From: a bacterium | GTDB lineage: Bacteria > Desulfobacterota > Desulfocorpusculales > Desulfocorpusculum | Assembly: GCA_037481695.1 (NCBI GenBank) | Contig: JBBFLE010000002.1 | Span: 142,661 to 206,660 of the forward strand | Direction: 5' to 3' | Length of the DNA stretch: 64,000 nt | In this document: positions 1 to 64,000 of the stretch, one piece after another | Position numbering within the stretch: position 1 is the stretch's first letter | How the letters are laid out: the number at the start of each line of letters is the position of its first letter | Notes under the pieces: model-generated | Database searches by the model: none | Told to the model about the DNA's origin: nothing | Seen by the model: the letters and a program-made list of their open reading frames with translations, nothing else | Translations under genes and position numbers: made by a program

Positions 1-14
1 ATCCCCTGAGTTCG

Positions 15-437
15 CTAGGCTTCATGGAACTCCCCCCGCTTCACGAACTTGGTGGAAACCGGAAGCTTGTGCGCAGCCAATCTGAGAGCTTCCCTGGCCA
101 CAGGCTCAGGAACCCCATCCAGCTCGTACATCACCCTGCCAGGCTTCACCACAGCCACCCAGGCTTCGGGTGCGCCTTTGCCCTTTCCCATTCTGGTTTC
201 CGCAGGTTTCTTGGTAATGGGCTTATCCGGGAAGATCCTTATCCACAATCGCCCACTTCTCTTTATATGCCTCGTGATGGCTATTCGGGCAGCCTCGATC
301 TGACGACTGGTGATCCATCCGCATTGGGCTGCCTTCAATCCATATGTGCCAAAGGCCAGATTGACTCCAGCCGAAGGCTTACCCTTCATACGCCCCTTTT
401 GCTGTTTGCGATACTTGACCTTCTTGGGTGCAAGCAT
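15..437 (-). CDS. rplP: 50S ribosomal protein L16
   Basis: L16 sits near the A site and peptidyl-transferase centre and is needed for late 50S assembly. The 140-residue product has the full family length, the basic N-terminal KYRKQQKGR segment, and the conserved [12 protein letters not shown] and GKGKGAPE blocks. It starts at an ATG 11 bases after rpsC and ends with TAG. The 14 bases beyond the stop read CAGGGG on the minus strand, which fits a ribosome binding site for rpmC (L29), the usual next gene, whose coding sequence lies outside the window. Confidence 0.98.
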
Positions 438-448
438 GAGCCCTCTCC

Positions 449-1102
449 TCAGGAAACGCGCCTCTCAGAACCTTCCTGCGCTACGATCTCCCCTCGAAAG
501 ATGTGAACCTTTACACCTATGACTCCATATGTGGTCCTGGCTTCTGCAAAACCATAGTCTATGTCGGCCCTGAGGGTGTGAAGCGGCACACGCCCCTCTC
601 TGTACCATTCACGCCTGGCCATCTCTGCTCCACCTAGGCGACCTGCACAGTGGATCTTGATGCCCTGAGCCCCGAACTTCATGGCTGTGCTCACAGCCCT
701 TTTCATGGCTCTTCGAAACGCCACCCGCCTCTCCAACTGCAAGGCCACATTCTCCGCCACCAGCTGGGCGTCGATCTCTGCCTTGCGAACCTCCTTGATG
801 TTGATGGCTATGTCCCTGGAGGTCATCCGCTGTAACTGATCCCGCAAAGCATCGATTTCGGCGCCTTTCTTGCCTATAACTATACCCGGCCGTGCCGTGT
901 ATATGTCTATGGTGGCCCGGTTGGCCGTCCTCTCTATCTCTATTCTTGAGATTCCAGCATTGTGAAGCCTCTGCTTAAGGAACTTACGGATCTCGATGTC
1001 CTCGTGCAGAAGCTTGCCGTAATCTTTTTCGGCAAACCAACGGGAACTCCAGCTTCTTACGATCCCCAGCCGGAAACCAACCGGATGCACCTTTTGACCC
1101 AA
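449..1102 (-). CDS. rpsC: 30S ribosomal protein S3
   Basis: S3 lines the mRNA entry channel of the 30S subunit. The 217-residue protein starts with the canonical [13 protein letters not shown] and carries the type II KH signature around [11 protein letters not shown] (about residues 75-85), followed by the C-terminal domain with [13 protein letters not shown]. The start codon is TTG, not ATG: the minus strand reads GGGAGGTGAAATTTG, placing a strong Shine-Dalgarno 4-5 bases upstream, and no ATG lies nearby in frame. It sits 24 bases after rplV in an S10-type operon. Confidence 0.98.
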
Positions 1103-1126
1103 ATTTCACCTCCCTGTTTCTAACAC

Positions 1127-1459
1127 TCAGATATCTCCGAGCACCACCGTCACATGACTCATGCGCTTTCTGATTCTAGTAGCCCTGCCCATGGCCCTTG
1201 GCCGCCATCTCTTCAACATGGGCCCGCCGTCCACCATCACCTTTTTGACCAACAAATCATCCACGTCCACCTTGTAGGTCTGCACTGCATTGGCTACTGC
1301 CGAACGCACAACCTTGGCCACTAGGCGGGCCGGCTTCTTGGGACACAAAGCCAGGGCCGCCAATGCATCCTCCACCTTCTTACCCCTTATAAGGTCCACC
1401 ACCAGGCGTGCCTTTTGAGGGGACATCCTCAAGTAACGGGCTACGGCTGTTGCTTCCAT
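1127..1459 (-). CDS. rplV: 50S ribosomal protein L22
   Basis: L22 lines the nascent-peptide exit tunnel. The 110-residue product begins MEATAVARYLRMSPQKAR, the usual L22 N-terminus, and ends with the conserved RKRMSHVTVVLGDI tail. An upstream in-frame GTG at 1471 would add four residues (MGEP). The ATG at 1459 is preferred because a GGTG element precedes it by five bases and it gives the family's standard length. It lies between rpsS and rpsC in the S10-type operon. Confidence 0.96.
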   Translation of the reverse strand: MEATAVARYLRMSPQKARLVVDLIRGKKVEDALAALALCPKKPARLVAKVVRSAVANAVQTYKVDVDDLLVKKVMVDGGPMLKRWRPRAMGRATRIRKRMSHVTVVLGDI

Positions 1460-1486
1460 AGGTTCACCCACTCACCTTCCGTCGGC

Positions 1487-1774
1487 TTATTTCTTGCCTT
1501 GGAGCTTAGCTTTACGCGCCCCGGCATGCCCAAAAAACGTCCTGGTGGGCGAAAACTCCCCGAGTTTGTGGCCTACCATGTTTTCTGTCACAAACACTGG
1601 TATGAACTTCTTGCCGTTGTGCACAGCAAAGGTAAGCCCCACGAACTCCGGAATCACCGTGGAGCGCCGGGACCAGGTCTTGATGACCTTTCGGCTATCA
1701 GTTCTGCGCGCCTCATCGGCTTTTTCCAGTAACTTGGGATCCACATAAGGGCCCTTCTTCACCGACCTGGCCAT
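1487..1774 (-). CDS. rpsS: 30S ribosomal protein S19
   Basis: S19 binds the head of the 30S subunit with S13 and contacts the A-site tRNA. All 95 residues are typical: [12 protein letters not shown] at the N-terminus, [43 protein letters not shown] in pieces through the core, and a basic tail ending KAKLQGKK. The start is ATG. It lies between rplB and rplV in the standard S10 order. Confidence 0.98.
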
Positions 1775-1831
1775 GGATCTCTCCCTTCCTTAATCCTCAA
1801 ACTCATCATGCAATGGCCTCCTGGAAAAGGC

Positions 1832-2653
1832 TCATTTTCTGCGCTTCACAATATACTTATCACTTTGGCGGTTCTTCCTGGTCTTAAAGCCTTTGGTAGG
1901 CACGCCCCATGGAGTGCAGGGATGCCTGCCCCCAGAGCTTTTCCCCTCGCCTCCTCCCATGGGATGATCTATGGGATTCATGGCCACACCCCTAACATGA
2001 GGCCTTCGGCCCAGCCACCTCTTGCGGCCGGCCTTACCCAGAGAGATGTTCTCATGCTCCACCTTGCTCACCTGTCCAACAGTGGCCATACACTGCTGGA
2101 GGACCATCCTGACTTCCCCTGATGGAAGCTTTATCTGGGCATACCGGCCCTCTTTGGCCATGAGCTGTCCATAGGTGCCGGCACTGCGGATAAGCTGGCC
2201 GCCCTTGCCCACTTTCATCTCCACATTGTGGAGCTGCGTGCCAAGGGGTATCTGGCTCAGAGGCAAGGCATTGCCGGGTTTGATGTCCGCATCAGGCCCC
2301 GCCATCACGGTATCCCCAGGCTTGAGCCCCACCGGTGCCAAGATGTATCTCTTTTCCCCGTCGGCATAATTGACCAAGGCTATGTAAGCCGATCTGTTGG
2401 GGTCATACTCTATGGAAGCCACCTTTCCCGGAATGCCCTTCTTATCCCGCTTGAAATCAATAAGCCTGTATCTCCTCTTGTGGCCGCCACCCCTATGCCA
2501 GGCCGTGATCCTACCATAGCAGTTCCTTCCCCCGCTTTTGGGAAGAGGCCTCAACAACGACTTCTCAGGTTCCTTCCGAGTTATCTCTTTAAAGTCGGAT
2601 GAACTCTGGAAGCGGCGACCAGGTGAAGTAGGCTTGTATGTCTTTATGCTCAT
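1832..2653 (-). CDS. rplB: 50S ribosomal protein L2
   Basis: L2 is a primary 23S rRNA binder required for subunit association and peptidyl-transferase activity. The 273-residue protein begins [16 protein letters not shown] and contains the conserved [19 protein letters not shown] block. Near the C-terminus it has [21 protein letters not shown], which includes the conserved histidine (HPMGGGEG) tied to peptidyl transfer. Length and order (rplW-rplB-rpsS) are those of the S10 operon. Confidence 0.98.
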
Positions 2654-2719
2654 CTCCCTTACCTCTTACAGGCTCAAGAGGGAACCGGCAATCCTGAATC
2701 CATGCTTTCCGGCTCCGTC

Positions 2720-3007
2720 TCAGACTCCCTGGAATATCTCTATGGAGCCTTCCTTCAAGGTCACCCAGGCTTTTTTCCAGCGGGGCCTTCTGCTGAGGTG
2801 CTGACGTACCCTCTTCATTTTCCCAAGCATGTTTTGGGTGCGCACCTCAGAGACCTTCACCTTGAAGAGTTTTTCCACGGCCTCCTTTATCTCCACCTTG
2901 TTGGCTCTCGGATCCACCACAAAAGCATACTGGTTCATCGATTCTTTGTTTCTATTGCTCTTCTCGGTAACCAAAGGCCCTTTGATCACCTGGTAGATGC
3001 TCTTCAT
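2720..3007 (-). CDS. rplW: 50S ribosomal protein L23
   Basis: L23 lies at the exit of the nascent-peptide tunnel and docks trigger factor and SRP. The 95-residue form begins [17 protein letters not shown], the usual L23 start. A longer reading from 3043 would add 12 unconserved residues inside rplD and is rejected. The ATG at 3007 overlaps the rplD TGA stop in an ATGA quadruplet, so the two genes are likely translationally coupled. The core motif FVVDPRANKVEIKEAVEKLF is present. Confidence 0.97.
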   Translation of the reverse strand: MKSIYQVIKGPLVTEKSNRNKESMNQYAFVVDPRANKVEIKEAVEKLFKVKVSEVRTQNMLGKMKRVRQHLSRRPRWKKAWVTLKEGSIEIFQGV

Positions 3008-3630
3008 CCCCTCACCACCCTCTCGGAGATACGCCCCAGACACTCCTGAACAATCACCAGGTGTTCACGCCGCAGCAGATCATAAACATTCAGCCCCTCC
3101 ACTACGGTCACCTGAAGCGAAGGAATGTTCCGGGCAGATCGCTCCACATTCTGATCCCTCTGAGGAATCACTATCAGACCGTCTCTGACCCCAAGGGTCT
3201 GTATTACTTGAGCCATGCGCCGGGTTCTGATCTCCGGGAACTCCATCTTATCCAGTACCTTCAGACGCCCTTCCCTTAGCTTCTGGGTCAGCACCGAGCA
3301 CAAGGCAGCCTTTCGGACCTTGCGGTTCACCTTAAAGGAGTAATCCCGGGGGGAAGGCCCGAAGACGACCCCGCCGCCTCTCCATAGCGGGGATTGACGC
3401 GTTCCTGCCCGTGCCCTTCCCGTTCCCTTTTGCCGCCAAGGCTTCTTGCGACTTCCGCTAACCATGGCCCTGTTCTTCACGCAAGCTGTCCCGGCTCTCC
3501 TGGAAGCCAGTTGCATTCTTACCACCTGGTGGACCAGATGCTCCATGACAGGTGCGTCAAACACCCTATGGTCCAACTCCACCTGGGAGACCACCTGGTT
3601 TTCCATGTTGATCACATCCACTATTGGCAT
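3004..3630 (-). CDS. rplD: 50S ribosomal protein L4
   Basis: L4 is an early-assembly 50S protein whose long loop reaches the exit tunnel. In gammaproteobacteria it also represses the S10 operon, which cannot be judged here. The 208-residue product has the conserved loop [20 protein letters not shown] followed by [10 protein letters not shown]. The C-terminal half carries [15 protein letters not shown]. Its stop overlaps the rplW start by four bases (ATGA). Confidence 0.98.
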
Positions 3631-3663
3631 GATCCTTTTCGTCCCCTTGAGTTATCAGATCCC

Positions 3664-4332
3664 TTACACCTGCTCGACATCCTCTTGAGGGTTTGTCGGG
3701 CTGGGATAATCCCCCTGGGCTTGTATGATCACTATTCCGCCTGTGGGACCGGGCACGGCCCCCTTCAAGATAAGAACATTGTCCTCGGGACGCACGTCCA
3801 CGATGGTCAGATTGCGGGTTGTTACCTTCTGGGCACCATGCTGACCTGCCATCCTCAGGCCTGGAAACACTCGACCTGGAAAGGTGGTGGAGCCTATGGA
3901 GCCCCCATGCCGAAAATATTCATGAGTGCCGTGGGAACCAGGAGCCCCTTTGAAATTGTGTCTCCTCATGACCCCAGTAAATCCACGCCCCTTGCTTTTA
4001 CCCGTCACCTTGACCTTTTCTCCGACCCTGAAGGCTTCCACTGTGACTGTCTGTCCAGGTTGAAAGGCCCCAGAATCCCCCACTGGAAACTCCCTCACGA
4101 TCCTGCACAAGGGAGCTCCATGGCGCTGAAAGTGTCCTGTGAGGGGGCGATTCACCTTCTTGGGCTTTATTGTCCCAAAGCCCAGCTGAATAGCCTCATA
4201 CCCATCCCGATCCTTGGTCTTCCTCTGTACCACGTAGCATGGACCGGCTTGAACCACCGTTACTGGCATGACCTGTCCTTCATCCAGGAAGATCTGTGTC
4301 ATACCGAGCTTTCTTCCGATTATGCCTTTCAT
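3664..4332 (-). CDS. rplC: 50S ribosomal protein L3
   Basis: L3 is one of the first proteins to bind 23S rRNA and reaches the peptidyl-transferase centre. The 222-residue form starts [15 protein letters not shown], matching the family. An in-frame ATG 72 bases upstream (4404), overlapping the rpsJ stop, would add an unconserved Cys/Arg/Gly-rich leader. It is rejected because AAGGTGG lies six bases before the ATG at 4332. The conserved [22 protein letters not shown] region is present. Confidence 0.97.
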
Positions 4333-4403
4333 GGACAGCCACCTTACTATGGCCGGGCCCCGGCTGCCTGTGCATCCAGGTCCGCGGCATCGCCTAAAGC
4401 ACA

Positions 4404-4718
4404 TCAGCCAAGTTTTATCTCCACATCCACCCCAGCGGAAAGTTCCAGCTTCATCAATGCATCAATGGTTTGCTGGGTAGGCTCCAGGATATCCAAGAGT
4501 CTCTTGTGGGTTCGAATTTCGAACTGCTCCCTGGACTTCTTGTCGATATGCGGAGAGCGTAACACACAGAATTTGCTTATTGCCGTGGGCAGGGGCACAG
4601 GCCCTGCCACCCGAGCCCCTGTCCTGCGTGCTGTCTCCACTATCTCCAGGGCGGCTCGATCCAGTACCTTATGGTCGTAAGCCTTCAGGCGGATGCGGAT
4701 CCTCTGGCTTTCCATCAT
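4404..4718 (-). CDS. rpsJ: 30S ribosomal protein S10 (NusE)
   Basis: S10 works in the 30S head and, as NusE, in transcription antitermination and NusG-mediated coupling. The 104-residue protein carries [16 protein letters not shown] at the start and the conserved GPVPLPT and [20 protein letters not shown] blocks. Two consecutive ATG codons (4718 and 4715) can serve as start. It lies 10 bases after a tuf gene, joining the str operon (rpsL-rpsG-fusA-tuf) to the S10 operon with no gap for a separate promoter. Confidence 0.98.
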
Positions 4719-4728
4719 AACCCTTCCC

Positions 4729-5928
4729 CTACTCCACGATATCGCTCACCACGCCTGCGCCCACTGTGCGACCGCCTTCCCTTATGGCAAAGCGTAGCTC
4801 CTTCTCCAACGCTATGGGCGTGATCAGCTCCACCGTCATCGATACGTTGTCCCCAGGCATCACCATCTCAACTCCCTCAGGCAGCGTCACTACCCCAGTC
4901 ACATCCGTGGTCCGAAAATAAAACTGAGGCCTGTAACCATTGAAAAACGGCGTGTGACGACCACCCTCCTCCTTCGTCAATATGTAAGTCTCTGCCTTGA
5001 ACTTCCTGTGCGGCGTTATCGAACCAGGCTTGGCAACAACCTGCCCACGCTCAACCTCATCTCGCTTCGTACCCCTTAACAATATCCCTATGTTGTCACC
5101 AGCCTGACCTTGATCCAATACCTTCCTGAACATCTCAACACCCGTACATACCGTCTTGGCCGTAGGCCTTATCCCAACTATCTCCACCTCATCCCCTACC
5201 TTGATAACCCCACGCTCCACCCGACCTGTCACCACCGTACCACGACCAGATATCGAAAATACATCCTCTATCGGCATCAAAAACGGCTTGTCCACATCCC
5301 GCACAGGCTCCGGTATGTAACTGTCAACCGCCTCCATCAACTTCCATATACACTCATACTCCGGCGCATTCACATCCTTGGAATCACTCTCATATGCCTT
5401 CAATGCACTACCTACTATTATCGGTATCTCATCCCCAGGAAAATCATAACTACTCAATAACTCCCTAATCTCTAACTCCACTAACTCCAATAACTCCGGA
5501 TCATCCACCATGTCAGCCTTGTTCAAAAATACCACCATCGATGGCACTCGTACCTGCTTCGCTAATAAAATGTGCTCCCTCGTCTGAGGCATCGGACCAT
5601 CAGCAGCCGATACCACTAAAATCGCACCGTCCATCTGCGCTGCACCTGTAATCATGTTCTTTATGTAATCTGCATGACCAGGACAATCTATGTGCGCATA
5701 ATGACGCTTGTCCGTCTCATACTCAATGTGCGCTATCGCTATCGTCAAACCACGCTCCCGCTCCTCCGGCGCCTTGTCTATCTGATCAAATGGAATGTGA
5801 TCAGCATAACCCTTCAAACTCAATACCTTCGTAATCGCCGAAGTCAACGTCGTCTTCCCATGATCCACATGCCCTATCGTACCTACATTCACATGCGGCT
5901 TCTTCCTCTCAAACTTCTTCTTAGCCAT
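4729..5928 (-). CDS. tuf: Elongation factor Tu, distal copy (tufA position)
   Basis: EF-Tu delivers aminoacyl-tRNA to the ribosome as a GTPase. The 399-residue protein has the G1 loop GHVDHGKT (about residues 18-25), DCPGHAD (G3) and NKAD (G4), followed by two beta-barrel domains. It sits after fusA, the normal str-operon place. The amino-acid sequence equals that of the copy at 21325-22524, and the DNA is identical except for the stop codon (TAG here, TGA there). Codon usage is odd: 22 of 25 leucines are TTA/TTG and threonine is mostly ACG, while neighbouring fusA mainly uses CTN and ACC/ACA. Confidence 0.98.
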
Positions 5929-5952
5929 CGCTCACCCTCCTTGTGGTAGCCA
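4731..5952 (-). repeat. 1,222-bp direct repeat carrying tuf (copy 1)
   Basis: This stretch matches 21327-22548 base for base wherever I compared it. The out-of-frame translations of the two copies are also identical, which supports near-complete DNA identity. The match begins inside the tuf stop codon (CTA versus TCA on the plus strand) and ends 24 bases upstream of the ATG, just past the ribosome binding site AAGGAGGGTGAGCG. The sharp edges fit gene conversion between the two tuf loci. Confidence 0.9.
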
Positions 5953-5973
5953 CCGTTGGAGCAGCCGAATCCC

Positions 5974-8049
5974 TCAGCCACGGGCTGCCCGGGCCCGGAT
6001 CTCTTCTCCCAGGCTCTGGGGCACGGGCCTGTATTCCCCAAACTGCATGGTGAAAGTGGCCCTACCCTGGGTAAGGGAGCGAAGCGCAGTGGCATACCCA
6101 AACATATCGCTAAGGGGAACCCTGGCTTGCACCACCCTGGAGCCACCACGCAGTTCCATGCCCTGGATTTCACCTCGACGCCCGCCAAGGTCACCTAGCA
6201 CCTCCCCCAGGTACTCCTCCGGGGCTGCGACCTCCACCTTCATTATTGGCTCCAGAAGTATTACCCCCGCCTTCCTGGCTGCCTCTTGAAAGGCCAGGGA
6301 TCCGGCTATCTTGAAGGCCAAATCCGATGAATCCACCTCGTGGTAAGAGCCGTCCAGCAGTGTCACCGCAACATCAACTACGGGATATCCTGCCATGACC
6401 CCCTTGCTCATGGCCTCTCGCACCCCCGCCTCCACAGCAGGGATGTACTCCCTGGGGATCGCCCCTCCCACAACGCAATTCTCAAATCTGAAGCCTTCCC
6501 CCGCAGCCAGCGGCTCTACCCTTATCACTACATGGCCATATTGCCCCCGCCCACCAGACTGCCGCACAAAACGCCCCTGAGCCTCTGCGGGCCTTCTCAG
6601 AGTCTCCCTGTAAGCTACCTCTGGAGCCCCCACTTGGGCCTTTACCCCGAATTCCCTGGAGAGACGGTCTACTATGATTTCCAGGTGCAACTCCCCCATG
6701 CCTGATATTATGGTCTGGCCCGTCTCATCGTCTTGTTTCACGCGGAAGGAGGGATCTTCCTCTGCCAGACGATGGAGCGCATCTCCCATGCGATCCTGAT
6801 CCTGGCGGCTTTGGGGCTCCAGGGCCACAGATATAACAGGCTCCGGGAACTCCATAGACTCCAACAATATGGGGTGCTCTAAGGAACAGATGGTTTGTCC
6901 TGTTCGCACTTGTTTTAGACCCACCACAGCGGCGATGTCCCCTGCCTTTACCTGGCGGATTTCCTCTCTCTTGTTGGCATGCATCTTGAGAAGCCGGCCC
7001 AGCCTTTCCTTCTTGCCGGTTGAAGCATTCAGCACTACCCCGCCTGTCTCAACGCTGCCTGAGTACACTCTCAGAAAACTCAGATGACCCACGTACGGAT
7101 CATTCATGACTTTGAAAACCAAAGCCGAAAAGGGCTCCCTTTCATCAGACCTTCTGACCTGGATCTCCCCGCTAGGCCCTGTTCCTTCAACAGCAGGGAC
7201 CTCCAATGGGGATGGCAGATAATCTACTATGGCGTCCAGCAAAGGCTGAACCCCCTTGTTCTTGAAGGCAGCTCCGCACAAGACGGGAATTACCTCCAGA
7301 GCCAAGGTAGCCCTTCTAATCACACCTCGCAGCCGCTCAGGCTCTATGAATTCCCCGGCCAGGTATTCCTCCATGAGCTCATCATCAGTCTCACAGAGGC
7401 TCTCTATGAGTTGTTCACGGTACTTCTGGGCAGCCTCACGGTGGTCATGAGGCACATCCACCACCTCGTAGCGAGCCCCCAGCTGGCTTCCATCCCAGAT
7501 GATAGCCTTCATCTCCACCAGGTCGATTATGCCCAGAAACTCTTCCTCTGCTCCAAGGGGCAGTTGAACCGGAACCGCCTGCACCTGAAACCTGCGCTTT
7601 ATGGAGTCCACCACCCAGAGGAAATTGGCCCCGGCCCTATCCATCTTGTTCACAAAGGCAATCCGAGGAATCCGGTATTTGTCCGCCTGACGCCAGACCG
7701 TCTCTGATTGGGGCTCCACGCCTCCCACGGCGCAAAAAACAGCAACTGCTCCGTCCAAGACCCTGAGGCTTCTTTCCACCTCTATGGTGAAGTCCACATG
7801 TCCTGGAGTGTCTATGATATTTATCCTGTGGCCGCGCCAGGAGCATGTGGTTGCCGCAGAGGTTATGGTTATTCCTCTTTCCTGCTCCTGCTCCATCCAG
7901 TCCATGACAGCGGTCCCCTCATGCACCTCACCCATCCTGTGGGAGACCCCTGTGTAATAAAGGATTCTCTCTGTGGTTGTGGTCTTGCCGGCATCTATAT
8001 GAGCCATGATGCCTATATTTCTATGTTTTGTCAGATCCATGGCACCCAT
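5974..8049 (-). CDS. fusA: Elongation factor G
   Basis: EF-G is the translocase GTPase and also acts in ribosome recycling. The 691-residue protein has the G1 loop [19 protein letters not shown], the switch region [19 protein letters not shown] and [10 protein letters not shown], then domains II-V ending in the [17 protein letters not shown] tail. Two ATG codons (8049 and 8040, [11 protein letters not shown]) are possible. AAGGTAA lies just before the first, and the second matches the commoner family start. It sits between rpsG and tuf as in the str operon. Codon choice (CTG, CTC, ACC) differs clearly from tuf. Confidence 0.98.
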
Positions 8050-8156
8050 TTACCTTAAATGCATCGGAGACAACAATCAGCCACCAGCGCTCAGCCACAG
8101 CATATTCAAGGCCCTCACGGCTGACCGCTGATGGCTCTGACCTGCCGTAAAGCCTT

Positions 8157-8627
8157 TTACCAGCGGTAGTGGGCGAATGCCTTGTTGGCTTCAGCCATAC
8201 GGTGAGTGTCTTCCCTCTTCTTGACAGCAGCACCTCTGTGATTAGCCGCTTCCATGAGCTCTGCGGCCAGTCTTTCTTCCATTGTCTTCTCGGGCCTTTT
8301 CTGACTGAACTGCACCAGCCACCTTATGGCCAGAGAGACCCTGCGCTCAGCCCTTATCTCCACAGGCACCTGGTATGTAGAACCACCTACCCTGCGGGAC
8401 TTTACTTCCACAAGAGGCTTTACGTTTTCCACTGCTTTCTCAAAGACCGCCAAAGGATCCTGTTTGGTGCGCTTCTGAATGATCTCCAGAGCCCCGTACA
8501 TGATCCTTTCGGCCACACTTTTCTTGCCTCGCTTCATGATCACGTTGATGAACTTGGTGATCAGCGGCTTATTGTAAACCGGATCCGGAGGAATCGGTCT
8601 ACGGGTCACCTCTCTTTTCCTGGGCAT
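8157..8627 (-). CDS. rpsG: 30S ribosomal protein S7
   Basis: S7 nucleates assembly of the 30S head and contacts the E-site tRNA. The 156-residue length and the start [19 protein letters not shown] are canonical, as are [21 protein letters not shown] in sections and the C-terminal [15 protein letters not shown]. It lies between rpsL (76-base gap) and fusA (107-base gap). I see no gene in either spacer. Confidence 0.98.
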
Positions 8628-8703
8628 ACTCCCTGCTCCTCACAAAAGCCTAGACCAGCCAAACCTTAAGTGTTTAATCGCCTTGGAACCTTAAGCTCGC
8701 CCC

Positions 8704-9075
8704 TCACTTGGGTCTTTTGGCCCCGTATTTGGATCTAGACTTACGTCTGTCCTGGACACCTAGGGAATCCAGCGTGCCCCTGATGATATGATAGCGCACT
8801 CCGGGCAGATCCTTGACTCTACCTCCTCGGATCAGAACTACCGAGTGCTCCTGAAGGTTGTGCCCCTCGCCCGGGATGTATGAAGTTACCTCATAACCAT
8901 TGGTGAGCCTTACCCTGGCCACCTTTCTGAGGGCAGAATTGGGTTTCTTGGGAGTAGTAGTATAAACCCTCACGCAGACTCCTCTTTTCTGCGGACAAGC
9001 CTGCAAGGCCGGAACCTTGTTCTTCCTTTGAACCTTTGACCGGCCTTTTCTCACCAACTGATTGATCGTGGGCAT
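8704..9075 (-). CDS. rpsL: 30S ribosomal protein S12
   Basis: S12 is at the decoding centre and governs accuracy. The 123-residue protein has the start [12 protein letters not shown], the [17 protein letters not shown] segment and the [15 protein letters not shown] segment. Both lysines whose substitution is known to give streptomycin resistance (KPNS and RVKDLPGVR) are wild type, and so is the aspartate that RimO can methylthiolate. It follows rpoC by 44 bases, so the beta and str operons run together. Confidence 0.98.
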
Positions 9076-9119
9076 TGCCCCCTCCTAAAAAGCCCTGGTA
9101 ACCCGGAAAACTGAAATTA

Positions 9120-12100
9120 CTATTTGTACCCTTCTTCCAATAGATTGTCAAGGGATCTTTCTTCCAGCTCCTCTTCTTCCTGTTCCTCCATCTCCAGTCT
9201 CAAGTGCTTATATTCTCTCCTGCCGGTACCAGCCGGAATCAGTCTCCCCATGATCACGTTTTCTTTCAAACCCCTCAAGCAATCCACCTTTCCCTGCACT
9301 GCAGCATCCGTGAGGACCTTGGTGGTCTCTTGAAAAGAGGCTGCAGAGATGAAGCTTTCTGTACTTAGGGCAGCCTTTGTGATGCCCAAAAGCAGAGGCT
9401 CCCCAATGGCCGGTCTCCCACCTTCTGCCATGACCCTGGCATTCACCTCTTCAAAGGTCTGTTTTTCCACAGCCTCTCCGGCCAAGAAGTCAGTATCTCC
9501 TACATCCCTGACCCTGACTCTCCTGAGCATCTGGCGCACTATGACCTCTATGTGCTTGTCATTGATCTTGACACCTTGCAGCCTGTACACCTCCTGCACC
9601 TCATCCACCAGGAACTTGGCCAATTCCTTCTCGCCCTTGACCCTTAGAATGTCGTGGGGGTTGGAGGAACCGTCCATGAGCGGCTCTCCGGCCTGGACTC
9701 GATCTCCTTCATGCACTCCTATGTGCTTGCCCTTGGGTATCAGGTACTCCCTTGGTTCACCCACCTCTGGGGTAACTATCACCTTTCTCTTACCCTTGGT
9801 GTCCTTTCCGAAGGAGACAACACCGTCTATCTCGCTTATCACGGCAAACTCTTTGGGTCTTCTGGCCTCGAATAGCTCTGCCACACGCGGCAGACCTCCT
9901 GTGATGTCCTTGGTCTTGGTAGTCTCTCTCGGGATCTTGGCCAGGATGTCACCTGCCTCCACCTCGGCTCCCTCTTCCACCGCGATGAAGGCACCTACCG
10001 GCATAGGGTAACGGGCCAGATGCTCGCTTCCCGGAACCCTAAGGGTACGGCCCTTTTCATCCTTTATGGAAACCCTGGGTCTCAAGTCTGGGTCCTTGGT
10101 CTCCACTATGACCTTGGTGGAGTGCCCTGTGACAGGATCCTTCTTTTCTGCCATGGTGACACCGTCTATGATGTCCCCAAACTTCACCCTTCCTGCAGCC
10201 TCTGTAAGTATGGGTGTATTAAAGGGATCCCACTCGGCCAACAGAGTATTCCTGCCCACTTCCTGCCCGTCGGCCACCATGAGGTAGGCCCCGTAAATCA
10301 CTGGATAGCGTTCCCTCTCCCGACCATTCTCATCCACCAAGGTGATCTCACCATAGCGGTTCATCACCACGAACCGATCGCCTTTCTTGACGGTGCGCAA
10401 ATTAGAATAGACTACTTTGCCGGGGTGTCTATTGAAGAGCTTGCTTTGCTCAGCCTTGCCGGCCGCCACGCCACCAATATGAAAGGTGCGCATGGTCAGC
10501 TGGGTGCCTGGTTCTCCAATGGACTGGGCAGCTATTATGCCCACTGCCTCCCCGATGTTTACAAGTCTTCCGTGGGCCAGGTCCCTGCCGTAACACAAAG
10601 CACAAAGACCATATCTGGACCTGCAGGTCAAAACAGAGCGGATCTTGACCCTGTCTATTCCCGCCTCTTTTATCTTTCGCACCGCCTCCTCGTCTATCAT
10701 CTCATTGGCCCTTACTATGTACCTGTCCTCTTCGGTTTCGGCCAAGGGGTTTTCCAAGTCCTCAAAGGCGATGCGTCCCAAGACTCGATCGCCCACCTCA
10801 TCTATGATCTCGCCGCCTTCCACAAGAGAGGTCATCTCGATGCCGTCTGTGGTACCACAGTCCAATTCCTGGATGACCACATCCTGGCATACATCCACCA
10901 GCCTTCTTGTGAGATAACCAGAGTTGGCCGTCTTAAGTGCAGTATCCGCCAGTCCTTTTCTAGCGCCATGGGTGGAAATAAAGTACTGGAGAACCGTCAG
11001 GCCTTCCCTGAAATTGGCAGTGATGGGGGTCTCGATTATCTCCTGGGAGGGCTTGGCCATCAATCCCCTCATGCCTGCCAATTGCCGAATCTGCAGATGA
11101 CTGCCTCTGGAGCCAGAGTCCACCATCATGTAGATGGGATTGAAGCTTTCCACCTCCAGGCTCTTTCCATCTGCAGTGGTGACCTTCTCTTTCTTGAGCC
11201 TCTCAAGCATGTCCTCTGCCACCTGCTCAGTGGCATTGGCCCAGATGTCCACCACCTTGTTGTATCGCTCTCCGTCGGTGATCCAGCCCTGTGAGTACTG
11301 CTCCTCCAGATCCTGCACCTGGGCCTGGGCCTTGCGAAGAATCTCCTCCTTGGTCTCAGGTATGATGAGATCCTTCATGGAAATGGACACCCCGGCCATT
11401 GTGGCAAACTGATAGCCCAGGTCCTTGAGACGATCCGCCAGAACCACGGTCTTCTTGTGCCCGGCAAGCCTGTAACAATGATCGATAAGGTTTGCCAGGT
11501 CTTTTTTCTTCATGGTACGGTTGTAAACCTCAAAGGGGATCTCAGGCGGCACGATCTCGCTGAGCAACACACGCCCCACTGTGGTTCGCACCTTGCGGCC
11601 CTGTATCCTGACTACTATGGGCTGGTGCACTCCCACTTCTCCAGAGTCGTATGCTACCCTCACCTCTTCAGGTCCAAAGAAATGAGGAACCTGTTCTGCC
11701 TGCTCCAGATCATCTCTCTGTCTGGTCAGGTAATAAAGGCCCAGCACAATCTCCTGAGAGGGCACTATTATGGGCCTTCCATGTGCCGGGCTAAGAATGT
11801 TGTTGCTAGAGAGCATCAGGACCCTTGCTTCCACCTGAGCTTCCACAGAAAGAGGCACATGCACGGCCATCTGATCCCCATCGAAGTCAGCATTGAATGC
11901 CGCACACACCAGAGGATGAAGCTGAATGGCCTTGCCCTCTATCAGGATGGGCTCAAAGGCCTGGATGCCCAGCCTGTGCAGAGTCGGAGCCCTGTTCAAA
12001 AGCACAGGATACTCGGTCACCACCTCCTCCAGGCAGTCCCAGACCTCGGGGGTCTCCTTCTCCACCAGCTTCTTGGCCGCCTTGATGGTGGTCACATAGC

Positions 12101-13268
12101 CCTTCTCCTCCAGCTTCTGATAGATGAAGGGCTTGAACAACTCCAGAGCCATCTTCTTGGGCAGCCCGCACTGGTGCAATCTCAGGTCCGGACCCACAAC
12201 TATGACCGTCCGGCCTGAATAGTCCACTCTCTTGCCCAGCAGATTCTGGCGAAAACGGCCCTGCTTACCCTTTAACATGTCGCTTAGGGACTTGAGCGGT
12301 CTCTTGTTGGGCCCGGTAATGACCTTGCCCCTTCGGCCGTTGTCAAACAGGACATCCACGGCCTCCTGGAGCATCCTTTTCTCATTGCGAATTATTATGT
12401 CTGGAGCGTTGAGCTCGTAGAGGCGCTTTAACCTGTTGTTCCTGTTGATCACCCTTCGGTACAGGTCATTTAAGTCGGATGTGGCAAATCTTCCACCATC
12501 CAAAGGCACCAAAGGCCTCAGGTCTGGAGGAAGCACAGGTATGACCTCCAGAATCATCCACTCGGGCTTGTTCCCGGAATCCCTAAAAGCCTCCATGACC
12601 TTGAGCTGCTTGGCAACCTTCTTTCGTTTGGCCTCGGAGGTGGTGAGCTTCATCTCCTCCCGGAGTTTTTCGGCCTCCTTTTCCACGTCCAAAGACTTCA
12701 AGAGATCTCGGATGGTCTCTGCCCCCATCCCGGCCTTAAAACTGCCTTCTCCAAATTCCTGGAGCTTCTTCCTGTAGCGCTCCTCGGACAGAAGTTCCCC
12801 CACCTGTAGATCCGTATCCCCTGGATCTGTCACGATGTAATTCTCAAAGTACAGAACCCTTTCCAGATCCTTGAGAGTCAAACCCAGAAGAGTGCCTATG
12901 CGGCTGGGAAGACATTTCAGAAACCAGATGTGGGCCACAGGCGAAGCCAGCTCTATGTGCCCTAGCCTTTCTCGCCGCACTCTGGAGTGGATCACCTCCA
13001 CCCCGCACTTCTCACAGACCACGCCGCGATGCTTCATGCGGCGATACTTGCCACAGTTGCACTCATAGTCCTTTGTGGGCCCGAAAATCTTGGCGCAAAA
13101 CAATCCATCTCTTTCGGGCTTGAAGGTCCTGTAATTGATGGTCTCCGGCTTCTTTACTTCCCCATGGGACCAGGAGCGAATCCTCTCGGGCGAAGCTATG
13201 GAAATCCGGATCGCATTAAAGCTCAGGGGATCTTTGGGCTTCTCAAAAAGGGTGTATAGATCTTCCAA
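9120..13268 (-). CDS. rpoC: DNA-directed RNA polymerase subunit beta'
   Basis: This is the catalytic beta' subunit. The 1,382-residue product has the N-terminal zinc ribbon ([19 protein letters not shown]), the Mg-binding loop [15 protein letters not shown], the trigger-loop/bridge-helix region near [17 protein letters not shown], and the second zinc site [17 protein letters not shown]. The start codon is TTG, supported by GGGAGGTAA four bases upstream and by the conserved first residues [15 protein letters not shown]. The C-terminus is acidic ([17 protein letters not shown]). It lies 86 bases after rpoB. Confidence 0.98.
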
Positions 13269-13354
13269 GGTTACCTCCCATCAAGATGTCTCATTGACCA
13301 TCTTTGCAGTCTTGCCCCTCCCACCATCTAGAGAGGCTGCCAAGACGCACCTAC

Positions 13355-16300
13355 CTATGCCCCATCCCCGTCTTCCAACAACTCCACGTTGAGTCCCAGA
13401 CTCTGCAGCTCCCGCATCAAGACATTGAAAGATTCGGGCAAACCCGGCTCTAGCCTGTATTCCCCCTTCACTATGGACTCATACATCCGATTCCTGCCAG
13501 CTATGTCATCTGATTTTACGGTCAGGAATTCCTGTAAGGTGTAGGCCGCACCGTATGCTTCCATAGCCCACACTTCCATTTCCCCCAGTCTCTGACCGCC
13601 AAACTGTGCCTTGCCACCCAAAGGCTGCTGTGTGACCAGGGAGTACGGTCCAATGGAACGAGCGTGAATCTTGTCGTCCACAAGATGGTGAAGCTTCATC
13701 ATGTACATCATTCCCACAGTGACGGGCCTCTGGAAAGGCTCGCCAGTCCTTCCGTCGTAAAGCGTGGCCTGCCCTACAACTGGCAGCCCAGCCTGGCTGA
13801 GGGCATCCTGTATCTCTTTTTCCACGGCCCCGTCGAAAACCGGAGTGGCCATGGGAATCCCCGTGCGCAGCTTCTTGGCAACATCCAGAAGCTCTTCCTC
13901 GCTCATCTGGTCCAGCAAACTGTCGAATTTCGGTGAAGAATAAATACGGGAAAGCATTTCCTTGACTGCCTTGGCCCCAGCATGAGCATCCAAAAGCCTT
14001 CCCACCTGTTCCCCAAGCCCTTTGGCAGCCCAACCCAGGTGAGTCTCCAGTACCTGACCCACATTCATTCGAGAAGGCACACCCAAGGGATTGAGCACCA
14101 GGTCCACAGGGGTGCCGTCTTCAAAGTAAGGCATATCCTCCTCGGGCACCACTCTGGAGATCACCCCTTTGTTGCCGTGGCGGCCAGCCATCTTGTCACC
14201 CACGGAGAGCTTCCTCTTGATGGCTACGTAAACCTTCACCATCTTGATCACCCCGGGGGGCAACTCGTCGCCTCTTTTCAGCCGCAGGATCCTTTCGTCG
14301 AAAACCACCTTGATCAGGTCCACCTGTTCCTGGAAGTGCTGGTATAGCTCCCTGATCTCCCTGGACAGATCAGGTTCCTCCTCCACCCTCAGCTCCATCC
14401 ATCTGTGCATGGGTAGTCTGTCTAAGAGTTCACGGCTTATGACCTGCCCAGGTTTGCCCAGCACTTCATCGGTGAAGTGGTCCCTTATCTCCACGGACAG
14501 ATGCTTTCCCTCCAGCCGCTGCCTCATACGCTCCATGGTGCTGCGCTGGATGATTCTTATCTCGTCATCCTGGTCCTTTACCAGCCTGGTGATCTCCTCG
14601 TCCTCGATTTCCCTTGTGCGCTCGTCCTTGTCCACCCCTTTGCGGGAGAAGACCCTAACAGCTATGACAGTGCCTTCTACCCCTGGGGGAACCCTCAAGG
14701 AGGTGTCTCTGATCTCACCCGCCTTTTCGCCAAAAATGGCTCTCAAGAGTTTTTCTTCGGGTGAAAGTTGTGTCTCGCCCTTGGGTGTAACTTTGCCCAC
14801 CAGTATGTCATTGGGCTTAACCTCCACCCCTATGGCCACGATACCGCTTTCATCCAGGTTCTTGAGGTTCTCGTCGCCTATGTTTGGAATATCCCTGGTT
14901 ATTTCCTCCTTACCCAGCTTGGTGTCCCTGGCCATCACCTCGAACTCCTCTATGTGGATCGAGGTGAAAACATCCTCCTTCACCAGCCTTTCATTGACCA
15001 CTATGGAGTCCTCGAAGTTGTATCCCCTCCAGGGCATGAAAGCCACCAGTACGTTACGGCCCAGGGCCAGTTCCCCCTGGTGTGTTGCAGGCCCGTCTGC
15101 TATGATTTGCCCTGCCTCAACCCTCTGGCCCTTTCTCACGATGGGCTTCTGGTTTATGCAGGTATTCTGGTTGGAACGTTGGTACTTGATCAGGTTGTAA
15201 ATGTCTATGCCAGGGTCCTGCCCGCTTTGTGCAGGGGAATCAGCTCTTATCACTATGCGGCACGCATCCACGCTTTCCACTATTCCTGATCTCTTGGCCA
15301 CCACCGTCACTCCGGAATCCCTGGCTACACAATGCTCCATGCCTGTGCCTACCAGTGGGGCCTCGGTGACAACCAGAGGCACTGCCTGACGCTGCATGTT
15401 GGAGCCCATGAGAGCCCGGTTGGCATCGTCATTTTCCAGAAACGGTATCAAGGCAGCGGCCACACTGACCAATTGATTGGGGGAAACGTCCATGCGGTCC
15501 ACTTCCTCGGCCTTTTTCAGAGCAAACTCCCCTCCTTTGTGCCTCACCGATACCAACTCTTTGGTGAACCTTCCGTTCTCATCCAGGGGAGCGTTGGCCT
15601 GAGCAATAACATGCTGCTCCTCATCCAAAGCCGTTAGGTATTCTATTTCCCGGGTCACGACCCCGTTTCTCACCACTCTGTACGGGGTCTCTATGAACCC
15701 CATATCATTGACCCGCGCATAGGTGCTCAGAGACACTATGAGCCCGATGTTAGGGCCCTCGGGGGTCTCTATGGGACAAATCCGGCCATAATGGGTTGGA
15801 TGCACATCCCGCACCTCAAAGCCTGCCCTTTCCCGGGTCAATCCCCCTGGCCCCAAGGCGCTCAGGCGTCTCTTATGGGTTATTTCTGAAAGCGGGTTGG
15901 TTTGATCCATAAACTGGCTGAGCTGGCTGCTCCCAAAGAACTCCTTGATCACGGCAGAGACAGGCTTGGCATTGATGAGATCGTGAGGCATGAGGGTTTC
16001 TACTTCCTGAAGACTCATGCGCTCCTTGATGGCCCTCTCCATGCGTACCAGGCCGATCCTGTACTGGTTCTCTATCAATTCGCCAACAGCCTTTACCCGG
16101 CGGTTGCCCAGGTGGTCTATATCATCTATCTGACCTTCGCCGGCCCTCAGTTTCAGCAGGTAGCGCACCGCCTCCATTATGTCTTCCCTTCTCAAGGCGG
16201 TCTGGGTCAAAGGTGCCTCTTCCATGGAAATATTGAGACGCCTGTTCAACTTCCATCTACCCACTGCGGAGAGATCGTAGTATCTAGGGTTGAAGAAAAG

Positions 16301-17485
16301 GTTGTGGAAAAACTCCCTTGCGGTCTCCTCTGTTGGAGGATTTCCAGGCCTGAGCCTCTTGTAGATGTCCAATATGGCCTCAAGCTCCCCTTCCACCCGG
16401 TCCAGGATCAAAGTGTCGGCCATTGCCCTGAGATAGCGACGGTCATCTATGAAAATGACCTCCACCCTCTTTATCCCCATCTGTTCGAACAGAGCCACTC
16501 GTTCCCTGGACAAATTCTGCAAGCAGTCCAGGAGAATCTCTCCTGTTTGAGGATCCACCACCGGGCTTGCCACCATCTTTTCTGAAAGATCTTCTGGGTT
16601 CAGGGGCACCCTCTCAACACCACGGGCCTGAAGGGCTTTGATGTGCTTTTTTCGGATGAGCCCACCGCGCCTCACAAGGGGCTCCTGCTCCCCTTCCAGA
16701 AATATGGTCTCGGAAGCCTTGGTACCCAGCAGGAGATCCAGAGGCAACCTCCTGTAAATTCTTCCATCTTCGAATTCCAGGGTCTCCACCGGGTAGAAGT
16801 ACCTGATCAAATCCTCCACAGTATAGCCAAGGGCCTTAAGAAGTACCGTGACCGGGAATTTCCTGCGTTTGTCAATGCGCACATAGAGTATGTCTTTGGC
16901 ATCAAACTCCAGGTCCAACCAGGAACCCCTCATGGGAATGATACGTGCTGAATAAAGCACGTTTCCGCTCAGCTGGGTCTTGCCCTTGTCATGCTCGAAG
17001 AAAATCCCAGGGGAACGATGAAGCTGGCTCACTATGACCCGCTCTGTGCCGTTTATTATGAAGGTGCCTTTGTCCGTCATGAGCGGGATTTCACCGAAGT
17101 AGACTTCCTGCTCCTTGACGTCCCGAATAGCATGCTCGCCCCTGGCCTTGTCCGTTTCCCAAACTATCAGGCGCACCGTTATCCTGACAGGCACGGCATA
17201 AGTCATCCCGCGCTGTAAACATTCCTCCACGCTGTACTTGGGCTCTCCAAGGGAGTACTGCACAAACTCCAAGGATGCTGTTTCATTGAAGTCCTGTATG
17301 GGAAATACACTCTTGAAGGCTCCTTGAAGACCTATGTCCTGCCTCTGCGCTGGCGGAACATTAGCCTGGAGGAAGCGCTCGTAGCTCTTGCGCTGAATGT
17401 CTATAAGATTGGGCAGATCCACCACCTTCTCTATTTTTGAGAAGCTCTTGCGCCACCCACCCGGCTGGACGGTTGTACCTACCAT
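13355..17485 (-). CDS. rpoB: DNA-directed RNA polymerase subunit beta
   Basis: This is the beta subunit of RNA polymerase. The start chosen is the ATG at 17485 ([19 protein letters not shown]), with GAGAGGTG about eight bases upstream. The frame stays open to 17599, but those 38 residues are unlike the family. The product is 1,376 residues. The rifampicin-pocket segment [21 protein letters not shown] and LSALGPGGL carries the wild-type residues. Later landmarks are [18 protein letters not shown] and the C-terminal [15 protein letters not shown]. It follows rplL by 148 bases. Confidence 0.98.
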
Positions 17486-17633
17486 GCCTTGGACACCTCT
17501 CTTTAAACTAGGGTAAAGTCCCGAGTTTTTTGGGGCGGTTATCCCAAATGCCACACTCAGAACCGGCCATTGCCCCTGGGCCTTGCTCACAAAGGCCATT
17601 TCCTGAAAGCCTATGGCCTGCAGTGAAATCTGG

Positions 17634-18020
17634 CTACTTGATCTCTACGGTTCCGCCTGCTTCCTCGAGCTGGGCCTTGGCTTCCTCGGCCTCCTTCTTG
17701 GAAACCCCCTCTTTCACAGGCTTGGGGACGCCCTCCACAAGGTCCTTTGCCTCTTTAAGCCCAAGACCCGTTAGAGCTCGCACCACCTTGATGACCTGAA
17801 TCTTCTTGTCTCCGTAACCCGTAAGGATCACGTCGAACTCCGTCTTCTCTTCCTCTACGGCCTGTGCTGCAGCCGGAGCCACCCCAGCTGCTGCCACAGC
17901 CACCGGGGCCGCAGCCGTAACCCCAAAGATCGTCTCAAGCTCTTTGACGATCTCTGCCAGCTCCATGGCCGTAGCATTCTTGATGAAATCGATGAACTGC
18001 TCTTTACTGATCTCTCCCAT
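17634..18020 (-). CDS. rplL: 50S ribosomal protein L7/L12
   Basis: This is the stalk protein that recruits translational GTPases. The 128-residue form begins [15 protein letters not shown]. It has an N-terminal dimerization domain, an Ala/Pro-rich hinge (about residues 35-55), and the C-terminal domain with [24 protein letters not shown]. The minus strand reads AGGAGGATGCAGGCCATG. The Shine-Dalgarno is spaced eight bases from the second ATG and abuts the first, so the second ATG is chosen. A 331-nt spacer separates it from rplJ. Confidence 0.97.
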
Positions 18021-18351
18021 GGCCTGCATCCTCCTGTTGCCTTTATTCTTTCTCAAACTCGGCCGCCCGACAGCTCCATATTGACCTGCCAGGCCTTAAC
18101 CGGGATTGCCCGCCCAAGGCGCTACCACACCTAAGGTCGGCTGTTACACCCTAGATATCTTTTTGGTTTCTCATACTTTGGTTGCCTCTCCTTGCCTTGC
18201 CACCAAGGCCATGAGGCTCCCAGAAAAAGAAATTACCCTCGACTCAGATGAACTCCCTTTTTTCTCATCAATGACAGAAGGCGGCCTGCAATCACCAAGC
18301 CCATGACATCCCCAGCAAACAATTCCATTGCTGCCCGCCATTGCCTTCCTG
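18021..18351 (-). other. Unusually long rplJ-rplL intercistronic region
   Basis: These 331 bases between two stalk-protein genes hold no recognisable gene. One open frame runs from inside rplJ to 18171 but has no family resemblance and no good start. The rplL-proximal half is GC-rich and self-complementary in short stretches (for example GCGCCTTGGGCGG on the minus strand), so folded RNA is possible. No uridine-tailed hairpin or near-consensus promoter was found. Confidence 0.6.
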
Positions 18352-18879
18352 TCACTGGGAAGAAGATTCCTTTTGCCTCCTGACTGCATCCAGGGTCCTA
18401 ATGAGCTTGCCTGGGATCTCCCTCATGACCCCCATGAGGCCAGCCACCGGAGCATTCAAGAGGAACATGAGCTTGGCCACCAATTCCTCCCGACTGGGCA
18501 GGGTGGCTGCTTCTTCCACAGCCTTAGCTTCCAGGAGCCTTCCTCCCACCACTCCTGCCTCTATCTGGAATTTGGGATGCTCCTTCATATAGCCTGTCAA
18601 GGCCTTGGCTAAAGAGACAATGTCCCCTTTTCCAAAGGCTATTGCTATGGGACCTCTTATGTGCTCCCTCAGAAGAGCCACATCTGTGCCTTCCATGGCC
18701 CTCCTGAGCAAGGTGTTCTTCACCACCTGGTACTCTGCTGAGACCTTCTTGAGTCCCCTTCTCAACTCCCCCATCTCTGAGACCTTCAGTCCAGAGAAAC
18801 GTGTCAATACAGCCACATCGTACCTGGCGAACTTGTCCCTCAAATCCTCTACGGCTTTTTGCTTATCTTCTCTGTTCAC
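18352..18879 (-). CDS. rplJ: 50S ribosomal protein L10
   Basis: L10 anchors L7/L12 dimers to 23S rRNA and often represses its own operon by binding the mRNA leader. The 175-residue protein has the N-terminal globular domain (FSGLKVSEMGELRRGLKK, VVKNTLLRRA) and a C-terminal L12-binding helix (REIPGKLIRTLDAVRRQKE). The start codon is GTG, with AAAGGAG about nine bases upstream. The 98-nt spacer before it (18880-18977) is where an L10-binding leader would lie and contains a small AAGCC/GGCTT hairpin. Confidence 0.97.
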   Translation of the reverse strand: MNREDKQKAVEDLRDKFARYDVAVLTRFSGLKVSEMGELRRGLKKVSAEYQVVKNTLLRRAMEGTDVALLREHIRGPIAIAFGKGDIVSLAKALTGYMKEHPKFQIEAGVVGGRLLEAKAVEEAATLPSREELVAKLMFLLNAPVAGLMGVMREIPGKLIRTLDAVRRQKESSSQ

Positions 18880-18977
18880 CGAAAGAGTCTCCTTTCCGGC
18901 GAAAATCTTTGGTTGGATAACTCCGGCCCTACCAGCCTCGAGTTCTTATTGGAAGCCATGGGCTTTGGCCCCATACA

Positions 18978-19685
18978 CTATCGAACAAGGTTACGAACAT
19001 ACGCAGGATCCACCTTTACACCAGGACCCATGGTGCTGGACAAAGCCATTGCTCGCAGATAGACCCCCTTGCTGCTGGCTGGCTTCAGGCGCACGATGGT
19101 CTCCAGAAGGGTCTTTATGTTTTCCAGCAGAGGCTCTCTACCAAAAGAGACCTTACCCACAGGAGCGTGAACCACTCCTGCCTTGTCCACCTTGAAGTCC
19201 ACCTTGCCAGCCTTGACTTCCCTTACTGCCCGGGCCACATCAAATGTCACGGTTCCCACTTTGGGATTGGGCATGAGGCCTCTGGGCCCCAATATCCTAC
19301 CCAACTTGCCCACCATGCCCATGAGATCAGGGGTGGCGATGGCCTTGTCGAATTCGAGCCAGCCTTCCTTCTGTATCTTCTCGGCAAGGTCTTCTGCTCC
19401 CACGTAATCTGCTCCGGCCTCCTGTGCTTCCTTCTCCTTCTCCCCTTTGGCAAACACCAGCACTCTCACCTGTTTGCCCAAGCCATGGGGTAGCACCACG
19501 GCACCTCTGACCATCTGATCTGCATGCCTGGGATCAACACCCAGTCTGATTGCCACATCCACACTCTCGTCGAAGTTGGCATAATGGGTCTGCAATACCA
19601 GATCCACAGCCTCCTCCAGGCTGTACCTTTTGGCACTGTCGATCTTTTCCTTGGCAGCTCTGTATTTCTTGCCTCTTCTCGCCAT
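18978..19685 (-). CDS. rplA: 50S ribosomal protein L1
   Basis: L1 forms the mobile L1 stalk that handles E-site tRNA. It can also bind its own mRNA. The 235-residue form starts [16 protein letters not shown], with GGAGAGGG just upstream. A longer reading from 19724 adds 13 unconserved residues. Motifs include [18 protein letters not shown] and the C-terminal [11 protein letters not shown]-rich 116-nt spacer with a GTTCCC/GGGAAC inverted repeat separates it from rplK. Confidence 0.97.
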
Positions 19686-19753
19686 ATCCCTCTCCACTTT
19701 GCCAGGCTCCGCAGCCCTGGGCATCAGACCATGGGGCCGACCCGTACGGACCG

Positions 19754-19776
19754 GTTCCCTGGAGGGGCCTGGGAAC
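19754..19776 (-). other. Inverted repeat in the rplK-rplA spacer
   Basis: GTTCCC and GGGAAC flank an 11-base loop within the 116-nt spacer. The flanking GC-rich sequence (CCGGTCCGTACGGGTCGG on the minus strand) offers further pairing. There is no uridine run after it, so it is not an intrinsic terminator. It could be a processing or ribosomal-protein binding structure. This is a reading of local complementarity only. Confidence 0.4.
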
Positions 19777-19801
19777 AGGTGCCTCCGGGCTGCTTCGCGA
19801 A

Positions 19802-20230
19802 TTAATCCTCGATCACCTCCAGACCCATGCTCTTAGCCGTCCCTTCCACCGAACGAATGGCCGCATCCAGGTCCTCGGTGTTCAGGTCTGGTAGCTTGGT
19901 GCGCGCTATTTCCATGACCTGGGAGCGCGTCACCCGGCCAACCTTTTCCCTGTTGGGCTGACCACTGCCTTTGGCGATCTGCGCTGCTCTTTTCAACAAG
20001 ATGGAAGCCGGCGGGGTTTTTGTGACAAAGGTAAATGACCTGTCGGCATAGATGGTGACCACCACAGGGATTATCATTCCCTCCTGTCCCTGAGTCTTTG
20101 CATTGAAAGCCTTGCAGAACTCCATTATGTTAACACCGTGTTGTCCCAAGGCAGGCCCAACCGGCGGGGATGGAGTGGCCTGTCCTGCTGGAACCTGTAA
20201 CTTTACCATGCCTACGATTTTCTTGGCCAT
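19802..20230 (-). CDS. rplK: 50S ribosomal protein L11
   Basis: L11 builds the GTPase-associated centre with 23S rRNA. The 142-residue product has [20 protein letters not shown] at the start, the conserved [19 protein letters not shown] block and the C-terminal RNA-binding domain ending [11 protein letters not shown]. It starts with ATG 17 bases after nusG, in the usual secE-nusG-rplK-rplA order. Confidence 0.98.
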
Positions 20231-20247
20231 TGGTTTCCTCTAGCTTG

Positions 20248-20778
20248 TCAGTTCTTGACTACCTGCACGAAATCCAACTCCACTGGGGTAGCTCGCCCGA
20301 AGATACTCACCAGCACCCGTACCTTGCCCTTCTCTGGCTTTACTTCATCCACTATACCATTGAAGTTAAGGAAGGGCCCGTCTATGACCCTCACACTGTC
20401 ACCCTTCTCGAAGACAAACTTGGGCTTAGGCTTCAGAACACCCTCATTGATTTGCTGGATTATTTCCTCCACCTCCTTGTCGGGCACTGGAGTTGGCTCG
20501 GTCTTGCTCCCGATGAAGCCAGTTACTTTCGGAGTGTTCTTTACAATGTGCCAGGTATCGTCGGTGAGCTCCATCTTGACGAAGATGTAGCCTGGGAAAA
20601 ACTTGCGGTTGGAGGTCCTTTTTTCTCCCTTCACCAACTCCACCACCTTCTCGGAGGGGATCAGAATCTCAGAGAACTTGTCCTCTTGACCATAGGCCCT
20701 GATCCTCTCCTCCAGAGCTGCCTTGACCTTGTTCTCGTAGCCCGAGTAAGTATGCACTACGTACCAGCGATGTGCCAT
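20248..20778 (-). CDS. nusG: Transcription termination/antitermination protein NusG
   Basis: NusG binds RNA polymerase through its NGN domain and S10 or Rho through its KOW domain. The 176-residue form starts MAHRWYVVHTYSGYENKV. A TTG three codons upstream is possible, but AAGGG spacing favours the ATG. The N-terminal NGN domain covers about residues 1-115, including KFFPGYIFVKMEL. The KOW domain (about 125-176) contains FEKGDSVRVIDGPF. It is followed directly by rplK and preceded by secE. Confidence 0.97.
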   Translation of the reverse strand: MAHRWYVVHTYSGYENKVKAALEERIRAYGQEDKFSEILIPSEKVVELVKGEKRTSNRKFFPGYIFVKMELTDDTWHIVKNTPKVTGFIGSKTEPTPVPDKEVEEIIQQINEGVLKPKPKFVFEKGDSVRVIDGPFLNFNGIVDEVKPEKGKVRVLVSIFGRATPVELDFVQVVKN

Positions 20779-20803
20779 GGCCCGCAACCCTTTTTCTTGC
20801 CTC

Positions 20804-21007
20804 TCAGTGTAGGATCCTTCTCATCAATTCATGAAGCCCAACGTCCACCAACCCAAGGAAAAAAGCCATTATTGCTACCAAGACAAGCACCACGGAGGTG
20901 GCCCCCAGGGTTTCTTTGCGGGTTGGCCAGGTGACCCGTTTCAGCTCGGCTTTGACTTCCTTGAAGAACTGGACGACCTTTCCATGAATGTCTTTGAAAC
21001 CAGCCAT
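20804..21007 (-). CDS. secE: Preprotein translocase subunit SecE
   Basis: SecE clamps the SecY channel in the inner membrane. The 67-residue single-span form starts MAGFKDIHGKVVQFFKEV, has the conserved amphipathic motif KAELKRVTWPTRKET, then one transmembrane helix (about residues 34-57). GGTGGAG lies just before the ATG. The frame extends upstream into tRNA-Trp and cannot be coding there. It sits between tRNA-Trp and nusG. Confidence 0.96.
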   Translation of the reverse strand: MAGFKDIHGKVVQFFKEVKAELKRVTWPTRKETLGATSVVLVLVAIMAFFLGLVDVGLHELMRRILH

Positions 21008-21043
21008 GGCTCCACCCCTGATTTCAACCCGCCCCAAACATAA

Positions 21044-21120
21044 TGGCAGGCCAGGAGGGATTCGAACCCCCAACCCCCGGATTTGGAGTCCGGTGCTCTA
21101 GCCGTTAGAGCTACTGGCCT
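21044..21120 (-). tRNA. tRNA-Trp (CCA anticodon)
   Basis: A complete cloverleaf can be folded: acceptor stem AGGCCAG/CTGGCCT, D arm AGCTCTAACGGCTAGAGC, anticodon loop CTCCAAA with anticodon CCA, T arm with GGTTCGAATCC. The discriminator base is G and the 3' CCA is encoded (21044-21046). It lies between rpmG and secE, a common place for tRNA-Trp in many bacteria. Confidence 0.98.
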
Positions 21121-21158
21121 GTTTGATCGATCTGTTCCAACGCCGCCCCGTCAAGCTG

Positions 21159-21308
21159 TCATTTGGTTTCCCGGTGGGGCGTGTGCCGCTGACAAAATCG
21201 ACAGTATTTCTTGAACTCCAAACGGTCAGGCGTAGTCCGCTTGTTCTTGGTGGTAGTATAGTTTCTCCGCTTGCACTCTGTGCAGGCAAGGGTGACTATT
21301 TCCCTCAT
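21159..21308 (-). CDS. rpmG: 50S ribosomal protein L33
   Basis: L33 is a small 50S protein near the E site. The 49-residue frame starts [20 protein letters not shown] and ends [16 protein letters not shown]. Two CxxC pairs (CTEC and CRFC) mark the zinc-binding form. The start is the ATG at 21308, 16 bases after tuf, and the TGA stop lies 38 bases before tRNA-Trp. The order tuf-rpmG-tRNA-Trp-secE-nusG is widely conserved. Confidence 0.97.
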
Positions 21309-21324
21309 GAGCAGGTCTCCCGTT

Positions 21325-22524
21325 TCACTCCACGATATCGCTCACCACGCCTGCGCCCACTGTGCGACCGCCTTCCCTTATGGCAAAGCGTAGCTCCTTC
21401 TCCAACGCTATGGGCGTGATCAGCTCCACCGTCATCGATACGTTGTCCCCAGGCATCACCATCTCAACTCCCTCAGGCAGCGTCACTACCCCAGTCACAT
21501 CCGTGGTCCGAAAATAAAACTGAGGCCTGTAACCATTGAAAAACGGCGTGTGACGACCACCCTCCTCCTTCGTCAATATGTAAGTCTCTGCCTTGAACTT
21601 CCTGTGCGGCGTTATCGAACCAGGCTTGGCAACAACCTGCCCACGCTCAACCTCATCTCGCTTCGTACCCCTTAACAATATCCCTATGTTGTCACCAGCC
21701 TGACCTTGATCCAATACCTTCCTGAACATCTCAACACCCGTACATACCGTCTTGGCCGTAGGCCTTATCCCAACTATCTCCACCTCATCCCCTACCTTGA
21801 TAACCCCACGCTCCACCCGACCTGTCACCACCGTACCACGACCAGATATCGAAAATACATCCTCTATCGGCATCAAAAACGGCTTGTCCACATCCCGCAC
21901 AGGCTCCGGTATGTAACTGTCAACCGCCTCCATCAACTTCCATATACACTCATACTCCGGCGCATTCACATCCTTGGAATCACTCTCATATGCCTTCAAT
22001 GCACTACCTACTATTATCGGTATCTCATCCCCAGGAAAATCATAACTACTCAATAACTCCCTAATCTCTAACTCCACTAACTCCAATAACTCCGGATCAT
22101 CCACCATGTCAGCCTTGTTCAAAAATACCACCATCGATGGCACTCGTACCTGCTTCGCTAATAAAATGTGCTCCCTCGTCTGAGGCATCGGACCATCAGC
22201 AGCCGATACCACTAAAATCGCACCGTCCATCTGCGCTGCACCTGTAATCATGTTCTTTATGTAATCTGCATGACCAGGACAATCTATGTGCGCATAATGA
22301 CGCTTGTCCGTCTCATACTCAATGTGCGCTATCGCTATCGTCAAACCACGCTCCCGCTCCTCCGGCGCCTTGTCTATCTGATCAAATGGAATGTGATCAG
22401 CATAACCCTTCAAACTCAATACCTTCGTAATCGCCGAAGTCAACGTCGTCTTCCCATGATCCACATGCCCTATCGTACCTACATTCACATGCGGCTTCTT
22501 CCTCTCAAACTTCTTCTTAGCCAT
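21325..22524 (-). CDS. tuf: Elongation factor Tu, proximal copy (tufB position)
   Basis: This second EF-Tu gene encodes the same 399 residues as the copy at 4729-5928. It follows the tRNA-Thr/Tyr/Gly/Thr cluster and precedes rpmG-tRNA-Trp-secE-nusG, the place of E. coli tufB. The stop is TGA rather than TAG. The ribosome binding site AAGGAGGGTGAGCG lies inside the shared repeat. All 21 leucine codons in the first seven-eighths of the gene are TTA or TTG, and the three CTN codons lie in the last 160 bases, giving a mosaic look shared by both copies. Confidence 0.98.
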
Positions 22525-22548
22525 CGCTCACCCTCCTTGTGGTAGCCA
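21327..22548 (-). repeat. 1,222-bp direct repeat carrying tuf (copy 2)
   Basis: This is the partner of 4731-5952, in the same orientation 16,596 bases away. Outside the repeat the flanks share no similarity: the next bases are GCCTGTT here against CCGTTGG after copy 1 on the plus strand. Direct repeats of this length can recombine to delete or duplicate the 16.6 kb between them, which contains rpoBC and is essential, so only conversion should persist. Confidence 0.9.
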
Positions 22549-22614
22549 GCCTGTTAGCTGCCCACAGTCGCCTGCACCAATCCATCAGGTCTAGGTCATT
22601 CACCCAATAGAGTT

Positions 22615-22640
22615 ACTCGGGAACAAAACTATCCCCGAGT
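22615..22640 (+). terminator. Terminator-like hairpin, plus-strand orientation
   Basis: ACTCGGG (22615-22621) and CCCGAGT (22634-22640) form a perfect 7-bp stem with a 12-base loop. On the plus strand it is followed by TCTTTTTTCTTC, so it looks like an intrinsic terminator for RNA made antisense to tuf. On the minus strand, the direction of all surrounding genes, the T-run comes before the stem and the structure would be a plain hairpin in the tuf leader. Confidence 0.5.
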
Positions 22641-22759
22641 TCTTTTTTCTTCGCCCTCCAACAGCTAGGCCCCACAAGCCTTTAAGAATCCTTGCCTCCC
22701 TGGCAACCTTCTCGCCCGAGCCCCTAGATCTGAGCTCTGAAATCTCTTGAATCGGCTCT

Positions 22760-22834
22760 TGGAGCCCACGACCGGGATTGAACCGGTGGCCACTTCCTTA
22801 CCAAGGAAGTGCTCTACCCCTGAGCTACGTGGGC
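22760..22834 (-). tRNA. tRNA-Thr (GGT anticodon)
   Basis: Acceptor stem GCCCACG/CGTGGGC, D arm AGCTCAGGGGTAGAGC, anticodon stem CTTCC/GGAAG with loop TTGGTAA (anticodon GGT, reads ACC/ACU), and T arm GGTTCAATCC. The discriminator is U and CCA is encoded. It is the last of four tRNAs before tuf and corresponds to E. coli thrT. The 235 bases between it and tuf hold no gene. Confidence 0.98.
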
Positions 22835-23018
22835 CTCTGGAGCTTTACACAACCTAGCATGTACGGCCCATACCCCAAATTTGGAAATCCTGGCAAGAGC
22901 TTATTCAACAGGATCTAGGGCTGGCATTCATGTCCCGCGATTGTTTCTCACCAGCGTCTCTGCCTGAACTGCCCTGCCCCTCCCTCTAGTAATTCTTCCT
23001 CGGAGGTCTGCCCATTTA

Positions 23019-23095
23019 TGGAGCGGGAAACGGGACTCGAACCCGCAACCCTCAGCTTGGAAGGCTGATGCTCTAGCCACTTGAGCTATTCCCGC
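23019..23095 (-). tRNA. tRNA-Gly (TCC anticodon)
   Basis: Acceptor stem GCGGGAA/TTCCCGC, anticodon stem TCAGC/GCTGA with loop CTTCCAA (anticodon TCC, reads GGA/GGG), and T arm GGTTCGAGTCC. The discriminator is U and the CCA end is encoded at 23019-23021. It corresponds to glyT in the conserved Thr-Tyr-Gly-Thr-tuf cluster. The 184 bases to the next tRNA contain nothing I recognise. Confidence 0.98.
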
Positions 23096-23124
23096 ACCCT
23101 TTGCTGCTCAAGATCCCTTGTTGA

Positions 23125-23206
23125 TGGAGAGGGGAGGATTCGAACCTCCGAAGGCTTCGCCGGCAGATTTACAGTCTGCTCCCTTTGGCCGCTCGGGAAC
23201 CTCTCC
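23125..23206 (-). tRNA. tRNA-Tyr (GTA anticodon)
   Basis: This is a class II tRNA with a long variable arm (CGGCGAAGCCTTCG). The acceptor stem is GGAGAGG/CCTCTCC, the anticodon stem-loop is GCAGACTGTAAATCTGC with anticodon GTA, and the discriminator is A. Unlike the other four tRNAs here, the 3' end is followed by TCA rather than CCA, so CCA must be added after transcription. It corresponds to tyrU of the cluster. Confidence 0.98.
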
Positions 23207-23266
23207 GTCCGTCTTGCCCCGCAACGAGCCCAGAATATGGACTCGCGGATCTGATCCCCCTTTGGC

Positions 23267-23341
23267 TGGAGCTGGCGATGGGATTCGAACCCGCAACCTG
23301 CTGATTACAAATCAGCTGCTCTACCGTTGAGCTACGCCAGC
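23267..23341 (-). tRNA. tRNA-Thr (TGT anticodon)
   Basis: Acceptor stem GCTGGCG/CGCCAGC, D arm AGCTCAACGGTAGAGC, anticodon stem GCTGA/TCAGC with loop TTTGTAA (anticodon TGT, reads ACA/ACG), T arm GGTTCGAATCC, discriminator U and encoded CCA. It is the first gene of the tRNA-tuf-secE-nusG transcript, starting about 35 bases after the predicted transcription start. This tRNA would read the ACG threonine codons that dominate tuf. Confidence 0.98.
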
Positions 23342-23382
23342 ACCTGGTAAAAGACCTCTCGGCCCAAAACCTTGAACTATTG

Positions 23383-23411
23383 ATCTTACTAGTGGCTTGT
23401 TGCCTTGTCAA
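23383..23411 (-). promoter_or_regulatory. Near-consensus sigma70 promoter of the tRNA-tuf operon
   Basis: On the minus strand TTGACA (23406-23411) is followed after 17 bases by TAAGAT (23383-23388). The -35 box is perfect and the -10 matches four of six positions. The -35 box lies inside the codons for Val-Asp-Lys near the end of rlmB, and the -10 begins right after the rlmB TAG. Transcription would start near 23376, upstream of tRNA-Thr(TGT). Confidence 0.85.
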
Positions 23412-24162
23412 CAGTATTTTCCAGGTTTCTTCTGCGCATCAGTTCATAGAGCACCACAGAGGCTGCCACCGAGGCGTTATAGGTTGTTATGGCTCCTTCA
23501 GATGGTATTCTAACCCAAAGATCGCATTCTCGCCTCACCACTCGCCGCAGCCCACTGCCTTCGCCACCCACCACCAGTCCCACTTCTCCAGGCAATCGGA
23601 TATCCCACGGAGCCGAGCCCGTGGAATCAGATGTTCCCACAAGCCAATACCCGGCCTCCTTTATCTCCCTCATGGCCCTGGGCAAGTTGCCCACAGCGCA
23701 CATCCTCACATGTTCCAGCCCTCCGCAGGCAGCCTTGGCAACAGCCGGGCTCAAGGGTGCAGTGCGTTTTCTCTCCATGACCACTCTGCCAGCCCCCATT
23801 CCCACACAGGATCTCAAAATAGCCCCAAGGTTGCGAGGATCCTGTATGCCCTCCAGTATGACCATGGGCCCTTGGCCCAAAAGCAGATCCTCAAGCTCCT
23901 CCCAGGGAAAGGGTGAGACCAGGGCCACCACCCCCTGGTGGCTTCCCCCACGGGCCAGCCGATGGAGTTGTTCCACTTCAGCCATGTGAACTTCTACCCC
24001 TGCGGCCATTCTGAGAATACCCTTTATCCTGGCATCCTTTCTGTTTGAGGTTACCCAGAGCTCTCGCACGGCTCTTCGTCCGCTCTTCAAGGCCTCCTCC
24101 ACAGGGGTAAGGCCATACAACAACTCCAAAGGCTCCTGAACCATCTTAACCCTGCGGTTCAT
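23389..24162 (-). CDS. rlmB: TrmH/SpoU-family 23S rRNA (guanosine-2'-O-) methyltransferase, RlmB-like
   Basis: This family methylates the 2'-OH of a ribose in rRNA or tRNA using SAM bound in a trefoil knot. The 257-residue protein has an N-terminal substrate-binding domain (LLYGLTPVEEALKSGRRAVRELWV, about residues 14-37). The SpoU domain has motif 1 LEGIQDPRNLGAILRS, motif 2 GLVVGGEGSGLR and motif 3 IPSEGAITTYNASVAASV. Motif 3 departs from the usual IPMxGxxxSLNVS, though the key Asn is kept. It follows pyrF by three bases. E. coli RlmB acts on G2251, but the exact target here is inferred. Confidence 0.88.
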   Translation of the reverse strand: MNRRVKMVQEPLELLYGLTPVEEALKSGRRAVRELWVTSNRKDARIKGILRMAAGVEVHMAEVEQLHRLARGGSHQGVVALVSPFPWEELEDLLLGQGPMVILEGIQDPRNLGAILRSCVGMGAGRVVMERKRTAPLSPAVAKAACGGLEHVRMCAVGNLPRAMREIKEAGYWLVGTSDSTGSAPWDIRLPGEVGLVVGGEGSGLRRVVRRECDLWVRIPSEGAITTYNASVAASVVLYELMRRRNLENTVDKATSH

Positions 24163-24165
24163 GCC

Positions 24166-24918
24166 TCAGTGCGCTCCCACGGGACTTCCTTCTATTTCCT
24201 CCAAGAGCTTCAGCGGATCTGCACTCTCCAAGAGCCCTCTGCCCATGACCAAATAGTCAGCGCCTTGCTCCAAAGCCCAACTGGGGCCTGAGACCCTTCT
24301 TTGGTCATCTCCAAGGCTCACCCCTTTTGTTCTTATGCCCGGGCTGACCAACACTACATTGTTTCCCCACTTGCTTCTTAGGGTTTGGAGTTCCATGGGA
24401 GAACTCACCAGACCCTGGACTCCGGCCTCCACAGCAACTTGGGACCACAGAGCCACCCACTGACTCACTTCTGCCCCCAGGCCCATCTCTTCTAAGTCCT
24501 TCCCTTCCAGGCTTGTGAGAACAGTCACCGCAAGCACCAATGGAGCTCGGGCAAGCCCCCTTTTGAGACTCTCATCCCGAACAGCTTCCACGGCTGCCTG
24601 CAACATCCTCTTTCCCCCCAGGGCGTGAACATTGAACATGTTCACCCCAAGCGCAACCGCTGCCCTGGCAGCCTGGGCCACAGTGTTGGGAATGTCATGA
24701 AACTTGAGATCCAAAAAGACCCCACAGCCCCTTTCCATGATCTTTTCCACTGCCTTGGGGCCCACCCTTGTGAAAAGTTGGCTTCCAACCTTAAAAATAC
24801 GCGGACCTGCTCCAGCCAACAGCTCCACCCATTCACAGGCCTGCCCCAGATCGTCCGTGTCCAAAGCCGGTATCACGGGTTTCCAGTTTCCAAGAGTTTC
24901 CAATGGCTGTGGACCCAT
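24166..24918 (-). CDS. pyrF: Orotidine-5'-phosphate decarboxylase
   Basis: PyrF makes UMP, the last step of de novo pyrimidine synthesis. The 250-residue TIM-barrel protein has the catalytic signature FLDLKFHDIPNTV (about residues 67-79) with the Asp-Lys-Asp charge network, VKAL-type N-terminal strand VIPALDTDD, and the phosphate-binding end SPGIRTKG and LVMGRGLLE. The ATG start lies 46 bases inside gmk. It is backed by AAGGAGAGAAGGAG just upstream, so the overlap is probably real and gives coupled translation. Confidence 0.95.
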   Translation of the reverse strand: MGPQPLETLGNWKPVIPALDTDDLGQACEWVELLAGAGPRIFKVGSQLFTRVGPKAVEKIMERGCGVFLDLKFHDIPNTVAQAARAAVALGVNMFNVHALGGKRMLQAAVEAVRDESLKRGLARAPLVLAVTVLTSLEGKDLEEMGLGAEVSQWVALWSQVAVEAGVQGLVSSPMELQTLRSKWGNNVVLVSPGIRTKGVSLGDDQRRVSGPSWALEQGADYLVMGRGLLESADPLKLLEEIEGSPVGAH

Positions 24919-25496
24919 TGGCTCCTTCTCTCCTTCCTACAACGCTGAGCTAGCACCACGGATCTGAGTTCTTCCACTGCCTGATCTAGCTCGTCGTTGA
25001 CAATGACATAATCAAACATTTCCCAGTGCTGAACCTCTGTTTGAGCCCACCTGAGCCTAAGTTCCACCTCCTGAGGGGCATCAGTGCCCCTGCCAAAGAG
25101 CCGTTGATTCAGCACCTCCCACGAAGGCGGCAGCACAAAGATCAAATGGCATGGCAGGCCTCCAGACTTGATCTGCTTTGCCCCCTGAATGTCCACATCC
25201 ATCATGACATCATGGCCTTTCTGAAGCTGCTGAAGGACCCAGGCTCTGGAGGTTCCGTACATGTGATTGTAAAGTCTGGCCCATTCCAGAAATTCCCCGC
25301 CTTCTGCCATATTTAGGAAGACCTCCTCGGACACAAAGAAATAATCCCTTCCATGTGTCTCTCCTGGCCTGGGGGCTCGAGTGGTGTGGGAAACAGAATA
25401 AAAAAGACCCTTGGTCAGGCTGCAGACCCTGCGACAAAGGGTAGTCTTGCCTGCCCCGGAAGGAGCCGAAACCACGAAAAGCTCACCTCTTGACAT
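24873..25496 (-). CDS. gmk: Guanylate kinase
   Basis: Gmk converts GMP and ATP to GDP and ADP. The 207-residue form begins MSRGELFVVSAPSGAGKTTLC, with the P-loop at about residues 11-18 (APSGAGKT). GMP-binding residues lie in SVSHTTRAPRPGETHGRDYFFV. AAGGG stands about six bases before the ATG at 25496, directly after the remA stop. The frame is open upstream to 25553, but that extension overlaps remA and is not conserved. The C-terminal codons overlap pyrF. Confidence 0.97.
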   Translation of the reverse strand: MSRGELFVVSAPSGAGKTTLCRRVCSLTKGLFYSVSHTTRAPRPGETHGRDYFFVSEEVFLNMAEGGEFLEWARLYNHMYGTSRAWVLQQLQKGHDVMMDVDIQGAKQIKSGGLPCHLIFVLPPSWEVLNQRLFGRGTDAPQEVELRLRWAQTEVQHWEMFDYVIVNDELDQAVEELRSVVLAQRCRKERRSQWVHSHWKLLETGNP

Positions 25497-25497
25497 T

Positions 25498-25785
25498 CTA
25501 ACCCTTGTCAATTTTCCCCTGCCCGGCCGCTCCCTTGGCGCTGCCTGCAGCACAGAGGCGCTGGCCTATGGTCTCGGCCATGAAGGCCGAGAGGATTACA
25601 TGATTGCTATCGGTCACTATTATGGATCTGGTGCGCTTGCCCTGGGTGGCGTCTATTAGTCTTGAGGCCTTTCGCGCCTCATCCTTGAGGCGTTTCATGG
25701 GCGCTGAGCCAGGTGTAAGAATGGCCACCACCCTCGAGGCAGCCACCATGTTTCCATATCCTATGTTCAAAAGCTCCTGTGCCAC
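25498..25785 (-). CDS. RemA-like DNA-binding protein (DUF370)
   Basis: The 95-residue product matches the RemA/DUF370 family: [40 protein letters not shown] and [14 protein letters not shown]. In Bacillus subtilis RemA is a ring-forming DNA-binding activator of biofilm-matrix and osmoprotection genes. Its role in deltaproteobacteria is unknown. Two GTG starts are possible (25791 and 25785). The second gives the typical six residues before NIG and a better distance (8 bases) from GGGGG. It sits between yicC and gmk, a recurrent arrangement. Confidence 0.88.
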
Positions 25786-25810
25786 TTTCACATCCCCCTG
25801 ACCTGGAGTC

Positions 25811-26683
25811 TCATTCCAGATTTTGAACCTGTTCCCTCATCCTCTCCAGCTCGGCTTTCATCTCAACCACCCTTTGGGATATCTCGGAGTCCATGCACTT
25901 GGACCCCATGGTGTTGAGCTCCCTGTGGATCTCTTGGAGAATAAACTCCAGTTTCTTGCCCACAGGAGGCTGCTCCCCCAACACCTGGGTGAACCTCTCC
26001 AGGTGGACCCTCGCCCTCACGATTTCCTCACTTATGTCCGCTCTGTCGACCCAAAGGGCCGCCTCCTGTCTTATTCTTTCTTGGTCCAGGCCCGTATCTG
26101 CTGCCAAGATCTGAATCCTTTGCTTCCACCTGGCAAGAAAATTCTCCATGGCCTGGGGTGCCCTCTGCTGGATCATCTCCAATTGCCTGCCCATCCAAGC
26201 TGCCCTGCTTCCCAAATCCAGAGAGAGGGCCTCCCCCTCGGCCTTGCGCATTGCATCTAGTTCCTCCAGGGCTATTTTGAGGGCCTCCTGGAGAGCCTCA
26301 GCCTCCTGTTCCAATCCATATTCCTGAACATCCCACAAATCCCTCACAGAAGCCAACAGAGAAAGCTCCACATCCCCCATGAGACACAGCTCTTTTTTGA
26401 GTGTATCGAGGGCACTCTTTACGGCTCTTGCCTTTCCAAGATGCAATCTTATTTCGGGTTGTTCTGCCTCCTCAAGCTTTTCCCACCTCACCGCCACCTC
26501 GATACGTCCTCTGTGACACCTGTTCTGGACCATTTTCCTCAAGGGAGCCTCCAGAGACCAACAGCCCTGAGGCAACCTTAAATTCAGATCCAGGAATCTG
26601 CTGTTAACTGACCTGACTTCCACTGCTACCATCAGGTGCTTACCAGGTACCTGCGCCCTGCCATAGCCTGTCATGCTGTTCAA
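25811..26683 (-). CDS. yicC: YicC-family endoribonuclease
   Basis: YicC proteins are stress-related endoribonucleases (Pfam YicC_N plus DUF1732). The 290-residue product has the family start [23 protein letters not shown] in sections, [10 protein letters not shown], and the C-terminal block [21 protein letters not shown]. The start chosen is TTG at 26683 (MNSMTGYG): AGAGG lies seven bases upstream, and the codon overlaps the stop of the preceding gene as TTGA. An ATG three codons inside would sit too far from the Shine-Dalgarno. It precedes remA and gmk. Confidence 0.9.
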
Positions 26684-27246
26684 TGCTTTTCCTCTTGCCC
26701 TTGCTGAGTATGCCTTCTTTGCCACAAATACAAGCTTCGGACCCGCTGAAACCAGCCCAGCAGAGGTTCTGAAGCATAGTCTGGATAGGTCCAATCCAGG
26801 GCCCTGAAACTCCCCTCCTTGAAGATCAGGGTAATTTCCCCAAAGATTCCTTTGTCCAGGTAGATCCTGTGGGAATAAGGTTTATGGGTGGCCAGGATGA
26901 GCTGGGCGTGGCCCAGGAGCCCAGGATCCAGATTCACTTTGCGATTACCCATGGTATCTCTGAACATGTCCTCTATGGCCTGGGCTCGCAGCTTAATCTC
27001 CACCAAGCTCGAGGGATGCAACAGCTGCCTGAATGAAATCATCCTCCTGAGCAGACCAGGCCCCATCTCCTGGGCATAGTAATCCGTATGTTCAAAGCAA
27101 ATCCGATGGCTTACCATGTCAATGGGCCCGAACTCTTTCTCCAGGGCCTCCAATGCCCTGTTTTCAGGTTCTGCTGGAGAAAAGATTACACTCATCACCA
27201 GCTTTACATGTTCAGGCCCTTTGTTTGCCTTAACCTGTATGCTCAA
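26680..27246 (-). CDS. DUF4416 family protein
   Basis: This 188-residue soluble protein fits the DUF4416 family, which has no assigned function. Visible conserved features are KLVMSVIFSPAE, EFGPIDMVSHRICFEHTDYYAQEMG, KVNLDPGLLGHAQLILAT, and KPYSHRIYLDKGIFGEITL followed by WTYPDYAS. The His, Asp, Glu and Tyr residues suggest a hydrolase or metal site, but that is a guess. The start is TTG with AGAGG upstream. Its stop overlaps the yicC start (TTGA), so the two are likely co-translated. Confidence 0.8.
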   Translation of the reverse strand: MSIQVKANKGPEHVKLVMSVIFSPAEPENRALEALEKEFGPIDMVSHRICFEHTDYYAQEMGPGLLRRMISFRQLLHPSSLVEIKLRAQAIEDMFRDTMGNRKVNLDPGLLGHAQLILATHKPYSHRIYLDKGIFGEITLIFKEGSFRALDWTYPDYASEPLLGWFQRVRSLYLWQRRHTQQGQEEKH

Positions 27247-27268
27247 GGAAGCCTCTTTAGAAAAACCC

Positions 27269-28300
27269 TCATGTGATCCTCAAGGCCTGCTTCAAGACCC
27301 TCATGAACTTTTTCTGCCCCACGGTTGCAGTGCCCATCTCCCCCACCACAACTCCTGCGGCCAAATTGGCCATAATAGCCGCATCCTTAGGCGGAGCCCC
27401 AGACACAAGGCCCAGGGTGAAAACACTGATGACCGTGTCGCCCGCGCCCGTAACGTCATAAACCTTTTTGGCTACTGTAGGAATGTGCACTTGGGGGGCT
27501 CCATCCAGGAAAAGGCTCATGCCCTCCTCCCCCCTGGTTATGAGAAGCATCCTGCATTGCAGCTCCTTGATCAAACTCTGACCTATCTGCTCGAGACACA
27601 CCGAAGCCCCTTCATTGACTCCAGCAGCCCTCACAGCCTCTTTATAATTGGGGGTCACTGCCGTGACCTGCCTGTAAATGGTGAAGGGACTCACCTTGGG
27701 ATCAACACAGGCTATTATGCCTCTTAGGCTCATGGCCATCCGAACCTCCTCCATGAGCGGCTCATCCACAACCCCTTTGCCATAATCAGAAACTATTATG
27801 GCATCCACGCAAGAGGATTGCCTTCTTATGAAATCACGGAGCTTTTGACCCAGTTCTTGGGAAAGGGAGCCGGACTTTTCGTTGTCTATGCGCACGACCT
27901 GCTGGCTGTGGGCTATGATCCTGGTCTTGAGCGTGGAGGGACGTGCTGGATCCAGAAAGATCCCCTCTGTGTTCACACCTTTCTTTCGCACATCGCGCAG
28001 CAGCCACCTGCCAGGCTGGTCTGCCCCCACTATGCCCACCAGGGACACCTTGGCCCCCATGGCCCTGAGGTTATTTGCCACGTTGGCAGCTCCACCCCAT
28101 CGCAGGCTTTTCTCTGTGACCTTGACCACTGGCACTGGCGCCTCGGGAGAGATCCTCTCCACTTTGCCCCAGATGAATTCATCCACTATGAGATCCCCAA
28201 CCACCAATACCCTAGCATCCTTGAAACGCTGAGGCCATTGAAGCAGTCTGCGAGTCAATGGCCTGGAAGCTGTCTTGGCCTTCTCTTGAATCCTGCTCAT
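27269..28300 (-). CDS. rfaE1: D-glycero-beta-D-manno-heptose-7-phosphate kinase (RfaE1 domain only)
   Basis: This is a PfkB-family kinase that phosphorylates D-glycero-D-manno-heptose 7-phosphate at C1 on the way to ADP-heptose. The 343 residues match the N-terminal half of bifunctional HldE. They include LVVGDLIVDEFIWG, RISPEAPVPVV, RWGGAANVANNLRAMGA and the PfkB signature DVTGAGDTVISVF with the catalytic Asp. The nucleotidyltransferase half is absent and must be encoded elsewhere. The ATG at 28300 overlaps the previous stop (ATGA). An ATG at 28330 is also in frame. Confidence 0.92.
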   Translation of the reverse strand: MSRIQEKAKTASRPLTRRLLQWPQRFKDARVLVVGDLIVDEFIWGKVERISPEAPVPVVKVTEKSLRWGGAANVANNLRAMGAKVSLVGIVGADQPGRWLLRDVRKKGVNTEGIFLDPARPSTLKTRIIAHSQQVVRIDNEKSGSLSQELGQKLRDFIRRQSSCVDAIIVSDYGKGVVDEPLMEEVRMAMSLRGIIACVDPKVSPFTIYRQVTAVTPNYKEAVRAAGVNEGASVCLEQIGQSLIKELQCRMLLITRGEEGMSLFLDGAPQVHIPTVAKKVYDVTGAGDTVISVFTLGLVSGAPPKDAAIMANLAAGVVVGEMGTATVGQKKFMRVLKQALRIT

Positions 28301-29316
28301 GAAATTCTTGCCCCCTGCTCCAAGCCCCATCCCTGTGGACAGCCTTTGAGATGCCAGGAGAGGATCTTTCCTTGCACCTTGCTACGATCCTGCCAACTGG
28401 ACCTGGAGGGCCAGGGAACTGTCCCCAGGATGCTGGAAATGATCCAGTTGCACAGAACCCTAAGGACCAATCCTCCTTTTAGCACGGCAGTTCTCAGCTC
28501 TCCTCTGTGAAGCTGGAAGAACCTGTAACGAGACCTGTAGAATTCTATTCTGGCAGCTGCCAAATGCCTGGCTGCTGATCTGCCCTGGAGGTGAACTGCC
28601 CTTGCCTGAGGCACATGGAAAACCGACCATCTTGCTTTTCTCATACGTTCACACCAATCGGTCTCTTCCATAAAAAAGAAGTAACCCTCGTCCAGAAGCC
28701 CCACCTCCACCCAAGCCTCTCTTCTGACCATTAGGAAGGCCCCCTTGACTGACTCCACCTCCATGGGGCTTGCCGGGGGACATCTCTTGCTGGGGAACCG
28801 GGAGGGCCACAATACCTCCAAAACAGCCTTGGGTAGCAGCTCTGTGGTAAGAGTGGGGGCCCTGCCAAAGCAATTCTGATGCCTTCCATTCTCATGTAGC
28901 AAAAGCCCGGCCGCGATGCCCACCCTTGGATGGGATTCCATTACTTCCAGGAGCCTCTCCACAGCACCTGACTCGGGAAAACAATCTGTGTTGAGCAGTA
29001 ATGCGAACTGGCCTGAGCACCTCTCAAGGGCCATGTTCACGGCCCTGGAAAAGCCCATGTTGCTTTCATTGCAAAGAAGCAGAACCTCAGGAAAAGCTTC
29101 CCGCACCGCATCAGCGCTCTTGTCCCAGGAGCCGTTGTCCACCACCCAAACCTCGGTTCTCATGGGCAGTTCCAGTGAATAAAGGTGCCCAAGACATCTC
29201 AGAGTGAGTTCCCTGGTATTGAAACTCACCAAGACCACAGAAAGGGTGATTTCTTCTGGTTTGGCCTTTGCCATACCAACAGGCTGGGGCCTCAAAGTCT
29301 CTTTGAAAGACTGCAT
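28297..29316 (-). CDS. Glycosyltransferase family 2, rhamnosyltransferase (WbbL)-like
   Basis: This is a GT2 enzyme of the WbbL/rhamnosyltransferase type, expected to add a sugar to LPS core or O-chain on the cytoplasmic face. In its 339 residues the GT-A fold shows LSVVLVSFNTRELTLRCL, VVDNGSWD, the donor/metal motif LLNTDCF, and the acceptor-side EVGLLDEGYFFFMEETDWCERM. The last 60 residues contain a hydrophobic stretch (VLRVLCNWIISSILG) that may dock to the membrane. The acceptor sugar cannot be predicted. Its TGA overlaps the rfaE1 ATG. Confidence 0.85.
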   Translation of the reverse strand: MQSFKETLRPQPVGMAKAKPEEITLSVVLVSFNTRELTLRCLGHLYSLELPMRTEVWVVDNGSWDKSADAVREAFPEVLLLCNESNMGFSRAVNMALERCSGQFALLLNTDCFPESGAVERLLEVMESHPRVGIAAGLLLHENGRHQNCFGRAPTLTTELLPKAVLEVLWPSRFPSKRCPPASPMEVESVKGAFLMVRREAWVEVGLLDEGYFFFMEETDWCERMRKARWSVFHVPQARAVHLQGRSAARHLAAARIEFYRSRYRFFQLHRGELRTAVLKGGLVLRVLCNWIISSILGTVPWPSRSSWQDRSKVQGKILSWHLKGCPQGWGLEQGARIS

Positions 29317-29408
29317 CTCTCCGCTACATCCTTTGGCCCCAAGGTATTGAACAAGTTCTTCTCTTCCCTTCTCAATGCCCTGAACACACAGCCACGGCCA
29401 CTTGGGCC

Positions 29409-30584
29409 TCAGCTCTTTGCATGGACAAGCAAAACTCTTCTAAAGGCATCTATGACCCGTTCTACCTGATTGTCTGTCAGCTTTGCCGAAAGGGGCAAAG
29501 AGAGGGTTCTCTTTGAAATCTCCAGTGCATTGGGAAAATCTTCATCCTGACAACCCAACAAACTCTGATAAAAGGGTTGAAGGTGCAAGGAGATGAAATG
29601 CACACCCGTTCCTACTCCCTGTTGTTTCAGCTCTTCCAGCACAGCGTCCCTGTCCACATCCATATTTTCCAACTCCAGCAGCGGCGTGTACAGGTGTCTG
29701 GCATGCACGGTGCCGGGCTCGGGGGGAGCTGGGCATCTCACGGGCAGATCTGAGAAGGCCTCATCATAGCGGGACCAGATCTCCTCCCTCCTCCTTAGGA
29801 AGGCTTCTAGTCGGGCAAGCTGGTGAATCCCTATGGCCGCCTGTAGATCCATCATGTTGTACTTGTAGCCAGCATGGAGAATCTGATAGTGACTGTAACC
29901 CGATGAAGAATAGCGTTTCCATGCACCCCGGCTCATTCCGTGAAGACTCAAAACTCTTATAAGATCAGCCCAATCATCCTTGTCAGTGGTGATCATGCCT
30001 CCCTCTCCTGTCACCAGGTTCTTGGTGACGTAAAAACTGAAGGCAGCTCCATCTCCCAATGTGCCCACTTTCTTACCCTTGTACCATGCCTCGGTGGCAT
30101 GGGCTGCGTCTTCGATTATTAACAAACCATGCTCTTGGGCCAGATCCCACAAAGGTTCCATATTACAAGGCCGACCGGCCAGGTGAACCACCATAATGGC
30201 CTTGACCCGGCCGGCACGCTCCCTGATTGTTCTGGCCACCTGCTCTGGATCCAGGTTCATGCTTCCAGGTTCAACATCAGCAAAAACCGGAGTGGCTCCC
30301 ACGTGAACAATGACGTTGGCTGTGGCCGCAAAGGTCAAGGGGGTGGTTACCACCTCGTCTCCGGGGCCTACGCCGGCCGCCAGGAGCAAAAGATGCAGCC
30401 CGGCTGTGCAGGAGTTGAGCCCAATGGCGTGTCGTGAGCCTATATATTGGCGAAACATCTCCTCGAATTTGGCCACCTTGGGCCCAGTGGAAAGCCATCC
30501 TGATCTGATGGAGTCTACCACCTCTGCGACTTCCTCTTCACCTATGGCCGGGCTTCCAAAAACAATGAAGTCTTCCTGATTCAT
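29409..30584 (-). CDS. DegT/DnrJ/EryC1 sugar aminotransferase, ArnB-like
   Basis: This is a PLP-dependent aminotransferase that converts a nucleotide-bound keto-sugar into an amino sugar. The 391-residue protein has SGWLSTGPKVAKFEEMF, the PLP-stacking region TPLTFAATANVI, EDAAHATEAWYKGKK, and the Schiff-base lysine in SFYVTKNLVTGEGGM. HAGYKYNMMDLQAAIG and GVGTGVHF resemble ArnB, the C4 aminotransferase for UDP-Ara4N, more than C3 aminotransferases. The ATG at 30584 is preferred over a GTG two codons upstream because GGTGAGGTG precedes it. None of the other Ara4N enzymes is in the window. Confidence 0.85.
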   Translation of the reverse strand: MNQEDFIVFGSPAIGEEEVAEVVDSIRSGWLSTGPKVAKFEEMFRQYIGSRHAIGLNSCTAGLHLLLLAAGVGPGDEVVTTPLTFAATANVIVHVGATPVFADVEPGSMNLDPEQVARTIRERAGRVKAIMVVHLAGRPCNMEPLWDLAQEHGLLIIEDAAHATEAWYKGKKVGTLGDGAAFSFYVTKNLVTGEGGMITTDKDDWADLIRVLSLHGMSRGAWKRYSSSGYSHYQILHAGYKYNMMDLQAAIGIHQLARLEAFLRRREEIWSRYDEAFSDLPVRCPAPPEPGTVHARHLYTPLLELENMDVDRDAVLEELKQQGVGTGVHFISLHLQPFYQSLLGCQDEDFPNALEISKRTLSLPLSAKLTDNQVERVIDAFRRVLLVHAKS

Positions 30585-30847
30585 TGACACCTCACCATGA
30601 AATTGCTCCTTGCGCAGGATTCCCCGGTGATCTCATTCCATTTTGTGGGAAAAGGCCGGGGCATAGGGCAATGTCGTTTTTTTTCGCTAGTTATTCCTCC
30701 GAGATATACTTGCCTGCAAAAATCTGCTCCAGGAGCTAATTTAGCTTTGCCAGGATGTAGTTTTTGCTGGTGAGTCTTCTGTGCCTTTGATTCAGCACAA
30801 AGCACTATCTATTATGATGCAGGCTCCTGGGCTCTTTTCGCAAGGTC
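30585..30847 (-). other. 263-bp intergenic region with a short palindrome
   Basis: This spacer separates two glycosylation genes and is AT-richer than its surroundings. It contains the perfect palindrome AGCTAATTTAGCT (30734-30746) and, on the minus strand, TTTGCAGGCAAGTATATC. That could hold weak promoter boxes, but nothing is near consensus. No small ORF with a ribosome binding site was found. It may start the aminotransferase-to-rlmB transcript. Confidence 0.4.
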
Positions 30848-32017
30848 TCAAGAGTTTGTCCTTTTGCTTTGACAGAGTTTTCCTCTTACAGCAGAAGCCG
30901 AGATCTTCCTATAAAATTCAGCTACCTTGACTGCCTGTTCTGTGATGGAAAAATCCCTCAGGGCCCTGTTTCTGGCTGCATCACCCATGGATTTTCTCAG
31001 CTCAGGGGCCAGGATCATCTTTTCCATGGCAGCTGCCAAAGATTGCGGCTCCTCCTCCACCAAGATCCCCGTTACTCCATCCTCCACAAGCTCCTCCAAC
31101 ATGCCCCTTCTTGTGGAAACTATGGGTTTACCCATGGCCATGGCTTCTCTGATGGCACGGCAGGTACCGTCTGAGCCTGGGACCAGAAATACCTTCAGAT
31201 CAATGGCAGCCAGGTAATCCACATAGTCCTCCCCCCGGTAACCGGGGAATAGCACCCTGTTTTCCAAACCCATCCTCCTGGCCGGCTCCATTGCCACCTC
31301 CCTAATGTGGGTCCCCCTGCCCAGTACCAGGAGTTTCACGGGTAGGTTCTTCTGGGTCAAGATAACCATGGCATCCAACAGAAGGTGGAATCGTCTGTGC
31401 CTTTGCATCCTGGCCACGATTCCTACCAAAACCTCCTGAGGGCCCACTCCCAAAGCAGCCCGGATGTCTTTGCTCACAAGGCCTGGATCAAAACGCTTCA
31501 AATCCACAGCCCCTTCCACCAGAAGACAGTTTTTGGGATCCAATGCGAAGTTGCGTACATTCTCCTCCATGGCCTTCTTGGAGAATTCCACCAGGCCCTG
31601 GGTGCCTTTGCCCAAGAGCCATTTGTTCCAAAGTGATGGATGCAAAGGACGAGCCTTGTGATTTGTGCGCACTATGGGGATCCCACAACGCCTAGAAGCC
31701 CAGGCACCCAGTACATGGTCATGGCTGAGATGGCTGTGGATTATATCGAAGCTTTCCCTCTTCAGGAATGAGGGCAGAAAGCAGAAGTCCTGCAATGTTT
31801 CCAAGGGGTCCAGGTACCGGTTCAGGTGAAACCGTGTGGTAACGTTGAGTTTTCTCTCCTTAGCCTTTCCTTCCACGGAAACCGGATAATCCAAGGGAGG
31901 CTTTCTGCATGCCAGGAGGATTTCTATCCCCATGGTCTTGAGCTCGCTACAGAGGTTTACCACAGGCTCGGCCGGCCCGGTCCATTTCCAGTCGCTGAAG
32001 AGATGGAGCACTTTCAT
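30848..32017 (-). CDS. Glycosyltransferase family 4
   Basis: This is a GT-B fold retaining glycosyltransferase, expected to act in LPS core assembly at the inner membrane. Over 389 residues the N-terminal half begins MKVLHLFSDWKWTGPAEP and has FDIIHSHLSHDHVLG. The donor-binding half has VGIVARMQRHRRFHLLLDA, VLGRGTH, and the E-x7-E region GTCRAIREAMAMGKPIV. It starts at ATG 32017, overlapping the kinase stop as ATGA. A start 10 codons upstream is open but lies inside the kinase gene. Donor and acceptor are unknown. Confidence 0.88.
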   Translation of the reverse strand: MKVLHLFSDWKWTGPAEPVVNLCSELKTMGIEILLACRKPPLDYPVSVEGKAKERKLNVTTRFHLNRYLDPLETLQDFCFLPSFLKRESFDIIHSHLSHDHVLGAWASRRCGIPIVRTNHKARPLHPSLWNKWLLGKGTQGLVEFSKKAMEENVRNFALDPKNCLLVEGAVDLKRFDPGLVSKDIRAALGVGPQEVLVGIVARMQRHRRFHLLLDAMVILTQKNLPVKLLVLGRGTHIREVAMEPARRMGLENRVLFPGYRGEDYVDYLAAIDLKVFLVPGSDGTCRAIREAMAMGKPIVSTRRGMLEELVEDGVTGILVEEEPQSLAAAMEKMILAPELRKSMGDAARNRALRDFSITEQAVKVAEFYRKISASAVRGKLCQSKRTNS

Positions 32018-33603
32018 GTTCTTGCTTTCCTTTGGAGGCTCAGGCACTCCACCTCTTTTCTCAGATCACGAAACCTCTGTCTGGAGTATTGATTGCCCAT
32101 GTACATTCTTAGGAACTTCATTCTGGAGAAAGCTCTCACGGATTCAGGCAAGGAGGCGTCCAGCTGGGCCAGGTTGCGCACGATCTTGGCCCTTGGGACC
32201 CTCTTGCCGAAACTTACATCTTCCAGATCCAGGAAAAGGATCCGGTTGCCTTCTTGGGTTGTCCTGACCATGAGATTTGTGGCCTTGAGGTCCCTGTGGA
32301 ATATGCCTTGGGCGTGCATTCTGGCCAGGGTGTGGGCCAGATCCTTCATGAGCTGCTTTTTTTTGCAGCCTTGGGGACCCACAGACTTTACCAGATGATC
32401 CATTCTCACTCCATCCTGAATCAGCTCCATTATGACTCCTGAGGAAAAAAAACCTCCTTTGTTCACTTCCCACATGGCCATGGGCTCCGGCACATAAAAA
32501 TCTCTGGCCATCATCCCCCATGCACCCACCCAGAACCGTCTGGCCCTGGAAGGCATCAAGGCCCCAAATACTCTCCACCAAGGGCTTCTTAGGGTTTGCT
32601 CTTTTATGCAAAAAGCCAAGGGCTTGCCATCGAGCTCCAATCCACATCGAAAAACCCTCGTAGGACCCGAAATCTTTAACACCTTCTGGTCTTGAGGACT
32701 CAGAGTCTCTTGTGCCTCATCCAAAGCCTTGAGTACGGCTTCCAAGGGAAAATCTCTTTTTCTGATAACAACTCCTCCAGGAATCATCTCCCTGGCAAAC
32801 CCACTATTGTTTCTCAAACACCTCCTGGTCTTGCTCCTTTGACGCTTGCGAAGCATTCTTTGCTTAATCATTCCTATGGACTCTTCCCAGGAGCAGACAT
32901 CTCGGGCAGAGTGGTTTTCCAAATAGGCCTCCAACAAGGAGCTCTCCTCACCGGGTGTCAATTCCTTTCTCAAAGACATGAGAATCTGAGCCACGTTCCA
33001 CTTTCTTTTTTTCTCCCCCAAAGGTTTGCCCGTGCTTATCCTGTGCAGGTCCAAGAGCCAAAACAAGGGGCTTCCCTCACTGGTCTTTCCCACCAAGAGG
33101 TTGTCTCCATGGAGATCTTTGTGCAGGATTCCCATGTCGTGGATCCAGGCCAAATATGCCCCCAGGGCTTTCAAGATACTCGTTCTTTGTGTTCTCTGGA
33201 GCTTCAATTCTTGGGTAAGGGTGGAAGCCCCCAGGATTGCCTGGCTCACAAAGATGCCCTCCAGGGGAATCCCATTTCGTAGGATCTCCCCCATCAGCAA
33301 AGGTTTTGGAGCCAATACCCCCATCCTGGAAAGCACAAAGGAGTTGCTCCATTCCTTCCTCCATTGAAACCCTCTTACTCTGTTCCAAAGGGCCCTGGGC
33401 AGGCCCAGTCTGAAATATCTCTTGAGCACAATCGGCTCCAATCCAGGCAGTTCCACCCAGAGCACCTCTCTGATCCTGGAACGATTCATGACTCTAGAGT
33501 GATAACCCCCCTGCAACAGAGATTCCACATGCTCCAGCAGCAATGGTGAGGCCATGCTGGAGGCGCACCACCGCCACGGTGAATCCTTGCCCTCCAGAAG
33601 CAT
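32014..33603 (-). CDS. Tandem (two-domain) lipopolysaccharide kinase, WaaP/InaA-like
   Basis: The 529-residue product joins two kinase domains of the LPS core kinase superfamily (RfaP/InaA/KdkA). Domain 1 has the ATP lysine in PIVLKRYF, the catalytic HKDLHGDNLLV and the metal-binding WLLDLHRI. Domain 2 has AFCIKEQ, HRDLKATNLMV and LFLDLEDVSF. Both keep the His-x-Asp and Asn catalytic residues. Domain 2 shows no obvious alpha-C glutamate. The domains meet near residues 255-275. The ATG at 33603 is chosen because AAGGAGG stands five bases before it. The frame runs back to 33750 (TTG) without a good site. The domains likely phosphorylate core heptose or Kdo. Confidence 0.82.
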   Translation of the reverse strand: MLLEGKDSPWRWCASSMASPLLLEHVESLLQGGYHSRVMNRSRIREVLWVELPGLEPIVLKRYFRLGLPRALWNRVRGFQWRKEWSNSFVLSRMGVLAPKPLLMGEILRNGIPLEGIFVSQAILGASTLTQELKLQRTQRTSILKALGAYLAWIHDMGILHKDLHGDNLLVGKTSEGSPLFWLLDLHRISTGKPLGEKKRKWNVAQILMSLRKELTPGEESSLLEAYLENHSARDVCSWEESIGMIKQRMLRKRQRSKTRRCLRNNSGFAREMIPGGVVIRKRDFPLEAVLKALDEAQETLSPQDQKVLKISGPTRVFRCGLELDGKPLAFCIKEQTLRSPWWRVFGALMPSRARRFWVGAWGMMARDFYVPEPMAMWEVNKGGFFSSGVIMELIQDGVRMDHLVKSVGPQGCKKKQLMKDLAHTLARMHAQGIFHRDLKATNLMVRTTQEGNRILFLDLEDVSFGKRVPRAKIVRNLAQLDASLPESVRAFSRMKFLRMYMGNQYSRQRFRDLRKEVECLSLQRKART

Positions 33604-33718
33604 GTTGGCCTCCTTGTGCCAGTTCTTCCCCATTTCTGCTTCCACTGCCACCGGCTCATCACCTGTGCAGAAAATCCCAGGCAGGTCTGAGCTGGTTTTC
33701 TCTGGAAGATGCACAAAT

Positions 33719-34897
33719 CTATTTGGGAGACGGTGTTTTCTCCGGCCCAAACCCTGCAGAGGCCACCTCCAGGTATAGTCTTTCCATCTCGGCCAGATGC
33801 CATTGCTTGGAGATCTGTTCAGAGGCCTTTCTGGCCTCTTGCCCCATTTGGTCTCTCAATCTTTCATCTTCCAGCGCCAATATCCTATCCCTCAGCTGGC
33901 TGACATTTCTGGGGTCTGATACCAGGTAACCTGAGATCCCATCTTTGATCAGCTCAGAAGCCCCGTTCCAACTGGTCGTAACAACCGGAAGACCGCTGGC
34001 CATGGCCTCCAGGCAGACATTGGCACAGGGATCATAGAAGGTAGGATGCACCAAGATGTCCACACCACTCATCAAGAACTCTGGCCGTTTCACAGGACCC
34101 AGAAAAACAACAGGTATTCCAGCCTTCAGAGCCTTTTGCTCATAGGGTGCCTTTTTCCCCCGGCCAGCCACCAGAAGAAGGAAACATGATGGCATGGGCT
34201 CCTTCAAAGCCTCCAAGAGACAATTCAAGCCCTTGAGCCTGAAATTGTGGGCCAGAAACAAAATGATCACACGATCATCTGAGAGGCCTAATCTGCTTCT
34301 CACCTCGGCCCTCCACTTAGGTCTGTTCTCTGGATGAAAAGTGTTTATGTCCACACCATTGGGAATCACACGAATCCTTTGGGGATCAATGCTGGGATAG
34401 GACCTCATGATGTCAGCTGCCACCATCCAGGAATTGGCCACCACTGCTCGGGAGCCTCCATTTTCGTATATTTTGGACTCTATCCAGAGATTCACGGCCA
34501 GTTTCAGTGAAATTCTCAGACGCATCCAGGCCAGCCACCTTCTCCACCCTGGTTCGTGGGAGATTATTTCCCTTGCAAGCCAGGCCCTTTCGGATCCCCC
34601 CCCGGGCCGATGAACATCCACCCCCCATGTGGCTCCAAAACCCTGAATCACATCAAAGTCTTCAGCGCTGAGTCGTCTCCGGGCAGAAAGGCAAAGAGAC
34701 AAGGCCTTTGCCCCTCGTGGGTATGGTAACATGGGTAAGCTATGGGTCTTGATTCCCTCTAATTGCCCTTGGAAACTGTGAGCCAATACATGCACCTGGT
34801 GACCCCGTTGCAGGAGTCCCTGGGCCAGAGAGCTGGCATAGCCTTCCCCTCCACCCCGAGTTGAATCCAGATGATCAATTACCAGGGCCACCTTCAT
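33719..34897 (-). CDS. Glycosyltransferase family 4, WaaG-like
   Basis: This GT4 enzyme resembles LPS glucosyltransferase I (WaaG/RfaG), which adds the first hexose to inner-core heptose. The 392-residue protein starts MKVALVIDHLDSTRGGGEGYA and has VDVHRPGGGSERAWL, RIRVIPNGVDINTFHP, and the donor site FLAHNFRLKGLNCLLEAL followed by VHPTFYDPCANVCLEAMASG. waaG next to a core kinase gene is a known arrangement in Pseudomonas. It overlaps the upstream GT2 gene by 23 bases. The 115 bases to the kinase start hold no other gene. Confidence 0.87.
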   Translation of the reverse strand: MKVALVIDHLDSTRGGGEGYASSLAQGLLQRGHQVHVLAHSFQGQLEGIKTHSLPMLPYPRGAKALSLCLSARRRLSAEDFDVIQGFGATWGVDVHRPGGGSERAWLAREIISHEPGWRRWLAWMRLRISLKLAVNLWIESKIYENGGSRAVVANSWMVAADIMRSYPSIDPQRIRVIPNGVDINTFHPENRPKWRAEVRSRLGLSDDRVIILFLAHNFRLKGLNCLLEALKEPMPSCFLLLVAGRGKKAPYEQKALKAGIPVVFLGPVKRPEFLMSGVDILVHPTFYDPCANVCLEAMASGLPVVTTSWNGASELIKDGISGYLVSDPRNVSQLRDRILALEDERLRDQMGQEARKASEQISKQWHLAEMERLYLEVASAGFGPEKTPSPK

Positions 34898-35666
34898 TTT
34901 CGGCCCCTGTCTGCCTTTGCTCTAGTTCCCAAAGCTTGGCATACTTGGCGAAGACATAGAACATGGTGGAAACAACTATGATCAGGCCCGGCATTCCATC
35001 TCGGAAGCCCTGCTTTATGAGATACTCCTTCAGGAACCGGCCCAAAGGGTGTGTGAGCATCTTGTAGAGGCTGAAGCTTTGCCCACTTTTCATGAGCTCC
35101 ATGGCAGCCATCTGAGAATACTTGTCTATGGTGCGAATCTGGTGACCGAAGGATTCGTAGTTATAATGGAGGATGTCGTTCTTGAGGCGTCCCAACCCAC
35201 CCTTTATCTCCACGGCTGCGTGAGGCTCTTGGCCTCCCCACCAATTCCCCTCGCTCCTAAATAGCCTCACCGAAAGATCAGGATACCATGCCCCATGTCT
35301 TATCCATCTGCCCAAATAAAAAGAACAGCGGGGTACCAGAAAGCCCTGTACCGTCTCGGCTGCATGCAACACTGCATGCTCCATCTCCTTGCGGAGTTCT
35401 GGAGGAACAACCTCGTCTGCATCCACCCACAAGATCCATTCTCCTGTGGTTTGCTGCTTGGCAAAATTCCGCTGTTGTATGAATCCAGGCCACTGCCTCT
35501 GGAAGATCTTGTTCGTATACCTGGAGGCCACCTCCAGGCTCTGATCCGTACTGAAGGAATCCACCACCACTATTTCGTCCACCCAGGCAATACTTCTAAG
35601 ACACATCTCCAGAGTGGATCCGTTGTTGAAGGTCAGGACTGTGGCCGATATGGCAGGACGTCTCAT
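34875..35666 (-). CDS. Glycosyltransferase family 2, WaaE/LgtF-like
   Basis: This small GT2 enzyme is of the WaaE/LgtF type, which in other bacteria adds beta-glucose to inner-core heptose. In its 263 residues motifs are ISATVLTFNNGSTLEMCLRS, IVVVDSFSTDQSLEVA, WILWVDADEVVPPEL (the DxD motif) and RHGAWYPDLSVRLFR. A hydrophobic segment near the end (GLIIVVSTMFYVFA) may anchor it. The ATG at 35666 overlaps the waaF stop as ATGA. A GTG two codons earlier is less likely. Confidence 0.88.
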   Translation of the reverse strand: MRRPAISATVLTFNNGSTLEMCLRSIAWVDEIVVVDSFSTDQSLEVASRYTNKIFQRQWPGFIQQRNFAKQQTTGEWILWVDADEVVPPELRKEMEHAVLHAAETVQGFLVPRCSFYLGRWIRHGAWYPDLSVRLFRSEGNWWGGQEPHAAVEIKGGLGRLKNDILHYNYESFGHQIRTIDKYSQMAAMELMKSGQSFSLYKMLTHPLGRFLKEYLIKQGFRDGMPGLIIVVSTMFYVFAKYAKLWELEQRQTGAENEGGPGN

Positions 35667-36694
35667 GGGCACCCATCCCGGAATTCCAGAAGCTCCTGTG
35701 CAGCCTCAAGCACATCCTCCACCCGAATGTCCAGCAGACACCTGTTATGCCCTTCGGGACAACGCCTTCGGAAACAGGGTGAGCATGGCAGCCCCACACT
35801 GGCTATGCGGTGAGGACCCATGGGGGCTGTGGCTGATGGATCTGTAGATCCAAAAACCGCTACCACTGGCACCCCAAGCACTGCGGCCAGATGCATGGGT
35901 CCGGAATCGTTGCAAAGTATAAGATCACACCGGGATATCAATGCAGCCAGTTTGGGCAAGTCCGTAAGCCCTGCCAGGTTAAGAGCATCTCGGCCTAGTT
36001 CATGGGCCATGCCAGCTGCAACATCCCTCTCTAAAGAGTTCCCCAAGAGTATGACTTTGGCCCTGTGGGAGCGCATCAAGCCTCGGGCAACGGCCACAAA
36101 CCTCTCGGGCGGCCATATTTTTGCAGGCCCGTAGGCCGCTCCAGGACAAATACCTATCAAGCATCTGCCAGACATACTCTTGCCAATCCTCCCCAAGGCC
36201 CACTGTTGGGCCTCCGGAGGAATCCTGAGATGCACAGCCGCCTTTTCCCCTTTCCATCCCATGGCCTTCAAGAGCTCCAGGTAAATTTCCGAATGATGTG
36301 CAGCTTTGGGACGCCTGGAAGCCGGTACGGATGGATCCAAAAGAAGATCACGCCATTGCCCTGCATAACCCCACCTCTTTGGTACACCGGCCCAAAAGGC
36401 GATCCATGCGGACCTAAAAGAGTTGGGAAACAGAATCGCCCTTTGAGCCCTGAGGCTCTTGAGGAGCCTTATGCGTCTCCTTGTACCTTTAGGCCAGCCC
36501 CAGACATGATCCGCTACCTGCGCCATACGGACCAACTCCACGAGGCTGGAAGGGCAGACAACGTGTATGTCTTCTTCGGAAAGCCATTTTCTGAGTGTAC
36601 ACAGAGCTGGCAGCGACATGATGGTGTCGCCCAGCCAGTTCACCCCTATCACTACCGTCCGAGAAGCTCCTGGGGCCGAGTTTGTCCCGGCCAT
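35663..36694 (-). CDS. waaF: ADP-heptose:LPS heptosyltransferase II-like (GT9)
   Basis: This GT9 enzyme transfers L,D-heptose from ADP-heptose to the inner core. Over 343 residues it shows VVIGVNWLGDTIMSLPAL with the catalytic Asp near residue 23, HSEIYLELLKAMG, CPGAAYGPAKIWPPERF, and the donor-binding LCNDSGPMHLAAVLGVPVVAVFG. The C-terminal CSPCFRRRCPEGHNRCL carries a cysteine cluster common in WaaF/WaaQ proteins. Assignment to heptosyltransferase II rather than III rests on similarity to the WaaF group. It follows the Trm112-like gene by nine bases. Confidence 0.9.
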   Translation of the reverse strand: MAGTNSAPGASRTVVIGVNWLGDTIMSLPALCTLRKWLSEEDIHVVCPSSLVELVRMAQVADHVWGWPKGTRRRIRLLKSLRAQRAILFPNSFRSAWIAFWAGVPKRWGYAGQWRDLLLDPSVPASRRPKAAHHSEIYLELLKAMGWKGEKAAVHLRIPPEAQQWALGRIGKSMSGRCLIGICPGAAYGPAKIWPPERFVAVARGLMRSHRAKVILLGNSLERDVAAGMAHELGRDALNLAGLTDLPKLAALISRCDLILCNDSGPMHLAAVLGVPVVAVFGSTDPSATAPMGPHRIASVGLPCSPCFRRRCPEGHNRCLLDIRVEDVLEAAQELLEFRDGCP

Positions 36695-36703
36695 CCCCTC
36701 ACC

Positions 36704-36895
36704 TCACTCCTGCAGGGGCGTGGCCTCATCGATGAGCATCACTGGGATGTCCTCATCGATGCGATATACCAACTTGCAATGGTGGCACACAAGCTGGTTG
36801 GCGGATTCACGATATTCCAACTCACCCGTGCAACCAGGCTCCCTTACACACTTGGGGCAGGCCAAGATTTCCAGGAGATCCTTAGCAAGGGCCAT
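36704..36895 (-). CDS. Trm112-like zinc protein (UPF0434/YcaR family)
   Basis: This 63-residue protein has two cysteine pairs (CPKC and CHHC) and the family ending LVYRIDEDIPVML. Eukaryotic Trm112 activates several methyltransferases. Bacterial members often lie near lpxK-kdsB, as in E. coli ycaR, without a proven function. AGGAGG precedes the ATG by about six bases. It opens a new transcription unit after a 399-bp spacer and leads into waaF. Confidence 0.9.
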   Translation of the reverse strand: MALAKDLLEILACPKCVREPGCTGELEYRESANQLVCHHCKLVYRIDEDIPVMLIDEATPLQE

Positions 36896-37294
36896 TGTAG
36901 TCCTCCTGAGTCAAACTTTTATGCAACTCATGGCCAGAAAGCCTGCATCATCCAGACGATCCAATGATGCAAGAAGCCTGAGGCACATCCCAAGTCAGAT
37001 TTTCTATGCCTTGAAACATATCCATTTCCAAGTCTTCCTCCCCAAAAAGTCTTGAACGGCTTAGGGCGAATCATCCGGGGAGGCTCTGAGCTACCCAGTT
37101 AACCTGCAGGTGTCAGTGATCTGGCTCAAGCATCACAATGAACCATATCTTGAGACCAACTGCCCTTTGCTCAAAGGCACTGTGGTCTTTTCTCTCCTGT
37201 CCACTTGGCGAGTGGAAATCTAAAGATTTCTTAATACGCCCGTGGATCGAGGGCTGGGCCCCAAGCTCACGAACTCCCTGGTCAATGATTGGAG
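36896..37294 (-). other. 399-bp intergenic region with inverted repeats
   Basis: There is no convincing gene between the epimerase and the Trm112-like gene. The region holds a perfect 8-bp inverted repeat, TGCATCAT/ATGATGCA, at 36944-36971 with a 12-base loop, about 50 bases before the Trm112 start. A shorter GAAATC/GATTTC pair lies near 37220. The only promoter-like boxes (TTGGAA, 17 bases, CATAGA on the minus strand) are weak. It most likely contains the 5' regulatory region of the waaF operon. Confidence 0.5.
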
Positions 37295-38272
37295 TCAAGA
37301 GATGTTTATGTGTGCAGGGACTCCAGAGTCTCTTGCCAACCATTGGCACATCCAGGCCCATTGCTTGGCAAGCCCATCCCTCAACCTCACCTTGGGCTGG
37401 TAACCCAGCTCCTTTCTCGCCAGGTTCAGGTCCGCCATGGTGTGACGCACGTCTCCCAGCTCAGGCTTTTTCCAGGACACCACCGGTGTGCTCCCGGTCA
37501 CCTCTTGGAGGATGGCCAGCACTTCTTTGAGGGTGGCCCTGGCTCCACCTCCTATATTGTAGACCTTGCCTGGCTGACCCACCTCTGCCGCCTTTAGGTT
37601 GGCATCCACTATGTCTGAGATATATGTGAAATCACGGCTTTGTGTTCCGTCCCCATAGATAGTAAGGGCTTTGTTGCTCCATATGGCCTTGAGGAACCGG
37701 TGAAAAGCCATGTCGGGCCTTTGCCTGGGGCCGTAAACCGTAAAATATCTCAGACTCACCGAAGGGACTCTATAGTTTTTCCAGTACAGAACACAGAGGT
37801 GTTCCGCAGCCAGCTTGGTCACGCCATAAGGGGAAAGGGGTCTAGGCAGGGCATTTTCAGAGCTGGGATACCTGGATTGATCTCCGTACACAGAGGAAGA
37901 AGATGCGTAAACCAGCCTGCGAAGCCTGACTTCTCGGCAGGCTTCCAGAAGTCTTTGGGTTGAAAAGACATTGTGGTGAAGATAATGGTTAAACTCTTTA
38001 CCCCAGCTGGATCGCACGCCGGCCTGAGCAGCCAAGTGATAAACCACCTCCACCCCATCGAGAACCCCCTGGAGGTCCATCTCCGCCAAGTCCCCCCGGA
38101 TCAACTGGAAGCCCTTGTATTTCCTCAATTCCTCTATGTTGGCTTGTTTCAGCTCCAGTTGATAGGCTCGGGTAAAGCAATCCACCCCCACCACCTCATG
38201 GCCCTGCTCAAGAAGTGCCTGGGCCATGTGAGAACCTATGAAACCGGCCACTCCTGTAACCAGGCACCTCAC
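37295..38272 (-). CDS. NAD-dependent sugar-nucleotide epimerase (extended SDR)
   Basis: This is an extended short-chain dehydrogenase/reductase acting on a UDP- or dTDP-sugar, most like UDP-glucose/UDP-glucuronate 4-epimerases. The 325-residue protein has the NAD loop VTGVAGFIGSHM, the catalytic Ser region VYASSSSVYG, the YxxxK pair in SPYGVTKLAAEHL, and RYFTVYGPRQRPDMA. The GTG start overlaps the waaC stop as GTGA. It may supply the sugar for a core glycosyltransferase or the aminotransferase. The exact substrate cannot be read from the sequence. Confidence 0.87.
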   Translation of the reverse strand: MRCLVTGVAGFIGSHMAQALLEQGHEVVGVDCFTRAYQLELKQANIEELRKYKGFQLIRGDLAEMDLQGVLDGVEVVYHLAAQAGVRSSWGKEFNHYLHHNVFSTQRLLEACREVRLRRLVYASSSSVYGDQSRYPSSENALPRPLSPYGVTKLAAEHLCVLYWKNYRVPSVSLRYFTVYGPRQRPDMAFHRFLKAIWSNKALTIYGDGTQSRDFTYISDIVDANLKAAEVGQPGKVYNIGGGARATLKEVLAILQEVTGSTPVVSWKKPELGDVRHTMADLNLARKELGYQPKVRLRDGLAKQWAWMCQWLARDSGVPAHINIS

Positions 38273-39372
38273 GAGGAGGCCTCCCCTGCCACTGCTTCCA
38301 CGGGCTTCAATGGCCAGCCGTTGGCCCTGTCCTTTTTCATCAAGAAGTTCACCTTCTCAAGGACCTCCTCTGGGTCTATGGCCTCCATACAGGCCTTTGT
38401 GACACATCCTCTCTTGAAACAGGGACTACAGGAGATCTCTTTGCGCACAACAATGTTGTTGGCCCCATATGGACCCGTGCGCCATGGGGCAGTGGGGCCA
38501 AAGAGGGCCACAACTGGCGTTCCCAGGGCTGCGGCCATGTGCATGGGTCCCGAATCAGTTGATACAACCACCTTTGCCATTTCCAGTATGGCCATAAGCC
38601 CGGGAATATCAGTGCTGCCCCCCAGGTTCAATGCTGGGTTCTTCATGTTTGCCCTTATACTCTCCAGATAAGGGATCTCCTCCTGGACCCCCACCAGAGC
38701 CACCTGGAAACCCAAACGTTCAATCAACCCATCCCCCACTCTGGCAAAGGCTGTTTGGCTCCATCTCTTGCTCTGCCACCGCGCCGAGGGTACCAACACA
38801 GCCCAGGGGATCTGTGGATCCCAACCCCTGGAGGCCAAAAACTCTATCATGCGACCCTTGGCCTCTTTTGGTGCCCGCAGTCCGAACTCTGGTTCCTTGA
38901 CATGGCAGCCTCCCAGGCTGGCAGCCAGCTGGAGGTATCTTTCCACTGCATGCATTTGGCCGTTTACATCCCCAAGGGTCTCATGCAGAAAAATCTTGCT
39001 TATCCTTTCCTTGGTCCATCTCAAACCAACCTTTCTGCGGGCTTTGGCCAACCCCATCCATATGCCGCTTTTGAGAAGCCCCTGGAGGTCTATGGCTATA
39101 TCGTAAGGCCTTCTCAACTGTGCCACCAAAGCTCTGATCTGGGAAATGGTAACAGGCCAGTTCTCGGGTTTCTTGAACTGCCTGGGCCAGGAGGATCTTC
39201 TAGAAACCAGTATTGTATCGACTCCTGGATGACACCTAAGCACCGGCTCTGCAGCCTCCTCCACCAGCCAGTGGATTCGTGCTGCGGGAAATTGCTTTTT
39301 CAGCACAGGGATCACCGGCAAGGCCTGAATCACATCCCCCAGGGAACTCATCTTTATGACCAGAATATCCAC
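38269..39372 (-). CDS. waaC: ADP-heptose:LPS heptosyltransferase I-like (GT9)
   Basis: This GT9 enzyme is expected to add the first heptose to Kdo2-lipid A. The 367-residue protein begins with LVIKMSSLGDVIQALPV, the WaaC-type start with the catalytic Asp at about residue 13. It has ISKIFLHETLGDVNGQMHAVERYL, VPSARWQSKRW and STDSGPMHMAAALGTPVVALFGP. The start is GTG with AGGTG seven bases upstream. It lies between lpxK and the epimerase. A cysteine-containing segment (CSPCFKRGCVTKAC) mirrors that of waaF. Confidence 0.9.
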   Translation of the reverse strand: MDILVIKMSSLGDVIQALPVIPVLKKQFPAARIHWLVEEAAEPVLRCHPGVDTILVSRRSSWPRQFKKPENWPVTISQIRALVAQLRRPYDIAIDLQGLLKSGIWMGLAKARRKVGLRWTKERISKIFLHETLGDVNGQMHAVERYLQLAASLGGCHVKEPEFGLRAPKEAKGRMIEFLASRGWDPQIPWAVLVPSARWQSKRWSQTAFARVGDGLIERLGFQVALVGVQEEIPYLESIRANMKNPALNLGGSTDIPGLMAILEMAKVVVSTDSGPMHMAAALGTPVVALFGPTAPWRTGPYGANNIVVRKEISCSPCFKRGCVTKACMEAIDPEEVLEKVNFLMKKDRANGWPLKPVEAVAGEASS

Positions 39373-39398
39373 TTAACAACACCTATGAAGTCTCACCA

Positions 39399-40466
39399 TC
39401 AAACCATTAACCTCTCCAATAAGGCCTCCAGGCTGCCCATGCCTTGCACCTCCAGATCCACCTCTAAAGCCATGAGCAGAGGCACATCCAGGCCTGTCTC
39501 CCTGATCTTCCAGATATCTTTCTCTGTTGTGACTATGAGGTCCACCTCTCCAACAAGGCTCTTTATACATGAAGCATCGTGGGGAGTATACCAGTGATGG
39601 TCTGGGAAAAAAAGGCAGGGGCCCAACTCGGCCCCCAAGGCTCTGACCATGTTGCCAAGCCCATGGGGATCTCCTATGGCACAGACCAAGGCTGCCTTTT
39701 TGCCCCTCAGGAACTCCACAGGGTAGGTCTGCTGGCCCCCCATGACCCTCAGATTCTTGGCCCTCAAAAATGCTCCAATGGATGGGATCGGCTTTGTTGC
39801 CTCTGAGTATTGGATCTGGGATCCCCCATCTGGCTCACCTGTAAATACAAGCAGTTGAGCCCTCTTAAGAGAACTCACAGGTTCCCTAAGGGGGCCTGCT
39901 GGTATTAGTTTGTTGTTGCCCCAGGGTCTCGGAAGCCTTGCCACCACAAGATCCAAATCACGAGCCAAGGCCCTGTGCTGAAATCCGTCATCCAGGATGA
40001 AAACATCGCAGTGATTTGTCTCCCAAGCCGCCATGCCTGCCCTAAACCTGTCAGCCCCGACCCAAATTGACACTCCCTTTAGTCTTTGGGCCATCATGTA
40101 AGGCTCGTCTCCTGCGGCTCTGACAGATACCTTGCTTCCGTTGCCTTCGCTTACCTGCAGGATGGAAGAGGTTCTAGACCTTCCATAACCTCTGGAAAGA
40201 ACAGTGACCTTGGCGCCCTTTTGTTTGAGTAAGTCTGAAAGCAGGATCACCATGGGGGTCTTGCCGGTCCCGCCTGCGGTCAGGTTCCCCACCGAGACAA
40301 CAGGAGCCGGAAGCCTCCTTACCCCGATTCCCTTGTCATACCATCTGTTCCTGAGATGGACCGCCCCTCTGTAGAACCAGGAGATACACCCAAGGGGCAC
40401 TCCCCATGCGTCCCGGGGCTCCTGAGCGAACCTCACCCTGGATTCCACAGCAGCCCTCAAGCCCAA
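39399..40466 (-). CDS. lpxK: Tetraacyldisaccharide 4'-kinase
   Basis: LpxK phosphorylates the 4' position of the lipid A disaccharide to give lipid IVA at the inner membrane. The 355-residue protein has a membrane-associated N-terminus, the P-loop SVGNLTAGGTGKTP (about residues 58-71), LSRGYGRS, AGDEPYMMAQ and the Walker-B-like ILDDGFQHRALARDLDLV. The TTG start at 40466 overlaps kdtA by 10 bases and has GGAGAG six bases upstream. Its place next to kdtA and waaC is normal for the pathway. Confidence 0.95.
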   Translation of the reverse strand: MGLRAAVESRVRFAQEPRDAWGVPLGCISWFYRGAVHLRNRWYDKGIGVRRLPAPVVSVGNLTAGGTGKTPMVILLSDLLKQKGAKVTVLSRGYGRSRTSSILQVSEGNGSKVSVRAAGDEPYMMAQRLKGVSIWVGADRFRAGMAAWETNHCDVFILDDGFQHRALARDLDLVVARLPRPWGNNKLIPAGPLREPVSSLKRAQLLVFTGEPDGGSQIQYSEATKPIPSIGAFLRAKNLRVMGGQQTYPVEFLRGKKAALVCAIGDPHGLGNMVRALGAELGPCLFFPDHHWYTPHDASCIKSLVGEVDLIVTTEKDIWKIRETGLDVPLLMALEVDLEVQGMGSLEALLERLMV

Positions 40467-41779
40467 GGGTCTCTCTCCAAAAGGGGTTCCAGGATCTCCA
40501 TGGTCCTTTGGGTGGCTCCCCTGTGGGCCAAAAGCACTGATTGTGCCCTATGCCCCATCCTCTCCACCAGTTCCGGATTTCTCAGGAGTTCCCCCACAAA
40601 AAGGAGCAGCTCTTCTTCATTATTCACGGATCTGGCTCCGCCAGCTTTCAACAGCACAGAGGCTATTTCCCTGAAATTCTCCATGTGAGGACCAAAAACC
40701 ACCGCCTTACCATGCAAAGCAGCTTCCAGAGGGTTGTGGCCTCCTTTTGGTACCAAACTGCCTCCCACAAAAACAACCGTAGCCAAAACATATACCTGAG
40801 CCAACTCTCCAATACTGTCCAACAGGATGACCCTGGCCCCTGGGCGTGTTGGCCTGGTCCTTCTGCGGACTTCAACACCCATGCAGGCCACAAGGGTTTC
40901 CACCTCATCGAACCTTTCGGGTGCTCTAGGAGCAATCACCAGGTAAAGATTGGGATTGGCTTGGGACAGCTTTAGAAAGGCTCTTAGAATCACTTCTTCC
41001 TCTCCAGGGTGTGTGCTTCCTGCCACCCAGACCTGAGCCCCATTGGGTATATTCAGTAAGGTTCTCCAATGGGATTGCTCCAGCGGTGGAATGGAAACAT
41101 CGAACTTCATGTTGCCCACCACATGGACCCTGGCTGGATCAGCACCCATGGCAACCATTCTTTCTGCTGACTCCTGGGACTGCATGCAGAAAACCTCAAA
41201 ACATTCCAGCACCGTCTTGAAAAGGGACCTGAACCTCTTGTATTGGGGGAAGGAGCGATCTGATATTCGGCCGTTTACCATGGCTGAGGGGATCTTGTGG
41301 CGTCTCATACCAGCCAGGAGGTTTGGCCATATCTCCGTCTCAGCTGTGATGAAAAGGCCAGGACGCAAACTGCGGATCGCCCTTTCAACACTCCAAGGCA
41401 GATCATAAGGCAGGTAAAAGGTGTCTCTGATGCCTCGGGCCTTTGCCTTGGCCACTGCCTGCCCCGTGGAGGTCACTGTGGAAAGCCATACCCCCCTTTG
41501 CTTGCAGGCAGAGCTCAAGGCTTCTAGGAGGGGAAGGCTTGCCATTACCTCTCCCACCGAGACTGCATGGAACCAAACGCCTGGGTGTTGCTGACCTCTT
41601 AGACGGGGAGCCTTGCCCATGAGTTTCTCAAAGAAACCTGTGCGCATCCTAGGTTTCAAGGCCAAGAGGCTCGCCCACAAAGGGCTTCCCAGTGCCAGGG
41701 CCACCATGAGTGCCGCGTTGTACAAAGCCACAGGGCCTTGCATGGCACTTTCAACCCGCTGGTGAAAGGAAGTATTCAT
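40457..41779 (-). CDS. kdtA: 3-deoxy-D-manno-octulosonic acid (Kdo) transferase
   Basis: KdtA/WaaA (GT30) transfers Kdo from CMP-Kdo to lipid IVA. The 440-residue product has an N-terminal membrane anchor (LYNAALMVALALGSPLWA), WFHAVSVGEVMASLPLLEAL with the catalytic Glu, ITAETEIWPNLL, VAGSTHPGEEEV and FVGGSLVPKGGHNPLEAA. The ATG at 41779 overlaps the DUF374 gene by 29 bases. A second ATG at 41743 would avoid the overlap but has a weaker site. The number of Kdo units added cannot be predicted. Confidence 0.96.
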   Translation of the reverse strand: MNTSFHQRVESAMQGPVALYNAALMVALALGSPLWASLLALKPRMRTGFFEKLMGKAPRLRGQQHPGVWFHAVSVGEVMASLPLLEALSSACKQRGVWLSTVTSTGQAVAKAKARGIRDTFYLPYDLPWSVERAIRSLRPGLFITAETEIWPNLLAGMRRHKIPSAMVNGRISDRSFPQYKRFRSLFKTVLECFEVFCMQSQESAERMVAMGADPARVHVVGNMKFDVSIPPLEQSHWRTLLNIPNGAQVWVAGSTHPGEEEVILRAFLKLSQANPNLYLVIAPRAPERFDEVETLVACMGVEVRRRTRPTRPGARVILLDSIGELAQVYVLATVVFVGGSLVPKGGHNPLEAALHGKAVVFGPHMENFREIASVLLKAGGARSVNNEEELLLFVGELLRNPELVERMGHRAQSVLLAHRGATQRTMEILEPLLERDPWA

Positions 41780-42422
41780 CTGCTCTCTGGGTTATGAGTT
41801 TCATCCTTTGTTCCAAGGCCTCTCGGATGTGCTCTCTTTGGGAAGCGTCGGCCTGGGCTGGTACCCACAAAGGATGATCCCAAATGAAGATTCCCTGGGT
41901 AAAAGGCATGGGCAAGACAAGGCCGTCCCAACTGGGTATCTCCAAACGACTCCTTGTACTGAAAGATACTGCAATGATGGGAAGCCCCGTTTTCCAGGCC
42001 AGCTCCACGATTCCCTTTTGCACCTTATAACGAGGCCCCCTGGGCCCATCGGGGGTTATGACTATGTCTTGGCCTTCCTGAGCACTTCTGATCAATTCCC
42101 TGAAGGCCCGTGCCCCACCCCTGGTGCTGGATCCCCTTACACTGCCGAAGCCAAAGTGAAGCATGACCCGGCGGATTATCTCTCCATCTGTGTGCTGACT
42201 GATGAGGATCCTAAGCCCCCTTCCTCTGTAGAAGAAAGGCGCCATCAACATTCGGTTGTGCCAAAAAGCCAGAATGACCCGCTGCCCCCCCAACCAAAGT
42301 CTCCTGGCCGGCTCGGGGTTGATTTCCACCCAGCGGATGCTCTTCTCCAATGCCCTAAGAAGCCAGTACACAAGCGGTGGAAGCCCTCGTACAAGGGTTG
42401 AGCGCACAAAACGCTTACTCAC
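41751..42422 (-). CDS. DUF374 lysophospholipid-type acyltransferase, LpxJ candidate
   Basis: The 223-residue protein belongs to the DUF374 acyltransferase group. It shows the AFWHNRMLMAPFF His motif, ISQHTDGEII, RGGARAFRELI and the hallmark TPDGPRGPRYKVQKG. LpxJ of Campylobacter and Helicobacter, a lipid A secondary acyltransferase unrelated to LpxL, is a DUF374 protein. Its place here between msbA and kdtA, with no lpxL in sight, supports the same role. The GTG start overlaps the msbA stop (GTGA) with AAGGAGG six bases before it. The donor chain and position are unknown. Confidence 0.85.
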   Translation of the reverse strand: MSKRFVRSTLVRGLPPLVYWLLRALEKSIRWVEINPEPARRLWLGGQRVILAFWHNRMLMAPFFYRGRGLRILISQHTDGEIIRRVMLHFGFGSVRGSSTRGGARAFRELIRSAQEGQDIVITPDGPRGPRYKVQKGIVELAWKTGLPIIAVSFSTRSRLEIPSWDGLVLPMPFTQGIFIWDHPLWVPAQADASQREHIREALEQRMKLITQRADEYFLSPAG

Positions 42423-44185
42423 CTGGGCCCTCCTTCAAGCCCAATGGCTCTTGCTTGGTAGCTGTCCATGGATTCGGCCTGAAGTCTGTAAAGACGCGCA
42501 TACTCTCCGTTGAGTTTCAGGAGGCTTGGGTGATCACCTTCCTCCACTATGGTTCCCCTCTTTATCACCACTATGCGCTGGGCATTGCGAACCGTGGAGA
42601 GGCGATGGGCTATGACCAGCACCGTACGGCCTTTCATCAAGACCTCCAGGGCCTTTTGCACCTCTTCTTCAGACTCTGCATCCAGGGAGGATGTGGCCTC
42701 ATCCAGAATCAATATGGGGGCGTCCTTTACGAGGGCTCTTGCTATGCATAACCTCTGGCGCTCACCGCCTGAGAGTTTTGTGCCTGCTTCCCCGATGATC
42801 GTATTATATCCCTCGGGGAGCATTTCTATGAAGCCATGGGCATTGGCCGCCATGGCTGCAGCCCGGATCTCCTCCAGGGATGCGCCTGGTCGACCATAGG
42901 CAATGTTGTTCAGTACAGTGTCGTTGAAGAGCACCGTGTGCTGAGTGACCAGTGCTATTTGCCCCCTGAGGGAGCTCAGAGTGACCTCCCGTACATCATG
43001 GCCGTCTATCATGACCACTCCTTCGGTGGGATCAAAAAAACGGGGAATCAAATGGGCCAAAGTAGTCTTGCCTCCACCGCTTTCTCCCACCAGGGCCACA
43101 ACTTCACCCTTGGATATGCGAAGATTCACATGGGAGAGCACCCTTTCTTGGCCATAACCGAAACTCACATCCCTGAGTTCCACGGCCTGAGTTATGGGAG
43201 CCAAGATCCTGGCCCCTGGCATTTCCTTTACCTCAGGTTCTTCGTCCAAGACCTGGAAAATGCGCTCTGCCGCAGCCATGCCTTCTTGAACCAAGAGGTT
43301 CAACTTGTTAAGTCTCTTTATGGGCTCGTAGAGCATCCCCAGAGCAGCAATGAAAGAGAAAAAAGCCCCTGTAGTCATCTCTCCATTGAGCACTCTGTAG
43401 CCGCCCACATATATGGCCGCAGCAGCCCCGATTCCACCCAGTGTTTCCATCAGTGGGGAAGAAAGTGCTCTAATCCTGTAACGCTTCATGAGGGTGCGAA
43501 AAAGCGCCTTGTTCTCCTTGCAAAATCTCTCTTTTTCTCTTGCCTCCTGGCAAAAAGCCTTCACCACAGGCTGACCCGAGAGCACCTCATGTAAAATGGT
43601 GGTGAGAGAGCCCATCTGTACTTGGGATCTTCTGCTGAAACCCCTGATGCGTTTGCCCATCTTGGCAAGAGGGGCCACCGCAGCAGGAAAAACTATGAGA
43701 GACACCGTGGCCAGGAGCCAGTCATTGTGGAAGATGACCCCAACCAAGGCGCAGATGGTAAGAATATCTTTCAAGAAACCTGTCACAGCATCGGTCACCG
43801 TGCCGTGGAGCAGATTTACGTCGTTGGTGATCCTTGAAATGAGCTGTCCCGTCGGATTTCTGTGAAAAAAAGAAAGGGAGAGATCCTGCAGGTGGCCGTA
43901 TACTTTTTCCCTCACATCTGCGATGACCCGCTGACCCACCCAGGCCATGAGATATGCCTGACCGTAATCGGCAAGCCCCTTGCCTAGACTCACTCCCATC
44001 ACAGCCAGGGGTAGCAAAGCCAGCATTGTGGCGTCTTGCTCCACAAATATGCGATCCACTACCGGCTTGACCAGCCATGCCAGGGCGCCTGAGAAGGCCG
44101 AGTAGATGCCCATGCAGGCCACGGCCCCAACAAGCCTCCTGATGTAAGGACGCACGAAACCCAAGAGCCTGATATAGATCTTCAC
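42419..44185 (-). CDS. msbA: Lipid A flippase MsbA, ABC transporter (permease-ATPase)
   Basis: MsbA flips lipid A-core across the inner membrane. The 588-residue half-transporter has a six-helix domain (about residues 1-310). Its ATPase domain has the Walker A VGESGGGKTT (366-375), signature LSGGERQR (471-478), Walker B ILILDEATSSLD and the H-loop IAHRLST. The GTG start overlaps the lpxB stop as GTGA, with AAGGAG seven bases upstream. Its neighbours are all lipid A genes, which separates it from general multidrug exporters. Confidence 0.93.
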   Translation of the reverse strand: MKIYIRLLGFVRPYIRRLVGAVACMGIYSAFSGALAWLVKPVVDRIFVEQDATMLALLPLAVMGVSLGKGLADYGQAYLMAWVGQRVIADVREKVYGHLQDLSLSFFHRNPTGQLISRITNDVNLLHGTVTDAVTGFLKDILTICALVGVIFHNDWLLATVSLIVFPAAVAPLAKMGKRIRGFSRRSQVQMGSLTTILHEVLSGQPVVKAFCQEAREKERFCKENKALFRTLMKRYRIRALSSPLMETLGGIGAAAAIYVGGYRVLNGEMTTGAFFSFIAALGMLYEPIKRLNKLNLLVQEGMAAAERIFQVLDEEPEVKEMPGARILAPITQAVELRDVSFGYGQERVLSHVNLRISKGEVVALVGESGGGKTTLAHLIPRFFDPTEGVVMIDGHDVREVTLSSLRGQIALVTQHTVLFNDTVLNNIAYGRPGASLEEIRAAAMAANAHGFIEMLPEGYNTIIGEAGTKLSGGERQRLCIARALVKDAPILILDEATSSLDAESEEEVQKALEVLMKGRTVLVIAHRLSTVRNAQRIVVIKRGTIVEEGDHPSLLKLNGEYARLYRLQAESMDSYQARAIGLEGGPR

Positions 44186-45369
44186 TGCTTCTCTCCTTCA
44201 CTGCCCAAGGATGAGCAAAGCCTCGGTTCTCTGCCCAGCATCTCTGAGGCCATACGGGCCACATTGATACTGGCTCTCTGGGTGCCTAGATCCTGGGCCA
44301 ACCTGGCCATGGCTTCCTGCATTTTTGTGCGCCGGCAGGGGTCCTCTAGAAGATCTGATATCTCATCAGCCAACCTTTGGGTTGTGAAATCCTTTTGGAT
44401 CAGCTCTGGCACCACCTTGTGGCCTGCCAATATGTTCACCAGGGAAACATGTTTCACCTTTACCATGGCTCTGGCCAGCAAGTAGCTCACCCAGGAGGCC
44501 TTGTAAACCACCACCATGGGGGTGCCCAGCAAGGCGGCTTCCAGGGTTGCAGTTCCCGAAGCCACAGCCGCCACTGTTGATACACGCAAGACATCATGAG
44601 CCTTCCCCTGGATCACCCTGACTCCAGGGCATATGTTTTGGGCTCTCATGCGAATGGGTTCTAGTTCCAGAGCAGGAGAAAGGGCCACCACGGGTATAAG
44701 CCCGTGGAGCTTGCCCGTGAGAATCCTGGCCGCTTCCAACATGACCGGTAAGATCCGTTCCACTTCCTTGGAACGACTCCCGGGCAGAAGCCCCAAAATT
44801 GTACATTGGGGATTCAGTCCCAGGTCTGTCATGGCCTGTTGCCTGGAGTTTTCCATGGGGATCTCTTCCAGAAGTGGATGCCCCACATATGTGGCTGGTA
44901 CCCCACCTGAACAAAAGAATTCCTCCTCAAAAGGCAATATCACGGCCAATCTTTCCACCAGCCTGGCCATCTGTCTGACCCTGCCTCTTCTCCAGGCCCA
45001 AGCCTGTGGGGCTATGTAGTAAAGGATCCTGATCCCTCTTTTTCTCAGGGCCCTTGCCAGCCATAGGTTGAAGTCTGGAAAGTCCACCAGAATAGCAAGG
45101 CTTGGATTTCTGTCTTGGACGGCCCTAAGCAGCCTTCTCCTGGCCGTGAGAATGGCCTTGAGGTGGGAGAGCACCTCCGAGATTCCCACCACCGAAACCC
45201 CGGAGATATCCACCAAGAGCTCCACCCCCTTTTTCTGCATATGCATGCCGCCCATACCCCAAAGCCTCAGATGAGGACACATTTCCCTCAAAGCAGCTGC
45301 CACATGGGCGGCGTGCAGGTCGCCCGAGGGCTCCCCAGCCACCATCAAGACCTGAGACGTCCCTTTCAT
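44182..45369 (-). CDS. lpxB: Lipid-A-disaccharide synthase
   Basis: LpxB (GT19) joins UDP-diacylglucosamine and lipid X into the beta-1,6 disaccharide. The 395-residue protein has MVAGEPSGDLHAAHV, GVSVVGISEVLSHL, LVDFPDFNLWLARALRKRG, YIAPQAWAWRRGRV, LLPGSRSKEVERI and the GTATLEAALLGTPMVVVYK donor loop. It starts with ATG after a 225-bp spacer, so it may begin its own transcript leading into msbA, lpxJ-like, kdtA and lpxK. Confidence 0.97.
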   Translation of the reverse strand: MKGTSQVLMVAGEPSGDLHAAHVAAALREMCPHLRLWGMGGMHMQKKGVELLVDISGVSVVGISEVLSHLKAILTARRRLLRAVQDRNPSLAILVDFPDFNLWLARALRKRGIRILYYIAPQAWAWRRGRVRQMARLVERLAVILPFEEEFFCSGGVPATYVGHPLLEEIPMENSRQQAMTDLGLNPQCTILGLLPGSRSKEVERILPVMLEAARILTGKLHGLIPVVALSPALELEPIRMRAQNICPGVRVIQGKAHDVLRVSTVAAVASGTATLEAALLGTPMVVVYKASWVSYLLARAMVKVKHVSLVNILAGHKVVPELIQKDFTTQRLADEISDLLEDPCRRTKMQEAMARLAQDLGTQRASINVARMASEMLGREPRLCSSLGSEGEKQ

Positions 45370-45594
45370 GGATTTTCAAGCCCGCAGATTCAGGTTTTCC
45401 AGTCAGAAACAGCTCTTCTCTCTAGTGGCAGCCAATACCGGTCTTCATGAGGGCTTCATACGCCAGTTTATTTCTCCGGTTTGAAACCTGCTGCCCAACT
45501 CCCCTGCACGTGTGCTCTTAAAAACATTAGGTGTAGGGAGACATTTCCCCGTGTTTACATTCATGTTTCTGCTGTTTACCTGAAGCATCACAGA
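45370..45594 (-). other. 225-bp spacer upstream of lpxB
   Basis: This is the longest break within the lipid A genes. The minus strand carries three AAACA elements within 28 bases (GTAAACAGCAGAAACATGAATGTAAACA spans about 45556-45583), possibly a regulator site. No near-consensus promoter or uridine-tailed hairpin was found and no small gene is apparent. Confidence 0.4.
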
Positions 45595-46560
45595 TCAAGA
45601 TACCAAGCCTAGATCCTGGGGCACATTGGCCTCTATGCTAGAACAAACAGCCAGTGCCACCTCCAGACACCTCAAAGCCGTGAGTCCATCGACCTCGGGC
45701 TTTCCACCCCTGGTGATCACATCTACGAATGAACTAACCTCTTCCAGCAGAGCGTCACCTGGTTCCATCTGAAGTTTCTCACCGGCGATTCTGGGCAGTG
45801 TGCCAGGGGCCTGAGGTGGAAGCTTCCTGAATATCTGTGCCTCAGTCCTTGCGAAATCTACTGAGATGTATGTATCCGGCTGGAATATTCTTATCTTTCT
45901 AAGGCTCTTGGCCGAAACCCTGCTGGCGGTCAAATTGGCTACCTGCCCCTTGGGAAAGCGAAGCCTTGCACTCACCATGTCATAGGTGGAGGTCAACACA
46001 GGCACACCTATGGCCTCCACTTCCACTGGAGTTTCCCCCAGCAAGTCCAGCACCAAGTCTATGTCATGGATCATCAGATCCAAGACAACGTCAACATCTG
46101 TGCCCCGCCCTGGATACGGGCTGATCCTCTCGCAATTGAAAAAGAGAGGCTTTCTTACCCTAGTTCTTATCTCCCGAAAAATGGGGTTGAATCGTTCCAA
46201 ATGACCCACCTGCAAGACCACACCCTTCTCAATGCACAGATCCACCATTTCCTGGGCTTGCTCCAGGGTGGCAGCCATGGGCTTTTCCACCAGTACATGA
46301 ATCCCTTTGTTCATGAGCCAGGTTGCTATCATGTGGTGATCAGTGGTGGGCACAGCCACGGTGACCGCGTCCACCCGTGCTTGAAGATCTCTGAAATCCG
46401 TCATGGGCTGGGCACCGGTTTCCTTGGCCACCGCCTTGGCCCGCTCGTACAACAGGTCCACCACAGCCACCAGTTCCACTTGAGGCAACTTGGCATACTT
46501 GAGAGCGTGGAAACGCCCCAAATATCCTGCTCCCACCACGGCAGCCCTAATCTTTCCCAT
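45595..46560 (-). CDS. Gfo/Idh/MocA-family oxidoreductase in the lpx cluster
   Basis: This is an NAD(P)-dependent sugar dehydrogenase of 321 residues. It has the Rossmann motif AVVGAGYLGRFHALKY, the VAVPTTDHH loop, the catalytic lysine motif VLVEKPMAATLEQA and the substrate-side GHLERFNPIFREI and DLMIHDIDLVLDLLG. It lies between lpxI and lpxB. In Acidithiobacillus ferrooxidans the related GnnA, which oxidises the 3-OH of UDP-GlcNAc for diamino-sugar lipid A, is encoded among lpx genes. A GnnB-type C3 aminotransferase is not adjacent here, so GnnA activity is a hypothesis. It overlaps lpxI by 14 bases. Confidence 0.85.
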   Translation of the reverse strand: MGKIRAAVVGAGYLGRFHALKYAKLPQVELVAVVDLLYERAKAVAKETGAQPMTDFRDLQARVDAVTVAVPTTDHHMIATWLMNKGIHVLVEKPMAATLEQAQEMVDLCIEKGVVLQVGHLERFNPIFREIRTRVRKPLFFNCERISPYPGRGTDVDVVLDLMIHDIDLVLDLLGETPVEVEAIGVPVLTSTYDMVSARLRFPKGQVANLTASRVSAKSLRKIRIFQPDTYISVDFARTEAQIFRKLPPQAPGTLPRIAGEKLQMEPGDALLEEVSSFVDVITRGGKPEVDGLTALRCLEVALAVCSSIEANVPQDLGLVS

Positions 46561-47410
46561 CTCCCCCCCTTGCCTTCCAGCCTACAAGGATGACCCCCTT
46601 TTCCTGGGCCAGCCCGATCACTTCTGGTGGGTTCAGGAGCAAGGTCCGCCCGGCTTCCAAAGCCAGGAGCCGAGCTTCCACCTGGGCCATTGTGGTTATG
46701 GTCTTGCTGCCCACCACAGGCACATCGAAACGCATGTCCTGGTTGGGTTTACTACCCTTTACCACCACTGCACCAGGACCTCCCAAGAGGCCGGCACGGC
46801 CAATGGCCTGGTCCGTTCCCTCGATGGCCTCCACAGCAAGGATGACCCCTTCCTTCAAGACCACTGTCTGGCCGATGTCCAGGCCTCCCATGGCCTGCAA
46901 AGCCTCTATACCCAACCTCACATCCGCTTCTTGCTGCTCTGTGGGTGCTGGCCCGGTGATAAGCCCTTCGGGGGCCAGCCAGGGGCGAAGAAGTTCTTGA
47001 GAGCTGAGCACACAGATGCCATGGGATCCCAGCTCCTCGGCCAAGGCACCCAGGAGGGTGTCGTCCCCCCTTTGTTGCAATCTCTGGATGAGTCTGAGGG
47101 CCCAGTCATCCAGGCAAAGTTCCTTGAGGGCTCTTTTCTTGTCTATTCCACCAAGTAACAGGGTGCGCTTCACATCCCTTTTCGTGAAAGTTTCAATCAG
47201 TTTGCGAAGTTCTCCCACTCTTACCCACTGGACAACCCAGGCCATCTCTTCCAGCTCTGGGAGAGTCTCCCCTTCATGGGCCACTGCCACGACCTTCATC
47301 CCTCTGGCCTTGGCCTCCCGGGCAAAAAGAACAGGAAGCGGTCCATTGCCTGCAATGAGCCCCACGACTTCATGCTCTTTGGAAATTTTCTCAAACCAGC
47401 TGGAATCCAC
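46547..47410 (-). CDS. lpxI: UDP-2,3-diacylglucosamine diphosphatase LpxI (DUF1009)
   Basis: LpxI hydrolyses UDP-2,3-diacylglucosamine to lipid X and UMP, replacing LpxH in alpha- and many deltaproteobacteria. The 287-residue form has VVGLIAGNGPLPVLFA near the start, LLLGGIDKK, TILG-type segment DDTLLGALAEELGSHGI, and the C-terminal GSKPNQDMRFDVPVVGSKT. The GTG at 47410 is chosen because GGAGG stands eight bases upstream. A GTG at 47425 is also in frame but lacks a site. It lies between lpxA and the oxidoreductase. Confidence 0.95.
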   Translation of the reverse strand: MDSSWFEKISKEHEVVGLIAGNGPLPVLFAREAKARGMKVVAVAHEGETLPELEEMAWVVQWVRVGELRKLIETFTKRDVKRTLLLGGIDKKRALKELCLDDWALRLIQRLQQRGDDTLLGALAEELGSHGICVLSSQELLRPWLAPEGLITGPAPTEQQEADVRLGIEALQAMGGLDIGQTVVLKEGVILAVEAIEGTDQAIGRAGLLGGPGAVVVKGSKPNQDMRFDVPVVGSKTITTMAQVEARLLALEAGRTLLLNPPEVIGLAQEKGVILVGWKARGGDGKD

Positions 47411-47525
47411 TTCTCCATCCTCCACGGGGGCATTTCATTGCTGGAACCAGGAGGTTTCCCCTCCTGGCTGACGCCAAGGTTACCACACGGGCAAGCTTCC
47501 CATCCCAGAGTTTCGTCCTTGGGCC

Positions 47526-48302
47526 TTAACGACAAATGCCTCTCTTGGATTCCTGAACAAAATTGATAAGATTTTCTATTTCCGCTATAGAAGGAAGCTC
47601 TCGGCGAACCTTTTCCACGGCCGCCTGAAGCACCAGGGCAGAACGGAAAAGGATGCGATATGCTCTTCGGAGGGCCTGGATGGTCTCTGGGGGAAATCCG
47701 TGACGTTTTAGACCTACCACATTGAGGCCATAGAGTCGTGCCCTGCTGCCTGAGGCCAGTGTGTAGGGTGGAACGTCTTGAGCTATGCCTGAGAATCCCC
47801 CTACCATGGCGTACTGTCCTATGCGCACGAACTGGTGAATGGCCACCAAGCCCCCTATGATGGCGTGATCCTGAATCTCTATGTGCCCTGCAAGGGTAGC
47901 TCCATTGGCCAGAATGACATGGCTGCCTATCCTGCAGTCATGAGCCACGTGACTGTAGGCCATGAAGACGTTGTCAGAGCCTATGGTGGTTCGGCCTCCC
48001 CCGGATACTGTTCCACGATGGATGGTGCAAAACTCTCGAAATATGTTCCTGGGTCCCACTATCAGCTCTGTGGGCTCCCCCTTGTATTTCAGATCCTGAG
48101 GGGCGGCACCCACCACGGCAAAAGGATAGAGCTGGCAATTCTGGCCAATATGAGTCCAGCCCTCCACCCTAGCGTGGTCCCCTATACGAGTGCCTCTTTC
48201 GATCCTGACCTGCTCTCCTACATAACTGTACGGCCCTATTTCCACGTCCGGATCCAGCTGGGCTCCCGGATGGACCATTGCCGTGGGATGTATCTTAGTC
48301 AA
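47526..48302 (-). CDS. lpxA: Acyl-ACP:UDP-N-acetylglucosamine O-acyltransferase
   Basis: LpxA performs the first lipid A step. Its 258 residues form a left-handed beta-helix of hexapeptide repeats (from IHPTAMVHPGAQLDPDVEIG onward) with the catalytic His in AYSHVAHDC and the conserved GGFSGIAQDVPPYTLA, then a C-terminal helical domain. The TTG start is fixed by GAGGAGGT four bases upstream. It follows fabZ by 132 bases. The neighbouring GnnA-like oxidoreductase leaves open whether the substrate is UDP-GlcNAc or its 3-amino analogue. Confidence 0.96.
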   Translation of the reverse strand: MTKIHPTAMVHPGAQLDPDVEIGPYSYVGEQVRIERGTRIGDHARVEGWTHIGQNCQLYPFAVVGAAPQDLKYKGEPTELIVGPRNIFREFCTIHRGTVSGGGRTTIGSDNVFMAYSHVAHDCRIGSHVILANGATLAGHIEIQDHAIIGGLVAIHQFVRIGQYAMVGGFSGIAQDVPPYTLASGSRARLYGLNVVGLKRHGFPPETIQALRRAYRILFRSALVLQAAVEKVRRELPSIAEIENLINFVQESKRGICR

Positions 48303-48434
48303 TACGACCTCCTCAATTTCCCATCCAGCTTTGAAATCTTGCGTGCTGAGTCTGCCTCACCGCTGTGCCCAGGGCTTGAGTCTCAAAACTCCCCGCTGCG
48401 CCATATGCAAAGAAATCCTTGGCTGGGGCCAGGA

Positions 48435-48884
48435 TTATTCCACCATGGCCAATAGCTCTGCTTCGGCAGCCAGATCTCCATCCACCCTGGTTTCACACCA
48501 AAACCTCCAGACCGTGGACCTCCTTCGAACCACCCTGGCTTCCATTATGAGCTGGTCCCCCGGCCTCACCACTTTTCTGAATCTCACCTTATCCAAGCCC
48601 ATGAAATAAATGTTCATTCCAGCGTATTCCTCGCCGTGGGAATGTAATACCAGCACTCCCGCTGTTTGCCCCATGGCCTCTATCAGAAGAACTCCCGGCA
48701 TGACTGGTCTGCCTGGGAAATGACCTTGGAAAAAAGGCTCATTTATAGTCACATTCTTTAAGCAAACTATGCGCGAATCTGGCTCCAGCTCCAAAACCCT
48801 GTCCACGAACAAAAAGGGGTATCCGTGGGGCAGAATGCGCATTATCTCCTCGATAGGCAATATTCTGATCTTACTGTCTTCCAT
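48435..48884 (-). CDS. fabZ: 3-hydroxyacyl-ACP dehydratase FabZ
   Basis: FabZ dehydrates 3-hydroxyacyl-ACP in fatty-acid elongation and competes with LpxA/LpxD for the same acyl pool. The 149-residue protein starts MEDSKIRILPIEEIMRILPH and has the hot-dog active site GHFPGRPVMPGVLLIEAM with catalytic His and Glu. The ATG at 48884 lies 14 bases inside the end of lpxD. A longer reading from 48923 adds unconserved residues. The order lpxD-fabZ-lpxA is the classical one. Confidence 0.96.
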   Translation of the reverse strand: MEDSKIRILPIEEIMRILPHGYPFLFVDRVLELEPDSRIVCLKNVTINEPFFQGHFPGRPVMPGVLLIEAMGQTAGVLVLHSHGEEYAGMNIYFMGLDKVRFRKVVRPGDQLIMEARVVRRRSTVWRFWCETRVDGDLAAEAELLAMVE

Positions 48885-49911
48885 CACCGCCGCGCCTTTC
48901 GAGATGTTCAAGCCTTTTCTCAATGTCCCTAATTCTCCGCATCAATTCGGGCAAGCGCCCAAACACCTGGCTAGACTTCAACCAGTTACGATGTGGGATG
49001 GCCGGAATGCCGCTGACAAGCCCACCGGCTGGCACGTCTTGTGCCACCCCGGACTTGGAACCCACCACGGCCCCCTCCCCTATTTTCAAATGATTGGCTA
49101 CACCCACCTGACCTGCCAGCACAGCTGCTTTGCCCACCTGGACGCTGCCTGCCAGCCCTACCTGACCCGCAAGAATAGCATCTTCACCCACCACCACGTT
49201 ATGACCTATCTGGACCAGGTTGTCCATCTTGACACCCCTTTGGATCCAGGTGGCACCAAAAGACCCCCTGTCCACTGCCACATTGGCCCCGATCTCCACA
49301 TCGTCCTCTATGCGCACTGTTCCCAGTTGTGGGATCTTCACGGAACGGGTCCCGTCCCTGGCATATCCAAAACCATCACTGCCTATGACAGTTCCGGCGT
49401 GCACTATGACTCTTTTCCCCACCGAACATCCCGGATACATCACCACCCCTGGATAGAGGATAGTATCCTCCCCTATCTGACATCCCTCTCCTACACAAAC
49501 CATGGGGTAGAGCACTGCCCGATCTCCCACCTGAGCCCCCCGACCTATCCAGACAAAGGGATACACTATTACCCCTGTGCCCAGAGAAGCTTCGGGGTGA
49601 ACCCAGGCCTCTGGAGAGACTCCAAACTCAGGCGGCTCCCAAGGGTGGAAAAAAGCCGCCACGCGGGCGTAAGCCAGGTACACCCTGGGGACAACTATTT
49701 TGCACATGCTCCCCCCCAGGCGTGCATCTGGCACCATTACCGCTGCTGCTTTTGTTCCCTCCAGTCTGTGCTCGTGTCGTGGGCTTACTACGAAGGTTAT
49801 GTCCTTGGGACCGGCCAGCTCCGGAGAGGAGATACCGTGAATCTCCAGGAAGGGGTCTCCACAAACCTCCCCCTGTACAAGCTCTGCCAGCTGGGCCAAG
49901 GTGGCCTTCAC
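48871..49911 (-). CDS. lpxD: UDP-3-O-acylglucosamine N-acyltransferase
   Basis: LpxD adds the N-linked 3-hydroxyacyl chain. The 346-residue product has an N-terminal uridine-binding domain (about residues 1-100, ITFVVSPRHEHRL), a hexapeptide beta-helix (HPEASLGTGVIVYPFVWIG through the rest) with the catalytic His in NLVQIGHNVVVG, and a C-terminal helix (RRIRDIEKRLEHLERR). The GTG start overlaps the skp stop as GTGA, with AGGAAGG four bases upstream. Confidence 0.97.
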   Translation of the reverse strand: MKATLAQLAELVQGEVCGDPFLEIHGISSPELAGPKDITFVVSPRHEHRLEGTKAAAVMVPDARLGGSMCKIVVPRVYLAYARVAAFFHPWEPPEFGVSPEAWVHPEASLGTGVIVYPFVWIGRGAQVGDRAVLYPMVCVGEGCQIGEDTILYPGVVMYPGCSVGKRVIVHAGTVIGSDGFGYARDGTRSVKIPQLGTVRIEDDVEIGANVAVDRGSFGATWIQRGVKMDNLVQIGHNVVVGEDAILAGQVGLAGSVQVGKAAVLAGQVGVANHLKIGEGAVVGSKSGVAQDVPAGGLVSGIPAIPHRNWLKSSQVFGRLPELMRRIRDIEKRLEHLERRGGDGRQ

Positions 49912-50438
49912 TTGGCCTTCCTCGGCGAGGAATCGTACTGTTGAAGAACCTTGTCTGTGATGTCTATGGAATCGGACACGTAAAGGGTGGCATCCTTATC
50001 AATGATCATGGTGAAACCCTCCTGCTGCCCGATTCTTTTGACTATCTCGCTTAGATCCTTGAACATCAGGGTCTGCAGTTTCTTCCCCTCCATTATTACC
50101 TCTTGTCTGTAAGACTCTGAGAGGTTCTGCAGCTCCAGCTCCTTTTGGCGAAGTTCCTGTTCCTTGTCCAGTCTGGCCTTGTCGCTAAGGGTCATGACCT
50201 TCTGCTGGAAATCCTGGCGCATCCTGACAAGCTCTTCCTGCTTGGAAGTCAAGATCTTTTCTTTTTCTTTGCGAAGTTGCAACACACGATCTCTTAGTTC
50301 CTTGCCCTTGCTGGACTGCTCTATGATCTTTTGAAGATCTATGTACCCGATTTTCACCGCGGCTGCAGACCATGCCGTGCCCAGGGGCCCTGTCATCATG
50401 ATCAGCAAAGCCCCGATCCCCAATATCCATGCTCTCAT
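49908..50438 (-). CDS. Periplasmic OmpH/Skp-family chaperone
   Basis: Skp-like chaperones hold unfolded outer-membrane proteins in the periplasm for the BAM complex. The 176-residue form starts MRAWILGIGALLIMMTG, a signal peptide cut near AWSAAA, then KIGYIDLQKIIEQSSKG. Long charged coiled-coil tentacle helices span about residues 50-130, and the end is VSDSIDITDKVLQQY. TAGGAGGA lies about five bases before the ATG at 50438. The frame is open upstream to 50537, but that part lacks a signal peptide and is rejected. It lies between bamA and lpxD. Confidence 0.93.
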   Translation of the reverse strand: MRAWILGIGALLIMMTGPLGTAWSAAAVKIGYIDLQKIIEQSSKGKELRDRVLQLRKEKEKILTSKQEELVRMRQDFQQKVMTLSDKARLDKEQELRQKELELQNLSESYRQEVIMEGKKLQTLMFKDLSEIVKRIGQQEGFTMIIDKDATLYVSDSIDITDKVLQQYDSSPRKAK

Positions 50439-50514
50439 TCTAATCCTCCTACTTGATTCCCGGTTTACTTGCCGGTTCGTGGCCGAAGACCACCTGTACG
50501 GCCTCTTTAGCGGA

Positions 50515-53166
50515 TCAGAAAGAACCTCCCATCCCAAAGGCCCATTCGATGCGTTTCTCGTCGGCCTCTGGTCTGAGATTATAACCCAACTCCACCCTCA
50601 AAGGACCGAAAGGAGAATACCAGCGAATGCCGGCTCCGGCCGTATGCCTGAAGCTGCCTATGTCCACCAGACCGCTACTTTTGCTCAAGAAGGCATTGCC
50701 GGTATCATAGAAAATTACTCCTCTCAATTCCAGCTTCTTGAGAATGGGAAAGATGTACTCGAAATTGAAGAAGATCTCTGTATCACCCCCCACGATGTCA
50801 CCCGTGACAGGATCCCTAGGTCCAACCCCGCCGGGCTTAAACCCCCTGATGGTGTCTATGCCGCCCAGGAAGAATCTCTCATACACAGGCAGATCCTTCT
50901 TGCCCCAGCCGTAAGCATAGCCGAACTGTCCCCTTGCCATGAAAACCGTGTCCCATGGAAGGGGGAAATACTGGGCCGAGCTGATTATGTGTTTCACAAA
51001 CTGGTTGTCCCCGCCCAAGCCGGCAAACTCAGTGGCGAAACTGGATAGATTCCCTCTGCTGGGATACAGGGCCTGGTTCCTGGTATCATAAGTCAAACCA
51101 AATAGCACTTCGCTGGTCAGGTGTCGGCCTTTGAGTTCCCTGAAAACCAAGGCCGCATCCTTGTCCACGTCTCTGACTTCCACATCCTCGATCCTGTAGC
51201 CCCAGAAACCCGTCAGCCGATCCAAGAACCTGTCCAGGGGATGGGTGAACATAAGATCCCCACCGATGGCGCTTCTGGTAAAGCTCAGGTACACCTTGTC
51301 CATGTTGTATGCATCCAGTTTCATGCTGGTGCGGGTGTCGAGCAGCCAGGGGTCTATGAAGGTGAAGGTATAGTATTGTCTCTTGGTGCCCAGCTCTGCT
51401 CTTAGCCTAACCTTGTAACCTCTTCCGAAGAGGTTGCTCTGTTGTATCTCGGCCACCCCTATGAGCTTGTCCACCGAGCTGTAACCAGCACCCAGGGAAA
51501 AGCTACCTGTCTGCTGCTCTTTGACCTCCACATTGAGGTCCACCACATCGGGACTGGATCCAGGGCTGGAAGTGATGTTGACTTCTTCGAAGTATTTGAG
51601 GGCCTTGAGCCTCTCGTTGCTTTTCTTGAGAGCCGTGCTGCTGAAGGTGTCTCCTTCGGCCAGCATCAGCTCTCGCCTTATGACCTTGTCCCTGGTCCTG
51701 GTGTTGCCCAGGATCCTTATCCTGCCGATATGCACCTTCTGCTTCTGCTGGATCCTAAAGATGACATCCACTGTCTTCTCAGCATCTTGTACACTGGTGA
51801 GGGGCTTGACTTCTGCATAGGCGAAGCCCAGGTCAGCATATCTCTCTGTGAGTTTCTCCATATCTTTCCTGAGTGTCTCCCGGCTGAAGGGATTCCCCTC
51901 CTTGAGACCCAAAGAGGCTTTCATGGCTGCCTCTTCCTCCAAGAGATCCCCCTCCAGACGGATGCTCCTCACCGAGTACACTGGGCCCTCTTCTATGGGA
52001 ATGGTGATGTGGATGGAGTCATCCTTGGTTTCTATCCTCGGGGTTCCCACCTTGTTACGGATATGACCATGGTTGTAATAAAAATCAGCCAGTTTCTCCA
52101 CATCTTGTTTAAGGGTTTCCTGATCCAGCACCCCGGAGTCAGTTATCCAGTGAAGCCAATCCTTCTCCTGGGTCTTCATGACTTTCTTGAGCTCTTTTTC
52201 CGAGAAATGCTCATTGCCTTCGAATTTGATGCTCCTCACCCAAAACTTGTTACCCTCTTTAATCTTGAAGACTACTCCCTTCTGATTGGCCTCCAGTTCC
52301 TTTAGCTCGTAAGAGACGTCAGCACCGTAAAATCCTTTTTCCTGATAAAGCTTCTTGATCTTCTCCACTGCATCTTTGAGAGCTTGGTAATTAAGGATGG
52401 ACTGAGGCTGGATGGTTATGACCTCCCTAATCTTGTCACTGTCGATCTTGTCGTTGCCGGTTATCAATACCTCCCTTATGGTGGGTTTCTCCTTCACCAG
52501 GAAGGTGACAGCCTTGCCCTCCTTTAGGTCTTGCACATTTACCTGAACGTCTTCGAAATACCCCATCTTCTCTATCTCTCGGACATCGGCCTGGAGGCGC
52601 GACGGGGAGTACTCATCTCCGCTGCGGGTCTTTATCTTGAGCAGGATCGAGTCAGATCCAATGCGGCGGTTTCCTTCCACTTTCAGTTGTACAACCTTGG
52701 GCCTCTGAACTATCCTGGAGAGAAGTCTGTCCACTTCCATGTCTGTGGCACTAAGGAGCTGATCCTTGTCCTGAGCCTGCACACCCACTGAAACCGGAGC
52801 TTCGGTGCCCTCTGCTTTCAACAGTCTCAAGTCCAGGCTAAGGGCCCTGCCTACCTGGGTAAGGCTCCCCCAGATCACCCATGCCGCGTTGGCCCCCAGA
52901 GCTTCACTTCGGGCCTGTTGTTCGCTGAAGCCTTCTTGGGGTGCTTGGCGCTCTGGCCGGTAACTAACCTCCACACCCTCCTCCCCCTGGAGGCGTGCTG
53001 CCACCACTTTCTCCAACAACAGGCGTAATTCCTGGGCAGAGGGATCACCACTGAAAACCTGAAGAGGCAGCAGTTGCACCCTGACTGCGGCTTGGGCATT
53101 CCCCTCGCCCATGACCACACAACAGATCATCCAGCAGGCCACTATCGGCAAAAATGCACGTTTCAT
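50515..53166 (-). CDS. bamA: Outer membrane protein assembly factor BamA
   Basis: BamA is the Omp85 barrel that folds outer-membrane proteins. The 883-residue protein has a signal peptide (cleavage near GNAQA), an extra N-terminal domain of about 130 residues (VRVQLLPLQVFSGD onward), POTRA repeats starting near LKVEGNRRIGSD, and a C-terminal 16-strand barrel with FFLGGIDTIRGFKPGGVGPRD, whose IRGF is the lid-lock motif. The chain ends in Phe (MGGSF), the beta-signal. The extra domain resembles those seen in other deltaproteobacterial BamAs. Its neighbours are lolD and skp. Confidence 0.95.
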   Translation of the reverse strand: MKRAFLPIVACWMICCVVMGEGNAQAAVRVQLLPLQVFSGDPSAQELRLLLEKVVAARLQGEEGVEVSYRPERQAPQEGFSEQQARSEALGANAAWVIWGSLTQVGRALSLDLRLLKAEGTEAPVSVGVQAQDKDQLLSATDMEVDRLLSRIVQRPKVVQLKVEGNRRIGSDSILLKIKTRSGDEYSPSRLQADVREIEKMGYFEDVQVNVQDLKEGKAVTFLVKEKPTIREVLITGNDKIDSDKIREVITIQPQSILNYQALKDAVEKIKKLYQEKGFYGADVSYELKELEANQKGVVFKIKEGNKFWVRSIKFEGNEHFSEKELKKVMKTQEKDWLHWITDSGVLDQETLKQDVEKLADFYYNHGHIRNKVGTPRIETKDDSIHITIPIEEGPVYSVRSIRLEGDLLEEEAAMKASLGLKEGNPFSRETLRKDMEKLTERYADLGFAYAEVKPLTSVQDAEKTVDVIFRIQQKQKVHIGRIRILGNTRTRDKVIRRELMLAEGDTFSSTALKKSNERLKALKYFEEVNITSSPGSSPDVVDLNVEVKEQQTGSFSLGAGYSSVDKLIGVAEIQQSNLFGRGYKVRLRAELGTKRQYYTFTFIDPWLLDTRTSMKLDAYNMDKVYLSFTRSAIGGDLMFTHPLDRFLDRLTGFWGYRIEDVEVRDVDKDAALVFRELKGRHLTSEVLFGLTYDTRNQALYPSRGNLSSFATEFAGLGGDNQFVKHIISSAQYFPLPWDTVFMARGQFGYAYGWGKKDLPVYERFFLGGIDTIRGFKPGGVGPRDPVTGDIVGGDTEIFFNFEYIFPILKKLELRGVIFYDTGNAFLSKSSGLVDIGSFRHTAGAGIRWYSPFGPLRVELGYNLRPEADEKRIEWAFGMGGSF

Positions 53167-53183
53167 GACTCTCTCCCATTCCC

Positions 53184-53939
53184 CTATGCGTTCGGGGGAG
53201 TATGGCCCAGGATCCCGTCCACAAGTTCCAGTTGCCTTTGCATCTTTCTGCTCAATCCCGGGTTGTGGGTCACAACAACCAAAGTAGCTCCTAGCCTTGC
53301 CCTGATGTTCAAGAGAAGCTCCTCAACACCCTCGCCTGTTCGACGATCCAAATTGCCCGTGGGTTCATCGGCCAAGATCAAATGAGGCTCCAATACCAAG
53401 GCCCTGGCAATGGCCACCCTTTGCTGCTCGCCTCCCGAGAGCTCCCCGGGCTTATGCTGCAGACGGTCCAACATGGCGAGCTCACCCAATACATCCCTTG
53501 CCATTCTTGCAGCCTGTTTTTTTCTCATCCCCTGGATGAGGGCGGGCATCATGACATTCTCCAATGCCGTAAGCTCCGGCAACAGGTGGTGAAATTGGAA
53601 CACAAAGCCGATGGTCTTGTTACGAAACCGAGCCAACTCCCCCTCATCCCACTTGAACACGTCCCGGCCTTCAAAGAGCACCAGCCCTGAGGTGGGTCTG
53701 TCCAGGGTTCCCAGTATGTGCATGAGAGTGCTCTTGCCCACACCCGAGGCACCGGTAATGGCAAGACTTTCCCCCCTCTGCACATCCAAGTCAACCCCCC
53801 TGAGCACCTCTATGACCTGGCTGTCTTTCCTAAAGCAACGGGTGAGCCTGCGGACCCTTATGAGGGGTTCGCTTTCCCCCTTGAGGACGTTCATCTGCAT
53901 TGCTTTGGCGCCTCCGGGGGCCTGAGCCTTTTCATTCAT
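53184..53939 (-). CDS. lolD: Lipoprotein-releasing ABC transporter ATPase LolD
   Basis: LolD powers extraction of lipoproteins from the inner membrane. The 251-residue ATPase has Walker [10 protein letters not shown], the Q-loop [18 protein letters not shown] (the [12 protein letters not shown]-type signature typical of LolD), the ABC signature [15 protein letters not shown] and Walker [13 protein letters not shown]. It overlaps the lolC/E stop by eight bases. About 25 residues precede the ABC domain. The nearby bamA and lol genes place it in envelope biogenesis. Confidence 0.93.
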
Positions 53940-55188
53940 ACCTCAAAGCCTCCACAGGATCAAGCTTGGACGCCCTCCAGGATGGGTATGCAGCCGCAAG
54001 TAGGCTTATTCCCAGGGTGGCAATTATGATCACTGCCACATCAAGCGCGTTGACTCTTGAGGGAATCTCCGGCATATAGTAGGCCTCTGGGGGAAAGACC
54101 CTCAAACCCGTCAGTTTCTCCAACACGGCCATGATGCTGTCCAGATTCCAGGATATTAATAGCCCCCCCAATGAACCCAACAGAGTGCCTGCCACCCCTA
54201 TCATCAACCCCTGGAACAAGAAAATGAGCAGGATCTCCCTTGCCTTGGCCCCCATTGCCTTCAAAATTCCGACATCTTTCTTTTTCTCCATGACCATCAT
54301 GACCAGGATGCTTATGATCAGAAGCCCGGCCACCCCAACTATGCAAAGCAAGATCACGAACATGACTCTCTTTTCAACATTGAGGGCGAAAAGTAGACTG
54401 CGGTTGCGCTCCATCCAATCCTCGGCCACATATTGTTTGCCCAGGGGGGAGGAATTTATGGCCCTGCGAAGCTCCGGCGCCCGGTAAAGATCCGCAAGCT
54501 TTAGTTCCACACCCGTTAACCTGCCTGGTGATTCAAAAACCTCTTGGGCCACAGAAAGGGCCACGTATCCCAATCTGAAATCAAACTCCCAGTAACCTGA
54601 GTCAAAAAAACCCCTCACCTCAAACCTCTTCCACTTGGGAAGAGTGCCCCACGGAGTAGGCGTTCCAAGAGGAATCACCATCACAACGTGATCCCCGACC
54701 CCGCAGCCCAGATATCGCATGAGCTCTTTACCCAGCACTATTCCTGGATTTCCAGCCGCCGAAGGCCTGCTGAGGGACTCGGGGTCAATGTCTTTGAGGA
54801 TCTTTTTCAGGGGAAGCACCCTCGCAGCGCTAGCTGGATCCAAACCCCTGACCACAGCACCGGCTGCCCTTGAAGGCCCTTGCAGAATTACCTCCCTTGT
54901 CAAAAACGGAGTGGCACCCACCACTCCATCCATTTCCATGAGCCTCGCGGCCAAGTCAACCTCCTGCATCACCTCCTCTTTGCGGCCCGTGACCACCACA
55001 TGGGCTGTAAAACCCAGGATCCTTTCCTTGAGGCTCTCGGCAAAACCACTCATAACAGAAATCACAACTATTAAAGCAGTGACTCCCACAGACACTCCCA
55101 GCACAGAAAGAAGAGTCACCAGGGATATGGCTGCATGTCTGCGTTTGGCACGCAGGAATTTTAGACCAATCCAGAGTTCGTAGGCCAT
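53932..55188 (-). CDS. lolC: Lipoprotein-releasing ABC transporter permease LolC/LolE
   Basis: This is the membrane subunit of the Lol exporter. The 418-residue protein begins [20 protein letters not shown], has one transmembrane helix near residues 22-46, a periplasmic domain (about 50-270), then three helices in the FtsX domain, with [16 protein letters not shown] and the end [18 protein letters not shown]. Only one permease gene is present. A homodimer (as in LolF systems) or a partner encoded elsewhere is possible. Confidence 0.92.
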
Positions 55189-55266
55189 TGTCTCATCAGG
55201 CGCTTTGGGCCTGGCAAGAGCTGCTCAAGCCCTTTATTTAGCCTGTCCTTCACATATTTTCTCAAC

Positions 55267-56808
55267 TCAGTCCCTTGCCAGAACACTGGGCTCAGGCCTG
55301 AGTTGAGGAAACAATATGACGTCTCTAATGGAGGGAGAGTCGGTCAGGAGCATGACCAATCGGTCTATGCCTATTCCCTCTCCTGCTGTAGGGGGCATCC
55401 CATGCTCCAGGGCCCTCAAGAAATCCTCATCCAGGGGTTGAGCTTCACTGTCTCCCCGGTCTCGCATTTCCTGTTGTTGCTGGAAACGGGCTCTTTGGTC
55501 GTCCGGATCCGTGAGTTCTGAAAAGGCATTGGCTATCTCTTTTCCTGCTATATACAGCTCAAACCTGTCCACCAGTTCCGGATCTTCACGATTCCTCCTG
55601 GCAAGGGGCGAAATTGCCACCGGATGATGGGTCACGAAGGTGGGATTCTCGAGATGCGGTTCCACCAAGGCATCGAACAACTTGGCCAGCACCTTGCCAA
55701 GCGTGTCTCTGCCCTCCAGAACCACATGACGTTGTTTGGCAAGCTCTTTCAAGCTTGGCAGATCCCCCAGGATTTCCCTGGGTACCTGCCCCAGCTCCAC
55801 CAGGCCGTCCAGAAAACGCAACCTCTTCCACGGTCTTTGCATGTTTAATTCCGAACCCTGAAAACACAAAGTAGGCCATTTCCCCAATTTAACGAGAAGA
55901 AACTCGAACAACTCCTCTGTAAAGTCCATGAGCTGCTCATAGCCGCAGTAGGCGCGGTAAAACTCCAACATGGTGAACTCAGGGTTGTGTTGGGTGGAGA
56001 TACCCTCATTGCGGAAGTTCCTATTTATCTCATAGACCCTTTCCATACCTCCTACCACCAATCGCTTCAAGAAAAGCTCCGGGGCCACTCTAAGATAAAG
56101 GTCCACATCAAGAGCATTATGGTGGGTCACAAAAGGGCGAGCATCAGCTCCTCCTGGAAGGGTTTGCATCATGGGGGTTTCCACTTCCTCGAACCCGTGG
56201 GACTCCAAAAACTCCCTGATCCAGCGGATCACCTTGGCCCTAACCCGGAAGATTTCCCTCACATGGGGATTGATAAGCAGGTCCAGATACCTTTGACGAT
56301 AGCGGGCCTCAATGTCTCTAAGACCATGCCATTTCTCTGGAAGGGGCCTGAGGGCCTTGGACAGGATCCTAAGTCTTTCAACCCTAAGGGTAAGCTCCCC
56401 GGTACGGGTTCTAAAGAGTCCTCCTGAAACACCCAGATGGTCTCCCACGTCAAGGCATTTGAAAACCGTTACTTCATCATCTTTCAAGGAAGGAATGTGC
56501 AGCATGCATTGAATTCGGCCTGTGCGGTCCTTAAGATCCACGAAAGTGACCTTGCCGAAATCCCTCTTTGCGGTTATTCGACCAGCCAGGGAGAAAACAT
56601 TTCCCAGCTTTTCCAGGCTGGGTGAGTCCCATTGCCCATGTTGCTCCAGGATCTCACCCACCTCATGGGTGACCGAGAAGTCCTGAAGAAATGGATCGAT
56701 CCCGCAAGCCCTAAGCTTCTCCAGTTTCCTCCGTCTATCAGAAATAAGCCCGCTGGCTTTTTCATTGCCCCCAATATCCAAAGATCCACCTCTCTTTCCC
56801 TGTTTCAT
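55267..56808 (-). CDS. lysS: Lysyl-tRNA synthetase, class II
   Basis: LysS charges tRNA-Lys. The 513-residue protein has an N-terminal OB-fold (VFSLAGRITAKRDFGKVTFVDL) and the class II core: motif 1 near IREFLESHGFEEVETPMM, motif 2 RNFRNEGISTQHNPEFTMLEFY, motif 3 GEGIGIDRLVMLLTDSPSIRDV. The N-terminus has about 20 extra basic/glycine-rich residues (MKQGKRGGSLDIGG). GAGGAGGT stands just before the ATG. It is the first gene after the promoter at 57000-57029 and precedes lolC/E by 78 bases. Confidence 0.97.
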   Translation of the reverse strand: MKQGKRGGSLDIGGNEKASGLISDRRRKLEKLRACGIDPFLQDFSVTHEVGEILEQHGQWDSPSLEKLGNVFSLAGRITAKRDFGKVTFVDLKDRTGRIQCMLHIPSLKDDEVTVFKCLDVGDHLGVSGGLFRTRTGELTLRVERLRILSKALRPLPEKWHGLRDIEARYRQRYLDLLINPHVREIFRVRAKVIRWIREFLESHGFEEVETPMMQTLPGGADARPFVTHHNALDVDLYLRVAPELFLKRLVVGGMERVYEINRNFRNEGISTQHNPEFTMLEFYRAYCGYEQLMDFTEELFEFLLVKLGKWPTLCFQGSELNMQRPWKRLRFLDGLVELGQVPREILGDLPSLKELAKQRHVVLEGRDTLGKVLAKLFDALVEPHLENPTFVTHHPVAISPLARRNREDPELVDRFELYIAGKEIANAFSELTDPDDQRARFQQQQEMRDRGDSEAQPLDEDFLRALEHGMPPTAGEGIGIDRLVMLLTDSPSIRDVILFPQLRPEPSVLARD

Positions 56809-56845
56809 ACCTCCTCACAACACAGAGCATCTCCCCATTGCTTGA

Positions 56846-56907
56846 GCTGGCCCCTTGAGCAGCCTGCCCCTGTAGTTTCTTGTTAAGGATCTCGGTTTGG
56901 GGCCAGC
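56846..56907 (-). promoter_or_regulatory. Inverted repeat in the lysS leader
   Basis: GCTGGCCCC and GGGGCCAGC are perfectly complementary over nine bases, separated by 44 bases, within the predicted 185-nt 5' leader of lysS. Pairing could extend through CTTG/CAAG with a small bulge. No uridine run follows, so it is not a standard terminator, and I see no T-box or L-box consensus. It could be a leader regulatory element or a stability structure. Confidence 0.45.
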
Positions 56908-56999
56908 AAGATCAAGCCAATTGGATTTCTGAATCACTTGCCTGTCCGACCAACCTGCTATGGAAAAGAGCTTGTTTCGATTCTTAGACCGAAAGACCT

Positions 57000-57029
57000 T
57001 TTATAGCGGAACAAACCCTTTTTCGTCAA
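57000..57029 (-). promoter_or_regulatory. Sigma70-type promoter of the lysS-lol-bam-lpx unit
   Basis: On the minus strand TTGACG (57024-57029) is followed after 18 bases by TATAAA (57000-57005). Each box matches the consensus at five of six positions. The -35 box overlaps the last codons of the histidine-kinase gene. Transcription would start near 56993, leaving about 185 nt before the lysS ATG. Confidence 0.8.
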
Positions 57030-58780
57030 GCTGGCCTCGAGGGAAGAGCTTGCTGCTCGCCTGAATTTTGTTCCTCTTGTGGAACTTTGGCGGGAAGCCA
57101 AAGGCTGAAGCGGCTGCCTTTGCCGGGCTGGCTTTGGAGTTCTATGCGGCCTCCCATTTCCTCCACGAGGCGGTGGACAATGGACAGACCCAGTCCTGTG
57201 CCTTTTTCTTTGGTGGTAAAGAAAGGATCAAACACCTTGTCCCTGACATCTTCGGAAATGCCCACTCCCGAGTCTTCCACTTCCACCACCAGCCAGCGCT
57301 CCTGTGAGTCCAGACCAGCAGGCAAATTTCCTGAAGCCCCAAATGCCCTCACGCTGAGATCTCCTCCATGGGGCATGGCCTCCAGGGCATTGTTGAGAAG
57401 ATTCCAAACCACCTGTCTGAGTCTTTTGGAATCAGCGTAAATCATGAGCCCGGGAGATATTTCCGCTTTTAAGTTGCAGGCCTGTGTGGTCTGTTCCAGA
57501 AAAAGGGTTAGGGTCTCCCTCAGAGCCTTGGACAAGTCCATCTTTCTGGGAGTTGAGTGCTCTGGCCGGGCAAAATTTAGAAACTCCGTAAGAAGGCCAT
57601 TTAAACGCTTGGTTTCCCTGAGCACAATCTCCATGAGCCTTCGGTTCGCCCCATCCAGACTCAGCTCTTTTTGGAGTATCTGGATGGATCCGCTCACAGA
57701 AGCCAAGGGGTTTCTTATCTCATGAGCTATTCTGGCAGCCATTTCCCCAATGGAGGCCAGTCTGTCCACCCTCCTGAGATGTTGCTCCATGGCCACGGCC
57801 TGGGTAAGGTCTTGAAAGTGAAAAATGGTGCCCATCAAGACTTCATCGTCTCCTTTGAGGGGAGCCAAAGAGAAGCCCAACTCCATGATCTGGCCGTCTG
57901 GACGAGTGTATTTCATGCTCTGGCGTCTCATCTGAGGGTCATGCCTGCCTCTGGCGGCCTCTTTCAAGAGCCTGGAGGGAATCTGGGGAAAAACCTCCTC
58001 CAGGGGTTTGTTCAAGATGGATTCAGCTTGTACCCCTATCATCTCCAAGGCCGAGTGATTCGCATAGATGATCCTTCCAAGAGGATCGCAGGTCAAAAGA
58101 CCGCTTGGCAGGCATTGGAGTATGTGCTCGTGGAGCAATGTGAGCTTGGAGAGGTCAGACTGTGCCACCTCCAGCTCTTCCCTGCTTACTCTGGCCTGTT
58201 CAGCCAGATAACTGCTCAGCAGTGCCACAAGGAAAAAAGCACTGACATTTATGATAATGGTGAAAAAAACCTCATTACCCAAAGGTTGCATGGAGCGCAA
58301 GGAGGTGCTGAAAGCTGGGGGCAGCACCGAGAAAAACCTAAGATTCAGCATGCCTCCGTAAAGCAAGCTGCTCAGCGAAGCGCTCATCAGGGCCCCTCGC
58401 CGATAGAGCAGGATGCTGCCTGCTATAATAGAAAGGTTATAAGTAGAGGCAAAGATGCTCTCTTCAGCCCCTGTAAGGTATACCAGTGCCGTCTCTAGGG
58501 CGATGTCCGTCAGCACCTGCATGTATGCAAAGAGGCGCAGATCTCTCACCCTGGGTAGCGATGCTTTGTAAATGAGGCTGAGGGCCAAGACCAGAGCCAA
58601 AATGCCTGAAGGACCTATGAGAGGGGGACGTATGAGATCCCAAAGCTCCCTTGCCTGCAGGAGGAGGGTCCCACCCAGCAACGATACTGCAACCAACACC
58701 CTCAAGAGCACCAGCCAGCCTAATCTACTCCTGAGCAGCTCTTGAGGACCAGAACGGATAGGTGAATCTCCTTGGCTCAA
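57026..58780 (-). CDS. pilS: Membrane sensor histidine kinase, PilS-like
   Basis: The 584-residue protein has six predicted membrane helices (about residues 20-192), a PAS domain (about 215-325), a dimerization domain with the phospho-accepting His353 in IAHEIRNPLASV, and an ATPase domain with N box NLLNNALEAM (460-469), G1 VEDSGVGIS and G2 KGTGLGLSIV. Membrane topology plus PAS and its place after pilC match PilS, partner of the NtrC-type regulator PilR. No pilR follows, since lysS comes next. The TTG start overlaps the pilC stop as TTGA. NtrB-like kinases are the alternative. Confidence 0.85.
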   Translation of the reverse strand: MSQGDSPIRSGPQELLRSRLGWLVLLRVLVAVSLLGGTLLLQARELWDLIRPPLIGPSGILALVLALSLIYKASLPRVRDLRLFAYMQVLTDIALETALVYLTGAEESIFASTYNLSIIAGSILLYRRGALMSASLSSLLYGGMLNLRFFSVLPPAFSTSLRSMQPLGNEVFFTIIINVSAFFLVALLSSYLAEQARVSREELEVAQSDLSKLTLLHEHILQCLPSGLLTCDPLGRIIYANHSALEMIGVQAESILNKPLEEVFPQIPSRLLKEAARGRHDPQMRRQSMKYTRPDGQIMELGFSLAPLKGDDEVLMGTIFHFQDLTQAVAMEQHLRRVDRLASIGEMAARIAHEIRNPLASVSGSIQILQKELSLDGANRRLMEIVLRETKRLNGLLTEFLNFARPEHSTPRKMDLSKALRETLTLFLEQTTQACNLKAEISPGLMIYADSKRLRQVVWNLLNNALEAMPHGGDLSVRAFGASGNLPAGLDSQERWLVVEVEDSGVGISEDVRDKVFDPFFTTKEKGTGLGLSIVHRLVEEMGGRIELQSQPGKGSRFSLWLPAKVPQEEQNSGEQQALPSRPA

Positions 58781-59985
58781 TCCACGGTCCCAGCAAGTTT
58801 AAAGATGGGCAAGTACATGGCAATCACTAGGCCGCCTATGGTGCCACCTAGAAAGATCATCAAGAAAGGCTCGATGAGCGAGGTCAGAGCCTCCACAGCG
58901 GCATCCACTTCCTCGTCGTAGAAGTCCGCTATCTTGGCAAGCATGACATCCAGAGCTCCGGTGGACTCTCCTACGGCTATCATCTGAACCACCATGGAGG
59001 GGAATACTCCACTCTCAGAGAGAGGATCTGCTATGGTTCTTCCCTCTGCTATGCTGGCCCTGGTCTTGAGAATAGCCGATTCAACGGTCTTGTTTCCGGC
59101 GGTCCTGGCCACAATGTCCAACCCATCCAATAGAGGCACGCCGCTTTGGATCATTGTACCTAGAGTGCGGGTAAACCTGGCCACCGCCACCTTTCTAATC
59201 AGGTCTCCTATGACCGGGACTCGCAGGATCAGGTCATCCATCAGTGCCCTGCCCTTGCGTGTGGCATAAAAACGGTTAAGGCCTATGAAAAAAGCAACTG
59301 CCACGGCAATGATAAAAAGAATGTAGCTCTGCACCCATTCACTCAAATCTATTACGATCTGGGTGGGAGTAGGAAGTCCTCCCCCCATGTCCTCAAACAT
59401 CTTCTTGAAAATGGGAATCACAAAGAGCAATAGAACCGCCACTACCGCCACTGCCACAACCAGTACCACGCTGGGATAAACCATGGCTCCCTTTACCTTC
59501 TTTTTGAGCTTCATGGCTTTTTCTATGTACGCTGCCAACCGGTTCAGTATGGTGTCTAGGATACCTCCCACTTCTCCTGCTGCGATGAGGTTTACAAACA
59601 GCTCATCGAAGGTCTTAGGATGCTTTTTCAGGGCGTCTGCGAAGGTAGAACCTCCTTCCACATCGCTCTTGATCTGTTTCAGCATCTGTTTGAAGGTGCG
59701 ATTGTCCGTCTGATTTGCCAGAATGTCCAAGCATTGCACCAAAGGAAGCCCGGCATCTATCATGGTAGCGAATTGCCTTGTGAAGAGGACTATGTCCTTT
59801 TCCGTTACCTTGGGTTTGAGGAAAGATACATTCTCGAACAGGTCCTTGGGAGCCTGCTTGACCTTGGTGGGCTCTATTCTCTGGCGTCTCAGAACAAGGC
59901 GGACAGTCTCCTCGTCGGGAGCTTCCATTTCGCCTTTGACTTTTTTCCCGGCCCTGTTGACTCCGCTCCATCTGTATAAGGGCAT
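58777..59985 (-). CDS. pilC: Type IV pilus inner-membrane platform protein PilC
   Basis: PilC (GspF family) is the membrane platform on which PilB and PilT act. The 402-residue protein begins PLYRWSGVNRAGKKVKGE and has two T2SSF domains: about residues 65-190 (LFTRQFATMIDAGLPLVQCL) and 268-390 (ARFTRTLGTMIQSGVPLLDGL). Membrane helices lie near 172-195, 222-242 and 370-395. It follows pilT by 52 bases and is probably translationally coupled to the kinase. Confidence 0.96.
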   Translation of the reverse strand: MPLYRWSGVNRAGKKVKGEMEAPDEETVRLVLRRQRIEPTKVKQAPKDLFENVSFLKPKVTEKDIVLFTRQFATMIDAGLPLVQCLDILANQTDNRTFKQMLKQIKSDVEGGSTFADALKKHPKTFDELFVNLIAAGEVGGILDTILNRLAAYIEKAMKLKKKVKGAMVYPSVVLVVAVAVVAVLLLFVIPIFKKMFEDMGGGLPTPTQIVIDLSEWVQSYILFIIAVAVAFFIGLNRFYATRKGRALMDDLILRVPVIGDLIRKVAVARFTRTLGTMIQSGVPLLDGLDIVARTAGNKTVESAILKTRASIAEGRTIADPLSESGVFPSMVVQMIAVGESTGALDVMLAKIADFYDEEVDAAVEALTSLIEPFLMIFLGGTIGGLVIAMYLPIFKLAGTVD

Positions 59986-60037
59986 GACCCCTCCTGGCTA
60001 GATGGGCGAACCTCTGTAAGGAGGTCCGCAATGGTGT

Positions 60038-61144
60038 TTATCTTAGAGGCCTTTGGGGCCTCATCACCGGACGCTGTCCGGCCCCACTGGCCAGCATGTT
60101 TCTTAGTTCCTCCGGATCAGAGGAGCGCGACAATGCCTCCTCCAGGGTGATCAACCTGCGCTGATAAAGGCTGGCCAAGGATTGATTCATGGTTTGCATT
60201 CCGAACTTGGCCTGTCCGACCTGCATCTGGGAATAGATCTGGTGGATCTTATCCTCTCGGATGAGGTTTCTTATGGCAGCATTGGGAACCATTATCTCCA
60301 AGGCCAGAACCCTGCCTTTTCCGTCGGCCCGGGGAAGAAGCTGCTGGGACAGGACCCCCTCCAGAACAAAGGAAAGCTGGGCCCTTACTTGTGGCTGTTG
60401 ATGCGCCGGGAAAACATCCACTATACGGTTTATGGTCTGCACGCAGGAGTTGGTATGCAAGGTGGCGAAGGCCAGGTGACCTGTCTCGGCAATGACAAGG
60501 GCGGATTCAATGGTCTCCAGATCCCTCATCTCGCCTATGAGCACCACGTCAGGATCCTGTCTAAGGATGTACTTTAGGGCATTTCGGAAACTCTTGGTGT
60601 CTGCATCAAGTTCTCTTTGGTTTATGACCGCTTTCTTGTGCTGGTGCACGAACTCTATGGGGTCCTCGATGGTCACCACATGCACGTGTCTTTCGCTGTT
60701 GATCTTGTCTATGATGGAAGCCAAGGTGGTGGACTTGCCGCTTCCAGTGGGGCCTGTTACCAGGACCAGGCCTCTTGGCTTGTTGGCCAACTCTGCCACA
60801 ACAGGGGGCAGACCCAGTTCCTGGAAACTCAAGATGCGGTTGGGAATGCTTCTGAATGCAGCGGCCACTGCCCCTCTTTGCAGAAACACATTGGCCCGGA
60901 AACGACTCAACCCTTCAACACCAAAGGAGAGATCCAATTCCCAGTTCTCCTCAAATTTGTGTTTCTGCGCGTCTGTCAGGACGCTGTACACAAGCTGTTT
61001 GGTCTCTGCAGGCTTCAAGGGTGGCAGATCCAGCGGGACCAAAGAGCCGTTTATCCTCAGTTGGGGTGGTATACCGGCCGTGATGTGAAGGTCAGAGGCT
61101 CCCTTCTCGATGGTCACTTTCAGTAACTGATGGAGAGAAACCAT
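60038..61144 (-). CDS. pilT: Type IV pilus retraction ATPase PilT
   Basis: PilT is the hexameric motor that disassembles pili for twitching. The 368-residue product has the Walker A VTGPTGSGKSTTLAS (about residues 129-143), Walker B and Asp box DPDVVLIGEMRDLETI, the His box TGHLAFATLHTNS, and the PilT-specific AIRNLIRE motif (about 290-297), which distinguishes it from PilB and PilU. The N-terminal ASDLHITAGIPPQLRING is typical. It lies between pilB and pilC. Confidence 0.97.
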   Translation of the reverse strand: MVSLHQLLKVTIEKGASDLHITAGIPPQLRINGSLVPLDLPPLKPAETKQLVYSVLTDAQKHKFEENWELDLSFGVEGLSRFRANVFLQRGAVAAAFRSIPNRILSFQELGLPPVVAELANKPRGLVLVTGPTGSGKSTTLASIIDKINSERHVHVVTIEDPIEFVHQHKKAVINQRELDADTKSFRNALKYILRQDPDVVLIGEMRDLETIESALVIAETGHLAFATLHTNSCVQTINRIVDVFPAHQQPQVRAQLSFVLEGVLSQQLLPRADGKGRVLALEIMVPNAAIRNLIREDKIHQIYSQMQVGQAKFGMQTMNQSLASLYQRRLITLEEALSRSSDPEELRNMLASGAGQRPVMRPQRPLR

Positions 61145-61214
61145 TTTTTACTCCCCCATTGACTCTGAGTCCTCCTAAGCGCCCATGGGACTCAACACAG
61201 TCTTGAGAAACCTT

Positions 61215-63014
61215 TCAATCCGGCGCAGTGCAGCGGATTACCTCTTCGATGGTGGTGATCCCCTCCTTCATCCGCATTATTCCACTTTGTCTGAGGGTCA
61301 TCATTCCAAGCCTCATGGCCTCTTTCTTTATCTCGCTGGCCGAAGCTCCCACAAGTATCAACTCTCTGATCTCTTCCCCCACGGGCATCACCTCGTAAAA
61401 AGCAATTCTGCCCTTGTAACCTGTATGCAAACAGTAATCACAGCCTCGGCCTCTGAAGACCCGCACTTGAGGGATCTCATGTTCTGGCACGCCCAGCTCC
61501 AGCAATGCCGCGCTGGGCAACTTCACCTCCTCCTTGCACTTGGGGCATATCTTCCTGCCCAATCTTTGGGCTAGGATAAGGTTCGTGGCCGAAGCCACTA
61601 AGAAGGGCTCAATGCCCATGTTCAGAAGACGGTTCACGGTGCTGGGAGCATCATTGGTATGCACGGTGCTAAGCACCATATGGCCGGTCAGGGCAGCCTT
61701 GATGGCTATCTCGGCTGTTTCAAAGTCCCTGATCTCTCCCACCATTATTATATCTGGGTCCTGCCTTAAAAAAGATCTAAGAGCAGCGGCAAAGTTGAGC
61801 CCTATCTCCTCATGCATCTGTACCTGGTTTATGCCAGGCAGATTGAACTCCACCGGATCCTCTGCTGTCATGATGTTGTCAGACTCTTTGTTGAGTTCCG
61901 CCAGGGCCGAATAAAGGGTTGTGGTCTTTCCGCTTCCTGTGGGTCCTGTGACAAGGACCATGCCGTAAGGCCGGTGAATGGCTGCCTTGAATTGCTTGAG
62001 CTGATTCTCCTCAAAACCCAACTTGGTCATGTCCAGCTGCAAGTTGGACTTATCCAGAAGCCTGAGCACTACCTTCTCGCCCCAAAGCGTGGGCACCACC
62101 GAAACACGGAAATCCATCTCTCTGTTTCTACCGAACCTCATCTTGATTCGGCCGTCTTGAGGCAGTCTCCTCTCGGCGATGTCCAGCTGGGCCATTATCT
62201 TTATTCGAGAGATCACGGCATTTCGTATTTTAAGGGGCAGGCCCATGGCCTTCCTGAGAACCCCATCCAGGCGATATCTAACCCTAAAACTCTTCTCGTA
62301 AGGTTCTATGTGGATATCGCTGACACCTAGTTTTATTGCCTTTATGAGAATACCGTTTACGAGCCTCACTATGGGGGCATCCACCTCCAAGGTGAGCACC
62401 TCGTCCCTTACATCCTCCACCACCTCCACATTTTCCACAGCCACATTCACCAGGCTTTGAAAATCGTCCTCAGAAAAACCCGAGAGGGCGCTTTCTTCCT
62501 CCTCACCAAAGCCCGGAACCTCCTCATGCTCCTCCTCTGTATGGAAATAGTCCTTGGCCTCCATGATCGAAGGCCCAGTGTCCATCCCCTTTCCGCCATA
62601 ATACCTCTTGATGGCTTCCAGAAGTTCAGCCTCTGCCACCAGCACTGGTTCTATGTTGTACCCAGTCATGAACTTGATATCGTCCAGGGCCACCAGCTGG
62701 GTAGGATCGCTCATGGCCACTGTGAGGGTGGATCCCACTCTTTGCACCGGGATGAGCAGAAACTTTTTGGCCAGTGATGCAGGAATGAGTTTTATCAACT
62801 CGGGCTGGATCTCCACCTTCCCGAGTTCCAGGGTGCGGATCTTAAACTGGCGGCTCATGAACTCCACGAGGGTTTTTTCGCTCACAAAACCCATTCGTAT
62901 GAGGATGCCGCCCAGCCTGCCCCCGTGTTTTTTCTGTTCCTCCACGGCCCTGGCAAGCTGTTCCATGGTTATCAAACCGTTTTTAACCAGGAGCTCGCCT
63001 ATGCGAAGCGCCAT
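61215..63014 (-). CDS. pilB: Type IV pilus extension ATPase PilB
   Basis: PilB powers pilus assembly. The start chosen is the ATG at 63014 (MALRIGELLVKNGLIT), with AGGGGTG six bases upstream and a strong promoter 50 bases away. The frame is open to 63200 but would run through that promoter. The 599 residues comprise a MshEN domain (possible c-di-GMP site, RMGFVSEKTLVEF), an acidic linker (about 155-200), and the ATPase core with Walker A TGPTGSGKTTTL and QDPDIIMVGEIRD. A four-Cys zinc motif (CPKC and CDYC) follows. Confidence 0.96.
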   Translation of the reverse strand: MALRIGELLVKNGLITMEQLARAVEEQKKHGGRLGGILIRMGFVSEKTLVEFMSRQFKIRTLELGKVEIQPELIKLIPASLAKKFLLIPVQRVGSTLTVAMSDPTQLVALDDIKFMTGYNIEPVLVAEAELLEAIKRYYGGKGMDTGPSIMEAKDYFHTEEEHEEVPGFGEEEESALSGFSEDDFQSLVNVAVENVEVVEDVRDEVLTLEVDAPIVRLVNGILIKAIKLGVSDIHIEPYEKSFRVRYRLDGVLRKAMGLPLKIRNAVISRIKIMAQLDIAERRLPQDGRIKMRFGRNREMDFRVSVVPTLWGEKVVLRLLDKSNLQLDMTKLGFEENQLKQFKAAIHRPYGMVLVTGPTGSGKTTTLYSALAELNKESDNIMTAEDPVEFNLPGINQVQMHEEIGLNFAAALRSFLRQDPDIIMVGEIRDFETAEIAIKAALTGHMVLSTVHTNDAPSTVNRLLNMGIEPFLVASATNLILAQRLGRKICPKCKEEVKLPSAALLELGVPEHEIPQVRVFRGRGCDYCLHTGYKGRIAFYEVMPVGEEIRELILVGASASEIKKEAMRLGMMTLRQSGIMRMKEGITTIEEVIRCTAPD

Positions 63015-63064
63015 GGAAGCACCCCTAAGATACCTGAGCTCAGCAGTCCACTGGGCTGCATCGA

Positions 63065-63094
63065 ATTGTAGGGAGCCCATGAGGCCCATGTCAA
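63065..63094 (-). promoter_or_regulatory. Near-consensus sigma70 promoter of pilBTC-pilS
   Basis: On the minus strand TTGACA (63089-63094) and TACAAT (63065-63070) are separated by 18 bases. The -35 is perfect and the -10 matches five of six positions. The start of transcription would be near 63058, leaving about 44 nt before the pilB ATG. It argues for the shorter pilB start. Confidence 0.82.
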
Positions 63095-63307
63095 GCCGAA
63101 AGAATTCTTTAGCAGTGATCATTCCCAAGGATCCATGAGCTTGGAATCCAAGCTTAATCCCCAGTACCTCTTTGGGGCCCTCAATGGAGAAGGCCCCCAT
63201 GGGGCAAATCAGGCTACGTTAGGGCCTAGATGAGTGCACCCCAGGATATCCCTTGCCCCCCATTGTTAACTTATCCTGAATGATGTGGGTGGGCTGCCCG
63301 GCGTTTC

Positions 63308-63335
63308 TTGACATCCATGGGGCTTCTGGTAGGCT
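63308..63335 (+). promoter_or_regulatory. Probable sigma70 promoter of ileS
   Basis: On the plus strand TTGACA (63308-63313) is followed after 16 bases by TAGGCT (63330-63335). The -35 is perfect. The -10 keeps the first two and last consensus bases. It lies about 50 bases before the ileS start. Confidence 0.6.
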
Positions 63336-63384
63336 AAGGTTTCCATGTGTTAGGTGGCAGCAGCGTGATGGAGGATCGAATCTC

Positions 63385-64000
63385 ATGGACTACAAGGAAA
63401 CTCTCAATCTGCCCAGGACTCAGTTTCCCATGAAAGCCAACCTGGCTCAGAAAGAACCAGAAGTAATGGCCCAGTGGGAGGCCATGCACATCTATTCCAA
63501 GATCAAAGAAGTCTCCAAAGGCAGGCCCAAGTTTATCCTCCACGATGGGCCGCCTTATGCCAATGGCCATATACACATAGGCACGGCCATGAACAAGATC
63601 CTGAAGGACCTCATCGTGAAATCAAAGTTTATGGCCGGATACGACAGCCATTATGTGCCAGGCTGGGACTGTCACGGGCTTCCCATCGAGCATCAGGTTG
63701 ATCTCATGCTGGGTGGGAAAAAGGCCCAGCTTTCCACTTCTGAAGTCAGGCGCCAGTGCCGCAAGTATGCTGAAAAATTCATAGCAATCCAGAGGGAGGA
63801 ATTCAAGAGACTGGGGGTCTTCGGCGACTGGGAAAAGCCATATCTCACCATGGCCTTTCCGTATGTGGCAGCCATTGTCAGAGAGTTCGGACGTTTTTTC
63901 CTTCAGGGTAGCGTGTACAGGGGCAAGAAACCGGTTTACTGGTGCTACTCATGTAAGACTGCTCTGGCTGAAGCCGAGGTAGAATATGCTGAGCACAAGA
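63385..64000 (+). CDS. ileS: Isoleucyl-tRNA synthetase, N-terminal part (runs off window)
   Basis: This is the only plus-strand gene, cut by the window edge after 205 codons. It starts [20 protein letters not shown] at the ATG at 63385, with GGAGG 10 bases upstream. The class I HIGH-type motif is in [16 protein letters not shown], followed by [16 protein letters not shown] and the editing-domain approach [21 protein letters not shown]. This start matches bacterial IleS. It diverges from pilB. In many proteobacteria ileS precedes lspA, which cannot be checked here. Confidence 0.96.

Follow-up and report, generated by a model that had tools for sequence, protein, structure and literature searches.

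A tandem kinase gene within a run of LPS genes

The window, i.e., the whole stretch of 64,000 nucleotides that was analysed, contains on the minus strand an open frame of 529 codons plus stop (32014-33603), the product of which is matched twice by PF06293 and is referred to here as a tandem kinase of the Kdo/WaaP family. The stop-free reading frame around this gene covers 32014-33750 on the same strand and holds an earlier candidate start, ATG 33633. A Shine-Dalgarno sequence, AAGGAGG (33609-33615, minus strand), is located 5 nt ahead of ATG 33603, whereas inspection of the sequence upstream of ATG 33633 revealed none comparable to it. Thus, the start was assigned to 33603, which yields a protein of 529 residues, and the gene limits of the original prediction were right.

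The tandem kinase gene sits in a run of LPS genes on a single strand (minus) that is devoted to the building of lipid A and core. Upstream, in the same operon, lies a GT4 (WaaG-like) gene (33719-34897; PF00534/PF13439), followed further upstream by a GT2 (WaaE-like) gene (34875-35672; PF00535) and a gene for heptosyltransferase II (35663-36694; TIGR02195, 215 bits, cut-off 134.6). The two adjoining transferases, earlier described only as resembling WaaG and WaaE, can thereby be placed in families GT4 and GT2, respectively. Still further upstream are located a second heptosyltransferase gene (GT9, HepI/HepII-like; 38269-39372) and lpxK (39399-40466; TIGR00682, 219.7 bits, cut-off 91.95). On the downstream side, the ATG of another GT4 gene (30848-32017; PF00534) overlaps the stop codon of the tandem kinase gene (ATGA). 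The open reading frames beyond LpxK and the heptosyltransferase presumably encode KdtA, MsbA, LpxB, LpxI, LpxA, LpxD and a BamA-like protein, and the downstream gene at 27269-28330 presumably encodes an HldE-like kinase. A PF06293 search of the 4.1 Mb genome to which the window belongs identified the two halves of the tandem kinase as the only matches above the cut-off of 21.3 bits, the third match scoring 20.1 bits.

Two predicted WaaP-like domains with different active sites

Each half of the protein scored well above the curated PF06293 cut-off, and the whole protein reached 97.8 bits. Half 1, an H-type kinase domain of residues 1-262 (32818-33603, minus strand), was matched with 48.7 bits (E=8.3e-13, residues 1-266), and half 2, a K-type kinase domain of residues 265-529 (32017-32811, minus strand), with 52.5 bits (E=5.7e-14, residues 267-529). 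The presence of two LPS-kinase domains in one polypeptide, as originally proposed, is therefore upheld. Alignments of tandem proteins also revealed a basic linker motif, SKTRRCLRNNSGF (32797-32838, minus strand), with the family form SRTKRCLxxSSxF. Aligned over 171 residues, the two halves of the window protein are identical at 28% of positions (E=1e-16). The best NCBIfam model for the whole protein was that of the Kdo kinase KdkA (NF002475), a model of 241 positions that describes one domain, yet the score of 91.2 bits is below the cut-off of 142; the WaaP/RfaP model NF011703 yielded 46.2 bits, below its cut-off of 170. PF00069, the model of eukaryotic-type Ser/Thr kinases (cut-off 31.7), matched half 2 with 33.8 bits, although this half lacks the glutamate of helix alphaC, and half 1 with 19.7 bits.

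A full-length AlphaFold model, for which the window protein was aligned to 27 tandem proteins, had a mean pLDDT of 91.6 and a pTM of 0.87. Structure searches with the full model returned matches filled by half 1, and Foldseek ranked WaaP (6dfl) first. In VIA, half 1 matched WaaP 6dfl with Z 18.4 (230 aligned, rmsd 4.4), which is tied with the best match to PRPK (Z 19.0, 219 aligned, rmsd 3.8). With half 2 modelled alone (pLDDT 92.8, pTM 0.89), WaaP 6dfl headed the matches of Foldseek (E=2.5e-12) as well as those of VIA (Z 20.0, 226 aligned, rmsd 3.9), again tied with PRPK (Z 19.2). Both halves are thus predicted with high confidence to adopt WaaP-like kinase folds, and failure of one half to do so, which would have spoken against two kinase domains, was not seen.

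Conservation of active-site residues was determined in 105 non-redundant tandem proteins, with gaps set aside; this set omits duplicates and 55 other matching frames (single domain, or a half under 35/30 bits) and includes none of the Pseudomonas-like sequences. All coordinates given for these residues are on the minus strand. According to PMC6147952, P. aeruginosa WaaP uses K51, E78, H161-R-D163 and D188-L-H190, and its K51A variant failed to support growth. Half 1 has the corresponding beta-3 Lys61 (33421-33423; Lys in 101 of 102 letters, 3 gaps), alphaC Glu84 (33352-33354; Glu in 101 of 102 letters, 3 gaps), catalytic loop HKDLHGDN with Asp163 (33100-33123; Asp 104/105, His at +2 104/105, Asn 103/105) and metal motif DLH within LLDLH (33043-33051; Asp 104/105), the latter as in D188-L-H190 of WaaP. 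Half 2 has its own beta-3 Lys334 (32602-32604; Lys in 91 of 94 letters, 11 gaps), catalytic loop HRDLKATN with Asp438 (32275-32298; Asp 102/104, Lys at +2 100/104, Asn 99/104) and metal motif DLE within FLDLE (32221-32229; general form D-x-D/E, with Asp in 103/104 and an acid at +2 in 99/104). The sets that had been read from the single sequence are hence kept, with few exceptions, across the 105 tandem proteins.

The exception is helix alphaC of half 2, where Phe357-Trp358 (32530-32535) stands in place of the Glu-Trp of half 1. An acid at the position of the glutamate occurred in none of the 105 tandem proteins (Ala 48, Ser 38, Gly 6, Thr 4, Phe 3, Val 3, and one each of Asn, Gln and His), while the residue beside it was Trp in 103 and Phe in 2. 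No stand-in acid was conserved on the helix from -8 to +9. The apparent lack of this glutamate in the second domain, noticed earlier in one protein, is therefore real and family-wide. As the WaaP set of K51, E78, HRD and DLH is matched by half 1 and not fully by half 2, half 1 can be regarded as canonical and half 2 as derived. WaaP, the heptose-I kinase, resembles the tandem protein in the fold of each half but is a single-domain enzyme. In kinases that have lost the alphaC glutamate, the active state is usually weakened. However, half 2 retains Lys, the catalytic Asp, Asn and the metal Asp, suggesting that the missing glutamate is a fixed trait of a subfamily that is apparently catalytic nevertheless.

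Distribution, descent and the relation to PA5006

A first scan of genome contigs with the window protein alone as query returned no relative. A search for relatives in 39 genomes, including that of the window, gave matches in 17, and 14 loci from 13 genomes could be aligned as two-domain frames and served as a profile. Counting a genome as positive if a single match among those listed spanned the model from position 100 or below to 455 or above, the profile identified two-domain frames in at least 70 of 296 genomes of the window's phylum (including two, G143 and G207, with stops inside the matched stretch), in 52 of 99 Planctomycetota genomes at a stricter E-value of 1e-20 (including one, G661, with stops) and in at least 12 of 299 Pseudomonadota genomes. 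In 13 Halanaerobiales genomes, the profile search found no single stop-free two-domain frame. A genome of the same family as the window's (G002) encodes an ORF of 570 residues whose profile match is the one seen in L064. Scalindua, Brocadiaceae and Gemmatales MAGs are among the named carriers.

These data also bear on the possibility that two genes were fused by a sequencing or reading error. A few draft genomes (G266, G246) do carry versions split over two frames; yet the window gene is one open frame, its linker motif is conserved, and homologues with both domains in a single frame are present in the phylum at the frequency given above and in other phyla. A frameshift or a missed stop or start is thereby ruled out, and we regard an artefact as vanishingly improbable. 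Thus, the tandem kinase is no product of a frameshift and no isolated case, but recurs in several bacterial phyla, among them the window's own, Planctomycetota and Pseudomonadota. LPS core kinases being normally single-domain proteins, the original prediction had considered a tandem enzyme unusual; this view has to be revised in favour of a widespread tandem family which, as judged below, includes PA5006 of Pseudomonas.

The two halves appear to be old partners. Of the 210 halves in the 105 tandem proteins, 209 found their best match in the corresponding half of a different protein, and the distances of H1 (half 1) and H2 (half 2) co-varied with r=0.793 (maximum of 500 permutations, 0.082). 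In a carefully built tree of halves only, which took in four PA5006-like proteins, 26 H1 sequences were split from 26 H2 sequences with support 100/99. In a broader but quickly built tree that also took in single-domain kinases, the H1/H2 split had a support of only 88 at the midpoint root; there, WaaP, WapP and WapQ fell on the H1 side, and E. coli WaaY formed a very long branch of unsure placement. The long-branched half 1 of L012 landed on the H2 side in the quick tree, whereas the careful tree placed it with H1. The clean separation of all N-terminal from all C-terminal halves indicates one ancient arrangement, of which a single origin of the H1-H2 order, followed by spread or descent, is the simplest reading. 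The same separation and the 209 of 210 matches show the halves to be old and order-specific and rule out a recent internal duplication. In Halonatronum saccharophilum (L110/L221), and also at L222, H1-like and H2-like genes lie adjacent in the same order as the tandem halves; these Halanaerobiales kinases differ in being separate genes and fell outside the tandem halves in the quick tree, which does not point to them as direct parents of the fusion.

The 12 Pseudomonadota cases among the matches listed look Pseudomonas-like. Three single kinases lie beside the tandem gene in L214, L215 and L216, and likewise in L217, where frame extents are less certain; at L218, the tandem gene is accompanied by just a single WaaP-like gene. 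The WaaP encoded at L214 can be aligned over its full length with that of P. aeruginosa (6dfl; 483.8 bits), and the tandem product of L214 contains PF06293 in two stretches. In P. aeruginosa, the gene order is waaP-wapP-wapQ-PA5006, as given in PMC8707732 and PMC8005017. Since this order is that of the L214-type neighbourhood, and the product there has two PF06293 stretches, PA5006 can be identified as a tandem kinase through its orthologues; by L214, L216, L217 and L218, it would belong to the tandem family. Like the window protein, these orthologues have H1 followed by H2 in one frame, a half 1 of HxDLHxxN type with the alphaC glutamate and a half 2 with HxD(L/F)KxxN and no glutamate, and their halves nest inside the tandem family. 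The window protein shows the same traits, with its halves falling among the H1 and H2 sequences, respectively (26 against 26, support 100/99), HxDLHxxN plus the glutamate in half 1, and HxDLKxxN with Trp and no alphaC acid in half 2. Both also share the LPS core cluster setting, GT9 genes being present at L214 and L216-L218. PA5006 orthologues differ in lying beside the single kinases waaP, wapP and wapQ, whereas the window's genome has no PF06293 protein above the cut-off other than the tandem.

A table in PMC9866376, citing Turner et al., lists PA5006 as essential under all three of three conditions. Two-hybrid data reported in PMC8707732 have PA5006 dimerising and binding the EamA-like transporter PA2576, the PA2576-binding clone comprising residues 300-493. 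By comparison with L214, whose half 2 covers about residues 261-450, this fragment falls in half 2 and the C-terminus. In the open-licence literature, as far as its text was available, we found neither a substrate assigned to PA5006 nor a description of a tandem LPS kinase or of two domains in PA5006. The window gene is thus part of an overlooked, widespread two-domain branch of LPS kinases and is new as a described variant.

A candidate bifunctional kinase of the LPS inner core

The reading we favour, with moderate confidence, is that the tandem protein is a bifunctional LPS inner-core kinase; the activity of the halves, the sugar substrate and the exact positions we infer. Two WaaP-fold catalytic domains in one polypeptide, made from a lipid A and core operon, would work on the cytoplasmic side of the inner membrane, where each half would spend ATP on its own hydroxyl of the growing inner core, most likely on the two heptoses, so that a single docking event could yield two phosphates. 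Half 1 would be the canonical domain, with its Lys-Glu pair, HxDLHxxN and DLH, and half 2 a derived but active one, with Trp beside the position of the lost alphaC glutamate, HxDLKxxN and D-x-D/E. This reading draws on the predicted WaaP folds of both halves, the catalytic sets kept in both halves of the 105 tandem proteins, the clean H1/H2 split with co-varying distances, and an operon with two heptosyltransferases and LpxK, beyond which lie the presumed KdtA, MsbA and LpxB genes. The tandem being the sole PF06293 protein above the cut-off in the window's genome also argues for it, as does PA5006, which belongs to the same family, sits in the waa operon and is tabulated as essential. In addition, a heptosyltransferase gene (GT9) was found near 11 of 33 named tandem loci, where about 1% would be expected per 13 kb (from three such genes in the window's genome); this count leaves out L064, L074 and L075, the ORFs of which duplicate L006, L010 and L039. 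On the other hand, the examined flanks of the remaining 22 of the 33 loci, mostly from Planctomycetota, contained no GT9 gene, three single kinases accompany PA5006 in Pseudomonas, and the whole protein scores below the KdkA and RfaP cut-offs. That one protein adds two core phosphates, as originally suggested, remains the best reading, and the gene truly belongs to an LPS operon; phosphorylation of the inner part of LPS is probable.

Natural variants speak to the division of labour between the halves. In L021, half 1 is dead, its catalytic Asp, Asn and metal Asp being replaced by Glu, His and Gly, respectively, and the same genome carries an intact tandem, L010. In L125 and L134, both of family f69, half 2 is dead; the respective genomes, G145 and G206, encode an intact half 2 as a gene of its own, located 1-2 kb downstream on the same strand, and G145 holds a second tandem, L124, as well. 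H1-like and H2-like genes are adjacent in G710 (L222), and G056 (L157) has H2 and then H1 as two genes. The stand-alone genes of G145 and G206 and the adjacent Halonatronum genes favour a bifunctional enzyme, and dead-half and split-gene cases would together fit a need for both activities, but they are few. The dead halves themselves count against it, as does the missing glutamate, and for some proteins (L021; the degenerate L125 and L134) a single active half can be enough.

One half may instead be catalytic and the other regulatory or scaffolding; half 2 could, for example, serve as an allosteric module that binds ATP, or half 1 could have a stabilising role in place of the acyl-ACP cofactor of WaaP. 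The uniform loss of the glutamate, the proteins with a single dead half and the reported contact of PA5006 residues 300-493 with PA2576 are consistent with such an arrangement. We nevertheless consider it rather unlikely, as the Lys, catalytic Asp, Asn and metal Asp of half 2 are conserved in 95-99% of letters, much as in half 1, and an intact half-2 gene lies near the tandem wherever half 2 has died. The regulatory alternative that was raised together with the two-phosphate idea was thus correct about the glutamate and is the weaker of the two, the rest of the catalytic set being kept. The tandem protein could also act on another substrate, i.e., on Kdo, another envelope glycolipid or a protein, the LPS operon being a mere location. 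Half 2 resembles protein kinases in sequence (HRDLKxxN; matches to PknB and TP53RK), the top NCBIfam score is that of a Kdo kinase (91 bits against a cut-off of 142), and many planctomycete copies have no LPS neighbour. However, the heptose kinase WaaP is the top Foldseek match of both the full model and half 2, and the gene occurs in an LPS core cluster in the window and in Pseudomonas, which makes another substrate distinctly improbable in our view.

Within the favoured bifunctional reading, we put forward more tentatively, as possible rather than probable, that half 2 is a distinct catalytic variant that dispenses with the alphaC glutamate, has a nearly invariant Trp next to its position and a D-x-D/E metal motif, and is permanently fused to a canonical half 1 to form a two-headed kinase for two inner-core sugars per encounter. 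Natural controls are already on hand in the proteins of which one half has died and in the genomes that carry the two domains on separate genes. The fixed loss of the glutamate from an otherwise conserved active site should be of interest to kinase enzymologists.

Core phosphates help to hold the Gram-negative outer membrane together, and to our knowledge the LPS of Planctomycetota has been little studied. The analysis places an odd gene from a poorly known bacterium in a broad family, the best-known member of which is an essential gene of P. aeruginosa. If half 2 is indeed such a catalytic variant, PA5006, tabulated as essential, would gain a defined job, and the same machine would operate in anammox bacteria and other Planctomycetota.

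Linker and insertion in the tandem kinases

The two PF06293 halves of the tandem kinase are joined by a basic linker, SRTKRCLxxSSxF (window 32797-32838), which is strongly conserved among tandem kinases. Within half 2, the tandem kinases of anammox-type MAGs (L070, L071, L073, L085) carry an insertion of about 40-60 residues, located between the N-terminal part of this half and its catalytic loop.

Kinase domains fused to other enzymes

Fusions of a GT2 glycosyltransferase to a PF06293 kinase were identified by Pfam in two loci (L023:475-2148 and L129:4218-6179), and the kinase domain of both lacks the alphaC Glu. Frames resembling this fusion also occurred in L127, L128 and L136, the Pfam assignment being limited to L023 and L129; the latter additionally harbors a tandem kinase gene. 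At L099:5653-8307, the kinase shares its frame with a GFO/IDH/MocA oxidoreductase domain as a fusion.

Catalytic loop variants

Three LPS-type kinase genes lie side by side in Halonatronum saccharophilum (L110/L221), two of which encode HxDP in place of HxDL in the catalytic loop. In Pseudomonas-type WapQ (L214:8412-9164 and L216:11195-11938, both on the minus strand), the catalytic Asp is replaced by Cys, the loop reading HGCFYPKH versus HRDCYICH at the same place in WaaP. Because of this substitution, the loop sequence suggests that WapQ may be a pseudokinase or may work in a different way.
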